Notes under the pieces: generated by a model | Database searches by the model: none | Seen by the model: the letters and a program-made list of their open reading frames with translations, nothing else | Told to the model about the DNA's origin: nothing | Assembly: GCA_033816765.1 (NCBI GenBank) | Contig: CM066292.1 | Location: 5,637,419 to 5,701,418 of the forward strand | Origin: Nothopassalora personata | Taxonomy: Eukaryota > Ascomycota > Dothideomycetes > Mycosphaerellales > Mycosphaerellaceae | Length of the DNA stretch: 64,000 bases | Reading direction: 5' to 3' | Translations under genes and position numbers: made by a program | Shown: piece after piece, positions 1 through 64,000 of the stretch | How the letters are laid out: each line of letters starts with the position of its first letter | Numbering within the stretch: the first letter of the stretch is position 1

Positions 1-501
1 AACAGGCATTGGTCAGCCAGCTCGCACTTACAGTACAGTGCGCGCCACCATCACTTTAATACTTCATCAAGCAACATTGTCAGCAAATACCATGGCGCCG
101 ACAGAAAGCGCGTCCGTATGTATCGTCTCGTGTTGATTGCATGCATGGTAAGCGAGGCAGCCTCTGCACGCTTATTATTATGGAGTCGGTGTAGCCGCTG
201 CTGCATTGCCAGCCATTGCATTGATCCGATACAGGCATTATCGATAATTCGCTAATCAGGATGACGAATGTGCGATGCTGCTTTTATGGAGGTAAGAGAT
301 GCACAAGAGGCAGGGCTGCTTGGGGCCTGCGCGTTCTTTTCATATACTACGCCAGCCTCCCTCCGCGTGTGTTTCTCGGGTCCATGAAACATGTCCCAAC
401 CTTCCACTCCGTTTATGCTTTCTCACACACTGCATCCGCAATGGCCGTCAACTGAGCACAACCACGGACCTGCTTGACTCAACCAGCCTTGACGTCAAAC
501 A

Positions 502-978
502 ATGGCTCGACTACCAGACTACTCCCCGGCAGTATGTCTGCGACTGATTAACGACCTGGCTGAAGGGCAACATCATCACTGCACATTGTGCACCTTCTTC
601 TATGGAGAGGAAGGGCGTTGCCAGCATAAACCGACCGCACAGCCACCACTCCGGTCTGCCACGCCATTCACGGAATGTTCTTTCTACACAGCACGGAGCG
701 ACATATCAGACGGCCACTTCACATTGAGCGCAAGAAGTTCATCAAGCACGATCAAAGCTCGGATCCAAATCTCTACATCAGATCTGAAACATCCTCATCT
801 GAAGAGGAAAACATCACCCACTGAAGTCTCCCTCCGCGACCTCAATCTCCAGCAAGAGCACGACCTGCGCATCAAACGATCAGAAGAACAGCTCCAGCGA
901 GTCTACGAAGAACAGATTCTATCCTACCTAAACTCGAACCATGGCGACCTGGCTACCATCTACGGCCTTCCAGAGTAG
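502..978 (+). CDS. hypothetical protein, 158 aa
   Basis: I do not recognise this protein. The ORF starts at an ATG in good context (caaacaATGG) and lies in DNA of normal composition, with no TA-rich mutation signature. Residues 23-41 are His/Cys rich (HHHC, CTLC, then a later C), suggesting but not proving metal binding. The C-terminal third is charged and probably helical (SEEQLQRVYEEQ). The gene model is uncertain. In-frame sequence continues upstream to an ATG at 391, broken by two TGA codons. Plausible short exons also lie at 92-115 (ATG with donor GTATGT) and 260-291 (donor GTAAGA), so the real gene may be spliced and start further left. The Copia insertion begins 360 bp downstream. Confidence 0.35.
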   Translation: MARLPDYSPAVCLRLINDLAEGQHHHCTLCTFFYGEEGRCQHKPTAQPPLRSATPFTECSFYTARSDISDGHFTLSARSSSSTIKARIQISTSDLKHPHLKRKTSPTEVSLRDLNLQQEHDLRIKRSEEQLQRVYEEQILSYLNSNHGDLATIYGLPE

Positions 979-1337
979 GGTCTAGGGAATCCTTACATCT
1001 TTCTAAAATGTAAGCTGACACTGCATTCGTTCAGCTGGGCGGCCACTTGATCTCTTGCTGACTTGCGCAGCTTAGCGAAGGTGTTGAGGCGCGGCTTCCA
1101 CAACGAGCGGCAACTCTGGTGGTGTCTGAACAGAATGCGTACTGACTTTGCACCATCTCACGACCTTGCTGCGTACAGCTTTAGCGACATGTAATATTCG
1201 ACGAGTAATGACAATGACCGGAATTATGAAGCACGACTCTTGCAAATTCGAGCCGGGGGTTTTCTTAGCTGTGAATCACTGTTTTGGCGCTTTTCCAAAA
1301 ATAGTGTTGATGGCCGAGTTGGGGTAGCTTCGAGCGT
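979..1337. other. host intergenic sequence
   Basis: Ordinary-composition DNA between the hypothetical ORF and the Copia insertion. I see no gene, RNA or repeat in it. Confidence 0.5.
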
Positions 1338-1342
1338 CTACG
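1338..1342. repeat. target site duplication CTACG (left)
   Basis: The five bases before the left Copia LTR are CTACG. The same five bases follow the right LTR at 20519-20523. This marks 1343-20518 as one insertion event, with later insertions inside it. Confidence 0.95.
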
Positions 1343-1518
1343 TGTTGTAAATAGGTATTTAACGAGTACAAGCTTCCAGATTGAAACGATAGGGTGGATC
1401 AGTAACCCTTATAAATTGCTACAAGGTGTAAGACTATCTAGCTACAGAAAATAGTATGATATAGTGTGTGTGTGCCAAGTCCTAACTAACATAGACCTTG
1501 GTTACCTGATTTACAACA
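1343..1518 (-). repeat. Copia-1 3' LTR
   Basis: It begins TGTTGTAAATAGG and ends TTACAACA, an inverted TGTTGT/ACAACA terminus. It is a near-identical partner of 20343-20518; differences are almost all C/T or G/A transitions. Confidence 0.95.
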
Positions 1519-1530
1519 CTCCCCCTTTAG
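1519..1530 (-). other. Copia-1 polypurine tract
   Basis: The plus strand reads CTCCCCCTTTAG, which is CTAAAGGGGGAG on the element's coding strand. It abuts the LTR, as a plus-strand primer should, and fixes the orientation as minus. Confidence 0.8.
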
Positions 1531-2126
1531 ACTAACTACTATAAAGATAGTCTAATCAACTTAATATTACCTATGTTGCTGTATTAGTCTCGAACACCTT
1601 TACTAGTTCTAGATACTAGGTTTCTACTATAAGCAAGCACATGCTAAGGATAGTAATCTTATTAGATTTGTATATGTAAGAGACCTACTCTTAGACATAC
1701 TTAGGCCTTATCTTTCCGCTTTTAGAAGTGAACAGAAGGTTCTCTCGGCTTAAGAAGGTCTAGCTAGGTAGCAACGCACAAACCTCGTAGGTACGAATAA
1801 AAGAAGCTAGTTCTTCACTAAATAACTCTCTCTACTTTATACTACTTTACACCTCTCTTTCTACCTTTTTGGACTACTACACACTTACATACCCTAATAA
1901 CTACTATATACACATTCTTAAAGCTTTTTAAGAAGCTTTTAGTAAGGTATGCTGTATATGTAATAGTGTTTTAAGGGTGTTACTAACTTATAAGTAGCAT
2001 TATAGCAGATGTTGTTAAGTAGACTCCTATAAACTAGTTTAGTAGTACTAGCAATGTCTTTAGTAGTAGATCTAGCTCTAGTAACGATTAAGATCCTAAT
2101 AAGCGTCCTCCTAGTAATAGTAGTAA
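1531..2126. other. Copia-1 3' untranslated region, left part
   Basis: RIP-mutated 3' region of Copia-1 between the polypurine tract and the nested Gypsy. From about 1990 to 2126 the plus strand is a Ser/Lys-rich frame (many AGT/AGC codons) that appears to continue beyond the Gypsy at 14027; see the antisense ORF entry. Nothing else recognised. Confidence 0.5.
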
Positions 2127-2516
2127 TGTCTACTAACTACCCTATGTAGGCCTGTCTAAGTTGTGGTGGTGTAGAGCGGCGCTTATGTAAGCAGAGGTAT
2201 TTACCGGTCCCGGGACCGTAAAATCAGGTCACGTGACGAGTAGCGTAGTAGCCGGATAAAACAAGAGGATTAGCGGACCTAAACCCCTATACCCTCTACT
2301 TAAGAGGTATAAATTGAGTTGTTGCCTTAATACTACGCTTACAATGCTTAACTGCGCAGTATATATCTTAATAGCTATACTAGTCCCGCTAGCTTACCTA
2401 AATGTCTAATCAAACCTAAATAAAATAGGGGCAAGTTAGACCTAAGGAACCCTCCCTCTAAACCTAAGGTTAACATAACCAAACCTAAGGTTAACATAAC
2501 TAATTAGTCGTTAATA
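2127..2516 (-). repeat. Gypsy-1 3' LTR
   Basis: It begins TGTCTACTAACTACC and matches 13632-14021 throughout, with scattered transitions. Inside are two tandem 20-bp copies (AACCTAAGGTTAACATAAC plus a spacer base, about 2461-2500), the palindrome GTCACGTGAC (2228-2237) and one copy of the long ACCGGTCCCGGGACCG palindrome (about 2199-2223). Confidence 0.93.
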
Positions 2517-2532
2517 TATCCTCCCCTATTAC
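2517..2532 (-). other. Gypsy-1 polypurine tract candidate
   Basis: TATCCTCCCCTATT on the plus strand is AATAGGGGAGGATA on the coding strand and directly abuts the LTR. This supports the minus orientation. Confidence 0.6.
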
Positions 2533-2699
2533 GAACCTGTCCTTAGGTTCTAAAGTAGTAAGCCCGGGCATTATAGGTAGCTTAATTAGTCGCTATAAGC
2601 TAAGGTAGTCTTATAGCAGTACAGTAGCTTACCCTACTATTTAGCTTAACATATAAGATATTAGGCAGTCCTAGGGCCTACTAGCGACAGTTTATGAAG

Positions 2700-5600
2700 A
2701 TCGAAAGGATCCTTCTAATAGAGACCGTAATAATAACGTTAATAACCGCGACTCGCATCCGTCGCACTACACTAACGTATACTACGAAACTAGCGAGGGA
2801 ATAGACAGCTATGTTAGCATTAATCGAGCGGGCTAGATAGTCGAATAACGTAAACGCCACTTATGAGACAAGTGAGCGTTAGTACTAGCAACCTAATAAA
2901 TCTAAAGACGAATCTACCGCGTAGCTAGAAGGTAAGTTAAGGGAAGATAAGTAACTATAAGAAACAAGTAAGATCTAAGGACTAGAAGTACCTGTACCCG
3001 AAGCATTAGAACTAGAATTAGAACTAGAATTAGAACTAGAATTAGAACTAGAATCCTATAGGCTATAGCTGTAGCCGGAAATTAACTAGAAACTAGGAGC
3101 CTATAGACCTACACTAACTACTTAGTTCCACTTAGTCTTACATAACTCCTTTATCTAGACCTACTCGTTGTCGTAGCTAATACTAGTCTTACTAGACGCG
3201 TCCCTAAGTGGCTAGTTAGTAAAGTTCCTATAGTAGTTACGGAAGAAGCTCTTATTACGCCCTTCGCTTATAAAGCACATCTGCTCGAGAGTAGTGACTA
3301 AGCTAAGCTACTTATCTATCAATTTTATAGCTCAGACACGCTAATTATGCATCTTCTTATAGAAGAGCTCCGAGTCTAGGTGGACCGTAGCATTAAGCTA
3401 CCTTCTAGCATTAAGGATGACTTTGTTATCGTTCTAAGACTTTAAACCCGCTAGGGCATCGGATAGAGGGCTAATGCTACTAAGGTATACGGCCGTAGGA
3501 AAAGGATAGCCGGGTACTAGGCGTCGATACTCAAATCCTACAGCGCTCTTACTTAGCGTCTTAAAGTCACGATAGAGGTCCATCACCTAGTGCATGCTCT
3601 AGCTTCTCTAGAGTTTAAGATAGTTATCGTCGCGGATCTCGATAAAGTAAGGGTTAATCTAACGTAGTATCCTCTTATGTACGGCCTGCCTTATTGGAAC
3701 GCCTATAGTAGTCACCCGCATTTACCTAGCGCTTAGGTCCTCTCTAAACTAGCTAATGCTATTCTTACTTAAGTAATTCTAGACTCTAACCGAGAAGAAA
3801 CGCTTAAATCGGCCGTCTTCTATATAGTCGTTAATCTAGCACTACTAGATAAACTCTCTAGTATTCCCTTTCTTATAAAAACCGCGTAAAAACTCCGGCC
3901 TACTAGTGCCCTCTAAGTTAAGAGAGTATAGCATGTTGAGCCGGTTACTAGTCTAGTAGTTTTCAATTTCGAGGTTTAAGTCGACCCTAGCATACTATAC
4001 TATAGTGTTCGCGTCACCCCCCTAATGAGCCCTATTAAAGTTAAAAATCGTAGGCCTAGGGAAGGAGATAAACCAAGTATAGTATTAAGGATGTAGCGCT
4101 ACTTATAAGAGCTATAGCCCGGGGTCTTGTCGCATAATCTATTAGCTTAGAGAATACTACATGTTCTAGTAGACGCTGCCGTTACTAACCTTATTTAATT
4201 CTCGTAGGTACTATCGGTATACGTCGAATTCTCGACTTATTATTTCTCTAACTAATTTAACCCGCGGTACTAGTTTAGCGTTATTGTACTAGTATAGCAT
4301 GTTACTATTAATGTAGGTACCGGTACTATTAAGATCGGCTTAGTTAGCTTTATTAATGCCGAATTTGTCGAGGATCTAGTCATAGTTAGTATGCGTAACG
4401 ATGCTACTCGTAGTGCCGACTTTACCTCGAATACGGAGGTAGCTAAGCGGGTTAATAGTCTTCTAACTACGCTTATTAGGGCGAAACTACGACCTATTCT
4501 TTACCTTAATAGCTAAAAAACTCTTACCTTTAAAGAGCTAGTCTTGGACCTTAAGCGCGCGCTTACATAGGGTATTAGCGGTAATACCGGGATTCGTAAC
4601 GAAGTAGAGGGCCTTATAGTAGAAATCTCGAACATACTAATCGTACATTATAGCGCTAACCTTACTATCCCTCTTAAGAACGTCCGAGATAGCATATTCG
4701 AGCATCTTAAGGCCCGCTATCCGGTACTTAGGTAGCTAGTTAATGCTATCTACATTAATCGAGTTTCTAAACTTAATGCTATAGTACCGCTCATTATAGG
4801 TGCAGTTAGCGGGCTTAATCCGGAGGGCCTCGTCTTCTTATAGGATCTAATCCTTAAAGACTAATACATCCCTAATTATAGCCGAAGGTAACATAGTAAG
4901 TATCGGATTGCTATTCTTAGTTAGGGCCGGAGTAGATTATAGGGTGCTAACCGGTATACCTAGCGGACTGCCCTCGCGTATAGGTACGCTATCTAGCGTT
5001 CGGTTAGGCGAGGATCGAGTAGGCGTAGTTATGCCCTTACCTATGCTCTCGCCTATGCGGAGCTACTTAAGTCGACTCGACTTACGACCGCCTCTCGATA
5101 GGACTATAGGCTAGGTAGAGGCTAGTAGAGTTAGCGTAGTACTCTTTACACGTCCTTTACCTTTACTACCCGGTAGTAGCTAACGTAGCTGTTACTAGCT
5201 AGATGACCTAGGTTAATCTATGCTGTCCTCTAGGGACGCGGACTTCTTAGTAATAGTACCCTCTATAAAGTATAGAAGGCTATCCTTATAGACGGCTAGG
5301 CGGTGTCTTCTAATAATCTCCCTACTCTTAGCCGATTACGGATTAATGCTACGTGCTTTAGCCTCCCTATCGCACCGGGTAAGATTACTAGGCTCTAGAA
5401 TTCGCTTACGATCTATACCCTTACGGCCAATCCTTATACGCTAGATTAGTGCCCTCTGAATTCTACTAATAGCCCTACTGTAATCTAGGTACTTATTAAT
5501 AAAGGCCGTAAACTAGCGGCGCCCGCTATTAGTACTATAAAGCTCGGAGATAACGCGTCGATTAAGAATCTTATTGTCTATCTACTATAGCTAGTAGCGG

Positions 5601-6100
5601 GTAAGCGTAGCTCGAAGAGTCTTCTCTCGGTTACGAATCTCTAAACCGGTCTTACGAATCTTACCGACGATAGGAAATAAGATATTGAGCTTCTTATTAT
5701 TAAGGAATTCATCCTAGTAGCTCTTGCCTATGCCGCTCTTAACTTCCTCGAAAAACAGGTTAACCTAGACGGAGCAGTCTTCGAACACCTTCTCGAAGCC
5801 CTTATAGAAGTCCTTTAACACCTCGACCCGCTTCTAAGGACTAAGCTCTCGGAACATAACATTAGCGGCGGACTTCGACGTGTTCGTATTAGTAAGGACA
5901 TGCTTAACGTTAGCCGGTAGGCGAAGGGACTCGAACAAGGTCTAAGGTAGGCGGGTAAGCCTAGTAATAGTACTAGTAAGCGCTATGCTCGAGCTAGCCG
6001 GGCGTAACGATAGACTAGCTAAAGCTATAATAACTAGGATTCGCTATTAGTAAGATCGTAAGAGCTAGCTATCTCGTAGTACTACTCTAGAGTAATAGTA
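2700..6100 (-). pseudogene. Gypsy-1 third ORF, about 1,100 codons, unknown function
   Basis: Not recognised. On the minus strand one reading frame runs for about 3.4 kb, interrupted only by TAG and TAA codons of the type made from CAG, CAA or TGG. Its composition is protein-like, with many Lys/Arg/Glu, Tyr and Phe residues and no obvious RT, protease, zinc knuckle or membrane segment. Near its end (3007-3055) is a 12-bp tandem repeat encoding an SSSN repeat in the same frame, evidence that the frame was once translated. It lies 3' of pol, where some retroelements carry env-like or captured genes, but no transmembrane or signal region is visible. No clear ATG was found, so the start near 6100 is approximate. 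It could be a captured host gene or a duplicated gag-like gene. Confidence 0.6.
3007..3055. repeat. 12-bp tandem repeat (GAATTAGAACTA)
   Basis: About four units of GAATTAGAACTA in tandem. On the minus strand it encodes an in-frame SSSN repeat within the third ORF of Gypsy-1. Confidence 0.9.
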
Positions 6101-6664
6101 AGCTTTAAAAGCTTAGTATTAGGGTAGGGACTTTAAAGAAGGTCGAGGTCGTAAAGAGAGAGAGAGGCTAAAGAACCGTCTAATGTGTGTAGTAGTAGAT
6201 AGATGTGTTAGTAGCTCTAGTGATAGTGTTAGTGTTTAAAGAAAAAGAGAGGAAGTAGTAGGTAGAGAGCTACGCTTAAGTATGCCTCTTAGCGTATGTC
6301 CCTATAACCGTTATAAGGTAGCAGCGCCGAGACCGGTCTTATAAGTAGTAAGAGTAGTACTATTAAGGTTACACTAAAGGTCCGATAACCCTACATATAA
6401 CCGAAAACCAGTGCTAGTGACCACCTAGGTAAGCATTCGGTAGGGGCATGCTATGCTATTACGTAATCCGATTTACCGGTCCCAGGACCGGTAAATGTAA
6501 CTCTACTAACTAAGGTCTAACTAAGGTAAGAACACCCCATAAAGTGAAGTCTAGATAACCGAATTAGCTTAACAAACTAAAGGGCATATATAATAGATGC
6601 CTAAGGAAAGTAAACTCTATACGCTATTACTAACTAATTAGTTCTTAGCCTCGATCCTACTAAA
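6101..6664. promoter_or_regulatory. Gypsy-1 spacer between pol and the third ORF
   Basis: About 560 bp without a coding frame. It holds a near-perfect copy of the element's long palindrome (6471-6496) and, on the minus strand, a TATA-like run (TATTATATATGCCC, about 6578-6592) upstream of it. The LTR has the same order, TATA-like sequence then palindrome. The third ORF may therefore have its own promoter; this is inference. Confidence 0.35.
6471..6496. repeat. 26-bp palindrome, copy 2
   Basis: ATTTACCGGTCCC followed by its reverse complement, with one transition at the centre (CCCAGG for CCCGGG). Related copies lie at 10322-10347 and in both LTRs. Confidence 0.9.
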
Positions 6665-9600
6665 CTATGAAATTTCGGCTATAGAAAGGTTATAAGGCCT
6701 AACCTATAGCTTCTTAGATTCCGGTTTAGGATACGATCCCTTTTTGTTAACTCCTATAGGTAGTACGTCTTCGTCGGCAATAGGCTCGATCTCGTTCGAA
6801 TTACTACTGTCTTCGCTATTAGCGACGCTATTAGCGACTTCTCCCTCCCCTATTACGAGATCGGTCCTATTATCTAAGTTTAGTACTCCTATGTTATCCG
6901 GGCGAAGCTCTAGAACTAGCTTAAGGTTTTCTCGTACCTAAACACCCTTTATTAGCGTGCTATTAAGTTCCTTAAGAATATAGGTACTAAACTCCCTAGA
7001 GACACTAGATACCCGATATGGACCTTACTATCGGTAACCGATCTTACGTAAGAAGTTATCCTTATATAGTTTGTCGAATCTTATAATAAGGTCGCCCTTC
7101 TAGAAACTAATAGAGTTAACATTCCGGTAAGAATTAAATTAGTTCTTACTAAGTTCTCTTAGTCGCTTCCTTCGAGCATATAGCTCTTCTAAACTAAGGT
7201 CTCGAGCCTAGAGTTAACGCGCACGTATAGTAAGTAGGTCCTTAGTCGTTCTTACCGATCCCCATTAGTAATTTGCCTACGTTGGGTGCTTAACCTCAAT
7301 TAGTAGAATCGTGCGATAGCTATATAGGACCTAAGCTAGCGTCATTCTAGTAGTACGATAGGTCGTGGTCCTATTAGCCTATAACATAGCGGGTACCTAT
7401 TGCTCCTATCCGCGGTATATGTTCCTTATAAGCTTTACTAACGCTATAAGAATCGGACGGTGTCTAGCCTCGACCGGAGTATTAGACTACGGATAGTACG
7501 GTAATATTCGGATCCTTCGAACACTAAGCCCCACGAGTAACCGCTTAACCTTAGCCGTATAAACCGTAGCGTTATCGAGCACAATTTTAGCATAGTAGCC
7601 GTGCCTATAGAAGACATCTTCGTATAGAAACTTAGTAACCGTCTTAGAGCTAGGAGGTGCCCTTATTACTCTAGCCTCGATCTAGTTACTAAGTGCTTCG
7701 CGCGTAACTAGGAGGTATCTATTTTTATGTACCTAGACGGGGTCCGAGTACTACTTTTTACTAATGACCTAAGGGCTCGATAAGTGAAGCTCCCTAGCGC
7801 GCTAGTTGCCTTCGCGAAACCTATAAGGAGCACAACTCCGAACCTACGTAGAGACATCGGCGAAGCACCCGTCCTAGTAATACCGATCGGAAATAAGGTT
7901 GTACACGACCTTAGCGCTACGATAACCGTGTCTTTTATAGCATTCTATAACGATCTCCTTCTAAGCCTCGTTATCGTTAATTACAAGTTGTAACGGTACT
8001 CCTCGGCGCTTCTAGAAGAATAGCAATTAGTCCCGGATAAAGAAATTAACGCTCTTCTTTACTAGTCGCCGGTACTTAGCACGGGTAACACTATCGGGCC
8101 GGGTCCTAGTTTCTATAACCTAAGCAAGTTGCTAAGAGCTTTTAGAATATTAGTCCCCGAGATGTCGTGTTTTCTAGATTTTAACTAGATAGGTGTCGAC
8201 CGGCTCCGGGTACCCGAATAGCTTATTATTAATTATCTAGTCGACTTCGTCTTCGTTAGCTTCCCTAGGTTCCTAAGGTGTAGAGGGCCTACGAGATAGG
8301 GCATCTAGGCTAGTATACCTAGCTCCCGTAACGTGCTTCACTTCGAATGTAAATAGCCTAATCCATACGACCCACCGGGCTATTGCCAAGTTAGGCAGGT
8401 CCGAAGCCGGCCGGTTAAGTTGCTATATAAGTGTCTTAGTATTAACCTTAAGGACAAAATTAACGCTAGTGACATATCTCTAGATCTTCTTAAGCCCCTT
8501 AAGGACCCTAAGGCATTCTCGCTTACTAGTATTATATCTAGATTCTAACGAGTTCTAGATTCTACTCTTATACCGCACCGGGTAACGCCGTCGAGTACTG
8601 TCTATTAATTCTTAAGAAACGATACATCCCCATCTAGTGCCGCTAGCATTAACTAAGATAAAGATAGACCTAGCACTAGGTAAGTAGTAGAGGGTAACTA
8701 AGGCTAGAGCCTATATAAGGTATCTAGCAACCTCTTCTTTTAAGAACTGCTTATTTTCTATCTAGGTGAACTCGGCGTCCTTCTTTAGTAGCTTATACAT
8801 TAGTCGAGCGATAATAACAAACTAGGGGATCTATATCCGGAAGTATATACATAGCCCTACATAGGTGCGGACCTCCTTAATATAGGTAGGCGTAGGCTAG
8901 TCTAGGATCTTAGCTATAACCTTTAGGTTAGGATAGCGACCGTCCGGGCTAGTAACGTACCTAATAATCTTAAGCTTTTTATATAACTATTAGGATTTAC
9001 CTCTAGCAACCACCGCACTAGCTCTCTCTAGGTTAGTAAGAACTAGATCTAGGGAGACGATGTGCTTAACGACCTATCTCCTTAGCCTAGGCTCTACTTC
9101 GGTATTCCTATAGTCCTTAGTTAGTCCCTTAATACCGATGTTATCGAGGAACGGCTTCGCTCGATACGAGATATAATTAAGTAGAATCTTTGTTACCGCA
9201 CGCACGAACTAAGCAACTAAATTAGTAGCTCCTTAAGGTATAGTCGTATTGCGTACTAGGCTAAGAGGGGTTATAAAGGCTATTAAGTCCCGGTAGGACT
9301 CATCTAAAGTGATCTAATTATAACCTAAAAACAGGTCCATAAGTGAAGCGACTCGGTAACCGGCAAAATCCTCTAAGAAGCTATCCGTATCCGGTAGAAT
9401 GTTAGTATCGCGCATAGTAACCTTATTTAGGAGCATAGCTAAGTTAATTAACCGATATAGTATATTGCTTCTAGAGGCATTAACCTTCTTTACAACTAGG
9501 AACTAGCTATTAGAATATGCCCCTTATAAGTATTCTAGGATGTTGTTCTTAATCCGGGCTCTAATTATGCGCTTAATAATTGCCCTAAGACTTAGGTGCA

Positions 9601-10990
9601 ACCGGATAGGGCGTGCCTACTATAGCCTATAAGGGACCGTGTTAATCTTCTAAGGTGGTATAACGTCGTGCCTAATTTGCCTTATGTAACTGAAATCCTA
9701 AGTAAGGACTGCCTCCCGGTTATAGAGCATCTTATCGAATAAGGCCCTTTCTATTAGTAATAGCTTAATGCTAACCTTAATTAAGGTAAGTCGTTCTAGC
9801 GTAATCCGGCTACCTCGCTTAATACTTGAGAATTTCTTAGTTAAGTACTTCTTATCGAACGGTCCTTATCCTTTAGGCATCTTAGATTCTAGGTATAGCG
9901 CCCTACGCTTCTATTCTATATCTCCCTTAACTCGTGATTCTAGGCGTTCGTAAACGCTCGCGTCTACTAGCTTCTTCTTGTCCGCCTTACGCTTATACAT
10001 CGTAAAGACCTACGGCATCCTAATGTTAGCTACATGTTAGCCTACTTATTACTTTCGTACCTAAGCATTCAATGTAGATTGCCTTAGGATCTCGGAAGGC
10101 TAATCCCCTTAAACTGAATAAATGTTAGTAATAGAATCTCCCTTAAACGCGCCTATTCCAATTTCTACAACTCGTTCCTTTACTCTAGTAGTCCTAAGCA
10201 ATTCTAATAAGTGAGCTAAATAGTTGCTAGGCGTTAGAGCCTTGCCGGGTTCCTATAGATGCGTCGTGTCGTGCTATAGATACGTCGTGTCGTAGTCGTA
10301 TCCGTTTTCCTTACTATAGCTATTTACCGGTCCCGGGACCGGTAAATTAAAGTCCGAGGTTTTTCCGAGATAGTGCGAGAACCTTACTAATTTTATTAAA
10401 TCCGGCTTTAGCAAATCGGTAGGTTAAGCGCCGTAACTTAACCTACCCTTCCATTTCCCGACGCTGTCAATAGTTCTTAAAGGGTCTTATACCTGTCCGA
10501 GCTAACTAGGGTAGTAAACATAACACTTTCACCTTTACGGCTAGTAATAGTCCCCTCCTATAAACTATTATTGCAGTTACGGGTAGTAAGTCGCACCTTA
10601 CGGGCCTACGGACGTCCTAGGATTGTTAGTAAGTTTAGATCCGAGGAGATAAACATGTCCATTTAGTAGTGAACCCTAAATACCTAAACATCTAAATTGC
10701 CTATAACACCTTTAAACTAGGCCCGCCCTCTAGCACCTCGAAAGGTAAGCTAAGTACTCGACATTACCGGTAACCTAAATCTATAAGCGTTCCTCTAGCC
10801 GATAATATTCACCTTGGAACCCTCGTTAATTAGGCACCTAATCTAGTTCTTATTTATCCCGAACTCCGCTACTACCTAAGGACTAGGGACTATAGTAAAG
10901 TTATTAAGGACACTAGAGAGCCCGATTTTCTTAACGTCCTTATAGAGCTTAGTAGTAGGGACCGCTCCTTTAGAGTAAAGTATAGTTAAA
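6665..10990 (-). pseudogene. Gypsy-1 pol: protease, RT, RNase H, integrase
   Basis: The minus-strand frame is readable through TAG/TAA stops. From about 9.8 to 8.9 kb it gives a Ty3/Gypsy reverse transcriptase: a TVPY block, the catalytic-site block DLFLGY (usual DxFSGYxQ), TPL, and FLDNIG at the YxDD position, with Asp now Asn. About 8.2-7.3 kb is integrase-like, including a block ending SNTPVEARHRP typical of this fungal Gypsy lineage. The frame ends at TAG 6665-6667. It probably encoded a polyprotein cut by its own protease in virus-like particles. It is inactivated by stops and active-site changes. Confidence 0.85.
10322..10347. repeat. 26-bp perfect palindrome, copy 3
   Basis: ATTTACCGGTCCC and its exact reverse complement. 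It sits inside the minus-strand gag-pol reading frame, which stays open through it, so here it may be coding as well as structural. Confidence 0.92.
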
Positions 10991-13349
10991 TACACTCCGA
11001 CATACTAGGCCTAACTATCTTCGCGGAAGACCTCCTTATTATACTTAGGTTCATCTTTATAGGTAACTACTTGTCTAGTACGAACCTTAGGGTCCTTTCC
11101 TATAAGACGTCGCACTGTAGCGAGCTTCTCCTAAAGAGCGGGGGTGTTAGTAACGCGACCGAAGAGGGTAGCCTCGAACTAGCGACTATATCGAAACTAA
11201 TCTTAGGCGTTTACATTAGGAAACGTTGTCTAGAGGATCTAATTAATCTAGTAGATAATACCCTCTTCCTTTGTAACCGGGCTATTACTAGCTAAACTAT
11301 ATTGTCGGACGTAGTTATTAATCCTTATAGTCTTAGTATTCTACATACGCTTCCTTTATGCAAAGGGGGCGTTTACGGGACTAATAGGTATATCCTTAGG
11401 TAGTCCTTTGTTAGCATCGTTCCCTAATCTATTTACTTAGGCATTATTTCCCCTTCCTAGGGTTACCCCGGATTTAGCTAATAATTGAGTTTCGCTTATT
11501 TAAGCACTAACTTTATTAATCATTTCAACCTCCTACTAGTTGATCTTAGCTTACCGGATCTCCTGTTCCAATTGTAGGCGAACTTTCTTAGTAGCCTTAG
11601 CTCGGGCTCGTAGATCCTAGGCTAAGGACCGGGTCCTCGGGTGCGGATTCTTTAGAATACCTACGGGTACCTTCCCTTCACTTTATTAGACTATATAGGA
11701 TAGGTAGATACCTCGTTAAGCTCGCCTAAGTCGACCGCCTACTCCACTTCACTTTCTCCGAATGAGACCTAATATATACTAGTAGCCTTCTCTATTTAGC
11801 TAGACCGTGCGTCCTAAGGGCTATACTCTATTAAATGCCTAAAGTTAGGAGGGGGCTTAGAATAATTAGGAGGCGTAACCTTTATTACCCTAGTATAGTC
11901 CCTACCTATCTATTGCTTACGTAGTGTAGAAATCTTATACTAGTTATTAAACTCGATCGGCCTATAATGTTCTTCGAGTAGAGGGAGCATATAGAGCAGT
12001 TTCGGTTTACTATAGTCCCTCCGAAAGTTGAACTTAGTAGGACGCGGATCGCCTTCCTTCCCTAGATACTACTAGTTATTCGGGGCGAGGTATACGTAGC
12101 CCCGAGATATTAAGGACCTTATCGCCCTATAGTTACTAGCCTAGTACTTCGAACTACTATAGTTGTAGTAATAACCATCTATCGCTTTAGACTGTTCGCG
12201 ATTCTACGATAGGGGACGCTACATTACGTAAACCTGCAGTTTAGTGTCTAGGTCGTGCCTCTCCGGTTATATAGAGCGTTAATTCTCGCTCGGGTAGAAG
12301 GCACCCGCGTCCGCGACGCGACCGCGCTAGTATACACGTATACTTATTTTAGCTACCTTCTAGATAAGGTTATTATTAATAACAGTCCTAGAAGTGGCCT
12401 TCTTAAGCGTGTTAATCTTAGGCTTAAGGCGCGGCATTTACTTTACGACTAAGCGGTGTAGCTAAGGTAAAGCAAGAGGGAAATCTATATATATAGCTTT
12501 CTATCCCTCCTTACTATCTACGATGCTAGTAGCTTTATCGAGGATCCTCTAAAAGTCCCTAAACTTCTTAGGTTGCTTTAGGTAAAGCCCGTAAGCCTTG
12601 TAGACCGCTTTTGCGACTCCCTCTAGCAATCCCTAAAGGAGGAGGCGACTCCGGGAGCTATTATCTAAATCCTTAGGTTCAATTAGGTCACTTAAGGATA
12701 TAAATAGGCGGATGAATTCCTTCACATCTTGTTCTTTAGGCCTCTTACCTTACTGCGCCCTAATAATCTCCTTAAGATATTCCCGACTCCCTAACATCGA
12801 GTAGGCGTTAAACCTTAAGAACTCTAATAAGAACGCCCTCCTAAAACGTGCCTTGTTAGTAAGCTACCTAGGCAGCCTTATAACCACGCGCCGGATAGTA
12901 GTTTCGCAATTGCGCTTAAACCTACCCTAGAAATCATCCTTCTTAATAGATGCCCGAGGCGGATACTAGTCTATTAGGTCGCTAAACCGCTCCTAGAACT
13001 TAGTAGCATTGGTACTATTAAAGAACGGATTCTTAGCACCTCCTAGAGGTACATAGCGAGGGCTAGCGTTTTCTATTACTACTACTAATCGTCTAAAGAG
13101 GGTAGTTATAGTATCTATTCTAATTGTGCTGTTCGTTCCTACACCTATACCTAATTTAGCGGCGCTAGTTCCGCTTCTCCCTTCCTTACTAGATTTAGGT
13201 GTTTCCCCTTCCTCCGATTCCTCTATCCCCTTATAAGGGATAGAATCCCTATAGACCCCTTCTATTTTCGTAGGGTTTATAGGCTATTCGTAGCCTCTGC
13301 CTATATCGGTAAAGGTACTAAGTTTTTCTAGTAATGCAGCCGTATCCAT
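10991..13349 (-). pseudogene. Gypsy-1 gag
   Basis: The minus-strand frame begins at ATG 13347-13349 and runs through RIP-type stops. It is rich in Lys, Arg, Leu and Glu and has the helical, capsid-like wording of fungal Gypsy gag, such as a block with RFSDLI followed later by FRRAFLLEFL. The boundary with pol is approximate because gag and pol seem to share one frame. It would form the retrotransposon capsid. It is inactivated by multiple stops. Confidence 0.7.
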
Positions 13350-13440
13350 TATTGCGTAGTACTTGCTTTAGAATGTGCTAATACTAGTTGTTACTTAATA
13401 GGACCTTATAACCGTAATTGTTACTAAATACCTTAGACCT

Positions 13441-13570
13441 TAAGTGTTTTCGACCTTAGTCGACCTTAACCGTGAACCTTAACCTTAAACCTTAACCTTA
13501 AACCTTAACCTTAAGTAATAACCTTAACCGTAAACCTTAGACCTTAAACCGTAATTTTAACCTTACAAAC
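13441..13570. repeat. degenerate AACCTTA tandem repeat
   Basis: Irregular units AACCTTA / AACCTTAA / AACCGTAA in the Gypsy-1 leader between the 5' LTR and gag. It resembles, but does not match, the telomere complement CCCTAA. It may be simple tandem expansion. Confidence 0.75.
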
Positions 13571-13631
13571 TAGATACTAATACGCTACCGGGTATACACT
13601 TAATACCCCCCCTCATTAACTACTAAAATAA

Positions 13632-14021
13632 TGTCTACTAACTACCCTATGTAGGCCTGTCTAAGTTGTAGTAGTGTGGAGCGGCGCTTATGTAAGTAGA
13701 GGTATTTGCCGGTCCCGGGACCGTAAAATTAGGTTACGTGACGAGTAGCGTAGTAGCCGGATAAAATAAGAGGATTAGCGGACCTAAACCCCTATACCCT
13801 CTACTTAAGAGGTATAAATTAAATTGTTGCCTTAATACTACGCTTACAATGCTTAACTACGCAGTATATATCTTAATAGCTATACTAGTCCCGCTGGCTT
13901 ACCTAAATGTCTAATTAAACCTAAATGAAATAGAGGCAAGTTGGACCTAAGGAACCCTCTCTCTAAACCTAAGGTTAACACAACTAAACCTAAGGTTAAC
14001 ATAACCAATCAGTCGTTAATA
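13632..14021 (-). repeat. Gypsy-1 5' LTR
   Basis: A 390-bp partner of 2127-2516. It carries the palindrome near 13703-13727 and the same tandem AACCTAAGGTTAACATAAC motifs near its end. Confidence 0.93.
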
Positions 14022-14026
14022 GTAGA

Positions 14027-15023
14027 AAGGGTCTACCTACATCTAGTAGGATCTCTAAGCGTAAGACCCTTATTAAGGCACTTAGACTAGTTAAGTAGAT
14101 TATCGAGAGTAAGCGCAAGATTACTAAGAAGAATATAACCTTACAGCTTGCTATAGCATCCCTTAAGGTTACCTTCTATAAGAAGAAGCTTCTAACTACT
14201 AAGGGTAGTATTACTAATCTACCGAACTAGGGTTAGATTAACGCGGCTGCCTAGGATTTTAATTATATAATAGTTAACCCTTAAGGTCGTATTTCTAACA
14301 CTATTACTATAAACCTTAATAGTAGTTAGAACTACCTTCCTACCTTATAGGCTTCCGCTATAGACTATCTTATTTAGCACTTCGGTAGCGCCTATAACCG
14401 CTATAAGGAGAGATCTAACCTTCCCTTTTCTAGCTACTACACTATTCTAGGATAGTTCAAGGGCTACTATACTAACTACGCTCTTAACAATCATTACGAT
14501 AAGTGCAGCTTCTTCTCTCTACGGACCCTATAGTAGAGTGCCGCTAGTCTATCTAGAACCTACTAGTAGCCTAGTGCAGGTTATACTCGCTCCGCTAGTG
14601 CTACATTCTAGGGTAGTATATAGTATAGTCGATCTCCTCCTATTATGCGTAGCAGTCCTCTACGTAAGGGCTTCCTATCTCTAGTTCTATACTCTCCTAG
14701 CATAAGTACCTCTAGATATAGTCTTTAGATGCCACCTACCTGGCTTATTCCTAGCGATGTGGACTAGCGCCTAAGCATCCCTAGGGCTCCTAGTAATAGT
14801 TCTAGAACTGTCCTCCTAGAGCTTCGCCTCCTATTCTCTAACTCCCTCTCTTAGGATAAGGTTACTACCTTAATTCGTTAGTTCCTACAGCGCTTAGGCA
14901 CTAATAATGACTTTTAGGAGGGTGCTATATTAAACTCGAGTTCCTATAAGAGGGGCTCTAGAGGCTCTAGTAGTTTTAGTAGTAAGTAGTAGTCTAGATA
15001 GTGTACTTACATTAGGTCTTAGT
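14027..15023 (+). pseudogene. antisense ORF in the Copia-1 3' region (split by Gypsy-1)
   Basis: The plus strand, opposite to Copia-1 gag-pol, holds a frame of about 320 codons interrupted only by TAG/TAA. Its N-terminal part is Lys/Arg rich and probably helical; the C-terminal half is rich in Ser, Arg and Leu. If the Gypsy insertion is removed, the frame joins a Ser-rich stretch at about 1990-2126, so the insertion split an existing ORF. It lies between the RNase H end of pol (about 15.34 kb) and the 3' LTR. I do not recognise a domain. Antisense ORFs between pol and 3' LTR are known from some plant retrotransposons. It could also be a captured gene or a separate insertion. Confidence 0.5.
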
Positions 15024-15339
15024 AATTTAGTTAGGGCTAAAGGATAAAATGGCCGTTATAAGCAAGGGCGGTCTACTTCTCTATTTCCTTTTGTTTTATT
15101 ACTATAGCTCCCCTAAATTGGAGTCTATAATAATAAACTAGATCTTGCCTTAAAAGGCGGTTCTAAAGTAGGCCTCTCTATAGTCTAGTTATATAAGTAT
15201 AGCAAGATATATAATACCCTAAATAAATCTAGCCCTTAAGGCTAATAAATAAAAACTTTCCTCCACTGTCTCTAAACAAATGAAATATTACTTTATAAAT
15301 ACTTATGAACAAATGAAGGTCTTACTATGTATAAATGAA

Positions 15340-18300
15340 AGTGTAGTTAGTCTCTAGAAGCCTCCCTTAGAGAATGTAGTTTAGTGACTTTAGCTTTATA
15401 AGCTAATCTATAAGCTGCTATGTAGTAGGGATATACTTAACTACAATTAAGCCTTCTTTATAAACATGTCTACAAAAATGGTTCCTTAGTCTAACATACT
15501 TAGTTCTTCTACAGTTAGTGTAATCTCTAACTAGCTTAATAGTAGACTAGTTGTCTATAAAGATCTTAAAGGCTTAAGCTTTGTAGTTAGTTATTTTCTA
15601 GGTTTTATAGAGTAGATTTCTTAACTATATTACTTCCCTACAGCATTTAGTTAAGGCTACATACTCTGCTTTAGTGCTTGATAGCACTATCTCCTTCTAT
15701 AGGTTGGATTTCCAGATAATAGGACTTCTAGCCATTTTAACTAGGAGTCCTAAGGTAGATCTACCTATTAGATCTCTAGAGAAATTAGAGTCTATATAGA
15801 TCTCTAGCTTTAGGGATTGTGTTTTTCTAAAGATTAGGCACTTATTAATTGTTCTAGTAATGTATCTCTAAACATGCTTTACTACAGCAATATGTTCTAC
15901 TACCGGATTAGCTAAGAATTTAGCTAAGTGGTTTGTTGCATAGGAGATATCTAGCCTAGTTTAGTTAGCTAGGTACTAGAGTTCCCTAATTAATGTGTTA
16001 AACAGATTATAATCCTATATATTACATTGCTCTTCATAAGCTTTATACAGGCGGTCAAGGGGATACTTGACACTTTTAGCTAAGTCTAGGCTATGTTTCT
16101 AAAGTTTCTCTAAAGCATAGTACTTTTAGGAGACATAGAGATCTCTATTCTTTTCACTCTTTAGTTACATGCCTAGGAAAAGGTTAGTATTAACAGTTTT
16201 AATAGAGTACTTCTTCTTTAGTCTAGCAATGAACCTCTTAATCTTCTAATTACTGTCGCTAAAGATCTAAAAGTTATCTATATATAGGAGAACTAAAAGA
16301 TTCTCCCCCTAAAAAAGACATACATTAGAATTAAGTCTCTTTAGGCCTAATTCTTCTAGAGCTTCCTTAGCATTATAGTACTAGAGGTTTGTAGCTTGTT
16401 TTAATCCATATAGTCCCTTCTTAATTTCTAGGACTTTATTAGATAGATCTTTCTTAATAAGTTCTACCCCTTCTAGTAGTTTAATATATAAAGGTCTGTT
16501 GATGTTAGGGTTCATAAATGCTATTTTAACATTAATCTATCTCCTCTTCTAGCTAAGAACTGTGCATAGGGCTAGGAGAATCCTACTTATTAGTAGCCTT
16601 ATGGTTAGAGTAAAGGTTTTAACATAGTCTATCCCTTACTTTTGAGTAAACCCCTTTACTACCTATCTAGCTCTACGCTTCTTAATAGACCTATTAGGAA
16701 GATACTTGTAGTGTAGGACCTATTTTCCTATAAGCAGTTTCCTACCCTTAGGGACTTTCTATAATGGGATCTATATAACACATTCTATGTCTTCTAAGGA
16801 GTTAAATTCCTTTCTAATTACCCTAATCCATTTAGCTCTATTAGGTCTATTTAATGCTTTAGTTAGGGTAGTAGGATCTATAAGCTTCCCCTTCTTTACA
16901 TTATCTATAGCTATTATAGCGAATACTTTCTTAAGTTTGCTATAATTATAATAGGATCTGTTCTGTCTTAAACTTCTCCTAGTTAGCTTAGGATAGACCT
17001 TAGCTTATTTAGTCTTTATAGGCTTATAAGTCCTATCTCTCTTCCTCTTACTAATGTGTAGGGTAGGGTAGAATAGTGTTATAGCCTAATTAGGGTCTTC
17101 TTACATAGCTAGGGCTGTGTCTTCTTAGTGTAGCTCTTTAGACTATAAAGTCTAAGGCTTATACTCTATAGGGGATTGTTCCTAGAGCTAGGTGTACTCT
17201 ATAGAAGATTGTTCCTAGAGCTAGGTGTGCTCTATAGGAGACTGTTCCTAGAGCTAGGGGGATGTATCTCTAAATAGTAGACGTAAATCTTCTATCCTAT
17301 ACTCCCCCTAAGACTGACCTTAGTTAGGGGAGTCTTATTGCGAAGCCCTTTATGTTTTAGGTTAGTTACTATACTATAGCAGCTCCCCCTCTAGCTACAT
17401 AGCTCCCCTTAAAGGTTTATAGGGTTAGTAACTCGCTTCTAGCTCGTGTAGCCCTTCATAAGGCATGTAAATACCTTTATAGTAAGGGTCCTTAGGGTTA
17501 TTATAGGGATGTCTAAGGAAGGTAATCTCGTTATCTAGGACAGCATGCTTATTACTAGTAGTAAGCTAGGAGCTCTTAACAGTCTACCCTATCTACTCCC
17601 CCTAAGCAACCTGCTTACCTATAGGGATTTAGTATTGCGAGTTCTATAAGAAATCTTCATTAAAAGTTATATAGGGGGAATAGGTTATCTTATAGACCTA
17701 TTTTTCTTTCTCCTACTATGGCTTCTATAGTAGGTAGTTAGTTAATAAACTACCCTAGAATCCTATATGCTACTATATGTCCGCCCTTATAGAGAACTTT
17801 TTAGACTTAGTGTAATTGTCGTTATGTTTATATGCTTTACATCTAAACCTCCTTACATTCCTTAAGTCTATCTCTTTAACATTAATGCCTAGGTCCTTCT
17901 TAAAGTCAATCTATAGTACATTTTTTGTTGTTAAGTTAAAGAGGCGGTTCGTAATATAGCATGCAAAATCTATAGCCTAGGGCTAGAGGTTCTATAGCAA
18001 GCTAGAGTCTATAAGCATAGCTCTAGCCTTGTTAATAATAACTTTGTTCGAAGCTTTAGCAATTCCATTCTACTTAGGTGTGTATAGTAATGCAAAATCC
18101 CATCTAATTCCTTTATGTTAGGCATGTGTTCTAAGTTCAATGTTGTTAAATTCCCTACCACTATCTAAGAACCAGATCTTAGGTTTCTTCTTATAGTAGT
18201 TCTACATTATAGTAAGCTAAGTCTTAATTGCTGTTAGAGTAGCACTTTTCTTTAGAAGTAGTAAGCACTATCTTATCCTAGTTTTAGCACACGTAAGCAT

Positions 18301-19250
18301 AAGGTAATATGCGTAACTATTATAAGAGAGTGGAGTAATTAGACTAACTAGGTTAGCATAGATTTTATCCAATGCCTCTAGTGTAGGTCTCCTAGGGATT
18401 CTTAAAACAACTCTTTATAACCTTATAAGCTTATAAGTCTCACAATACCCTAACTCTACAGTATTAACATCTTCTAGGCCCTTAACTACTTCTTTTATAG
18501 TATTAAGTAATATGCTCCTAATATGCCTAAGCCTTTAATACCATCTAACTATGTTAGTTCTTAGCTTAGTAAATATAAGAGTAGTAAGTCCTTTTAGTGC
18601 TAATCTGTCTTCATCCTTCCTAGAACCCCTCTTTACCCTAAGGTTCCTAAAGATAATAACATTTTTCATTATCTTAACTAAGCCTATAGGCTTGTCCTTC
18701 TAGAACAGCATTTTAGATAGTCTATCTAGGTAAACTCTATGTTTCTTATATAGGAGTTCTATAGAGATTAGTGTCGCATCTAACTCTAGTAAGTAAAGCA
18801 CATTACGAAGGAGGAGGGTAGTCTCTTAGCTAAGATAGTTCTTTATAACCTACTCTAATTCTCCTTTAGTTATAAGAGATCCTTACCTAACGGCCTATAA
18901 GAAGCATATAGGCCTTAGTCTTAGCCTAACATTCTAAAGGTCTATAAGATTATTATAGATATAGAAGGATGTGCCTATATTATAGACTTTATCTATTAAC
19001 ATTAGGTTTAATGCGGCAGCTACTGTCCTTCCTATACATACTAGTTGTGCAACTGCAATAGCTACTCTAGACCTCCTATATAGTTATCTCTAGTCCCTAT
19101 TACTATTAGAGCTGTGCTCCTAATTAGATAATAAGTCTAACTAGTTATCAATTGCTATAGCAATCCTCTTCCTAGGGGATTTACTACCCTTTACCTTCTT
19201 TACCCTATCCTTTAGGGTGTCTTTACCCTTCTTAGACCTATTCCTAGGAT
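15340..19250 (-). pseudogene. Copia-1 pol: integrase, RT, RNase H
   Basis: The minus-strand frame contains a Copia integrase-type region (about 18.9-17.5 kb), then RT with a KWIRVIRKEFNSLE block (about 16.8 kb), a YGLKQ block and YIDN at the YxDD site, and an RNase H with KAEYVAL (about 15.7-15.4 kb). This order is diagnostic for Ty1/Copia. It would have made the enzymes for reverse transcription and integration. It is inactivated by TAG/TAA codons and the loss of an active-site Asp. Confidence 0.88.
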
Positions 19251-20250
19251 TCTTCTCTAGATGCTACTTATAGCAGTTCGCGTTAGTGTGCTTATGTAAG
19301 CACTGTATGCACTACTTATTATCATTCTTACTTAAGAATACTCTAACAAAGCTATTACTAGGCTTATGGGTAGTAGGTACTTACTCCTTCCTAAGAGTTG
19401 TAAACATTCTCTCTAGGGTAGTTAATTCTAGGGGATTGTTATGTCTCTATGTTCTAAGCTATTCGACATAGTTTAGACCTTTAATAAAGTACAATCTATA
19501 GATGCTATCTAGGAGGACAAAAGAGGATTTAAGCCTTAACTTGTTATTAACTAGGGAAGATCTAATAAATTACTCTATAGCAGTCTTATTATTATTTACC
19601 TATACTTAAAAGTCTTTATAGTACTTCAATGTATTAGGTCTTGCAGCATCTAGTTTAATGTGCCTAACTGCCTTTAGAGTGTTATATAGATCAATTGTAA
19701 TAACTAGCTTATATATTGCCTTAATTAAATTATATAATTCCTTAGCTAACTTGTCTACATCTCTAAAGTTTAGCCTTAGGGTAGAATCTAATCTAGCTAT
19801 AATAATGCTATATGCTTGCATGTCCTCTTTCTTCTATCGCTTATAGGTAGCTTTGTATCCTACACTACTAGTAATGTCCTAAGGGGCTTTATTCTAGGTA
19901 GTCTTATCTTAGATATTCTTAGTTGCATCTTAGGGTTAATTATAAGCTACCCTATTTAGAGCGTACTTTAGGTCAACCTAGTCTAGATTATAGATTACGT
20001 ATCTAACTAGATCCTTCTCTAGCAGTGCGCTAATTAGCATAGATTTCCATGCCTAGAACTGCACGCCTTTCCTAAGCACCTAGTTGTCCTTAGCGGATCT
20101 TACTAGGTTGCTAGAGGTGTTGTTTCTAAACTCTATACCTAGTCTAGCTCTTTTAGATGCTATACTATAGTACTAGTGCTTAGTACCGATCTCCTATAGT
20201 AGTTCTTAAATCGATTAGGTAGTTGTCCGTAAAACAAATGTAGGGTTAAG
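19251..20250 (-). pseudogene. Copia-1 gag
   Basis: The minus-strand frame includes an intact 71-codon stretch (19606-19821) of Copia gag-like helical sequence. Near 19.3 kb is a knuckle-like CxxC...H...C (CIQC, then HTNANC). The true start is not resolved. It would form the capsid around the element's RNA. Confidence 0.7.
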
Positions 20251-20327
20251 TCTACTAGTAAGGTAAGCTAATCCTTAATAGAGCTTTGATAACGATTCAG
20301 GTTTCAAATTAGATAGGCAGAGGAGTA

Positions 20328-20342
20328 CCCGGGCTTATAACC
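20328..20342 (-). other. Copia-1 primer-binding site (half-tRNA iMet type)
   Basis: The plus strand reads CCCGGGCTTATAACC immediately before the LTR. It matches the anticodon stem-loop of eukaryotic initiator tRNA-Met (GGGCTCATAAC) with one CpA->TpA change. Copia-type elements that prime from a cleaved initiator tRNA have their site here. The same sequence adjoins Copia-2. Confidence 0.7.
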
Positions 20343-20518
20343 TGTTATAAATAGGTATTTAACGAGTACAAGCTTCTAGATTAAAACGATAGGGTGGATT
20401 AGTAACCCTCATGAATTGCTACAAGGTGTGAGACTATCTAGCTACAGAAAATAGTGTGATATAGTGTGTGTGTGCTAAGTCCTGACTAACATAGACCTTG
20501 GTCACCTGATTCACAACA
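20343..20518 (-). repeat. Copia-1 5' LTR
   Basis: A 176-bp partner of 1343-1518, followed by the CTACG duplication. It retains more TG/CA than the left copy. Confidence 0.95.
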
Positions 20519-21052
20519 CTACGGTGTGCCTACATTAGGGTGGGCCGAAGTTCAGCTAAGTGTTAAGAGGCCATATTTCAGACTGTTCTATTGATTGAAC
20601 GTTAACAACGCTCAGCAAGAATGTTGCTCAACCGGTCAAGTCTGGACAGGTACAGATGAGCACCCTAAAGCACAAAGGTACGCAAACAGCGGGTGCTTAG
20701 GCACATACAGAGCTGCGCTCGACCGATTCGCTAGCTACTATATCGAGGGCTTGACAACAGATGCAAGACCTACTAAAATGGTCATGCAACGGCAAAGATA
20801 ATACAATACAGGCACGCAATCAAGGATATTGACAACGCGCCACAAGAAAGACAATGTGAGTAGATTGAGAAAGCCACAACTCCGCCACCTGTACGTAACG
20901 TGTTGCGAACGCACTTGCTTCACAGTGCTAAGCAGCTTCCATGCAGCCATTGTCGCTGGCCTTCAACGCAGCGTGACTAGACACGGTGTATTCGCAGCAT
21001 ATCACGTGTTCATCTTCTACCTATCTAATTTTACGAATCAGCCAATGTGACA
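20519..21052. other. host sequence without a clear gene
   Basis: Normal-composition DNA resuming the locus interrupted at 1342. Short open frames on both strands overlap each other and none is convincing. Confidence 0.4.
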
Positions 21053-21298
21053 ATGGAAAGCCGAAGCAACAGGGGGGTTTGTGAACGATTGGAGAACATA
21101 TTCAATGCGACAGATGGTTGCTCGAAGGTGGACCAGGATGGAATGGCTAGGAAAAGAGCAGAGTATCCAGCTCTACAATTTCGAGAGACTGCGGAAGGAA
21201 TACAGTTGAAGGACACCGAGCAGATTGTGCAGAAGGGCAGGGCAATTTCTCTCAGCTCCCACTTCGAACTACCTACGCAGAGCACTAAAGAACGCTAA
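21053..21298 (+). CDS. small hypothetical ORF, 81 aa
   Basis: An ATG-initiated frame in non-mutated host DNA. The peptide is hydrophilic and mixed charge, with no domain I recognise and no signal peptide. It may be an exon or chance; the opposite strand is also open. Confidence 0.2.
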   Translation: MESRSNRGVCERLENIFNATDGCSKVDQDGMARKRAEYPALQFRETAEGIQLKDTEQIVQKGRAISLSSHFELPTQSTKER

Positions 21299-21380
21299 GA
21301 GGACACGCTGCATACCCTGCCGGTTTGAAGAATCTCGAAATACGAAGCACTATCATCACAATGCTAGCCAGCATTGGCTG

Positions 21381-21639
21381 TCAACAGCTAGACCCGGTTG
21401 AGCGCCAATAAGCTGATGCGCTGGCACCGTTGTTCGCTCGCACATCATACACGCTAGCTTGCACGGCTTGACCGTATCGTCGAACCGTAGGTACAAGGAC
21501 TGCCACCGGTGGCACTGATGAAGGTGTAGGATGCTGGTACACCAGTACTTCTATGTTCAATCCCGGCGCGGCCATTGAGGCGATACGTGCCGTAGCAGTA
21601 CTACTGGGCGGAGCCTGGGCCTGGGATAGTACTAAGCTT
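21381..21639 (-). CDS. possible minus-strand exon, Ala/Pro rich
   Basis: An open minus-strand frame that continues upstream of its first ATG (21575) to about 21639. It is rich in Ala, Pro, Ser and Val. Another minus-strand open block lies at 21850-22098, so a spliced minus-strand gene is possible, but I cannot build a supported model. Confidence 0.2.
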
Positions 21640-22287
21640 TAGAAGACGAGGGGGAGATGTTTTGAGCAAAGGTGGTCCGAAGGTGACGATGAGGAGAGAT
21701 ACGGCGGGTATAGAGTTGGCTGTGTAAGAAAAAAAAGGAAGGTTGAGGTTGTTGAGAGAACTAGCGGTTTCATCATCTCTGCTAACAATATTGGCTGGTG
21801 CAAGTATGCTCGTGGCTATCTCGCGATGATGCTCTCACTTCCGTGAATCTCAGAAACTACGTCGGGATATGATGGCGCCTTTATTCTGCGAGGCAAAGCC
21901 TACACCATTCACTGCCGCGGAATCACTTGGTAAGTCAGGCTTAGGGCGAGGAGACTCATTCAATGCTATGGCTGAAGGGATCTGCGGCGAAGGGACTGTA
22001 GTCAAGTCAGTATGAATACTATAGACAGGGCTACTATTGGCTGTTATCTTTGTCTTGGAATCAGGAGCCGGTTTCCACAACACATTACCTTTACGCACAG
22101 GTCGCCAAGAGATGTACTAGAGAAGGAACCTTTGTTGAAGCTATAACGGGCACAGGAGCTTTATTCATCGAAAGAATGCCCTTGTGTGACATTATCGGCA
22201 TACAACACCTTCGTTTGTTGCCTTACTCTTGCTTACTGTCATCCCATATCCTCCACACCCGCGCACGCTTTCACCATTGAATTGGAA

Positions 22288-22695
22288 ATGAATCAAGCCA
22301 CTCAGCGTGTGGAAAGTGCGACAAAGACCACCCAACTTTCAGCCGATACCACGACGAATGTAGCACCCTCGATCATCAGAGCTACACCTACCACAAATGA
22401 CCCTATGATGGCAACGCGGCTGATCACAGCGTCCCGATCGGAAAATAGCGCTCTTACCAATACAGTAAACCAGGAACCCTTTCTGCTCACCATTTCAACA
22501 CCTACAGCAACGAGCGCTCCAACCCCACTTGGATACATCGTGTTCGGCACAGTGTACGTATCGATCCTCGCACTGCTGTTCGTGGAGGTGACGCTTCTGT
22601 GGACTGCGATGAAGATCCGGCTGGCCTTCGAAAGGCACAAGAGGCACAAGGTAGCCAGAACAGAGGATGTCGAGTGGAGAGCTGGTACTGAGTGA
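22288..22695 (+). CDS. small single-pass membrane protein, 135 aa
   Basis: Not recognised as a named family. From the ATG at 22288 the protein has about 80 Thr/Ser/Ala-rich residues, likely an O-glycosylated outer segment, then one strong hydrophobic stretch (YIVFGTVYVSILALLFVEV, residues about 84-102). A basic cytoplasmic tail follows (FERHKRHKVAR). This is the layout of a type I or III single-pass membrane protein. The frame is open upstream to 22186 but there is no in-frame ATG there; an upstream spliced signal-peptide exon is possible. Codon use is normal and there are no RIP-type stops. Confidence 0.45.
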   Translation: MNQATQRVESATKTTQLSADTTTNVAPSIIRATPTTNDPMMATRLITASRSENSALTNTVNQEPFLLTISTPTATSAPTPLGYIVFGTVYVSILALLFVEVTLLWTAMKIRLAFERHKRHKVARTEDVEWRAGTE

Positions 22696-23037
22696 CCTTA
22701 GATGACTGTGACTGAAAGTTCAAGACGCCGACCCAGCCATCGAAGTGGGAGATGCAACGAACACGCTCATTTCGAGATGGAGATGCAAGCTGTCTAGTGT
22801 GATCCGATGCCAGATGTCGTCGGGAAGCTGCAGAAGTCTAGGTGGTCTAAAAAGTCCTTAGGAGTACCATGGGGCAACAGAGAAGTGATATGAGTAGGAC
22901 GTTGCTCAACGACGTCCGATGTCCTCTTAATCCGCGGCTTGGCAGTACTGTTCACGCTAATCATCGACGAATTCCAGGACCTCTCGAAAGACTTCGGCAA
23001 GCGAGGCCCAGCATCGGCATGACGAGCTCGTCCACTG

Positions 23038-23199
23038 CTCGCCGTAGCCTATTCAACACCATATCTTTCTACCTACTCCTACCCCTCCTCCTTCCTTTTC
23101 CTTATCGTTCTCCTCGCCACCTTGCTAAACACTACCCTCGATCCAATCTAACACCCCTTCTTTCTCTTCCTCTAAACCTTCCGACTACTTATCGTTATC
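23038..23199 (+). promoter_or_regulatory. CT-rich leader of the first FMGLxTRP gene
   Basis: A strongly pyrimidine-rich plus strand (runs such as CCTCCTCCTTCCTTTTCC) ends at the ATG at 23200. Such tracts are common just upstream of, or within, leaders of well-expressed filamentous-fungus genes. Confidence 0.45.
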
Positions 23200-23466
23200 A
23201 TGTCCACCTGCCGCTACGGTAGCTTCAATCCCCACTACCCCGGCGCTGACCGGCGCCTCGACTATGGCAACATTTTTGACAATTCGTCTCTAGGGCGCGA
23301 CAGAATGCTGAAGAGCAACGCTTCCAAACTCTACATAGCTATGCCGCAAAGCAATCAAGGCGATTTCATGGGCCTGCAGACGAGACCTCACTATAGGCAG
23401 TATCGACGTTCGTTCAATGGAATGGGCAGTGGCTATGGGCTGCCGTATTATGGTGGGTACCATTAG
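23200..23466 (+). CDS. small Gly/Tyr-rich protein with FMGLxTRP motif, 88 aa
   Basis: No known family recognised. It has a true ATG after a CT-rich leader. The protein is hydrophilic, with no signal peptide or membrane segment. The C-terminal half contains FMGLQTRP (residues about 57-64), then Arg/Tyr-rich sequence and a Gly/Tyr tail (GYGLPYYGGYH). The next gene encodes the same motif at the same distance from its C-terminus, so the two are tandem paralogues. Conservation of that motif while the rest diverged suggests a translated, selected protein. Function unknown. Confidence 0.5.
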   Translation: MSTCRYGSFNPHYPGADRRLDYGNIFDNSSLGRDRMLKSNASKLYIAMPQSNQGDFMGLQTRPHYRQYRRSFNGMGSGYGLPYYGGYH

Positions 23467-23940
23467 GATCTTGCTATAGATCCTAGAAGATTTGAGGTCG
23501 CTCGATGGAGGTGAGACGGTTCCGTTTTGTGGATCAATGTGTGAGAGTTAATAGTAATGGCTGGTGAATAGCTGATGTAGTGTAGTTTTCGTTAGTTACG
23601 ACATGGTATATTCAAGCGTGTGCCACAGGTTGCATTCAGTGTGTAATGCCACGCTACTATTAGCATGTACTGTATTCGTAGACTTCCCCAAAACCACTAT
23701 GCACTGCACCATCTCGCATATACCATCAACAATTTTTCAGCACGAAGCCATTAGTATGCATCACTCACTAGTATCCACACCAGAACGTGGCGACTCAAAC
23801 TACCTTACATTAGTAGGTTCAGTCCTCCACCAAAGCACACTTAGTGCCATAAACTCCTCGTTCTCTCCCTTCCCATCCCTCCCTCTGTCCTGCTCTCTCC
23901 AGAAACTCTACTCAAGGAACTGACCTACAGCACTACTGCA

Positions 23941-24276
23941 TTGTTTCACTTCACAAAGTCCCTCACTCATGCCCTCCTCAAACACTATGTCGCCCTAACC
24001 CCCACCTCCACAAAGGCATCACCAGCATGTGCAGCCTCAGCCTCTTCTCCCCTCTCCGCCCACCTCAACAATAGACGCTTTCCAGGCTACGATGCGATCT
24101 CGGGACCTTCGGCATGGGACAATCACATAAGGCACCCAGCCACTGCCCAAGCTACCTTCATGGGCCTGCACACTCGTCCACGCCGTGCAACGTTTGAAAA
24201 GTACCCGTTATTCTGGGGCATGGAGAGAGGGAGGGTATGGTCCGATGTAGCACCGTGGTATAGCGGGTTCCGATAG
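23941..24276 (+). CDS. paralogue with FMGLxTRP motif (start unresolved)
   Basis: The frame ends in FMGLHTRP followed by a Trp/Gly-rich tail (ending WYSGFR), parallel to the upstream gene. An earlier RRFPGYD block resembles HYPGADRR of the first paralogue. The listed 5' edge is a TTG. There is no in-frame ATG, so the real gene either has an unrecognised intron or has lost its start. A CT-rich leader-like stretch precedes it (about 23853-23910). It ends 124 bp before the Fot1-A transposon. Confidence 0.4.
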   Translation: MFHFTKSLTHALLKHYVALTPTSTKASPACAASASSPLSAHLNNRRFPGYDAISGPSAWDNHIRHPATAQATFMGLHTRPRRATFEKYPLFWGMERGRVWSDVAPWYSGFR

Positions 24277-24439
24277 GTCTGGCCCGGGATGGTGAGTGTG
24301 AAGTGCGCTAGCGCTGTTGTGAGTGGTGTTAGAGTGCTTGTCTATTGTGATGTGGGGGAGGGATGTCGTTCTTTCGTATGTAGATCTAGCGTAGCACTAG
24401 AAGTTAGGTGCATGCGGTGCACGGTCGCATGCGCTGCAC

Positions 24440-24478
24440 GACACCTCAATCTCAACACGTGTTGTTCTTGAAGGTGTC
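24440..24478. repeat. subterminal hairpin of Fot1-A
   Basis: GACACCT (24440-24446) pairs with AGGTGTC (24472-24478), enclosing the perfect palindrome CAACACGTGTTG (24453-24464). It may be a transposase-binding or structural subterminal site. Confidence 0.6.
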
Positions 24479-24619
24479 TCACCTTAACTACTGGACCGAT
24501 TGGCTTTATATTTGGACAATATAGTCATTAATATGTGTTCTTTTATTGCTATAACTATAGATGTTGTATCTTGAGTGGTTGTTTTACTATCCGCCCTCGT
24601 CGCGTTTTAACCTAGATTA

Positions 24620-26430
24620 GGCTGTCTACTACCTTAACCTTATTATCTCCCTTTAGACACACCGGTAGCTTAACAATTAACTGCCTACGTCCTCGTGGCT
24701 TACGTGTTAACTGCGAAAGGTGTTGTTATAGTTGTTAAGTAGCTACTTTATCCTCTTTCTCTTACTGCTTTATAGCCGCTATTCTTGCCTTCTTAAGCTC
24801 CTTATTCTTCGCCTTCTTAAGGCGTTGTTCCTTCCTTAATTCGATAGCAACACGTTAGCTAAGTTGCTTAGCCCTCGTAGCCTCCTTCTTAAGTTAGTTA
24901 TTAGTAATAGTAGTCTCTTTCTTAGCCTCCTTACGAGCCTATAGCTACTTAGCCTAGTTAATCTTTAATAGAGAGAAGAATGTCGCTCCCTAGTTGTCTT
25001 AAGCTCGTAGTTCTTCGAATAAGCCCTTACTACGCTTCCTTTTCTTCTTCTTAATGTTAAGGGTAGTAGCGAAGCCCTTGTTCTTAGCCTTAAGGAGGGC
25101 ATTCTTAGTCGTAATAGCGTCGATAGTGTTCTAAAGCTTCTAGACCTTAGAGAGCTTAATATTATTAAGCTAATTAGCTATAACGTCCTTTAAGAGTCCT
25201 CGAAGCTTACGCTAGTTACTAGCCAATAGGATTAAGGTAGATAAGCTACTACTTACTAGCCGTAGCTCGTGAATATACTCTTCGAACACTGTTATAACCT
25301 TAGCTAGATTAAAGGGAACAAGGCCTATCTTTCGCTATCCGCTTGCGATATTCTTCGTAGTAAAGGCCTTCGTCTACGCTAGCTAGAATAGGGCAAGGAA
25401 GTTACGCTTAGTAATACCTAAAAGGCCCTAATAGTTATATATAAATCAATCTAGTTCTTAGCTATAGTAGACGCTAAGGGGTAAGAATAGCGAGACATCT
25501 AGTAGCTATAGCCTATAAGTCGAATGCGGAGGGTAGATAGTAATAAGGATCTTATGTTTATAGGCCTAATTAAGAAAGGCTATATTAATATAAGAGCTAT
25601 AGCTATTAACATATAACAGCCTATAGTCTCTACGAGCCTTGTCCTTTATATACCGGTAGAACACCTGTTATAACTATGCTAATCTAAGCTTATTGTCCGT
25701 CTACCCTTTCTCTAAAGACGCGAAGAATGCTTAATACTGCGCTAGGTCTAGGTCCTATACCTAAGTGTCTTAAATATTGCCTGTCTTAGCCTAGTAAATT
25801 AGAGTAGGTAGTAGCTATGTAAGATTACCGTATATATAAGCTAATATTATAAGCTATTTACGGTTACTATCTTATGTATTGCCTAATAGCTTCTTCGACT
25901 TATACTAGTCCTTAGAGACTATCCTTCTTACCTTCGTAAGGAACCTAATAAGCACTCCCTTCTCGTCTATATTATACGTGTTTTCTGCCTTAATACTATA
26001 CTTCTTAATCTTCTCTTTAACGAGCCGGAAATATAAGGCGTAGTAAGCCTTACTATCGGCCTTCTTACGCTCCTTATCGAAGGGTTAGAGATATATCGAA
26101 AGAATCTTATTCTAGTGTCGATTATAGAATCGCGACACCTAGCCTCGATATAGCCGTCTCTTTACGATATCCTCGATAAAGTTAAGTAACATAGACGGTA
26201 TAGGAGGTAGGCCGCGCTCTAAAAGGGTGTTAATATAGTGTAATAGGCTCTATTCTTACTAGTGATTCAAAATCATTAAATCCTCGTTCTACTTAGCTAC
26301 GGTTCTATAGACCTTGTTCTAGTGCCTACTAAGGGTCGACCGCTCGATGCTATAACGCGTAGCTGTTTCTATAATATTAGGCTTAATCTACGCATTTAAA
26401 TTATCTATTGCTAGCTTATATACGTCCATT
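24620..26430 (-). pseudogene. Fot1/pogo-type transposase A
   Basis: The minus-strand frame from ATG at about 26428 is readable through TAG/TAA. An N-terminal helix-turn-helix/CENP-B-like region (HTLLERGLPPIP at about residue 80) is followed by a DDE endonuclease of the DDE_1 family. The first catalytic Asp is seen in YNIDEKG and the second region in LLYVNSYSSY (usual LLxDGHxSH, Asp now Asn). The C-terminal 250 codons are Lys/Arg/Leu rich, as in Fot1 relatives. It would cut and paste the element at TA sites. It is inactive. Confidence 0.8.
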
Positions 26431-26627
26431 AGTTATTAAGATATGTAGTAATAAAGATAATAACTAAAATGAAGGTAGAGCGCGCGAGACAGTAGCCTAG
26501 GCTTACAAAACCGGTAAATACCCGCATTCAAAATTCGCAATCCTTAATCCTTATTATTATAGACTCGCTATTTGTCTTATAGACTCGCTATTTGTCTAAT
26601 AGTATACTCGCTACATTGCTTTATATA

Positions 26628-29600
26628 ATGCCACGTCTAGCGATCGATCTAGAGCCCTTTCGTATCGATATCGAGCTATAGACTACCGCTAAATTTATAT
26701 AGGTAGCTATTCGAGACAACCTCTTTCATCTCTACGGTGTTCGAATTAGCGAACGGACCCTCCGCTAGCAACTCGTAGAGTAACGAGGGACTCGCGAGGA
26801 TAATTAGGCTTATAATTAGGCTCGCTAGGCCGAGCTACGCTAGCGAGTCGAGGAACTATTCTAGAAATATAGCCTCGACGATAGCGAGTCTTATACTATC
26901 CTCCGCCTCGATGGATTCGACCTTACCCTTCGCTAGTATTAAGAGCTACGAAGAGGTATTAGATTAAAGCGTAGTCTTAGTAAAGAACAAGCTCTAGCTA
27001 TAGAGCCTAAGATATAGCGAGTTCTTTAGGAAGTTATAAGTAGTAGCTATTAGTAAGACTAGGGCTATCGTAAGCTAGTAAGAGAGCTACGTAAGAGTTA
27101 TTATATTATTAGACGGTAGGATAGACTCGGTGTCTATACAGCTATAGAGCCTAAGATATAGCGAGTTCTTTAGGAAGTTATAAGTAGTAGCTATTAGTAA
27201 GACTAGGGCTATCGTAAGCTAGTAAGAGAGCTACGTAAGAGTTATTATATTATTAGACGGTAGGATAGACTCGGTGTCTATAGACTCGTAGACTAGACTC
27301 GCTAACTTTATTAGCGACCGTATTAGGACACTCGCTCGTGCAATCAACCCTATCCCTTTTATCTCTCGTAATCCTATAATACGAGACCCTATAACACCGC
27401 GGCATACGAGGCTAAAAGTAGAAGGTCCTAACGACGTCTAGTTAATCGATACCTTTCTAAAATACGAGCGCTTTAAGATATAGATCTACGCTTATATTAA
27501 CGTCTACTCTCGGCGGGTTATCTAGTACTATATAGGGCCTATAGCGAAGACGAAGTTCTCTATATTTACTTAATACGTTAGAGTAATACATTACGGTAGT
27601 AGGGTACTAAATCGCGTACGATCTAATTAGGGCGTTAAGACGCCTATGCTAGCCGATGCCTATCTACGAGTCCGAGAGCGACTCGCTAGTAATCTACTTA
27701 CGTTCGATAAGGCCTTCTAGTATACCTTAAGTAAGGGTAATTAAACTATTAAACACTAGTAGGGCGAGGGTACTAAGGCTACATTTAATCGCTAGAGAGA
27801 CCTCTTTAATTAGTATATTATAATAGGACTCTTTAAGGAAGCATTAGCCGTAGATAGGATAGTATTCGCTACTATCTATATTCTAATCCTTCGAAGTGTT
27901 GTATTATCGTTCGTTAACGAGTAGAACCGCTATCGTATCCGTCGTTATAACCTAGAATCGCATGTAAACGGTATACCGGATATCCTATATAACTACCTAG
28001 AGTTAAAAGGAGCACGACTATGTAGGCATCTACTTAACCCTAAGGACGAGGAGCTTCGCTAGTGGAAGGAGCGAGTCGATTAGTACGGTACGTTAATCCG
28101 GGGTATCTATAGTAGCGAGTCTAGCGCTACTATAGCTACGAGTCCTAGCTTAGCTAAGGGAGGACTCGCTATAGCTTAAGTGCGGACTAGCTATAGCTTA
28201 AGTACGGACTCGCTACTACTTCTACTTAACCGAGTCTATAAATCCTATAGCTAATACCTTATAGACCTTACTATATACTTACCGCCTCTAACGCTAGAGT
28301 AGGTTAATAAGAAGCTTACTACTACTAGCTATCTATTAACACTAGACGGTAGCGAGGCCGGCCCTAGCCTAGGCCCTAAGAAATTGCATGTCTACGCCTA
28401 TTAGTATCTACGAAACGAGACTACGTAATATCTCCGAGGTAGAGGGGGACTCGCTAAGTACATACCGCCTACTCGCCTTAACGGATTAGAGCTAACGGAA
28501 CAAATAATAGACTTATTCGCTTAAGCCGGTAAGCTATTATAGATTATATAGTAACGAGTCTACGTCCTACGTCCTTTTTCCTACGAGTCTTTTCCTACTA
28601 CTTCTAACATTATATTAGCTCTAACTTAGGACGATCTTTATATACATAAGTTAGTAAAGACTTCTCTAGTTCATAGCGAGGTCTACGGCTATCTACTAAG
28701 GTATAGTAAATGTAGTATACCTAACCTAGCCTTTATCGAGCCTAGCGAGTCCGTAACGAGTCCGCCTTTACCCTTATCGCCGATTCCTAGTACCGAGACC
28801 CCTTCGAAACCGAACGGCACTACTAGATACGGTCTTTATACATTACTCGTAGCGAGTGGCTATAGTCGGGCTAATAAGGTACTCGCTCGTAATAAGTAGA
28901 CTTATGTTCGCTAGCTTAGTAATGCTAGAATTGACCCGTTATCGAGCGCTACTTAGGGCCTACGGACTAGTGTTGTTAAGGCTCGTAGTATAAGTATTCC
29001 TATCTCGTTAGTCTAGGGTAAAGCCGAAAAGCTATCTTAACCGCCTAGGGGACCTAGCCTAATAATATCCGTCAAGCTATATAAGGTGCCGTTTACTATT
29101 AAACGTAAGGGGGACCTTAAGACATAGGAGTATTAGCCGCATAAGCTCCTTAGCGCGTAGTAAATTACCGGACGATAGACTCGCTACGAGTCGTCTTTAG
29201 CTAAAGTAGTAGATACGATAACCTAGCTTTATAACCTCGTCTTTTAAGAAGGCGCGGATAAGCTGGGCCTATAGCTTACACGTCCTTATACTACACCGCC
29301 CTTCCTCTTCGTAAAGGCTACTAAAGATAATGCACCTATTCTTCTAAGTAAATTAAGCCTACGAGAGCGAGATCTCGAGGACATATTAATACCGTATACT
29401 AAGGGTATCTAGAACGCGAAGGATAGGCGAGAAGTACTAGTTAACGTTACGTATTAGGTTAACTAAGGTCGCGGAGCCTTAAACAATCTATATAGACGAG
29501 GAGTAGTAGAGGACTCGAGTAGTAACGAGTCCTTAGCTAGTCTTAGCGAACTTATAAAGGACGTAGACCGCCGACGCGAGCGTAAGCTTAAGGACTAGCG

Positions 29601-30295
29601 AGCGAGTATAGTAGCGAGTACTATAGTACGTCTAGCGGATTAGGGCATTACTCGCTAGGCTACTATAGCGAGTTAGGCTACTTCTCGTTTAGCGAGTATA
29701 GTAAGCTAGAGCGAGAAGCGTCTAGCGAGTCGTAGCTTACCGCATTGACATGCTATAACTCTAATCGCTGAGTCTCTAGAGTATATTAATCTTATAGCTA
29801 GTAGCCCTTAATCCTCTTCGTCTTCGTCTCCGTAGCTAACGGGGTTTAGAGCCCCCTCTCGATAGTAGAATTTAGTGTTTATAGGGAAAGATTTAGGCAA
29901 TAAGCTAGTAAGTACATTAGCTAGCGAAGTATTAGTTAAGAAGGTAAAGGAAGAGCGTACGAGTCTAGCTACGAGTTAAATTAGAGAGATTAAGAAGGAG
30001 TCCTTAAGCGAGACTATAGTAGTAACTAGTGCCTTAAGCGAGTCTATAGTAGCAACTAGTGCTTCGATAATTACATAGCTAGACTCGTAGCTAGACTCGT
30101 AGCTAGACTCGTAGCTATTGCTTTAGAGTCTACCTAACGATAACTAGCGTATAAAGGCACCGAGAAATAGGCTTGTTATCGAGCTATCTACGAGGTAGCT
30201 AAGACCGAAAAAGTAGAGGGAAGTATAGACTCGTAGCATATAGATAGGAGGTAGACTGCTTAATATTATATTATTACTAAGAGCGAAATTTAGCG
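26628..30295 (+). pseudogene. rve-like DDE transposase, about 1,200 codons
   Basis: The plus-strand frame from ATG 26628 has a helix-turn-helix-like start (VRISERTLR). After a 144-bp tandem duplication and one frameshift near 27.29 kb it gives an integrase-core fold: LIDTFLKYERF (first Asp), IYAYINVYSRR, RSNQGVKTPMLADAY (second Asp now Asn), a third block KGNQTIKHQ (Glu now Lys), and NGIPDILYNY. These resemble retroviral-integrase-like fungal transposases. The same frame stays open, apart from TAG/TAA, to about 30.29 kb, with Ser/Arg-rich sequence and a small LDSQ repeat near 30.08 kb. It is inactivated by stops, a frameshift and active-site changes. Confidence 0.7.
26997..27284. repeat. 144-bp tandem duplication
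   Basis: 26997-27140 and 27141-27284 are identical over 142 of 144 bases, including RIP-derived stop codons. The unit is 48 codons and keeps the transposase frame. Confidence 0.95.
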
Positions 30296-30920
30296 ACTAA
30301 CTCGCTACCTAGTAGACCGCTAATAAATTCAATTAAGCGGCTAATAGTACCCTCCAATTGCTAAATACGATCCTCCGCCGCGGCTAAGCGAGTCGATGTA
30401 TTATTAGTAGGGCGAGTACTAGACTCGCTCGCCTTACTAACCTCGCTAGCCTCGCTAGAAGTAGTTAAAACACCCTCGACAGCCTTAAATAAATCATTAC
30501 TAGACTCGTTAGACTCGCTAGGCTCCTTAACTAACTTACGAGAGTTATAGCGAGCCTTTGCGTAACGCTTATAATACGCGCAAGTCTTATCGGCATTAGT
30601 AGTAAAGACTATATAGCGTATACTAGCTCTCTTACACGTATCGTAGTCCGTCTAAGCCGGCTTACCTATTAATACGAGTTAGTATATATAGTATAGCGAG
30701 TCTACTATAAGATATATACCCTCTTTAGTCTCTATAATACGGCTAGCCTAGTCGAACTTACGTAAATTATTCTTCGTAACCTTTATACTACCCTTATCTA
30801 TCTTCTACGAGTCTCCTAGCTATTGTGCCTATGTCGACTCGCTCACGTAGTAGAAATCGTCGGTATCGGCGGTACGAGGGCGGCGGTATATACTATAGGT
30901 TTAAACATTAGTCTACCTAC
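30277..30920 (-). pseudogene. antisense ORF with putative Zn2Cys6 cluster (TIR transposon)
   Basis: The minus strand carries a frame of about 215 codons with only TAG/TAA stops, ending at TAG 30277-30279 and overlapping the transposase frame tail to tail. A central block (30.56-30.65 kb) reads YDTC, six residues, Y, ten residues, CAYY, seven residues, Y. If the Tyr codons TAC/TAT are reverted from TGC/TGT, the spacing is C-x2-C-x6-C-x10-C-x2-C-x7-C, within the fungal Zn2Cys6 range. Two Cys remain as Cys. A Ser/Glu-rich segment and a likely coiled coil (EDRIxQLEGTISRLIEFI) follow. A DNA-binding regulator is the likeliest reading, but it depends on the inferred mutations. The start is unresolved. 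Confidence 0.5.
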
Positions 30921-31484
30921 GTACGCCTAACGAGTCGGAATTGCACTTACGCTATCGTAAGCTATAGTAATAACCGCGTTTGTAAGGGTAAGCGCGGATT
31001 AGGTATACTGTCGCTGTCGCTATCGTTGTCGTTATCGTTGTTCTAAGGCTAATATCGCTAAGTACGTCGTCTATAGTTAGATTTGTACATGTCGATAAGT
31101 ATAGAGTCGAAGAAATAGTAATAGCAGTAGAAGTTAATATACCCGCCGCTATAATGTGATAATAGTAAGTAAGGTGAGCTCCTCAATACTTACTGTCTAC
31201 TATTATTAAGGAGCCTAACTTACCTACGCAGTAGGAGGAAGCGACAATACCGCCGCGACTCGCTACGATTATAGGCGACAATAGCGAGTCGTAGCAGTAT
31301 TGTTGTGCGACAATGGCGAGTCGCAGCAGTTAGCGAGTCGCAGCAGTATTGTTAATGGTTGTTAAGGAAGAGCGAGTGCAGCGAGTAAGGATTTCGAATA
31401 CGCGTATTTGCCGGTTTTGTAAGCCTAGGCCACCGCCGCGACCGTGCATCGCATGCACCGTGCACCGCATGCACCTGACTTCTA

Positions 31485-31626
31485 GCGCAGACGTAGAACT
31501 CTTAGTTTAAGCTACTTCGGGCAATCGCCATTGCATTTATGAGTACAATTGAAGTTCTGCGCACTTCCAACAGCCTTACAGAGGTATGAGGATGACGGGA
31601 TGTTCTGATCGAGTGCCTAAAGCGTG
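31485..31626 (-). pseudogene. probable lost 3' end of the GH28 gene
   Basis: Downstream of the present stop (31627-31629), another minus-strand frame encodes a Cys-containing tail with N-glycosylation sites that ends at TAG 31512-31514 (NFNCTHKCNGDCPK). Joining it to the gene needs one base of frameshift near 31.64 kb, and one in-frame TAG (CAG-type change) lies in between. It looks like the original C-terminus, now cut off. Confidence 0.45.
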
Positions 31627-33116
31627 TTATTGAAGAGGTTTGATGCCGGTGCAAGGAGCTGCGCCGGAGCACCAAAGTGTGGCAACTCGATCGCCCTTGA
31701 GAGTGCCATTGGCGTTGCCCCAGTTCATATCTTCCACCTGCGCAAGTTGAGTCTTTATCCGCAATGTCTCCATGAGAATGACTTACCTTGAATTTGCTGG
31801 TATCACAGTCGCCACGTTCGCCATTGTAGCTTATACACTGCGTGATAGCCCAAGCGATGCTGAAATTGTCGAGAGTCAAATCGCGAAACGTGATGTTCTT
31901 TGCACGACCAAGGCTACCACCTCCACCATTTGGGGGCTCACCTTTGGGCACGCCAGTCCATGTCTTGACCCGGCCGGCGTAGTCAGTATTGTGGCAGCGG
32001 ATATTCTCAGCTGTGATGTTCTCGATGATCTCGATCTGGCCGGGATATTGGCCGATGCTTCCCATGGCGAGTGACTGACCGTTGTAGAAGTCGCAGTCGG
32101 CGATGTAGATGTTCGTGCTGTTTTGCTTCATGGAGATGCTATCATCGCCGTTGTCGATGATCCAACGGAGGAAGGTGATGCTGTCAGCATACACCGTATC
32201 GACGCCGTCTGCAGCGCTGTCAGCTTCGCTATGTTGATGCGGAGCGTGTGTTCATGCACCTGTGTTGACATTCGACTTGAAGTTTCGGTCCTCGCTTGTA
32301 TTGTTGACATGCTGAGGTATGTCAGCCTGGTTTCTCGGATGGTCGAAGGGTAGAAGCGAGGAGCGCTCCGTGTATGCCGCAAAGCCGCGCTATGGCTTGT
32401 GAACGGGCTTTGCTTACGATATCCTGCAGAAGAACCCTCTCCGAACGGGCGACAGTCATGGTCCACATCTGCGACTTGACGAATCGCAGGCCTTCGATCA
32501 CGCTGTCCTTGGTCTTCTCAATGAGAATGGCATGTGGCCGACCATGACGATTCGAGACACCCTGGTTGAAATCATACCAAGCTTGGCCATTGCCATCAAG
32601 TGTGCCGTAGCCATGGCCATAGAAGTGAATGCGTTCGCCACCAAAATGCCAAGCAGATGTCTGATTCTGGAACCCGATGGGCAAAGAATCCGCGAGCCAG
32701 TACGGAATGTTGGTGTCCCAAAGCAGAGTGCCACGAACTTCAATGTCAACGTCGCGGAGTCCAGTAGTGTTCATGACCGTGCTGATGTAGTACGTGGTGT
32801 TCTCGAAGATGATGTAACCGTCTTCTTTGCAGTCTGCGAAAGCCTTCAGGATGGCTGGGCCGTCGTCTGCTGTGGGATTGCCACTGGCATTAACAGTGCA
32901 GGTCTTTGATCTCTTTGGCCAGTTGCCGTCGTGTGTGTAGGGAGTTCCGTCGCCAGGCTGGGATGGCGCCCAGCAGCCGTTCAAGCCGAGATACTCGCAT
33001 ACATACGGATCGGGTCTGTCCGGTGTCCAGTGTCCGATCGGAATGTCTTGCGGGCTGGACGAGGCCAGAGCTGTCGACACTGCCTGCAAAATTGTGAGGC
33101 GCCCGAGGTGGACCAT
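31627..33116 (-). CDS. secreted GH28 exo-acting pectinase, four exons, 428 aa
   Basis: It hydrolyses pectic polysaccharide outside the cell. Exons are 33116-32418, 32311-32260, 32208-31787 and 31737-31627; introns of 106, 51 and 49 bp have GT (GTAAGC, GTGCAT, GTAAGT) and CAG borders with CTGAC branch sites in the first two. The ATG at 33116 begins a signal peptide (hydrophobic to about residue 18, STALA cleavage). GH28 hallmarks are the right-handed beta-helix wording, catalytic NGDDSIS (exon 3), NSTNI, and the exo-type GSIGQY in place of the endo GHG block. Several N-glycosylation sites are visible. Exo-polygalacturonase or exo-rhamnogalacturonase (RGXB-like) are both possible. The coding end looks truncated by a frameshift, 143 bp from the Fot1-A border, so activity is uncertain. 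Confidence 0.85.
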
Positions 33117-33704
33117 TATGGGATCAGTTGCCTACAGTGGGTACGAGACGAGCTTGTCCCAGCGCCAGTACTCTCGTAAGTAGTCGTTCCATTACGGAGG
33201 GATAGGGAGGAGGGAGCGGAGTATTAGGAACGATGCAGATAGCACGGGTAGCGTCTGAGGACACGGCAGTGAATGATGGAGGGGCGCGGGAGATGCTAGG
33301 TACATGCACGAGTATGTGCGCGACACTATGGCAGTCACAATTACGACGACAGCCTTGCGACGCTCGAAGAAGCTATTGATGCTCGAATTGGGGGCTTAAT
33401 CGTCGCTGCCGCATCGTTGTCACAGCAGTTGTGCCAAGCATCTTCGCCTTTTCGAAGCGACGAGTTAGGAAGGACGGTCTCTATTTCCACGTCTTTAGTG
33501 ACACGACCACCAACGTCATGTCATTGACGGCAATTCCTCTCGTATAAGCGTGTGTGTGTCTCGACGATGGAATTGATGATGAGCAAGAGAATGAAAGAGC
33601 AGTAATAATTCTACAAGCTAGACACAAAACAAAGATATAACTGCGGACACTCCCTAATACTCGTAGTGTCTTTAACACTGATCCACTATCGCCTTGTCAC
33701 CGTC
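33117..33704. other. GH28 upstream region
   Basis: Host DNA of normal composition, presumably holding the GH28 promoter. No convincing ORF or element. Short open frames here lack protein-like features. Confidence 0.4.
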
Positions 33705-33779
33705 TAGGCGGTAGTGGCCGGCTCAACGTAAATCACGTGCTTAACACAAACCTCTTTACGCGTCGTGTCTATTATTCTT

Positions 33780-34229
33780 GTGTCTATTATATCTCACTAC
33801 TACTATATTAGATTACTATAATATTAAGGATCGTATTAGTAAGGCTATCGAATATTATTATAGCTTAGTTATAACACCCCTAATTACCTACGTTTAGTAG
33901 CTATTTAACGTGCCTTATTACCGCCTCTATACGCGCCTTTATAGACGACCTTTAAAGACAACACGACCCCCCTACTAATTATAAGCTCTTACTAACGTAG
34001 GAGGCCGTATTAGAGGCCTATCTACGTTAATTAGACGCTTATAGTATATTACTACACCTTCGGTTAGTAGTACTAGTAGCTAATTCGATCCTTCGATAAG
34101 CCTATACTAATCCTATAACACCTCTACCTATAGTTAGTACCTACTAGGTAGAGAGGTAGCGCGAGCGTAATTCCTCGTAGTTTAAGCGACGATAGAAGCT
34201 ATAGGAGCTTTTACGAGCCGTTACTAAAG
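33780..34229 (+). pseudogene. pogo-like transposase B, N-terminal part
   Basis: The plus-strand frame has the CENP-B/psq-type DNA-binding wording of pogo transposases (YRLYTRLYRRPLKTT, LLLTxEAVLEAYLRxLDA). It is broken by TAG/TAA and then by the Copia-2 insertion. Confidence 0.65.
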
Positions 34230-34435
34230 TATTACGTTACAAGTGGTTAGAAGTTATGAAATAGGCTTATAAAGGTGTTTTGAAAGCAGATAGTAGATTG
34301 CATGTGTCTAAGCTAGAATTGAAGGGGCTGCTTGTAAAAAGGCTATAGGTAACTAATTAATGTCACCTAATTCTTAGCGGCTGCTACCTTAGGTTTAATT
34401 AGGCTATAGCGCCGGTGCACGCTTAGATCGTAACA
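34230..34435 (-). repeat. Copia-2 3' LTR
   Basis: It starts TATTACGTTACAAG (originally TGTCACG by comparison) and ends GATCGTAACA. It is a near-identical partner of 41204-41409. Confidence 0.95.
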
Positions 34436-34446
34436 CACCCCCTTAG
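34436..34446 (-). other. Copia-2 polypurine tract
   Basis: CACCCCCTTAG on the plus strand (CTAAGGGGGTG on the coding strand) abuts the LTR. Confidence 0.75.
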
Positions 34447-34734
34447 CTCGTGCGGCTTACAGGTAAATAAGCTAATCGCATATAATCGCGTGCACCCTAT
34501 CTATTACCTATTACCCCACCTACCTACCTCATAACGTTAGGCTTCGTTACTACGTGCTTATTAGAGCTCTATTGTAAGCTACATAGTAGGGCGCTAAGTT
34601 AGCGTTTTAGGTAAGGCTATTATCCTAGCCTTACATCCCTATTCACAATCTTACTAAGTCCCTTATACTATAGTTAACCTATATAATAGGTTCTAAACGA
34701 TGTGAATCTTGTCCGGTAGGGTAGCTAAGCTATT

Positions 34735-34818
34735 CTTATAGTACTAAACGGTAAGGCGTGCTATCTTCCTACATTTTAACGGACATGTAAGGTTGTAGGT
34801 TCGAGTCCTAGGGGTTAT
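34735..34818 (+). other. tRNA-like sequence in the Copia-2 3' region
   Basis: A B-box-like GGTTCGAGTCC with a T-arm-like stem (GTAGG/CCTA), preceded by a degenerate A-box (ACGGTAAGGCG) as in Leu/Ser tRNAs. The acceptor stem is not closed. It may be a decayed tRNA or tRNA-derived SINE, or chance. Confidence 0.25.
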
Positions 34819-35900
34819 TATATCTACTGAATTTATTGCTTAGCCTATCGTCCGCTTTAATGTCCGCTCCATTATTCTTAATCAAAATCCTAGGTGTTAT
34901 AGTACGCTGTTACTTCGGCAATTAGGGTGCCTTACTACTATCTAATAACCGCGTACATATAACTTCGGTTACGGTCTTAGAGAACTCCGCTTCCTACCTT
35001 AGGTAGAGATTACCATTTAGCTACGTCCTAGTAGGAACTCTTTTGCCTAATGAAAGGTCTTTATAGCTTATAAAGGCCTTATCTTTTTACTTAGGGTAAG
35101 GGTAATCCTAGCGACGGTAGTACTATAGGTGCTACACGCCTAGCGGGTGGAGATGCTATCTCTAAGTAAGGTGAGGACGATAATAGAGGCATCGATAATG
35201 TCATAACGATCGTTATAATATAGTAACGGAGGTGGTAATAGTAATGCTGCTAGTAGCGAGGTTAATAGTGTTTCGGCGCCTATAATTAGCTACGCCGTTA
35301 TAGGTGCTTATACGCTACACCGCTACTAGTAATAGGGGCGTTTCCGGTCCTTTTACTATAGGCCAAGCAGTCCGAGAAACACCTAGTAATAATAGTACTA
35401 GGGTAGCGCCGGTAAATAGTAGACGCTTACTCTAGCGGTAGCGGCGGTAGCGGCGCTAGGCGGTAGTACGGAGCCGGTAGAGGAGACAGTAGTACCGAAC
35501 ATACTATATAGCCTCTACCGGTCCATGTTAGTTAAAGAAAGAGAAAGGGTTTAGAACTGAAGAGGTGTTTTTATATAGTCCTACTACTAGTTCCTTCCTA
35601 TTTTAGCATAAAAAGGATAAAAAGAAAGTCGCATCTATCCAAATACGGAAGGAGAGGCATAATAGAAGCAGCGCTTAGTAGTAGCTAATTACTATGTCGT
35701 ACATACTATAATGCGCCGAGAAGAGGAGTCCTATAGTTAAAGCCTAGTGCTAGTAACTATCGAGAAGAGCTACTAGTATAGTAGGCCTACGCATCTTAAG
35801 CGTTATTATTACCTCCTAAGGTAATGCGGCTAGTGTTAGCATCTATAGTAGGCGCTAAGGAGCGTAGATCTACGCCTTCCTTAGCTATGTTAAGTAGCTT
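34819..35900. other. Copia-2 3' untranslated region
   Basis: RIP-mutated non-coding part of Copia-2 between RNase H and the 3' LTR. A related stretch occurs at 43.58-44.1 kb. No clear ORF. Confidence 0.5.
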
Positions 35901-38900
35901 TACGAAGTGCTTATACTTTTATAGTAGCAGTAGCTTAGTAAGCCTATCTATAGGCATGTCGTTAGTATTAAGATACCGAATCTCGATATCTCCTCGTTAG
36001 TCTCTCTAGCGGAGCTAATAGTAATAGATGTTAACATAGCGTAGCTTAGTATTAAGCTTTTACCCTTACTAGTTAATAAGTCGAATGGTCTAGGTGTTGT
36101 TATAGTATAGGTGTGTGCACTAGTTAAACTCGAGATAGATCTCAGCGAAGATACGTTCCTACTAGATTAGCTCTAATGGCGCTTATAATAGGCTAAGGAG
36201 TTCGGCTTCGGTTAAGGACTTAGTAACAGTAATCTACTTAGAGGCTTTATAATCGACTAGTCCGCCGAATAGCATAAAGATCCATCCGCTAGAGCTAGTC
36301 CTATCGACGTTTATGCCGTAGGAGGCATCTAATACGCTAAAGAATTCATGGTTCTTACCGAGATGTTTAGGCTAACTATATAGGCTAGTAATGTGCTTAC
36401 TAGCGCTATATATAAGGTAGAGGTTCTTAGTCTCTAGGAGGTAGCGTAAGCACTAATCCGTAAGCTTTAGATGTGTGTCCGTTAGCTTAGTTAGGTACTA
36501 CGAGAGCATAGATAGGGAAAAGGCGATGTCTAGGCGTATATACGTTACTACGAAGTTTAGAGACCTAATGCATTATTAGTACGTAAGGATCTTTATAGCG
36601 TCTACGACGTAACCCTCGGGCACCGTCTAGTCGAGGTATTAATCCACTAGCACATTAGTCTTACGTGCGCTAGTGGATATGCTAAACTTAGCGGCGAGCT
36701 TCTCTATATAGTCCTCTTATAAGAGCTATAGTAGTCTCTTTTACCGGTCTCGTGTTACCTTAATTCCTAAGAACTAGGTTAGATCTCCGAGCTCGTACAT
36801 CTCGTATGCGTTAAGAAGCTATTACTTAATGTATGCCGTATAGGCCTTATTCTTGCGATAGTAGAGCATAACTAGGTCGTCTACGTAGAAGAAGAACATA
36901 ACCTTCTCGTTATGATAGATGTACTTAGAGTCTAATAGGGGAACTAGGCCTAAAGAGGAGAGCGTTGTAGTGAGGGAGTTATACTAAAGGAGAGGAGATT
37001 CCTTAAGTCCGTAGAGAGCCTTAACTAGTTTAAGAGCATAGCTAGATCCATCTAATGGTCGGTCGATTCTAGGAGGTAGTTATAGGTACATAGTATATGG
37101 TAGGTCCAAATTTAGAAAGGCATTTATAACATTAAACTGTTTAGCTTCTAGGTCGAAGCTCGCGGCTATAGTATAGTAGAGGCGGAATATGCTTACTAGT
37201 AGTGTAGCGGCGTATATATCTAAGTGTATACCCTATAGATCGCCTCTTACGCATAGCCGGGCCTTAAAGCTCTTTAGTATGCTATACTTATCTAGCTTAT
37301 ACTTATACACCTACTTTAGCGGCAGTAGTAGCTAAAGTCCCTACTCTTCTTACTAAGCATTATAATCCTTCTCTTACTAAGTTGCCTATTTAAATATACT
37401 AGTAGAGATTACCTTAGTAAACTCCTTAGCTATAGCTTTACGCTATTATTAGGCGAAGCGGTGCTTTATGGCGGTACGGTAGTTTAGAGATTCGGGCGGA
37501 AGGTTATCGCGGTGCATCGACGTAATAGTGTTAACACGGCGTAGAGGAGAGAAGTCGCGTATGCGTTCGGATCGAAGGACATCGTAGTACTTACGGCCTA
37601 GATAACGAGGTCTCTAGCGGATGCCCGCTATCTAGCTAATAATAACGTTAGTAACTATAATATTATATAGAGTATAGTAGAAGTAGGCCGTTCTAAGTCT
37701 CTTGCCGGATCCGGTAAGGGCGTAATTAGTGTTAGCGGAAAAGTCATCTATTTAGCTAAGTTCTTCGAAGGGGATTGTAGGCGGAGCGGTAGCGACATTT
37801 AAAGTCGTCAAAGCAGCTACTATAAGCTCCTTACGATCTTCCTCTATGAGGGCATCTATTAACTGCTGTTATAGTATGTTAATATACTGTTGTTTAGACG
37901 CGTTACTATTGTTTACCGCGTTGTTATTATAGTTAGAGTTCTCTATACTCTTATTAGTCGCTAGTTCGACCCCGGATTTAACCTAGTCTCGTGAAAGTGT
38001 AGGGGTTATAGCGTTATTTATTAATAGCTAATTAAGTGGCTATAAACTGCTGTTACCTTTAGGTTAGTTGAATGTTACTAGCGCTCGGTGTTGTAGCTAG
38101 TGTAGTTTATGCCTAAGTAGTAATTGTTAATAGGCGTGTTAACGAGGGTTTTAATAGAGCGGCTGCTATTAAGCCTATTCTTCCACCCCCTCGGCCTATA
38201 CTGTATCCTACTTATAGTAAGCCATATACAGGTCGTAGTACTGTTTAGGCTCTTTAGCCGGTTCTACTATTACGATGTTCTTAATAGGGGTTAAGTAACT
38301 AGTAGTGAGAATTAATAGGTCGTAGAACGTAGTCTTATTAAAGAGGACGTCCTTTACCCGCATAACCCTATCTTTCGATAGGTCCTACACCCTATAGATA
38401 TTAGTAGAGTCGTAGCCTATAAGGTATCCGATAAGTGCTCGTTCTTTAAGCTTCTTAGTCTTACCTAGTTAAGTAGTACTATGAATATACACGTAGGCTA
38501 GGCAGCCGTACACTACTATGTGGCCTACATTTGGTACCCTGCCTATTGCTAATTCGAAGGGAGTCTTCTAGCCTTTTAATTAGATTAGTGACCGCTAGAG
38601 AATGTAGACGGCAGCTGCTATGCATTTATTCTAGAGCTTTTTAGGTAGGCGAGCATAAATGCGGATTGTGCGAGACATCGTAATAATGACGCCGCCCGCT
38701 CGTTCTACTAGGTCCTAGTTAGACGCGTAGTTAGTAGTGTTATGCTACTTAATTTAATTGTTATTAATAGTTAAGCGGAAGGCTATACTAATAGCTACTT
38801 CATTATCGCTATAGAAGTAAATAAACCTACGCCTAATGAAATTAATAAAGCTAAGTAGGCTATTGAAGCAAGCTAATACTAATAGTTAGTCCCTATTCTT

Positions 38901-39900
38901 AATAGTGAATTGAAAGTGCCTATAGGTATCTAAATCGTAGAAATGAACTAGGTAACGATTACTATTATATGCTAGTGTAAACTTAGCTAAATCTATAGCT
39001 ACGTGCCTATAGGGAGTTATTGCCCTAATTGGCTTAGTCCTATTAAACACTTTATGTGCCTTAGCTAGGCTATATACTCTATAATGTGTAGTAAGGGGTG
39101 CCTTAGGTGCATTAGGGTTAATAACTACCCCCTTAACTCTAAACGGAAGCTAGTTAATACGTTTAGCGCTAATATAGCCGAAGATTTAGTGCCACTAGCG
39201 GCCTAAGAGCTTACGGTGTTTAATAGGGGTCCTACTAGACGTTACTATACCTTTAGTGCCCCCTATGCTATTTATTACTACTATAACGGTACGGTTGCCG
39301 TTAGAGTCCTAAATAGGCGGTATTTAGATAGTATTACCCTTACTAATTGTACTAATAAGGTGCGCTGTACGCTACTTCTTAGTAATCTTTAGTAGGATGC
39401 TCCCATTATTACTCGATAGCCATTTGTAGACTATCTCTAACTAAGGCGGTGTAACTACCTTAAAGAAGGGGATTATGCTAGTAGGGCGGTGTAGGTCTAT
39501 TAATTTCTTGTTATTGTAATAGACTAAATTGGTGCGTCCGTGCTACTAAAGTCCAGCCGTCTCTATGCGTAAGTAGGAGATAACGTTTATATAAAAGCCT
39601 AGGCAATAGGCTACATCTAATAGGGTGAATAGTATCCCCTCTATCTTTATACGAACCTTGCCTAATGCGGCAATAGGGAATGTCGTAGTTCCTGCTTAGA
39701 TTAATAATGTAGTTAGGCGCTCTATAATAAATTCTACGCCCTACTAGTTATAGTAATTAATAATATAGGTGTCCGAGTAGTTATCGTATACCTAGCAATC
39801 CCTAAAGTTAAAGCTTAATTAGCTTATCGAGCTCGAAAGGATAGTAAGACTAGTGAAGCCGTGCGGTGCGGCCTTACCCTTAGTAATTGCCTTATCTCGT
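35900..39900 (-). pseudogene. Copia-2 pol: protease, integrase, RT, RNase H
   Basis: The minus-strand frame shows the Copia RT block YGLKESPLLQY, an intact FFFYVDDLVMLY active site near 36.88 kb, and RNase H ending DMPIDRLTKLLLL near 35.94 kb. Integrase and GAG-pre-integrase-like sequence lies at about 39.5-38.4 kb. It is inactivated by TAG/TAA codons, though the RT catalytic Asp pair is preserved. Confidence 0.85.
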
Positions 39901-41150
39901 TCCTTATCCGTACGCCTATTGCGGTTTAATACGCCTAGTAAGCGTTCACTATCATCGCCTAAGCAGTAATTGATAAAGTGCTTCTAGCACTTCTTCTACT
40001 ACTTAGAGCGCTAATCCTTTAATAGACGCTTCTTAGGGTTGACTATATCGCATAAATAGAGGTTCTTATAATAACTCTCCTTAGGCTCGCCGGTAATGTT
40101 CTAGTAGCCGCTTAGCTTATTACTACTCTTATTGTCCTTATTGCCACGGTTACGGCTCTTGTCGCCGCGGCTACGGCTACGCGTGTTATTATTGTTCCTA
40201 CCCCCTATACCTACTATAGGTACTAGGGTCGGTAGGACTTCTAGAGGATCGTGTTCGGCTAATAGCTCGCCTACGAAGGTTGTAAAGACTAATCGACCGC
40301 TATTAGTAACTAGGGTGGTATCGCGTATCTATTCGAGGTATCGCTTAGTAAGTTTACTAAGAGAGAGCTTATTACGCTTCTACTCGTTATATAGTAATGC
40401 TCTATAGGTAGGAGCTTACTTCTACTATATTACGAGTAAGAAGTGTCGTACTAGGTCTCCGTACTTAGCGTAGTTACAATCTAGTATCTTAGTCTATAAC
40501 ACTAGCTAGTCTAAGCACTAGTCGTTAATCCTTCGGGCTTAGCTCTTCTAAAGCCTATTTAGCTCTAGTATAAGTTATCGCTTACGCAGTATGTCGTCTA
40601 GTCTATACTGTGTCTTTAGAGCCTAGTACTTGCCTCTAAGAGTACGTTTCCTATGCATAAGCTCTTAGCCTAGCTCCGTAGTAGTACGGATTAGGTAGGT
40701 AACTAGTTTAGACCTTGCTACGGTAAAGATGTTATACATCCGCTACCTACGCTTAGCGTCCGACTAACGGAGCTTAATAAGCTCTTTATCTACCGCCGTA
40801 GCGTCTTTAGTAGTGTATACTAATTAGATCTGTTCGAACGTTAAGAACACCGGCTCTACTAGCTCGGCGATAGTGTCGTTCGGATCTACATACTTCTAGA
40901 TGTTTAGAGACTTAGCGTAGAGCTCTAACTAACGGTTAAACTTATCCTATTAGTTAAAACTCTTAAGAACGATAGTAGCGTGCGGCAAAGTACCGGTACT
41001 ACCGGGTGTCTCGGTAGTCGCTATAACGGTGTTAATAGGCCTAATGAAAGTTTCTATAGGTCTACTGGGGTTACTGCACTACTGTGCAATAGTTATTAAT
41101 AGGATAATAATAGATCCTACTAGTTTTTAATGACGATGCAAAATCTGCTC
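39901..41150 (-). pseudogene. Copia-2 gag
   Basis: The minus-strand frame is rich in Lys/Arg/Leu, followed by a basic RSRSRGDKSRNRGNKDN stretch and SGYQNITGE. This is the basic nucleic-acid-binding C-terminus of a Copia gag. The open plus-strand frame at 40132-40407 is its shadow. Confidence 0.65.
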
Positions 41151-41191
41151 TAGGGCTTCGTTTTGTGTAGCGAACGTTAGTAAGCGCCTGC

Positions 41192-41203
41192 CGGGCTTAT
41201 AAC
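41192..41203 (-). other. Copia-2 primer-binding site (half-tRNA iMet type)
   Basis: CGGGCTTATAAC abuts the LTR, identical in its core to the Copia-1 site and matching the initiator tRNA-Met anticodon arm with one CpA->TpA change. Confidence 0.7.
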
Positions 41204-41409
41204 TATCACGTTATAAGTGGTTAGAAGTCATGAAATAGGCTCATAAAGGTGTTTTAAAAGCAGATAGTAGATTGTATGTATCTAAGCTAGAATTGAAGGG
41301 GCTGCTTATAAAAAGGCTATAGGTAACTAATTAATGTCACCTGATTCTTAGCGGCTACTACCTCAGGTTTAATTAGGCTGTAGCGCCGGTGTACGCTTAG
41401 ATCGTGACA
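41204..41409 (-). repeat. Copia-2 5' LTR
   Basis: Starts TATCACGTTATAAG and ends GATCGTGACA; 206 bp. Followed by the TAAAG duplication. Confidence 0.95.
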
Positions 41410-42660
41410 TAAAGAGCTATATAATCTTATAGGCTAGTATACCTAATATAAGACCTATTATAAAGAGTATAGTATTATACGCTTAGAGACGTAGAATATA
41501 GATAAGTCTAGCTTTAGAGTAGGTATTATAAAAGCTAAATACGTCCTTACTAAGTAACCTTTACGTAAGGCGCGTATTCTAAATAGTAGTAACCGCGAGA
41601 GTCTTACGGTAATAGAGGCTATCTTAGTAGGTAGTTAGAAGATCCCTCTAATACTTATATTAATTAGTAAGTAACACTAGTGCTTCTAGTATTAATATCT
41701 ATATAACGATACGATAGTTAGAGTCTCTAATTCTAGGTACATAAATAACTAGCTTATACTATCTTAGATTAAGTACTTCGATAAGTACTCGAGACACTTT
41801 ATAAGCGGTGTAAAGCGGCTACTATTAATAGATAACTATAGTAGTTACTATACCCCTAAGTTTATTAAATATTATAATAACTACTTAATTATCCCTTTTA
41901 GGCTCCTATTATATATAATGGTAGTCCTATAGCTACTAGATATAGTAGTATTTTAACTATATAAGTATTATTACGGAGAAGCCGTAGATTAGGCTACTTA
42001 GTTTAGAATTAAGGACTATAATAGGCTCGCCTTTCTAGCCGACTTCGAAGGCTTTAGAGTATAAGCTATAAAGCGTAGCACTATCCTTTTAGCGTTTAAG
42101 AAGATAGGTCTCTATCTATTTAACCCTAAGGTAGTGTTAGAGCTAATCTAGACCTAAGTTAAGAGGACTTAAGTACTAAGAACACCGCCTTAAATGTACC
42201 CTATAGAGGCTAAGATACCCTTAACTATTAGAGGCCTTATATAGTAATATAACGCTATACTCAAGATAGATCTACTACCTTAATTAAGGTAGTAGTTACT
42301 TCCTCTATTTAAGGGAGCTTAAATCTAGTCTATAGCTTACTAGTAAGTATAGGATAAATTAAAAGGCTTCGACGCAGTACACCGCTAACGTATAGCTCGT
42401 AAGCTTAATAAGCGCCGTAGGCTATAACTTAGAGGTGTAATAATAGCTAAAGATATACGGTGCCCTACTACTATACGTAAAGAGACTAAATTAGCCATAC
42501 TAAAGCGTAAGATAGAGTAGGCTAAATTAGCTAATTATAGATATAGGTTAGCTACTATCCGAAGGTTATAGTAGCTAAGATATAATGTAAGAGACCTTAA
42601 GACCTCCTTTAAGAACATCGTTATAAATCAGATGTCTATAGTAGTAGATATTAGGTTATA
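41410..42660 (+). pseudogene. pogo-like transposase B, C-terminal part
   Basis: The plus-strand frame contains the DDE_1 core: LLLIDNYSSYYTPKF (first Asp region of the LLxDGHxSHxTPxF block), IIPFRLLLY, LDIVVFQ-like, and STILLAFKKIGLY near 42.1 kb. The tail is basic. Together with 33780-34229 it makes one transposase interrupted by Copia-2. Confidence 0.8.
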
Positions 42661-42725
42661 TAGTAATAACTAAATACACCTTTTATATTAAGTACGTAAT
42701 TTACGTTAAGCCGTCTAATACTGCC

Positions 42726-43316
42726 TTCGGCGGTAACGTAATAAAGTAGATTATTACTATTAGTAACACTTTAGCGGTAACGTAACAAAGTGAATTATTA
42801 CTAATAGTAATGCGAGTAGAACGCCTATTAGAACACTAGAGCCCTCCGTGTTTTTACCTCGGCGGACGCGGTCCTACCTAAATTAGTAGTAGATACGTTC
42901 TTTCTTAAGAAATATAGCTATATAGACCTTATCGTCGTTATTTTAGCTATATAGCTAATCCTAGGTATCGCTTATGTTACAAAGTAGTAGTATCGTACCC
43001 TCGAGCCCTCCGCTAGAGCTAGAGCTACCTAGCTTATTACCTTTAAGTTACCCTCCCTCTCTTAGGCCTATTCGTTAATCTCCTCGAAAGCGCTATATAG
43101 TAGTAGTAGCTAAAGAACTGCTCGACCTTTAGAACACGGCGTAAATAGTACGTAGGACGATACTACCGAGCGGTAATAGCTAAGAGGCTAGTATATTATT
43201 TATATTAGCGGTAAAGAAGGAGAGAGCTAATCTATATCCTAGTATTATTAAGAAGGTAGATAAGGACAACTTTAATAACCTATTAGAGGATAAGCTTAGT
43301 AATAACGATAGCGATA
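42726..43316. other. unassigned RIP-mutated sequence with small inverted/direct repeats
   Basis: It begins with two direct copies of about 44 bp (GCGGTAACGTAAYAAAG..., about 42731 and 42772). Each contains a near-palindromic TTATTACTAWTAGTAA. The rest is RIP-mutated and not recognised. Confidence 0.4.
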
Positions 43317-45120
43317 TATCGCGTTATAAGGTATTAATTAGTAAGCTAATTATTTATTTAAATTATTTACTTACTCGGGCTTATATATTAATTAGTTAAA
43401 GGACTAGTTTCATTATAGACTATATATTATATATCTCTATCTAAGACTATATATACTTAAAAAGAATAGATATAAGTAAATAACTAATCTAGTTACGTAG
43501 CTACTTAGTAGTAAATAAATCTTAAGCTATAAGCCTAATTATAAGCCTAGTTATAAGCCTAGTTATACTAGATTGTGACATACTCCCTTAGCTCTTATAG
43601 CTTAGAAGTGAATAAGCTTATTTATATATAATTGTATAATTTTCTATAGGCTATACCCCCTTATTGTCTATTATTGTAACGTTAGAGCCCTTCTACTATA
43701 TATTATTTAAGCTCTATTAGAAGCTTTATAGTAGGCTACTAAGTTAGTAATATTTTATTAATAAGCTACTTATATCTATAGTAAAGAAGAAGGTCTCTTT
43801 ATATATATATATATAGTCCTACTACTAATGTTTAATTTAGTAGTCTTAGGACCGGTAAGTAAATATTTACGTAATCTTATGTTTTAGTACGTAAAGAATA
43901 TAACTATATTTTAGTATTAGTAGCTCCTAGTACCTTTATATACGTCTATATTGTAGATTACTACGTTAGTGTTAGTATTACGCACCGCTATTAGAGTAGT
44001 CCTTAGACATCTATTATACTATTACTATAGGTAGTATATCAATTAATTAATTGATTATTCCATTAAGGTGCTTTATAAGTCTAAGACTATATAACACGAG
44101 TCGTTACTAACGACTAAATTGAAATATAAAGAGAAAAGCCCTACGTACCCGGATATAAAAACTCTTCGAAAGGAGGAATTCGCGAGATAGATAGCAAATA
44201 TATTATTACGGTAGTACGCCGCGCCCCGGTAGTTGTGTTTTATAGTTATAGTTACGTTATCTTACCGCCCGAGGTAGATAGTAAATTGCGCCTATATTTC
44301 TTACGCCCGTGTTTCTTATCCTTTACCCCGGGCGAGATAAGTTTAATACCCGTGTTTCTCGTCCTTTACCGCGCTAGATAACCCCGTCTTACGCACTCCG
44401 AGTTAAAATTAAGAGAGAGAGAGAGAGGTAGTACCTTAAATAGCCCGTACCTCCGTAGAGTCTTCGACTATCTCGTAACGGGGCCTAAGGTTTTAGTTCC
44501 TTATAGATCCGTAGTACCTAGGTCTCGTAGTTAACGTAGTTTATAGCCTCTCTTAGTTCTAGCTATACTACGTAGTAGTTTACGCGGTTTAATACCTCTC
44601 TTAGTTCCTCTAAGTTACCTAGGTACTTTAATAGCCGTCGTTATCCGGAGAGAGAGTCCCCCGTGTTCTCTCTCCTTTCGTACGGTATTAAGTATCTTTA
44701 TTAATAGGTATCCGGGCGTATCCTTACTTCTCCTCTCTTCTATTCTCTTCTTTATATCGTAGTAAAGGTATTCGTTACGTTATAGGCTTTAAAATAGGCG
44801 TTGCCTATTTAATATTTCTTCTATTTTTTAACGAAAAAACGTCGCGTTTTAAGAGAGAGTTTTAAGAGGGAGAGTCTTAGTTTCTCTTTAGCGTAACGAA
44901 GATACTTACGTCGTCCGTCGCGTAAAGGCCCTCTCCGTAGGATGACTCTATAGATAGTATAGTTAGTACTAGTATATGTCTTTTTAGTAGATAGCTATAG
45001 TAAGGCACGCGGATCTATACCCTCTTCGAATATATTTAGTAGCTATAAAAAGTGTCTATACCTCTAAGGTATAAGTAGCTTAGTAAGTCTATCTATAGGT
45101 ATATTATTATAAGGAGCGAG
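43317..45120 (-). mobile_element. Copia-3 remnant
   Basis: 43317-43580 resembles a Copia-2-type LTR (TATCGCGTTATAAGG start, GATTGTGACA end) and is followed by a polypurine-like TACTCCCTTAG. The next 500 bp resembles the Copia-2 3' region, and 44.96-45.12 kb resembles its RNase H end (GTAGCTTAGTAAGTCTATC). No second LTR was found, and 44.1-44.95 kb is not shared. It is a truncated, mosaic copy. Confidence 0.5.
44121..44950. other. unassigned block inside the Copia-3 remnant
   Basis: It contains an (AG)n run (44411-44427) and pyrimidine-rich stretches. About 75 bp up to and including its left edge (44085-44160) is similar to an insert at about 60163-60235. Possibly an LTR or leader of the Gypsy-3 family; not resolved. 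Confidence 0.3.
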
Positions 45121-47080
45121 CTCTTATCTCTAAGTACTAGGTACACCCGTACGTCCGGACCTAAGTCCGACGACTTTATTTTAGACCGCGTCCGACTTTT
45201 CCTTTCTTCTATATTAAACTTATTATATACTATATAGAACTTTAGTATGTACGTCGTTTACCCTTAATATTAAGTTTAATCTATTTAAAGTTACTAGGTA
45301 CCTACTATTAAAGAGACGGTATACATAATTACATTACCGGGTAGTAAGAATCCCGGGATAGGTACCTTAAATAAAAGCTTTTAGATTATACTCTAATAAC
45401 TATACTAGCGATAGGAGGAGATTTAGGCCGAGTTAATTACGATACGAGCCGCTATAAAAGAGTTAGAAGACGCTTAATAATAATCGACCCCTATAGTATT
45501 ATCTTCTACCTAAGATAATACGCCTATAGAGGACCTAATTAAGTAGCTACTATAGATATTAAACACTACGGTAGTTACGCCGCGGGCTAGTAGAGAACCG
45601 TCGGGACCTAGGAGATAGAGCAGATAGTAAAGTAGAGACGTTTAATAACTATCTTCTAAGAATAAAAAGCTCTTCTAAGGTACGATCCGCCCTAAAACCG
45701 ACGCTCTCTAACGAGTTGTATTAGGACGTATTAGATATAACGATACTTTACTAGCTAGTTAGTATAATAGGATATAGCATTTCTAGGAGAAGGGGGATAG
45801 TAAGTACGGGAGGAATTTCGTCGCTTTCTTTATGTAATAAGAGAAGGTTTTTTAGAAATAGTAACGAGCGCGCTAAGGCCCTTAAATAGCTTACTAAGAT
45901 TAGATACGTAAATAGCTAACCTTAGTACAATTACTAGATAAAATTCGACGGGCTCCTACTAAGTACTAGCGGAGAGGACTAGTCTAATAACGCTAAGATT
46001 AGATACCTAAGTAATACCTTCTCTAACCCCGTATAAATATATACGACGGCTATACTAAAAAAGAAGGACTACTATAAGTTTATAGAGGAAGTTAAGAGAA
46101 TTATAACTTATCTTAAAGACATAGACTAGTTTAAAGTAGCCTATAAGAAGTAGAAGGAAAATAATAGCGACTCTAGCGTAACTATTACGGTTACTACTCG
46201 TTCTTTTACGAGAGCTACCGTAATTTAAGCTAGTACTAACGGCGATACCATTATAGTACCGACCTAAACTAGTAGTAGCCGCTCTAGAAGTCGTAAAGAC
46301 CGGAAGGAGGATAAGGGAAAGTAGAGAGCAAAATAGGTTAACGTTACTAAGAGAGACTAACGACGCTAAGAATAGCTCTACTTCCGCTATAGAGCGAGTA
46401 GGTACCGAGTAAAGGAGTACCTATACGCTGTAGTAGTTAACCCTACTAAGATTAATATAACGTACGTCGAACTACTCCTAGAGGGCGATAGTTTTAAGTC
46501 GGACCCCGAAGATATAGGAAAAGACTAGCTCCTAGGTAAAAGCTAGTATTAGGAGATAAAGAAGCACTAGTAGAAAGATAGAATATACTTAAGAGTTCTA
46601 TAAATAGAGACTCTATATATACTAACGTACTACTAAATAAATGTTACGGAACGTTTACCCTTATCGATAAAGGATATATATATACTATACTATAATTAAT
46701 AGAGACCTAGTAAAAGGCCTCGGTCTTACGTATATTAGTAACGAGAGCCGTAAGGCTACTAGGTTTACGGAGGCAATATAAAACTAATTAAAGAAGTAGT
46801 TACCTTCTATATAGAAATCGCTAGAATCTACTAAGTTATATATACTTATATCGTACCTAATCTAGATTTTCTAATAAGTCTAGGAAACTCCTAGAAGGTA
46901 TATAATTAGATCCGGATAGCGCTAGAAAAGCGTTAATACTACTATAGCTTAGTAAAGAAATAGGTACCTAAAGGACGTAACTATAGATAACGTAAATTAG
47001 ATAAACGCTTTACTATAGTTACTATAACTACCATAGAGGATATTAAGAAGGCCCTTAGTAAGAAGGAGCCTCCTACGCGG
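45121..47080 (+). pseudogene. Gypsy-3 gag-protease remnant
   Basis: The plus-strand frame is interrupted by TAG/TAA. A capsid-like gag region (FNNYLLRIKSSSKVRSAL block at about 45.6 kb) is followed by a basic Arg/Ser/Lys linker and a retroviral-protease-like stretch near 46.8 kb (IVPNLDFLISLGNS). It is cut at 47080 by Gypsy-4. The sequence resumes for only 25 bp after Gypsy-4 (53960-53984). A second, longer copy of the same family lies at 59603-62796. Confidence 0.7.
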
Positions 47081-47467
47081 TGTTACGATTCGGTCTAAAC
47101 GGCAGCCCCGACTAGACACACGAAACACTAATCACTTAGAAACACGTAATACTGATTATCTAGACGCACGTAACACTGATCACTTCACGGACTGATTAGT
47201 ATAATTAGTATGCTTAGTAGGACTAATTAAGGTGATTATACTAAGCTATAGGCTCTACGCCGCAAATCTCCTTTGTATTTAGGAACGCTAGAAACCCTTA
47301 TGGTTCTAATGCGTTCAACTTATATTACTATCTTACTAATTGGAATACAACTCTTATTCCTATTATTCATCTTCGCTCAGCTTACTTTAGCCTCTCTAAA
47401 GAATAATACCGCTACGTGACTTAACTTATCTCTCTTTTAAGACTAGCCCTAGAACGAGATAATAATA
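47081..47467 (+). repeat. Gypsy-4 5' LTR
   Basis: Starts TGTTACGATTCGG; ends AATAATA (original CA end mutated to TA). 387 bp. Confidence 0.95.
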
Positions 47468-47484
47468 CTTTAAACGCCCTTAGG

Positions 47485-49580
47485 ATGAGCGCTACTTAAG
47501 CAGCTAGTAGGGGAACACCCGCCCCTAGCGAAGCAGGAAGTATCCGCCGTGCGCTACTATAACAGACCACTACGAAGGACGATAAGTCTAATAACGATAA
47601 CGAGCCTACTCTAAGGAGGAACGACGTTAAGGCTGCTAAGCTAGACCTTTTCTATAGAGATAGGGCTAAGTTCGACGACTGGATTAATTAGATAGATATA
47701 TATCTTATGTTTAACCTAGTCGATGCCGATAAAAGAACTATCTTCGCTATTACGTACCTTCGCGGAAGTGCGCAGAACTAGATCAAACCTTACCTTAAGG
47801 AATACCTTAAAGGTATAGGACGATTAGACCCTACTAGAATGTTTAGGAGCTATACTCTCTTTAAAGATAAGATAAAATTAATCTTTAGAACCTCGAACGA
47901 AGTCTAATAGGCTATACGAATCATTTAATACCTAAAGTAGAAGACGTCTACTTTAGAGTATGCAGCCAAATTCGAAGAATACGGACAAATTACCGGATGG
48001 GACTAGACGGCGTTAATAACTATGTTCCGACGTGGACTTAAAGACTCCGTTAAGGACGAGTTAATAAGACACGGGGGACGGATCACTAACCTCGAAGAGC
48101 TAATAAAGGCGTCGATTAATATCGATAACTAGCTCTAGGAACGATACTAGGAGAAGAGATACAACTCTAAAGTAGGAGGAATAGTAGGATACGCTCCGGA
48201 CCGTAGACCCTTATGAGGATACGTTACGAAGGGAGAATTCTTACGATAAAGCTAGCCCTACTATAGACTACAGCTAATGGAACTAGAGGTTACCTAACGA
48301 GGACGGAGGATCGATAAGAGTAGGGGCTACGGAAAGCCCTTTAAAGGAAAAGGAAAACTCATATATTATGCCTATAGTAAGGAAGGCTATATAGCGCGAG
48401 ATTGCCGCGGTAAAAATATAGTGCGCCGCGAGCAATTTAATATAATGTAACCCCGAACTAGTAAATCTAAGAGTAGCGTTAGATCTCGAGGAGATACCAA
48501 CTATACTCGGAGAGTAGAGGAGAGAGCTAATAATAGAAGCACGACGCCTCTCCTAGACCCCTTAGAAGGACGAGGAGGATACTATAGGTAGCAAATAGTA
48601 GTTATTCTATTTAATGCGAAGAACCAACTACGATAGTCTAACATAATAACACGAAGAGTCGACTACGAGACCGAATCCGAGTCTCGAAATAGTTATAGAA
48701 GCCTTCATTAGCGATTCTGTTACTAAGACTCGTGTTAAATCTACTACGCCGCGAAATTAGGCGTAGGGTATTAGCCTTAGCAACTACGAGGAACCCTAGG
48801 AGCGACGTATAGGTAAGACGCTACGCTCCGAGAAGTGGATATCGATAAATCCTACTTTAACGAAGATAGAAGCGATAAAGAAAATCAGGACCTAGGATAG
48901 AACGGATTATAGTCACTAGAACCATAGGAAGAAAGTTAAGAAACTATCGGGCTAGATACTATCGAGGAAGAATAGGATCCGGAAGAATTAAGCGAAGAAG
49001 ATTCCTCCGAAGGAGAAGAGAGCGACACTAACGACAATAACGAACAACTTACCTTTACGGTAGATGTACCTAAGAAACTATACGACATAATTATCTACCT
49101 ATAAAGAAGGCACGAGGAATTCCTACCTAAGATAGGTAGACGAAGGAAGCTATATTCTATTAAGTTTAATAAGACACTCGACACCCTACGAGGCATAGCC
49201 TAGGGATACCTACTTATAGAAACAACCGAGAATCTAGTAACTACCGTTATAGAACGACTACCGATAGGAAGCCAAATAATAGGAACCGGATATCTTACAC
49301 CGTTAGGAACATTTATATCGAATAAATTACGTAATATAGTGCAATACGCACGCGCACTCTACTTAGAAACGTAGAAGATCTAGGAACGTAATAGACTACA
49401 AGTATAGACATAGGGCAACGGGCTATAGGTTCTAGCCGAAGCCTCTAGGCACGAAGCACAGCGAACTATATACTATTCGGGAAAAGGATTAGCTCCCTAG
49501 GAATAAGCGACCGGAGGGAGTTATGCAATACTTAGGCTTATGCATCGACATTAAACACAGTTTTCTAGACATAAGCAATC
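47485..49580 (+). pseudogene. Gypsy-4 gag
   Basis: ATG at 47485 starts an Ala/Thr-rich N-terminus, then a capsid region (FDDWINQID, YLRGSAQN at about 47.68-47.8 kb) of the type shared by fungal chromoviruses. A CCHC zinc knuckle is still visible near 48.37 kb as Y-x2-Y-x4-Y-x4-C, where Cys and His codons have become Tyr (TGT->TAT, CAT->TAT). It would package the element RNA. It is inactive. Confidence 0.8.
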
Positions 49581-52500
49581 GTTAACGGACACAAGACTAG
49601 TGTTATAATCGACTTAGGAGTAGCGGGGAATTTTATCTCCGAGTCTTTTATAAGAAGAAACGGGTTAGCTACCCTAAAGAAGAAATAGGGTTACGAGTTA
49701 ATCGCGGTAAACGGATTATCGTTACCTAGCGTAGAATGGGAGACGATACTATTGCCACTAGCTATCTAACAGTACTACGAGAATATTACCTTAGATGTTA
49801 CTAATATAGCTAGTTATAACATAGTATTAGGTATGCCTTAGTTAAGAAAGCACAATCTAGTAATCGACTAGAGAAGAGGAGTACTTACATTTAGGGAATG
49901 CGATTGCGTTATCGACATTTAGCCTACGTAGTAGCAGCGTTTACTAGTAGATAAGGCAAGGAAATAGCTAAACAAGATATAGCTTACGCCGACTAGAAGG
50001 ATAAAAGAACCACCTTCGACCGGGATAGACACTAGCGTAGGGCCGCCGGGTTACGAAGTTACTAGAAGTGATAGAAGTAACGCACTATCGAAGAATACTA
50101 ACATCTTAGAGTTAAGTATTCCTAAGGAGTATCGTAAGTAGTCGCGACTCTTTAAAGAGGAGAGAGGCAAAACCGCCTTACCTAAGCACCGCCTATAGGA
50201 TTATAAGATTAACATTTAGCTAGGGAAAGAGCCTCTATAGGGACCCCTATATTAAATGTCTAAGAAAGAGCTATAGACCCTACGAGAATAGCTAAAGGAG
50301 AAGCTAGCTAAAGGATAGATAAGAAGATCCACCTTAAGTGTAGGAACTCTATATATGTTCGTTCTAAAAGCAAACGGGAAGTTGCGACTCGTACAAGACT
50401 ATAGGAAGTTAAACGAGATTACGATTAAGAACCGATACCCGCTACCTAATATCGAAGAAGCATAGGATAGATTAACCGGATCGGACTAGTATACGAAGAT
50501 TAACCTACGAGATGCCTTCTATGCTATACGAATAGTAGAAGGAGAAGAATGGAAAACCGCTTTTAGAACAAGATACGGACTCTACGAATTCTTAGTTATG
50601 CTAATAGGATTAACTAACGTACCCGCATCCTACTAGGACCTTGTAAACGAAACACTTAGAGACCTACTCGACGTATACGTTATCGCCTATATAGACGACA
50701 TACTAGTCTATATAAAAGGATCCCTATAGGAACACATAAAACAAGTCTAGGACGTCTTCGAACGACTCACGCAATTAGGATTCAAGACGGTACCCGAGAA
50801 ATGCGAATTCTATAAGAAAGAAGTTAAATTCTTAGGCTTCATTATTAGCACCATAGGGATAACGATCGACCCTACGAAGACATAGTCAATTAGAGAGTAG
50901 CTAGAACTAAAAACAGTTAAGGACGTACAATCATTCCTTAGACTAGCGAACTATAACCGGAAATTCATTAAGGACTACGCGAAAATAGTAGTACTAATAA
51001 CGATGCTTACGAGAAAGGACGTTACTTAGAAATAGGGAAAGAAACAGACTAAAGCATTTAAGAAACTTAAGGAATAATGCGCTTTAGCCCCTACGCTTCG
51101 ATTATTCGATAGTAGTAAGGAAGTCTACATCGAGACCGATGCGTCTAATATAGTAATAGGCGCGTGTCTAACGTAGACACACGATAGGTAGAGACACCTA
51201 GTAGCCTATTACTCCCGGAAAATGACTATAGCGGAACAGAACTACGACATCTATAACAAAGAGCTTCTAGCCATTGTTACTACTATACAACATTAGAGAG
51301 TATATGTCGAGGGCCTACCGAAGTTAACGATTCTTTCTAACTATAAGAATCTTACGTACTTCACGACGACGAAAGAACTTACCCGAAGGCAAGCCCGCTA
51401 GTCGGAGCTGCTAGGACAGTATAAGTTCGAAATTAAATATACTCTAGGACGAGAGGATAGCCGCGCCGACGCGCTAAGCCAAAGAAGCGACTACATAGAA
51501 GAAAAAGAACTAGTATAACATAAGATATTAAAGACGAACCCCGACGGAAGTCTTAGTGCCAACATAAGAGAATTCAACAATATCGTACGGATATTAGGCG
51601 ATAGGGACGAACAATTCCCTATATCGTAAGGAAAATACTAAGTACCTAAGGATTGAGAAGAAGAATATATACGACAACATCACGACGGACTAACTTATGG
51701 ACACCCTAGAACTTTAAAAACAATAGACCTAATATAGCGTAGCTTCTCATTCCTATAAATAAGACTTAAGGTATTACGCTACATTAAACAATACGTACAC
51801 TACTAACGAAACAAGGCTACGAGACATGCAAAATACGGTTACCTACAGTTTAGGATACTACCGACGAAACCATGGAACGAAGTTATAATAGACTTTATTA
51901 CAAAACTCCTACCGTTAAAGGATTAAGTTACGAAACAACTATACGACATAATACTAGTTATAGTTAATAGACTCACGAAATACGCACACTTTATTCCTAC
52001 ATTAGAAACGTACAATGTAGAGCAGCTCGGATACCTCGTACTAGATAGACTTATCCGATACTACGGATTCCCTTAAGCGTTTATAACGGATAGAGATAAG
52101 CTATTTACATTAAACTACTAGAAGACGCTTATAGGAACGATCGGAATTAAACATAAGCTGTTAATAGCATATTATCCGGAAATAGACGGACAAACCGAAA
52201 GGATGAATTAAACGCTAGAACAATACCTACGATACTACATTAATTATGCACAAGACAACTAGGTCTCATTACTACTAATAGCGTAGATTGTACTAAATAA
52301 CTACAAATTAGAGACAACTTTAACGACACTATTTTATACGAACTTTAGTAAAGATTCTAACCTATTTAGAACACCTAGATCCTACCTATAAGCCGAAAGA
52401 GCAATCGTAACGACGGATACTCTTAAGGAAGTGCATAAAGAAACACGTAAGGCGATCGAAGATGTATAACACAAACTGTCTTAATAACGGTAGGACACGA

Positions 52501-52979
52501 GAAAAATGGCACCTCTGCTAAAAGAGGGGGATAAGGTCTATCTCCTTATAAAAAACTTGAGAACAAGAAGATAGACTAAGAAACTAGATTACGTTAAGGT
52601 CGGACCATTTTTTATCGACAAAGTTACAGGACTAGTTAACTACCGCCTACGACTACTACTAGACGTAAGAATCTACCTAGTCTTCTATATCTCTAAGTTA
52701 GAACCCGTAGACGCCGAAACACCCTACTAGGAGAGCTTCCATTTCGAACCGGAAGTAGAAAACGAATTCGAAGTCGAAAAAATCCTAGATAAGAAAGGTT
52801 AGCGATACCTTATTAAATAGAAAGGATACGACGAATTAGAAAATACCTAGGAACTAGAAAAGAACCTACAAAACTGTTAATAAAAGATCCGAGAATATTA
52901 TAAGAAAAACAAAGACCTACAAGTTAACTAGTAGGGAGTAGTTCGGGTACCTCCTAGAACTCGTTACCGAGACCCTTAA
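49581..52979 (+). pseudogene. Gypsy-4 pol: protease, RT, RNase H, integrase, chromodomain
   Basis: The plus-strand frame shows a protease-like DLGVAGNFI block (49.61 kb), RT with an intact YIDDILVY (about 50.69 kb), RNase H (DASNIVIGACL, 51.14 kb; SRADALSQ, 51.45 kb) and integrase (VIIDFITKLLP; ITDRDKLF near 52.08 kb). A C-terminal chromodomain (EKILDKKG, then LIKxKGYDELENT near 52.85 kb) is expected to read histone marks and direct insertion. It ends at TAA 52977-52979. Interrupted by TAG/TAA but not scrambled. Confidence 0.9.
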
Positions 52980-53481
52980 TAGCACCCTATGTGCCTAGTA
53001 ACAAGTTAAGAGCTAGACCCTTATAAGGGATATCCGAAGGAAGTAAAGAAGCCTCTTCTATCTCCTACTCCTCGATCTCCCTTTCCTTAACGGAAATCGC
53101 CTCCTCGGCACGACGATCTACTAGATCTATCTACTAACGTAAGCGCTCCTCGCGCGCGCGAGTAATCTTTAGATCCTCGAGAGCCTTCTTATAAACCCGC
53201 ATCGCCTCCTCCTAAGCGGACCGAGACTCCTAGATTTTCTAACGAAGACGAGCCTTCTCCTCTACTAACCTCTTAAACTCCGACTAAGTTACTCTTACAT
53301 CGCACCTTTAGCTACGACGAAGACACTTACTACACTTCCCGGAACGAATATGTACCTTACACACGCGACTATGCTTTTCACACGTTAAGCATTTCTTAAC
53401 TATAACTTCTCCTACGGATTTAACGAACTCGTAGAGACGGCGGCGACGGATAGTGCTAGAAGGGCGTTAGTAGATAGGCAT
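52924..53481 (-). pseudogene. antisense Zn2Cys6-like ORF of Gypsy-4, 185 aa
   Basis: On the strand opposite to pol, ATG 53479-53481 begins a 186-codon frame ending TAA 52924-52926. It overlaps the pol 3' end tail to tail by 56 bp. Residues about 31-60 (53302-53391) contain six intact Cys spaced C-x2-C-x6-C-x8-C-x2-C-x6-C, with basic residues in both loops. This is the fungal GAL4-type binuclear zinc cluster spacing. About 100 residues of highly charged Glu/Lys/Arg coiled coil follow, the usual dimerisation arrangement of that class. All internal stops are TAG/TAA. No activation-domain homology is visible. A DNA-binding protein encoded by the element is the best reading; expression is unproven. 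Confidence 0.7.
53302..53391 (-). other. Zn2Cys6-type zinc cluster coding segment
   Basis: Six TGC/TGT codons on the minus strand with spacings 2, 6, 8, 2 and 6. No Cys has been lost in this copy. Confidence 0.8.
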
Positions 53482-53557
53482 CGTAAAGGGAAGAAGCTAT
53501 ACGCGAATACATAGAGGATACCGTTCGTTATAAGTAAGCTTAAGGGACTAAGCTAGG

Positions 53558-53572
53558 CTAGAAGGGGGATAG
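53558..53572 (+). other. Gypsy-4 polypurine tract
   Basis: CTAGAAGGGGGATAG directly precedes the 3' LTR. Confidence 0.85.
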
Positions 53573-53959
53573 TGTTACGGTTCGGTCTAAACGGCAGCCC
53601 CGACTAGACACACGAAACACTAATTACTTAGAAACACGTGATACTAATCATCTAGACGCACGTGACACTAATCACTTTACGGACTAATTAGTGTAATTAG
53701 TATGCTTAGTAGGACTGATTAAGGTGATTATACTAAGCTATAGGCTCTACGCCGCGAATCTCCTTTATATTTAGGAACGCTAGAAACCCTTATGGTTCTA
53801 ATGCGTTTAACTTATGTTACTATCTTACTGATTGGAATACAACTCTTATTTCTATTATTCATCTTCGCTTAGCTTGCTTTAGCCTCTCTAAAGAATAATA
53901 CCGCTACGTGACTTAACTTATCTCTCTTTTAAGACTAGCCCTAGAACGAGACAATAATA
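53573..53959 (+). repeat. Gypsy-4 3' LTR
   Basis: A 387-bp partner of 47081-47467, differing mainly by transitions; followed by CGCGG. Confidence 0.95.
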
Positions 53960-53984
53960 CGCGGGAGGAGCTTAAGAAGAAACT

Positions 53985-54364
53985 TATTACGGAATAATTC
54001 CTATAGACCCTATAATTATAATAACGAGACGAGTACGTAACTTATCCTACCTAAGCGCTTAGACTTAGGGCAATTAGACTGCTTATACTTAGAATAATTA
54101 GACTAATTACCGAGATCTACAAATCTCCTTTATATTTAGGAACGCTAAGAATCCCTTATAGTTTCGATGCGTTTAACTTACTATTTAATATTACTATTTA
54201 GAATACACTATAACCTAACCTCTACCTTACTACTACTTAGTCTTTATAAGATAAGACAGCTACTGCTTTATTACTCTCCCTCGACTTCCTATCGGCCCGA
54301 GGATAAACGCGATTAAGCTTATCTTCTTAACTTATAATATTATTAGGTTATACTAAACCTAATA
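53985..54364 (+). repeat. Gypsy-5 left LTR
   Basis: Starts TATTACGGAATAATTCC, ends ACCTAATA. Its second half resembles the Gypsy-4 LTR (CTCCTTTATATTTAGGAACG). Confidence 0.9.
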
Positions 54365-57300
54365 AGAAGATCTAGGAACGTAATAGACTATAAGTATAGA
54401 TATAGGGCAACGGGCTATAGGTTCTAGCCGAAGCCTCTAGGCACGAAGTATAGCGAACTATATACTATTCGGGAAAAGGATTAGCTCCCTAGAAATAAGC
54501 GTCTAAAGGGAGTTATATAATACTTAGGCTTACGTATCGACATTAAACATAGTTTTCTAGACATAAGTAATCGTTAACGGACATAGGACTAGTATTATAA
54601 TCGACTTAGGAGTAGCGGGGAATTTTATCTCCGAGTCTTTTATAAGAAGAAACGGGTTAGCTACCCTAAAGAAGAAATAGGGTTACGAGTTAATCGCGGT
54701 AGACGGATTATTATTACCTAGCGTAGAATAGGAGACGATACTATTACTACTAGCTATCTAATAGTACTACGAGAATATTACCTTAGATATTACTAATATA
54801 GCTAGTTATAATATAGTATTAGGTATGCCTTAGTTAAGAAAGTACAATCTAGTTATCGACTAGAGAAGAGGAGTACTTACATTTAGGGAATGCGATTACG
54901 TTATCGACATTTAGCCTACATATCGATAGCGGACGATAGTAGATAAGGTAAGGAAACAGCTTAATATATTCGAGCTTACGCCAAATAGAAGGAATTAAGA
55001 ACTACCTTCGACCGGGATAGACACTAGCGTAGGGCTACCGGGTTACGAAGTCACTAGAAGTAATAGAAGTAACGCACTATCGAAGAATACTAACATCTTA
55101 GAGTTAAGTATTCCTAAGGAGTATCGCAAGTAGTCGCGACTCTTTAAAGAGGAGAGAGGCAAAACCGCCTTACCTAAGTACCGCCTATAGGATTATAAGA
55201 TTAACATTTAGCTAGGGAAAGAGCCTCTATAGGGACCCCTATATTAAATGTCTTAGAAAGAGCTATAGACCCTACGAGAATAGCTAAAGGAGAAGCTAGC
55301 TAAAGGATAGATAAGAAGATCTACCTTAAGTATAGGAACTCTATATATATTCGTTCTAAAAGTAAACGGGAAGTTACGACTCGTATAAGACTATAGGAAG
55401 TTAAACGAGATTACAATTAAGAACCGATACCCGCTACCTAATATTAAAGAAGCATAAGATAGATTAACCGGATTAGACTAGTATACGAAGATTAACCTAC
55501 GAGATGCCTTCTACGCTATACGGATAGCGGAAGGAGAAGAATAGAAAACCGCTTTTAGAATAAGATACGGACTTTACGAATTCTTAGTTATACTAATAGG
55601 ATTAACTAACGCACCCGCATCCTACTAGGACCTTATTAATAAAACACTTAGAGACCTACTTGATATATGCGTTATTACTTATATAGACAATATATTAGTC
55701 TATACGAAAGGATTCCTTTAGAATTATATAAAACAAGTCTAGGACGTATTCGAACGACTTACGCGTTTAGGATTTAAGACAGTACCCGAGAAATACGAAT
55801 TCTATAAGAAAGAAGTTAAATTCTTAGGCTTTATTATTAGTACTATAGGGATAACGATCGACCCTACGAGAACACATTTAATTAGAGAATAGCTAGTACT
55901 AAAAACAGTTAAGGTCGTACAATTATTCCTTAGACTAGCGAACTATAACCGGAAATTTATTAAGGACGATATAAAGACAGTAGTACTAATAACGATGCTT
56001 ACGAGAAAAGACGTTAACTAGAAATAGGGAAAAGAACAAATTAAAGCATTTAAGAAACTTAAGGAATAATACGTTTTAGCCCCTACGCTTCGACTATTCG
56101 ATAGTAGTAAGGAAGTCTATATCGAGACCGATACGTCTAATATAGCAATAGGCGCGTGTCTAACATAGACATACAATAGGTAGAGACATCTAGTAGCCTA
56201 TTACTCCCGGAAAATAACTATAGCGGAACAGAACTATAATATCTATAATAAAGAGCTTCTAGCTATTATTACTACTATATAATATTAGAGAGTATATATC
56301 GAGGGCCTACCGAAGTTAACGATTCTTTCTAACTATAAGAATCTTACGTACTTTACGACGACGAAAGAACTTACTCGAAGGTAAGCCCGCTAGTCGGAGC
56401 TACTAGGACAGTATAAGTTCGAAATTAGATATACTCTAGGACGAGAAAATAGCCGCGCCGATACGCTAAGACGAAGAAGCGACTATATAGAAGGAAAAGA
56501 ACTAGTATAACATTAGATACTAAGGATAACCCCCGACGGAAGTCTTAGTACTAATATAAGAGAATTTAATAACATCGTACGGATATTAGGCAATAAGGAC
56601 GAATAATTCCCTATATCGTAAGGAAAGTACTAAGCACTAAAGGATCGAGAAGAAGAATATATACGATAACATTACGACGGACTAACTTACGGATACCCTA
56701 GAACTTTAAAGATAATAGATCTAATCTAACGTAGCTTCTTATTTCTATATATAAGATAAAAAGTGCTACGTTACATTAAATAATACGTACACTACTAATA
56801 AAACAAGGCTATAAAATACGCGAAGTATAGTTACCTATAGTTTACGACACTACTAATAAAATCATAGGACGAAGTTACAATAGACTTTATTACAAAACTC
56901 CTACCGTTAAGGGACTAAGTTACGAAACAACTATATAATATAATACTAGTTATAGTTAATGGGCTTACAAAATACGTACACTTTATTCCTACATTAGAGA
57001 CATATAATATAGAGTAGCTCGGACACCTTATACTAGATAGACTTATCCGATACTATAGATTCCCCTAAGCATTTATAATAGATAGAGACAAGCTATTTAT
57101 ATTAAATTACTAGAAAACGCTTATAGGAACTATCGGAATTAAATATAAGCTATTAATAGCATATTATCTAGAAATAGACGGATAGACTAAGAGGATAAAT
57201 TAGACGCTAGAACAATATATACGGCACTACGTTAACTACGTATAAGACAACTAGGTTTCATTACTACTAATAGCGTAGATTGTACTAAACAAGTATAAAT

Positions 57301-57880
57301 TAGAGACAACTTTAACGATACTATATTATACAAACTTTAGTAAAGATCCTAACTTATTTAGAACACCTAGATCCTATCTATAGGGCGAAAGAGTAATCGT
57401 AACGACGGATACTCTTAAGGAAGTATATAAAGAAACACGTAAGGCGATTAAAGATGTATAATAAAAACTATCTTAATAATGGTAAGACATAAGAAAAATA
57501 GCACCTCTACTAAAAGAGGGGGATAAGGTCTATCTCCTTATAAAAAACTTAAGAATAAGAAGACGGACTAAGAAACTAGATTACGTTAAGGTCAGACTAT
57601 TTTTCATTAATAAAGTTATAGGACTAGTTAACTACCGTCTACGGCTACTACCTAACGTAAAAATCTACCTAGTCTTCTATATCTCTAAGTTAGAACCCGT
57701 AGACGCTAAAACACCCTACTAGGAAAGCTTCTATTTCGAGCTAGAAGTAGAAAACAAATTCGAAGTCAAAAAAATCCTAGATAAAAAAGGTTAGCGATAC
57801 CTTATTAAGTAGAAAGGATACGACGAATTAGAAAATACCTAGGAACTAAAACAACACCTACGAAACTATTAGTAAAAGAT
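54365..57880 (+). pseudogene. Gypsy-5 pol, gag-less
   Basis: Collinear with 49374-52880 of Gypsy-4: protease, RT, RNase H, integrase, chromodomain. The RT active site now reads YIDN near 55.68 kb (GAC->AAT), and many Gln/Trp codons are TAG. The chromodomain region at about 57.76-57.87 kb is still legible. It is inactive. Confidence 0.85.
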
Positions 57881-57945
57881 CCAATAATACTAAAAATAGG
57901 TCCGTCGATACGACCTACGAGGATCTCTCGGCCGACAAGCGACTA

Positions 57946-58016
57946 GGGAGGGAATCAAACCTACGACCTTAAGAGTATAGATAGCTTACGCTCTACTACT
58001 AAGCTACCTAGCCGAT
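57946..58016 (-). other. tRNA-like sequence with A and B boxes
   Basis: On the minus strand, GGCTAGG pairs with CCTAGTC as an acceptor-like stem. TAGCTTAGTAGTAGAGC is an A-box/D-arm with RIP-type changes, and GGTTTGATTCC is a B-box/T-loop. The anticodon arm is irregular (contains CTCTTAA as in tRNA-Lys-CTT). Probably a decayed tRNA or a tRNA-derived SINE head just 3' of the Gypsy-5 pol. Confidence 0.5.
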
Positions 58017-58538
58017 TAATAGAAATAGGGACATAACTTATAAATAAATACCCTAATAAGTTTCTACCCCTAGGGACTCGCCCTAGGGCTCCGCCCTAGA
58101 AAGCGCCGCCTAGTCGTTTACGGGCATCTCTAGGATATTAGAGAAAGAAACTAGCGAAGGCGACACCTCTACCCCCGACGCCTACTTAAGAGACGCTAGC
58201 TCCTCGCGCGCCTCTTCCTCCTCGAGCTCCTCTAACCCCTTAGCAACGGCGTCGTTAGTACGACGCTTAGCTAAGCGTAGCTATTTTCGAAGACGGATCT
58301 TACGTATCTTTAGCCGTACCTCCTCCTCTTTAATCCTCTTAAGCTCTAGCTTAAGCTTATTACACGAATCGCGAAGACGTTCCTACTCCGGACGAGAAAG
58401 ACGTACGTCGTAATCCTTATAGCCTTTTCGAATATAGGCCGAACACTTCCTAGACCGAGAACCTACGATATACTTTACTACCGCGCCTAAGGATCGAGAC
58501 TTCTAACAATTCGTATATAGAGCTATTTTACTATGCTA

Positions 58539-59051
58539 TGCAATATTCCGCGCCATGCTGCCGGGGGTGGGTCCGTGGATTAGCCGTCCCGCGTTCCTCA
58601 TAGTAAACACGCGTAGAACCTGGGAATAGCGATATTCTGTCCCAATCTCATGAATATTATCGTGTCGTTGATATAACCTCGTCGTCGCCAGTCCCAGGTG
58701 TTGTTTGCCTCACATGGCGGCAGGCTCCAAGCGTCGTAGCAGCACTGCTGGGCCATCTTCGAGACCAGCCAAACGCGTTCGACAGCCACCTCGTCCAAAG
58801 CCTTATGATAACACACTCCAAGCTCTTGAGCGAATAGTCGTTGGATCTCGTTCTGCTGCCATTGCGGCAACCTAGCAGGCATAGATAACGCCAACAACAC
58901 CTGGGACTGGCGACAGTAACGATATAACGACGACACGACGATATAGCGATGATAAAGTACTGGATTCCCGGGTTCTACAGCAAGATACTATGGGGCTTGG
59001 CAGGACGGTGATACCGCGGCTATGCGGCCCAGCATGGCGCGGAATATTGCA
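58539..59051. mobile_element. 513-bp foldback/MITE-like element, unmutated
   Basis: Termini TGCAATATTCCGCGCC and its reverse complement are flanked by TA on both sides (58537-58538, 59052-59053). Inverted similarity extends about 190 bp inward in patches, for example CGCCAGTCCCAGGTGTTGTT on both arms. Composition is normal, unlike the RIP-mutated Gypsy-5 around it, so it arrived after that mutation. A non-autonomous TA-targeting element is likely. Confidence 0.85.
58714..58875 (+). CDS. small basic ORF in the foldback element, 53 aa
   Basis: ATG 58714 to TAG 58873-58875 within the unique centre of the foldback element. The peptide is basic and Pro/Ser rich with a nuclear-localisation-like KRVRQPPRPK, then an amphipathic segment (TLQALERIVV). 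It may be the N-terminal relic of a transposase or chance. The longer minus-strand open frame (58598-58936) has no ATG start. Confidence 0.3.
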   Translation: MAAGSKRRSSTAGPSSRPAKRVRQPPRPKPYDNTLQALERIVVGSRSAAIAAT

Positions 59052-59183
59052 TAGCGTAATAATACTAGAGATTTTAGTATCTAGAGTAAGTTGTTAACGG
59101 CGTTTATAGAAGGAAGAAGACATAGTTAACTATTACTATAAGAGATAATAACGGCTTATAAAGCTTCGGGACAAAGCTAGGCT

Positions 59184-59196
59184 AAAAAGGGGATAG
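59184..59196 (+). other. Gypsy-5 polypurine tract
   Basis: AAAAAGGGGATAG directly precedes the right LTR. Confidence 0.8.
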
Positions 59197-59602
59197 TATT
59201 ACGGAATAATTCCTATAGATCCTAGAATTATAATAACGAAACGAGCACGTAACTTATCCTACCTAAGCGCCTAGACTTAGGGCGATTAGACTACTTAGAC
59301 TTAGACTAATTAGACTGCTTATACTTAGAATAATTAGACTAATTACTAGAATCTACGAATCTCCTTTATATTTAGAAACGCTAAGAATCCCTTATAGTTT
59401 CGATGCGTTTAACTTACTATTTAATATTACTATTTAGAATATACTAAAACCTAACCTCTACTACATTATTTCTTAAGTCTTTATAAGACTACGACAACTA
59501 CTACTTTATTACTCTCCCTCGACTTCCTATTAGCCCGAGAACAAACCCGATTAAGCTTATCTTCTTAACTTGTAATATTATTAGGTTATACTAAACCTAA
59601 TA
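59197..59602 (+). repeat. Gypsy-5 right LTR
   Basis: Starts TATTACGGAATAATTCC; 406 bp, 26 bp longer than the left LTR because of an extra ACTTAGACTTAGACTAATT segment. Confidence 0.9.
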
Positions 59603-62600
59603 TAGCCGCCCTAAAAGAGTTAGAAGACGCTTAACGATAATTAATACCTATAGTATTACTACCTACCTAAGATAATACGCCTATAGAAGACCTAATTAGG
59701 TAGCTACTATAGACATTAAACACCGCTATAGTTACGCTATGGGCTAGTAGAGACCGTTAGGACCTAGAGGTTAGAACCCGCTAATATAGGGTAGTAGAGT
59801 AGAGACTTTTTACGACTACTTCCTAAGAATAAAGAGCGCTTTTAGGGCACGATCCGTCCTAAAACTAACTCTCTCTAATAAGTTCTATTAGGACGTAGTT
59901 AACAATACCCTACTAGCTAGTTAGTATACTAGGATACAACATTTCCAGGAGAAAGAAGACGGTAAATATAGGAAGGACTACGTTACCTTCTTTATATAGC
60001 TAGAGAAGGTTTTTAGGGATAGTAACGAGCGCGCTAAGGCCCTCGAGCAACTTACTAAGATTAGACACGTAAATAGCTAACCTTAGCGTAATTACTAGAT
60101 AAAATTTAACGGGCTCCTACTAAGTACCGGCCGGGATTAATTTTTCTATTAACATACTATATAAGTCCTAGACTATTTAATACGTGTAGATTACTCTACT
60201 AAATTTTAAAATAAGAGGAAAAGCCCTACGGCTAAGCAAAACCTCTTAAGAGTAGAAATAGTTCGTTCTTCGAGACTTTACCGAGGCCTTCTCGCCTTAC
60301 GAGTACTAACGAAGGCTCGTACTCCTTTAGAGCCGTAAAGATCGGACGAACTTCGTAGTAGACTAGTCTAATAACGCTTAGATTAGATACTTACGTAATA
60401 TAATATCTTCCTAAATTACGTACGAATATATACGGCGGCTATACTAAAAATAGAGGACTACTTTAAGTTTATCGAGGAGGTAGAGAGGATTATAACTAAC
60501 CTCGAGGATAGAAACTAGTTTAAGGTAGCCTATAAGAAGTAGAAGGAAAATAATAGAGACTCTAGCGCGACTATTATAGTTACTACTCGCTCTTTCGTAG
60601 GACCTACTATAATATAGGTTAATACTAACGGCAATACCGTTATAGTACCGACCTAAACTAGCGGGGGCCGCTCTAGAAGTTGTAGAGACGGGAAGGAGAA
60701 TAAGGGGAATTAGAGAGTAAAATAGGTTAATATTACTAAAAGAGACTAACGACGCTATAAATAGCTTAATTTCCGCTACGGAGTAAGCAGGTACCGAGTA
60801 AAGGAGTGCCTATACGCCGTAGTAGTTAACCCTACTAAGATTAATATAACGTACGTTAAACCGATCCTAGAGAGTAATAGTTTTAAGTTAGATCCCGAAG
60901 ATATAGGAAAAGACTAGCTCCTAGGTAAAAGCTAGTATTAGGAGATAAAGAAGCACTAGTAAAAAGGTAGAATATAGTTAAGAGTTCTATAAATAGAAAC
61001 TTTAAATATACTAACGTAGTCCTAAATAAAAGTTATAGAATATTTACCCTTATTATTTAAGGATATATATACTATACTATAAATAATAGAGACCTAGTAA
61101 AAGGCCTCGGTTTTACGTATATTAGTAAAAAGAGCCGTAAGGCTACGGGATTTTCGAAGGTAATACAAAACTCGATTAAAGGAGTAGTTACCTTCTATAT
61201 AGAAATAGCTAGGATCCGCTAGGTTATATACTCTTATATTATACCTAATCTAGATTTCCTAATAATCCTAGGGAACCTATAGAAGACGTATAATTAGATC
61301 CGTATAGTGCTAGAAAAGCGCCGGTACTACTATAGCTTAGTAAAGAAATAGGTACCTAAAGGGCGTAACTATAAAGAACGTAAAGCGGGTAAGCGCTTTA
61401 CTACGATTACCGTAGCTACCGTAGAGTATATTAAGAAAGCCCTTAGTAAGAAGGAGCTACCTACCCGGGAGGAGCTTAAGAAAACACTACCTCCGGAACT
61501 TTAGGATATACTTCCCCTATTTTCTACTTAGGAAGTAGATAGGCTAGTTCCGTACCGTATTAACCTAGATTATAAGATCGAGATCCGGATAAAACTAGAC
61601 GGGAGCTAGGAGCTATTACCCTAGGGATTACTATATAGTATATCGAAAGAAAAGCTACTTATTCTACGTAAGTTACTAATAGAATTATAGCGTAAGGGTT
61701 ATATCCGCCTATCTACCTTAGAAGCGGCGGCCCCCGTCCTATTTATAAAGAAGCCCGGAGGTAATCTTAGATTCTACTACGCCTATAGAGTACTAAACAT
61801 AATTACTAAGTAGGATTGTTACCCGCTCCCTTTAATTCCGGAGACTATTTAAAACCTAATAGGGGCTAAATAGATTACTAAGGTTAACGTAGTAGCCGCG
61901 TTCTATTACCTTCGGATAGCGCGTAGCGAAGAGTATAAAACGTCGTTCTAAACTAGGTTCGGGCTATAGGAGTAGTTAGTATATCTATTCGGTTTATCTA
62001 GCGCCCCGGTAATATTCTAGCGATATATTAATAGTTTACTACGGGACTATCTAGATAACTTTACCTTAGCTTATACTAATAATGTCGTAATTTACTTAGA
62101 CGGGATAAAAGAGGACTATTTCTAGAAGGTTCGCGTTATTCTCTAAAAGCTTTAGGACGGAGGCCTTTTTCTAGACCTAGGGAAATATAAGTTTACCTAG
62201 AAGAAGGTTAAGTACCTTAGGTTTATTATATACGCCGACGGAATAGGAATAGAACCTGACCTAGAAAATATATTAGCCGTAGAAGATTAGAAGATACTAG
62301 CTACCTATAAAGAGGTCCGCCGGTTCCTAGGATTCGTAAATTACTACCGGATGTTTATCCTAAACTACTCTAAGTTAGCCGAGCCTTTAACGTCGTTAAC
62401 CAGTAAGAATATAGCGTTCTCGTAGGGAAAGTGTTAGGAAGGAGCATTTTAGACCCTAAAGGATAAGTACTATAAGGTACTAGTTCTTACTTACTAGGAT
62501 CTAGAGCTTCCTACCTTTTTAGAGACGGACTATAGTAGATTCGCGCTAGGAGGCGCTCTCCTATAGGAAAACGAGAGGGTTATAAAACTAGTAGGATTCT

Positions 62601-62796
62601 ACTTAAAGAAGCTAAATAAGGCTAAGATTAACTATAACATTTATAATAAGGCGATACTTATAGTAGTCTTATACCTAAAGAGATAGGCTCCCGAGTTAAA
62701 ATCGTATAGTCTCTTTATAATCTAGATAGACTATAAGAACCTAGAATACTTTATAACGAAAAGGGAGCTATTGGAGAGGTAAATTAGATAGGTAGA
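59603..62796 (+). pseudogene. Gypsy-6 (second Gypsy-3-family copy): gag, protease, RT, RNase H
   Basis: Collinear with 45442-47080 for gag and protease, then continues into RT ([13 protein letters not shown] near 61.73 kb; YTNNVVIYLD at the YxDD site near 62.09 kb, Asp now Asn) and RNase H (ALGGALL near 62.55 kb). It stops near 62796 without integrase or a recognisable LTR, so it is truncated at both ends. It contains a 230-bp insert at about 60131-60360. Confidence 0.8.
60131..60360. mobile_element. 230-bp insert in the Gypsy-6 gag
   Basis: Absent from the collinear Gypsy-3 copy, where GGGCTCCTACTAAGTAC is followed within 10 bp by GACTAGTCTAATAACG. About 75 bp (60163-60235) resembles 44085-44160. 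Identity unknown; a SINE, MITE or LTR fragment. Confidence 0.5.
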
Positions 62797-63810
62797 TATA
62801 AGGACCGTAAGGCTATAAGGAGATATCGTAATATATAGTACGCCTACGATCTTCTAATCGTAGATAAACTAAAGCTTGCTTTCTTCTATAGACGCTATAC
62901 GCGTCTCCTAGTATACGTATACGCGTTACGTACGGTATACTAAGCCGGGTATAGCCGCATTATATATAAGGGTTAGCTATAGGCTACCCTTATAACTACC
63001 TCCCCTTCTAGGATAAGCTACCCTTAGCTCGCGGCTTTAGGAGGTTTCTATATAAGTAATCTATCTACTTCTCGTAGATTCCGTTACTATACGACCCGCC
63101 TACGGGTCTCGTACGTGTTATTATCGGGGTATAGGTAGGTATAAAGTTATAGTTACTAGGTTAACTAACTCGAGGGTTTAAGAAGCGTACCCTCTCCCTC
63201 CCTTTCCTTCTTTTCCCTTATACTACCTTCTCGTAGCGTACTATACCCGTACTACTAGCGATCTACTAGCTCCTCGCTAGCGACTATCTAGCGACCCGCT
63301 AGTACTACTATAGCTTTAGAGGAAGCTATCTAAGACTAGCTCCGCTAGGAGGCCCTTATAGGGGACCTATTAGCACTACTAACACTATTACTAGTACTAC
63401 TAGTATAGATGTCTAGCGCGCTCGGCGTACTAGATACGCTAGCGAAGCGTAAGTTTAGCGTACTAGAGCCGTAGACCCCTAAGTCCTTACTAGCTAGGCG
63501 CCTAGGTATAGACATTAAGATATATATATATTATCTCCTATACTTCGTAACTAGTAAGTATTTGCTACGCTCTTCGCTTACGATACGCTTACTAATAGTG
63601 TAATAGACGAGTAGGATACGTATAATAGTATTACTACCGGCGAGTTACTTAAGAAGTATAGGCGCTATAGAGACATTAGGTACCCCTACGTTAGTAATAC
63701 TAGCGTCGCTATCGCGTAGCTAGTAGCTCGCCTACGCGCGCCGCTCGCGCTTAGCGCGATAAGCTTATCTAGGGACTTAGTAACCCTATTACTAAGTAGG
63801 AGTAGGATGG
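62797..63810 (+). other. subtelomeric sequence with a possible mutated ORF
   Basis: RIP-mutated, about 1 kb. From about 63240 the plus strand can be read as Leu/Arg/Ser-rich coding sequence interrupted only by TAG/TAA, running into the telomere. No helicase motif of the telomere-linked type is visible. May be the cut end of another transposon. Confidence 0.35.
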
Positions 63811-64000
63811 TTAGGGTTAGGGTTAGGGTTAGGGTTAGGGTTAGGGTTAGGGTTAGGGTTAGGGTTAGGGTTAGGGTTAGGGTTAGGGTTAGGGTTAGGG
63901 TTAGGGTTAGGGTTAGGGTTAGGGTTAGGGTTAGGGTTAGGGTTAGGGTTAGGGTTAGGGTTAGGGTTAGGGTTAGGGTTAGGGTTAGGGTTAGGGTTAG
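63811..64000 (+). repeat. telomere (TTAGGG)n
   Basis: 190 bp of perfect TTAGGG, 31 full units plus TTAG, to the last base. The G-rich strand runs 5'->3' outward, the correct orientation for a chromosome end rather than an internal telomere-like repeat. Confidence 0.98.

Follow-up and report, generated by a model that had tools for sequence, protein, structure and literature searches.

The locus considered here raises the question of whether a retrotransposon can encode, on its antisense strand, a regulator of the fungal Zn2Cys6 type, and of what such a protein would regulate. The frame concerned lies between pol and the 3' LTR of a Ty3/gypsy LTR element of about 6.9 kb, in a stretch of 64,000 nucleotides from Nothopassalora personata, hereafter the window (Table 1). 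Its position, strand and length are exactly those given in an earlier note on this DNA, and the spacing of its Cys residues reported there, C-X2-C-X6-C-X8-C-X2-C-X6-C, was confirmed. As it stands in the window, this frame is the dead, decayed copy of a real gene and holds 11 internal stops (9 TAG and 2 TAA). Aligned over 6,875 bases, the whole element is 89.8% identical to its intact relative L040. Of the 702 differences, 646 turn C into T or G into A, and this decay bears the mark of repeat-induced point mutation (RIP-type). The motif array of the U3 has suffered in the same element, its TAATTAG-type motifs being decayed from the TGATCAG type of another intact relative, L039; the array statistics given below were computed on the intact relative.

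Table 1. Features of the window at the antisense frame. The gag and pol regions were projected onto the window copy from L040, with an accuracy of a few bases.
Feature	Positions	Strand	Details
Antisense Zn2Cys6-type frame	52924..53481	-	186 codons including the stop, ATG to TAA
5' target-site duplication CGCGG	47076..47080		5 bp
5' LTR	47081..47467	+	LTR pair 94.9% identical; ends checked
gag region, decayed	47693..49507	+	projected stop to stop from the intact relative L040
pol region, decayed	49450..52983	+	projected from L040
3' LTR	53573..53959	+	holds the U3 immediately upstream of the antisense gene's start
U3 motif array	53618..53737		side-by-side comparison with the U3 of L039
3' target-site duplication CGCGG	53960..53964		5 bp

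The earlier note had also stressed that the six Cys are intact. All six are indeed present in the window, but their survival in a decayed copy was rejected as a signal of selection. RIP-type changes at CpA (window 47081-53959 compared with L040) hit sites preceded by C or T more often than sites preceded by A or G and, since CpA following A or G is less mutated, the persistence of the Cys codons is no sign of selection. Among 30 loci with decayed copies, moreover, 17 could be parsed by their Cys pattern, of which nine keep all six Cys and eight have one or two of them changed to Tyr. Just behind the element, a second pol-like stretch (54365-57895) is 90% identical to positions 49373-52903 and stops short of the place where an antisense gene would begin. 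The window ends in a TTAGGG array (63809-64000), which identifies the locus as subtelomeric.

The unmutated copies that the earlier note had proposed to look for are present in the same genome. A search of this genome with the window frame, in which 150 of 546 candidate places were scored so that all counts are lower bounds, returned at least 53 full-length decayed copies at 89-100% identity, the window copy included. The closest relative, variant F1 at 83% identity, comprises at least four open copies and one with a single stop, the frame being open over 185 codons in L039-L041. At least 15 open matches were obtained for F2 and at least 11 for F3, and 13 of the 21 matches listed for F4 are open; at least 32 further matches at 45-52% identity all carry stops and were assigned to no variant. 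A second search with another variant, in which 150 of 863 candidates were scored, added further open variants among the matches listed. Representatives of 14 variants (F1-F14) were taken for comparison. Their proteins share 16-63% identity pairwise, with the exception of F8 and F11 (86%), and their six Cys are invariant.

The antisense frame is a real, conserved gene. In the codon comparison of five variants, all ten pairs show their largest divergence at position 3 and their smallest at position 2, and dN/dS ranges from 0.03 to 0.41 in the seven pairs with a finite dS, the other three pairs being saturated; dS is near or at saturation throughout this comparison. This pattern indicates that the antisense protein is under purifying selection. 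Database searches, which the earlier note had also advised, returned 162 homologous proteins at E<=0.001. The six Cys are kept in 119 of the 120 that are listed, P0067 having Tyr in place of one of them, and three homologues from named species (Cercospora kikuchii, Elsinoe australis and Sporormia fimetaria) have UniRef names starting with Zn(2)-C6 fungal-type. In a second database search (40 proteins), the holders include a Xanthoria steineri metagenome-assembled genome, Ramularia collo-cygni, a Rachicladosporium and an Oleoguttula. Of 50 pattern matches in viral contigs, none was confirmed. It could be argued that such a frame arises by chance, as an artefact of the codon bias of an overlapping sense gene and devoid of any coding function, and long open frames on the sense strand are indeed present at this place in F2, F3, F4 and F5. 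F1, however, has no sense frame of 130 codons over the main part of the antisense gene. The four stop-free copies at 83% identity, the 162 homologues, the codon-position signature and the conservation of the frame over 14 variants led to the rejection of this explanation, which can for practical purposes be set aside. The two observations that the earlier note considered damaging to its own proposal, intact copies devoid of the frame and a strand free of coding constraint, did not materialize: the open relatives examined keep the frame, and its codon positions are constrained.

Copies that carry stops are frequent, and many of those listed for F4 and F6 hold a single one. Stops are found in eight of the 21 F4 matches listed (7 TAG and 1 TAA) and in 13 of the 21 full-length F6 matches listed (10 TGA and 3 TAA), four rows of F6 fragments being left out of the count. 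Five such copies were read (L071-L075: two F4 TAG, two F6 TGA and one F6 TAA). The stop occupies one shared codon in the F4 TAG pair, and likewise in the F6 TGA pair, which suggests that broken copies have multiplied. Given the frequency of stop-bearing copies, an element seems able to do without an intact gene in cis, which fits a protein acting in trans as well as a dispensable one.

The Cys spacing is 2-6-8-2-6 in 111 of the 120 homologues listed, 2-6-8-2-7 in seven and 2-13-8-2-7 in one; the one remaining homologue lacks a Cys. The Pfam family Zn_clus (PF00172) has the pattern CX2CX6CX5-12CX2CX6-8C, with which 118 of these 120 proteins agree; F5-F12 depart from it by having 11-13 residues between the second and third Cys. 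The profile check advised by the earlier note gave no match to PF00172, either for P0001 at E up to 10 or for five open variants at E up to 1, and a protein below this threshold is a divergent relative at best. In a profile comparison (hhalign) with eight Zn_clus domains of the host, all six Cys were aligned with a score of 31.8. This value exceeds all 100 column shuffles (maximum 24.7) and is reached by 3 of 300 shuffles preserving the Cys; 100 earlier shuffles of the latter kind had a mean of 19.2 and a maximum of 34.0. A Foldseek search of 350,542 PDB chains with the predicted structure gave two matches, both to Pho7-DNA and with weak E values of 0.32 and 0.34, and in a second look at 25 chains all 13 entries listed were Zn2Cys6 regulators. 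For a second model (P0127, with the longer spacing between the second and third Cys), Foldseek matched no chain even at E values as high as 10. Structure prediction thus points, with weak scores, to a Gal4-class Zn2Cys6 cluster followed by a long coiled coil, as the earlier note had suggested from the sequence. The predicted layout comprises a basic N-terminus, the Zn2Cys6-type cluster, the long coiled coil, which may serve dimerisation, and an acidic-aromatic tail of an activation-like character; the last 45 residues are acidic in 13 of the 14 variants. The six-Cys spacing of most homologues, the predicted cluster, the coiled coil behind it and the acidic tail are those of Gal4-class regulators (Gal4, Leu3, Hap1, Put3, Ppr1, Lac9 and Pho7). 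Unlike these regulators, the antisense protein is encoded by a mobile element, measures about 165-240 residues, falls below the Pfam Zn_clus cut-off and, in F5-F12, displays the longer spacing already mentioned.

In the 14 variants examined, the antisense gene always lies between gag/pol and the 3' LTR, with its start beside the 3' LTR. Six of the carriers have pol and eight are apparently gag-only. The pol of one copy each of F1, F2 and F4 (L040, L042 and L048) encodes protease, reverse transcriptase, RNase H, integrase and a chromodomain between the LTRs, the arrangement that defines chromoviruses; for the window element, the copy scanned was its relative L040. A sequence reading like a pol tail is found in the F10 slice, and F13 and F14 were detected through their integrase. 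F3 and F5 are 2.45-kb elements made of gag and the antisense gene, without pol. In F7, F8, F9, F11 and F12 the end of gag adjoins the antisense gene, and F6 holds a gag fragment; judged from slices of 1.8 kb, all of these, F6 included, look gag-only. The LTR pairs are 99-100% identical in the copies taken for F1-F4, so these elements have moved recently; for F5, the LTR pair used shows 92% identity and unequal lengths. The distance between the antisense gene and the end of pol varies, with an overlap in F1 and 140 bp between them in F4. The tail-to-tail overlap reported by the earlier note does exist, but it amounts to 59 bp from stop to stop in L039 and L040 instead of 56. Taken together, the pol domains, the purifying selection and a cluster resembling that of Zn2Cys6 regulators favour the presence of an antisense Zn2Cys6-type protein in a chromovirus, and the interpretation given by the earlier note is supported.

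Several observations were made in passing on these elements. Short gag-only elements form a nest within the 8 kb of L045 (C3:3006501-3014500), where F3 and F5 are accompanied by at least one further pair of LTRs. In 2.5-kb slices of four other gypsy classes (L060-L063), no antisense frame with the zinc motif was found, an absence that is provisional; downstream of one of these other pol classes, L061 contains long open frames without zinc motif on the minus strand (503-1150 and 364-963). A tRNA-like sequence, oriented like the antisense gene, is located between this gene and pol in F4 (L048:1113-1190) and F10 (L055:1445-1519), with Rfam tRNA scores of 50.6 and 52.5 bits, and a piece of it is also present in L073. 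ARAGORN assigns it the anticodon CTA, in an anticodon loop that looks irregular, and on account of this irregularity a reading as an amber suppressor was dropped.

A candidate target of the protein lies in the LTRs. Those of the 14 variants start with TGTTACGG, and in most of them short repeated motifs, which differ from one variant to the next, occupy the interval between this start and the LTR body. As this idea was drawn from reading the U3 sequences, the array statistics are not blind to it. Against 500 dinucleotide shuffles, and with the F2 and F14 U3 trimmed of their duplicated initial part, a lag test (lags 7-12) gave p<=0.05 in 10 of the 14 U3, always at lag 8 or 9; a 6-mer test was passed by 9 of 14, and one or the other by 11 of 14, the U3 of F7, F12 and F13 passing neither. 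The bodies of the same 14 LTRs passed the lag test in one case and the 6-mer test in none. Of three control LTRs without antisense gene, none passed the lag test and one (gypsy 1415, p=0.022) passed the 6-mer test; these controls are few, two of the five gene-less elements tried having given no LTR pair in the slices. When five variants had been tested earlier over a longer interval, a 9-bp array beyond shuffles had appeared in F1, F3 and F4 and none in F2 and F5, with an excess of GATC in F1, F2 and F3 and no such excess in F4 and F5. The motifs themselves, chosen for counting after the sequences had been seen, are distributed in a nearly block-like manner: TGATCAG in F1, F8, F10 and F11, GATCTG in F2 and F3, GATCTC with GAGAGC in F4 and F9 and less often in F7, GGTCG in F5 and F6, and GCGAC in F13 and F14 with low counts elsewhere; the U3 of F12 contains hardly any of them. 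Canonical CGG pairs had been considered as targets in the LTRs of five variants and were dropped in favor of the variant-specific arrays; out of 300 shuffles, those with at least as many pairs numbered 17 in F1, 3 in F2, 300 in F3, 215 in F4 and 69 in F5. In the LTRs of L042 (F2) and L059 (F14), the first 79 and 71 bases respectively, TGTTACGG included, are duplicated in tandem.

The antisense gene and the U3 are exchanged as one unit on a near-identical backbone, as is observed in two pairs of variants. Between F1 and F4, identity amounts to 97.1% over 5,644 bp of R-U5, gag and pol. This stretch opens with the LTR body, itself 99% identical, and stops 79 bp short of the point where the pol frame of F1 ends. 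Their antisense proteins are only 40% identical, and their U3 and antisense genes give no blastn match, forced alignment windows reaching 50-63%; the boundary in the U3 is sharp at ATCTCCTTTG. In the same way, F3 and F5 share 98.0% identity over 1,280 bp, a stretch that covers the LTR body and gag and takes in 77 bp at the end of the F3 frame, and have antisense proteins that are 29% identical. The U3 of both LTRs is copied, during reverse transcription, from the 3' end of the RNA, so a single template switch after pol would move the antisense gene and the U3 together. Over the 14 variants, the correlation between protein and U3 is modest (Mantel test: 5-mers, r=0.26, p=0.027; 6-mers, r=0.24, p=0.033; 4-mers, r=0.16, p=0.10), and the LTR body is correlated neither with the U3 (5-mers, r=0.01) nor with the protein (r=-0.01). 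F5 and F6 have GGTCG in common with proteins 52% identical and bodies 43%, and F8 and F10 have TGATCAG in common with proteins 54% identical and bodies 39%. Counter-cases do exist, since F1 and F8, as well as F4 and F9, share motifs with proteins that are only 24% and 30% identical. The main caution is that physical linkage alone would give a correlation between protein and U3.

A variant-specific protein of DNA-binding type, encoded beside a variant-specific promoter array, is most simply read as a self-regulator. We infer DNA binding, the array as its target, activation, an antisense promoter and template switching, which would combine as follows. Antisense transcription starting from the 3' LTR would express the gene; its protein would act in trans on the element's own LTRs, by binding the motif array that their U3 holds in a form specific to the variant. 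This binding would activate the 5' LTR for sense transcription and, perhaps, the 3' LTR for transcription of the antisense gene itself. The gene and its target array would then constitute a physical cassette, exchangeable between elements by a single template switch. On balance, we are inclined to regard the antisense protein as a self-specific regulator of its own LTR, probably an activator, the acidic-aromatic tail favouring activation. The broader proposal, somewhat more tentative, is that one clade of fungal LTR retrotransposons possesses an exchangeable identity cassette, in which an antisense Zn2Cys6 regulator and a cognate U3 operator array, kept together by reverse transcription, may define separate regulatory groups in one nucleus.

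The opposite sign of regulation has to be weighed. A protein that binds the U3 array could shut the LTR promoter of its own family and limit its copy number, with other specificities escaping this immunity. The immunity modules of temperate phages follow this plan, the same backbone carrying an exchanged regulator and target region, and the constant backbone of the present elements with its swapped gene and U3 is reminiscent of them. The arrays, which immediately precede the LTR body with its core promoter, and the frequency of stop-bearing copies would fit repression. The C-terminal tail, acidic-aromatic and net acidic in 13 of the 14 variants, is however more activation-like, and the gene has been kept by eight apparently gag-only variants, which makes a repressor rather unlikely.

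Two other readings deserve mention. The protein could bind the array and lift silencing by the host, with no direct recruitment of polymerase, in the manner of VANC; the targets of VANC are described as often tandemly repeated and variable between related transposable elements, with a proposed coevolution of the protein (PMC5735166), which recalls the U3 considered here. VANDAL is nevertheless an unrelated class of elements, and the defence that can be seen in this genome is mutation of the RIP type, so we hold this function to be improbable. Still less credit is given to a role after transcription, in particle assembly, nuclear import or integration, with U3 arrays serving as targets of host factors and travelling with the gene by adjacency only. 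Adjacency does predict co-inheritance, and a part in retrotransposition is discussed for other antisense accessory genes in the relevant section of a review (PMC7264820). The predicted Zn2Cys6-like cluster with its coiled coil speaks against such a role, and shared host factors would not require arrays that differ among variants in one nucleus.

The earlier note knew of no named family with this arrangement; antisense frames between pol and the 3' LTR do have named precedents, starting with brtn of Boty, for which Zhao et al. (2011) is reportedly the source. This antisense gene belongs to the Boty gypsy elements of Botrytis cinerea (PMC8365987, PMC7264820 and PMC4227169, in their passages on Boty), and a Monilinia transcript is mentioned as resembling truncated Pol and BRTN (PMC5987419). 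As here, brtn is an antisense frame between pol and the 3' LTR of a chromodomain gypsy element of an ascomycete; compared by description only, BRTN differs in that the passages on it neither present it as a zinc-cluster protein nor tie it to U3 motifs. Plant gypsy elements contain antisense accessory frames, namely gene23 of Grande, that of RIRE2 and TRP28 of Retand, the last one predicted to bind DNA (PMC7264820 and PMC11963269, in the relevant excerpts). According to these excerpts, they share the place and orientation of the present gene and a suggested regulatory role, and some Retand carriers are also non-autonomous; they differ by their protein domains, by the fact that cassette exchange is not described there, and, for Retand, by repeat arrays that are internal to the element, mostly between pol and the 3' LTR, instead of in the U3.

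Outside the gypsy elements, HBZ of HTLV-1 is a bZIP regulator produced from an antisense gene that starts at the 3' LTR. Its likeness to the present case lies in an antisense gene at the 3' LTR encoding a transcription regulator (predicted here), and its difference in a bZIP protein of another class carried by a retrovirus. Antisense transcription of HTLV is mentioned in the review already cited (PMC7264820). The nearest working analogue is the VANC/VANDAL system, which the present elements would resemble in their working without being members of it. VANC is encoded by VANDAL, a Mutator-like DNA transposon, and has an anti-silencing function; here the carrier is an LTR retrotransposon, outside that group, and the protein is Zn2Cys6-like, of another family, and encoded by an antisense gene. 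In the portions of the Arabidopsis study that bear on this point, VANC proteins bind motifs that form tandem arrays, and coevolution is proposed (PMC5735166); common to both systems are thus an element-encoded DNA-binding protein (putative here) and family-specific short tandem motifs, both changing between related elements. The main text of a survey of fungal LTR elements (PMC3248453) contains neither the word "antisense" nor the word "zinc" by term search, and no report of an antisense Zn2Cys6 gene, or of a cassette made of an antisense gene and U3, in LTR elements was found in the open-access papers searched. Antisense accessory genes were known already, and what is new here is the coupling of repeated U3 motifs to such a gene as a cassette, a point absent from the earlier note.

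These genes have been known in LTR retrotransposons for years without an established function, and the relevant section of a 2020 review describes their products as having no clear similarity to other proteins, with the exception of the SMC domain in PvRetro13 (PMC7264820). In the present case, the likely protein class, a candidate target and a mode of exchange can all be read from one genome. Should the proposal prove correct, the LTR retrotransposons of one clade operate a transcription switch that is self-specific and built from the regulator class of their own host. Variants with nearly identical gag-pol would obey different switches in one nucleus, and the gag-only parasites would retain their own switch while borrowing the rest. 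The exchange of cassettes would give rise to groups under separate regulation, comparable to those that immunity regions create among temperate phages; this exchange of switches on the same backbone would be a reason why many related families coexist.
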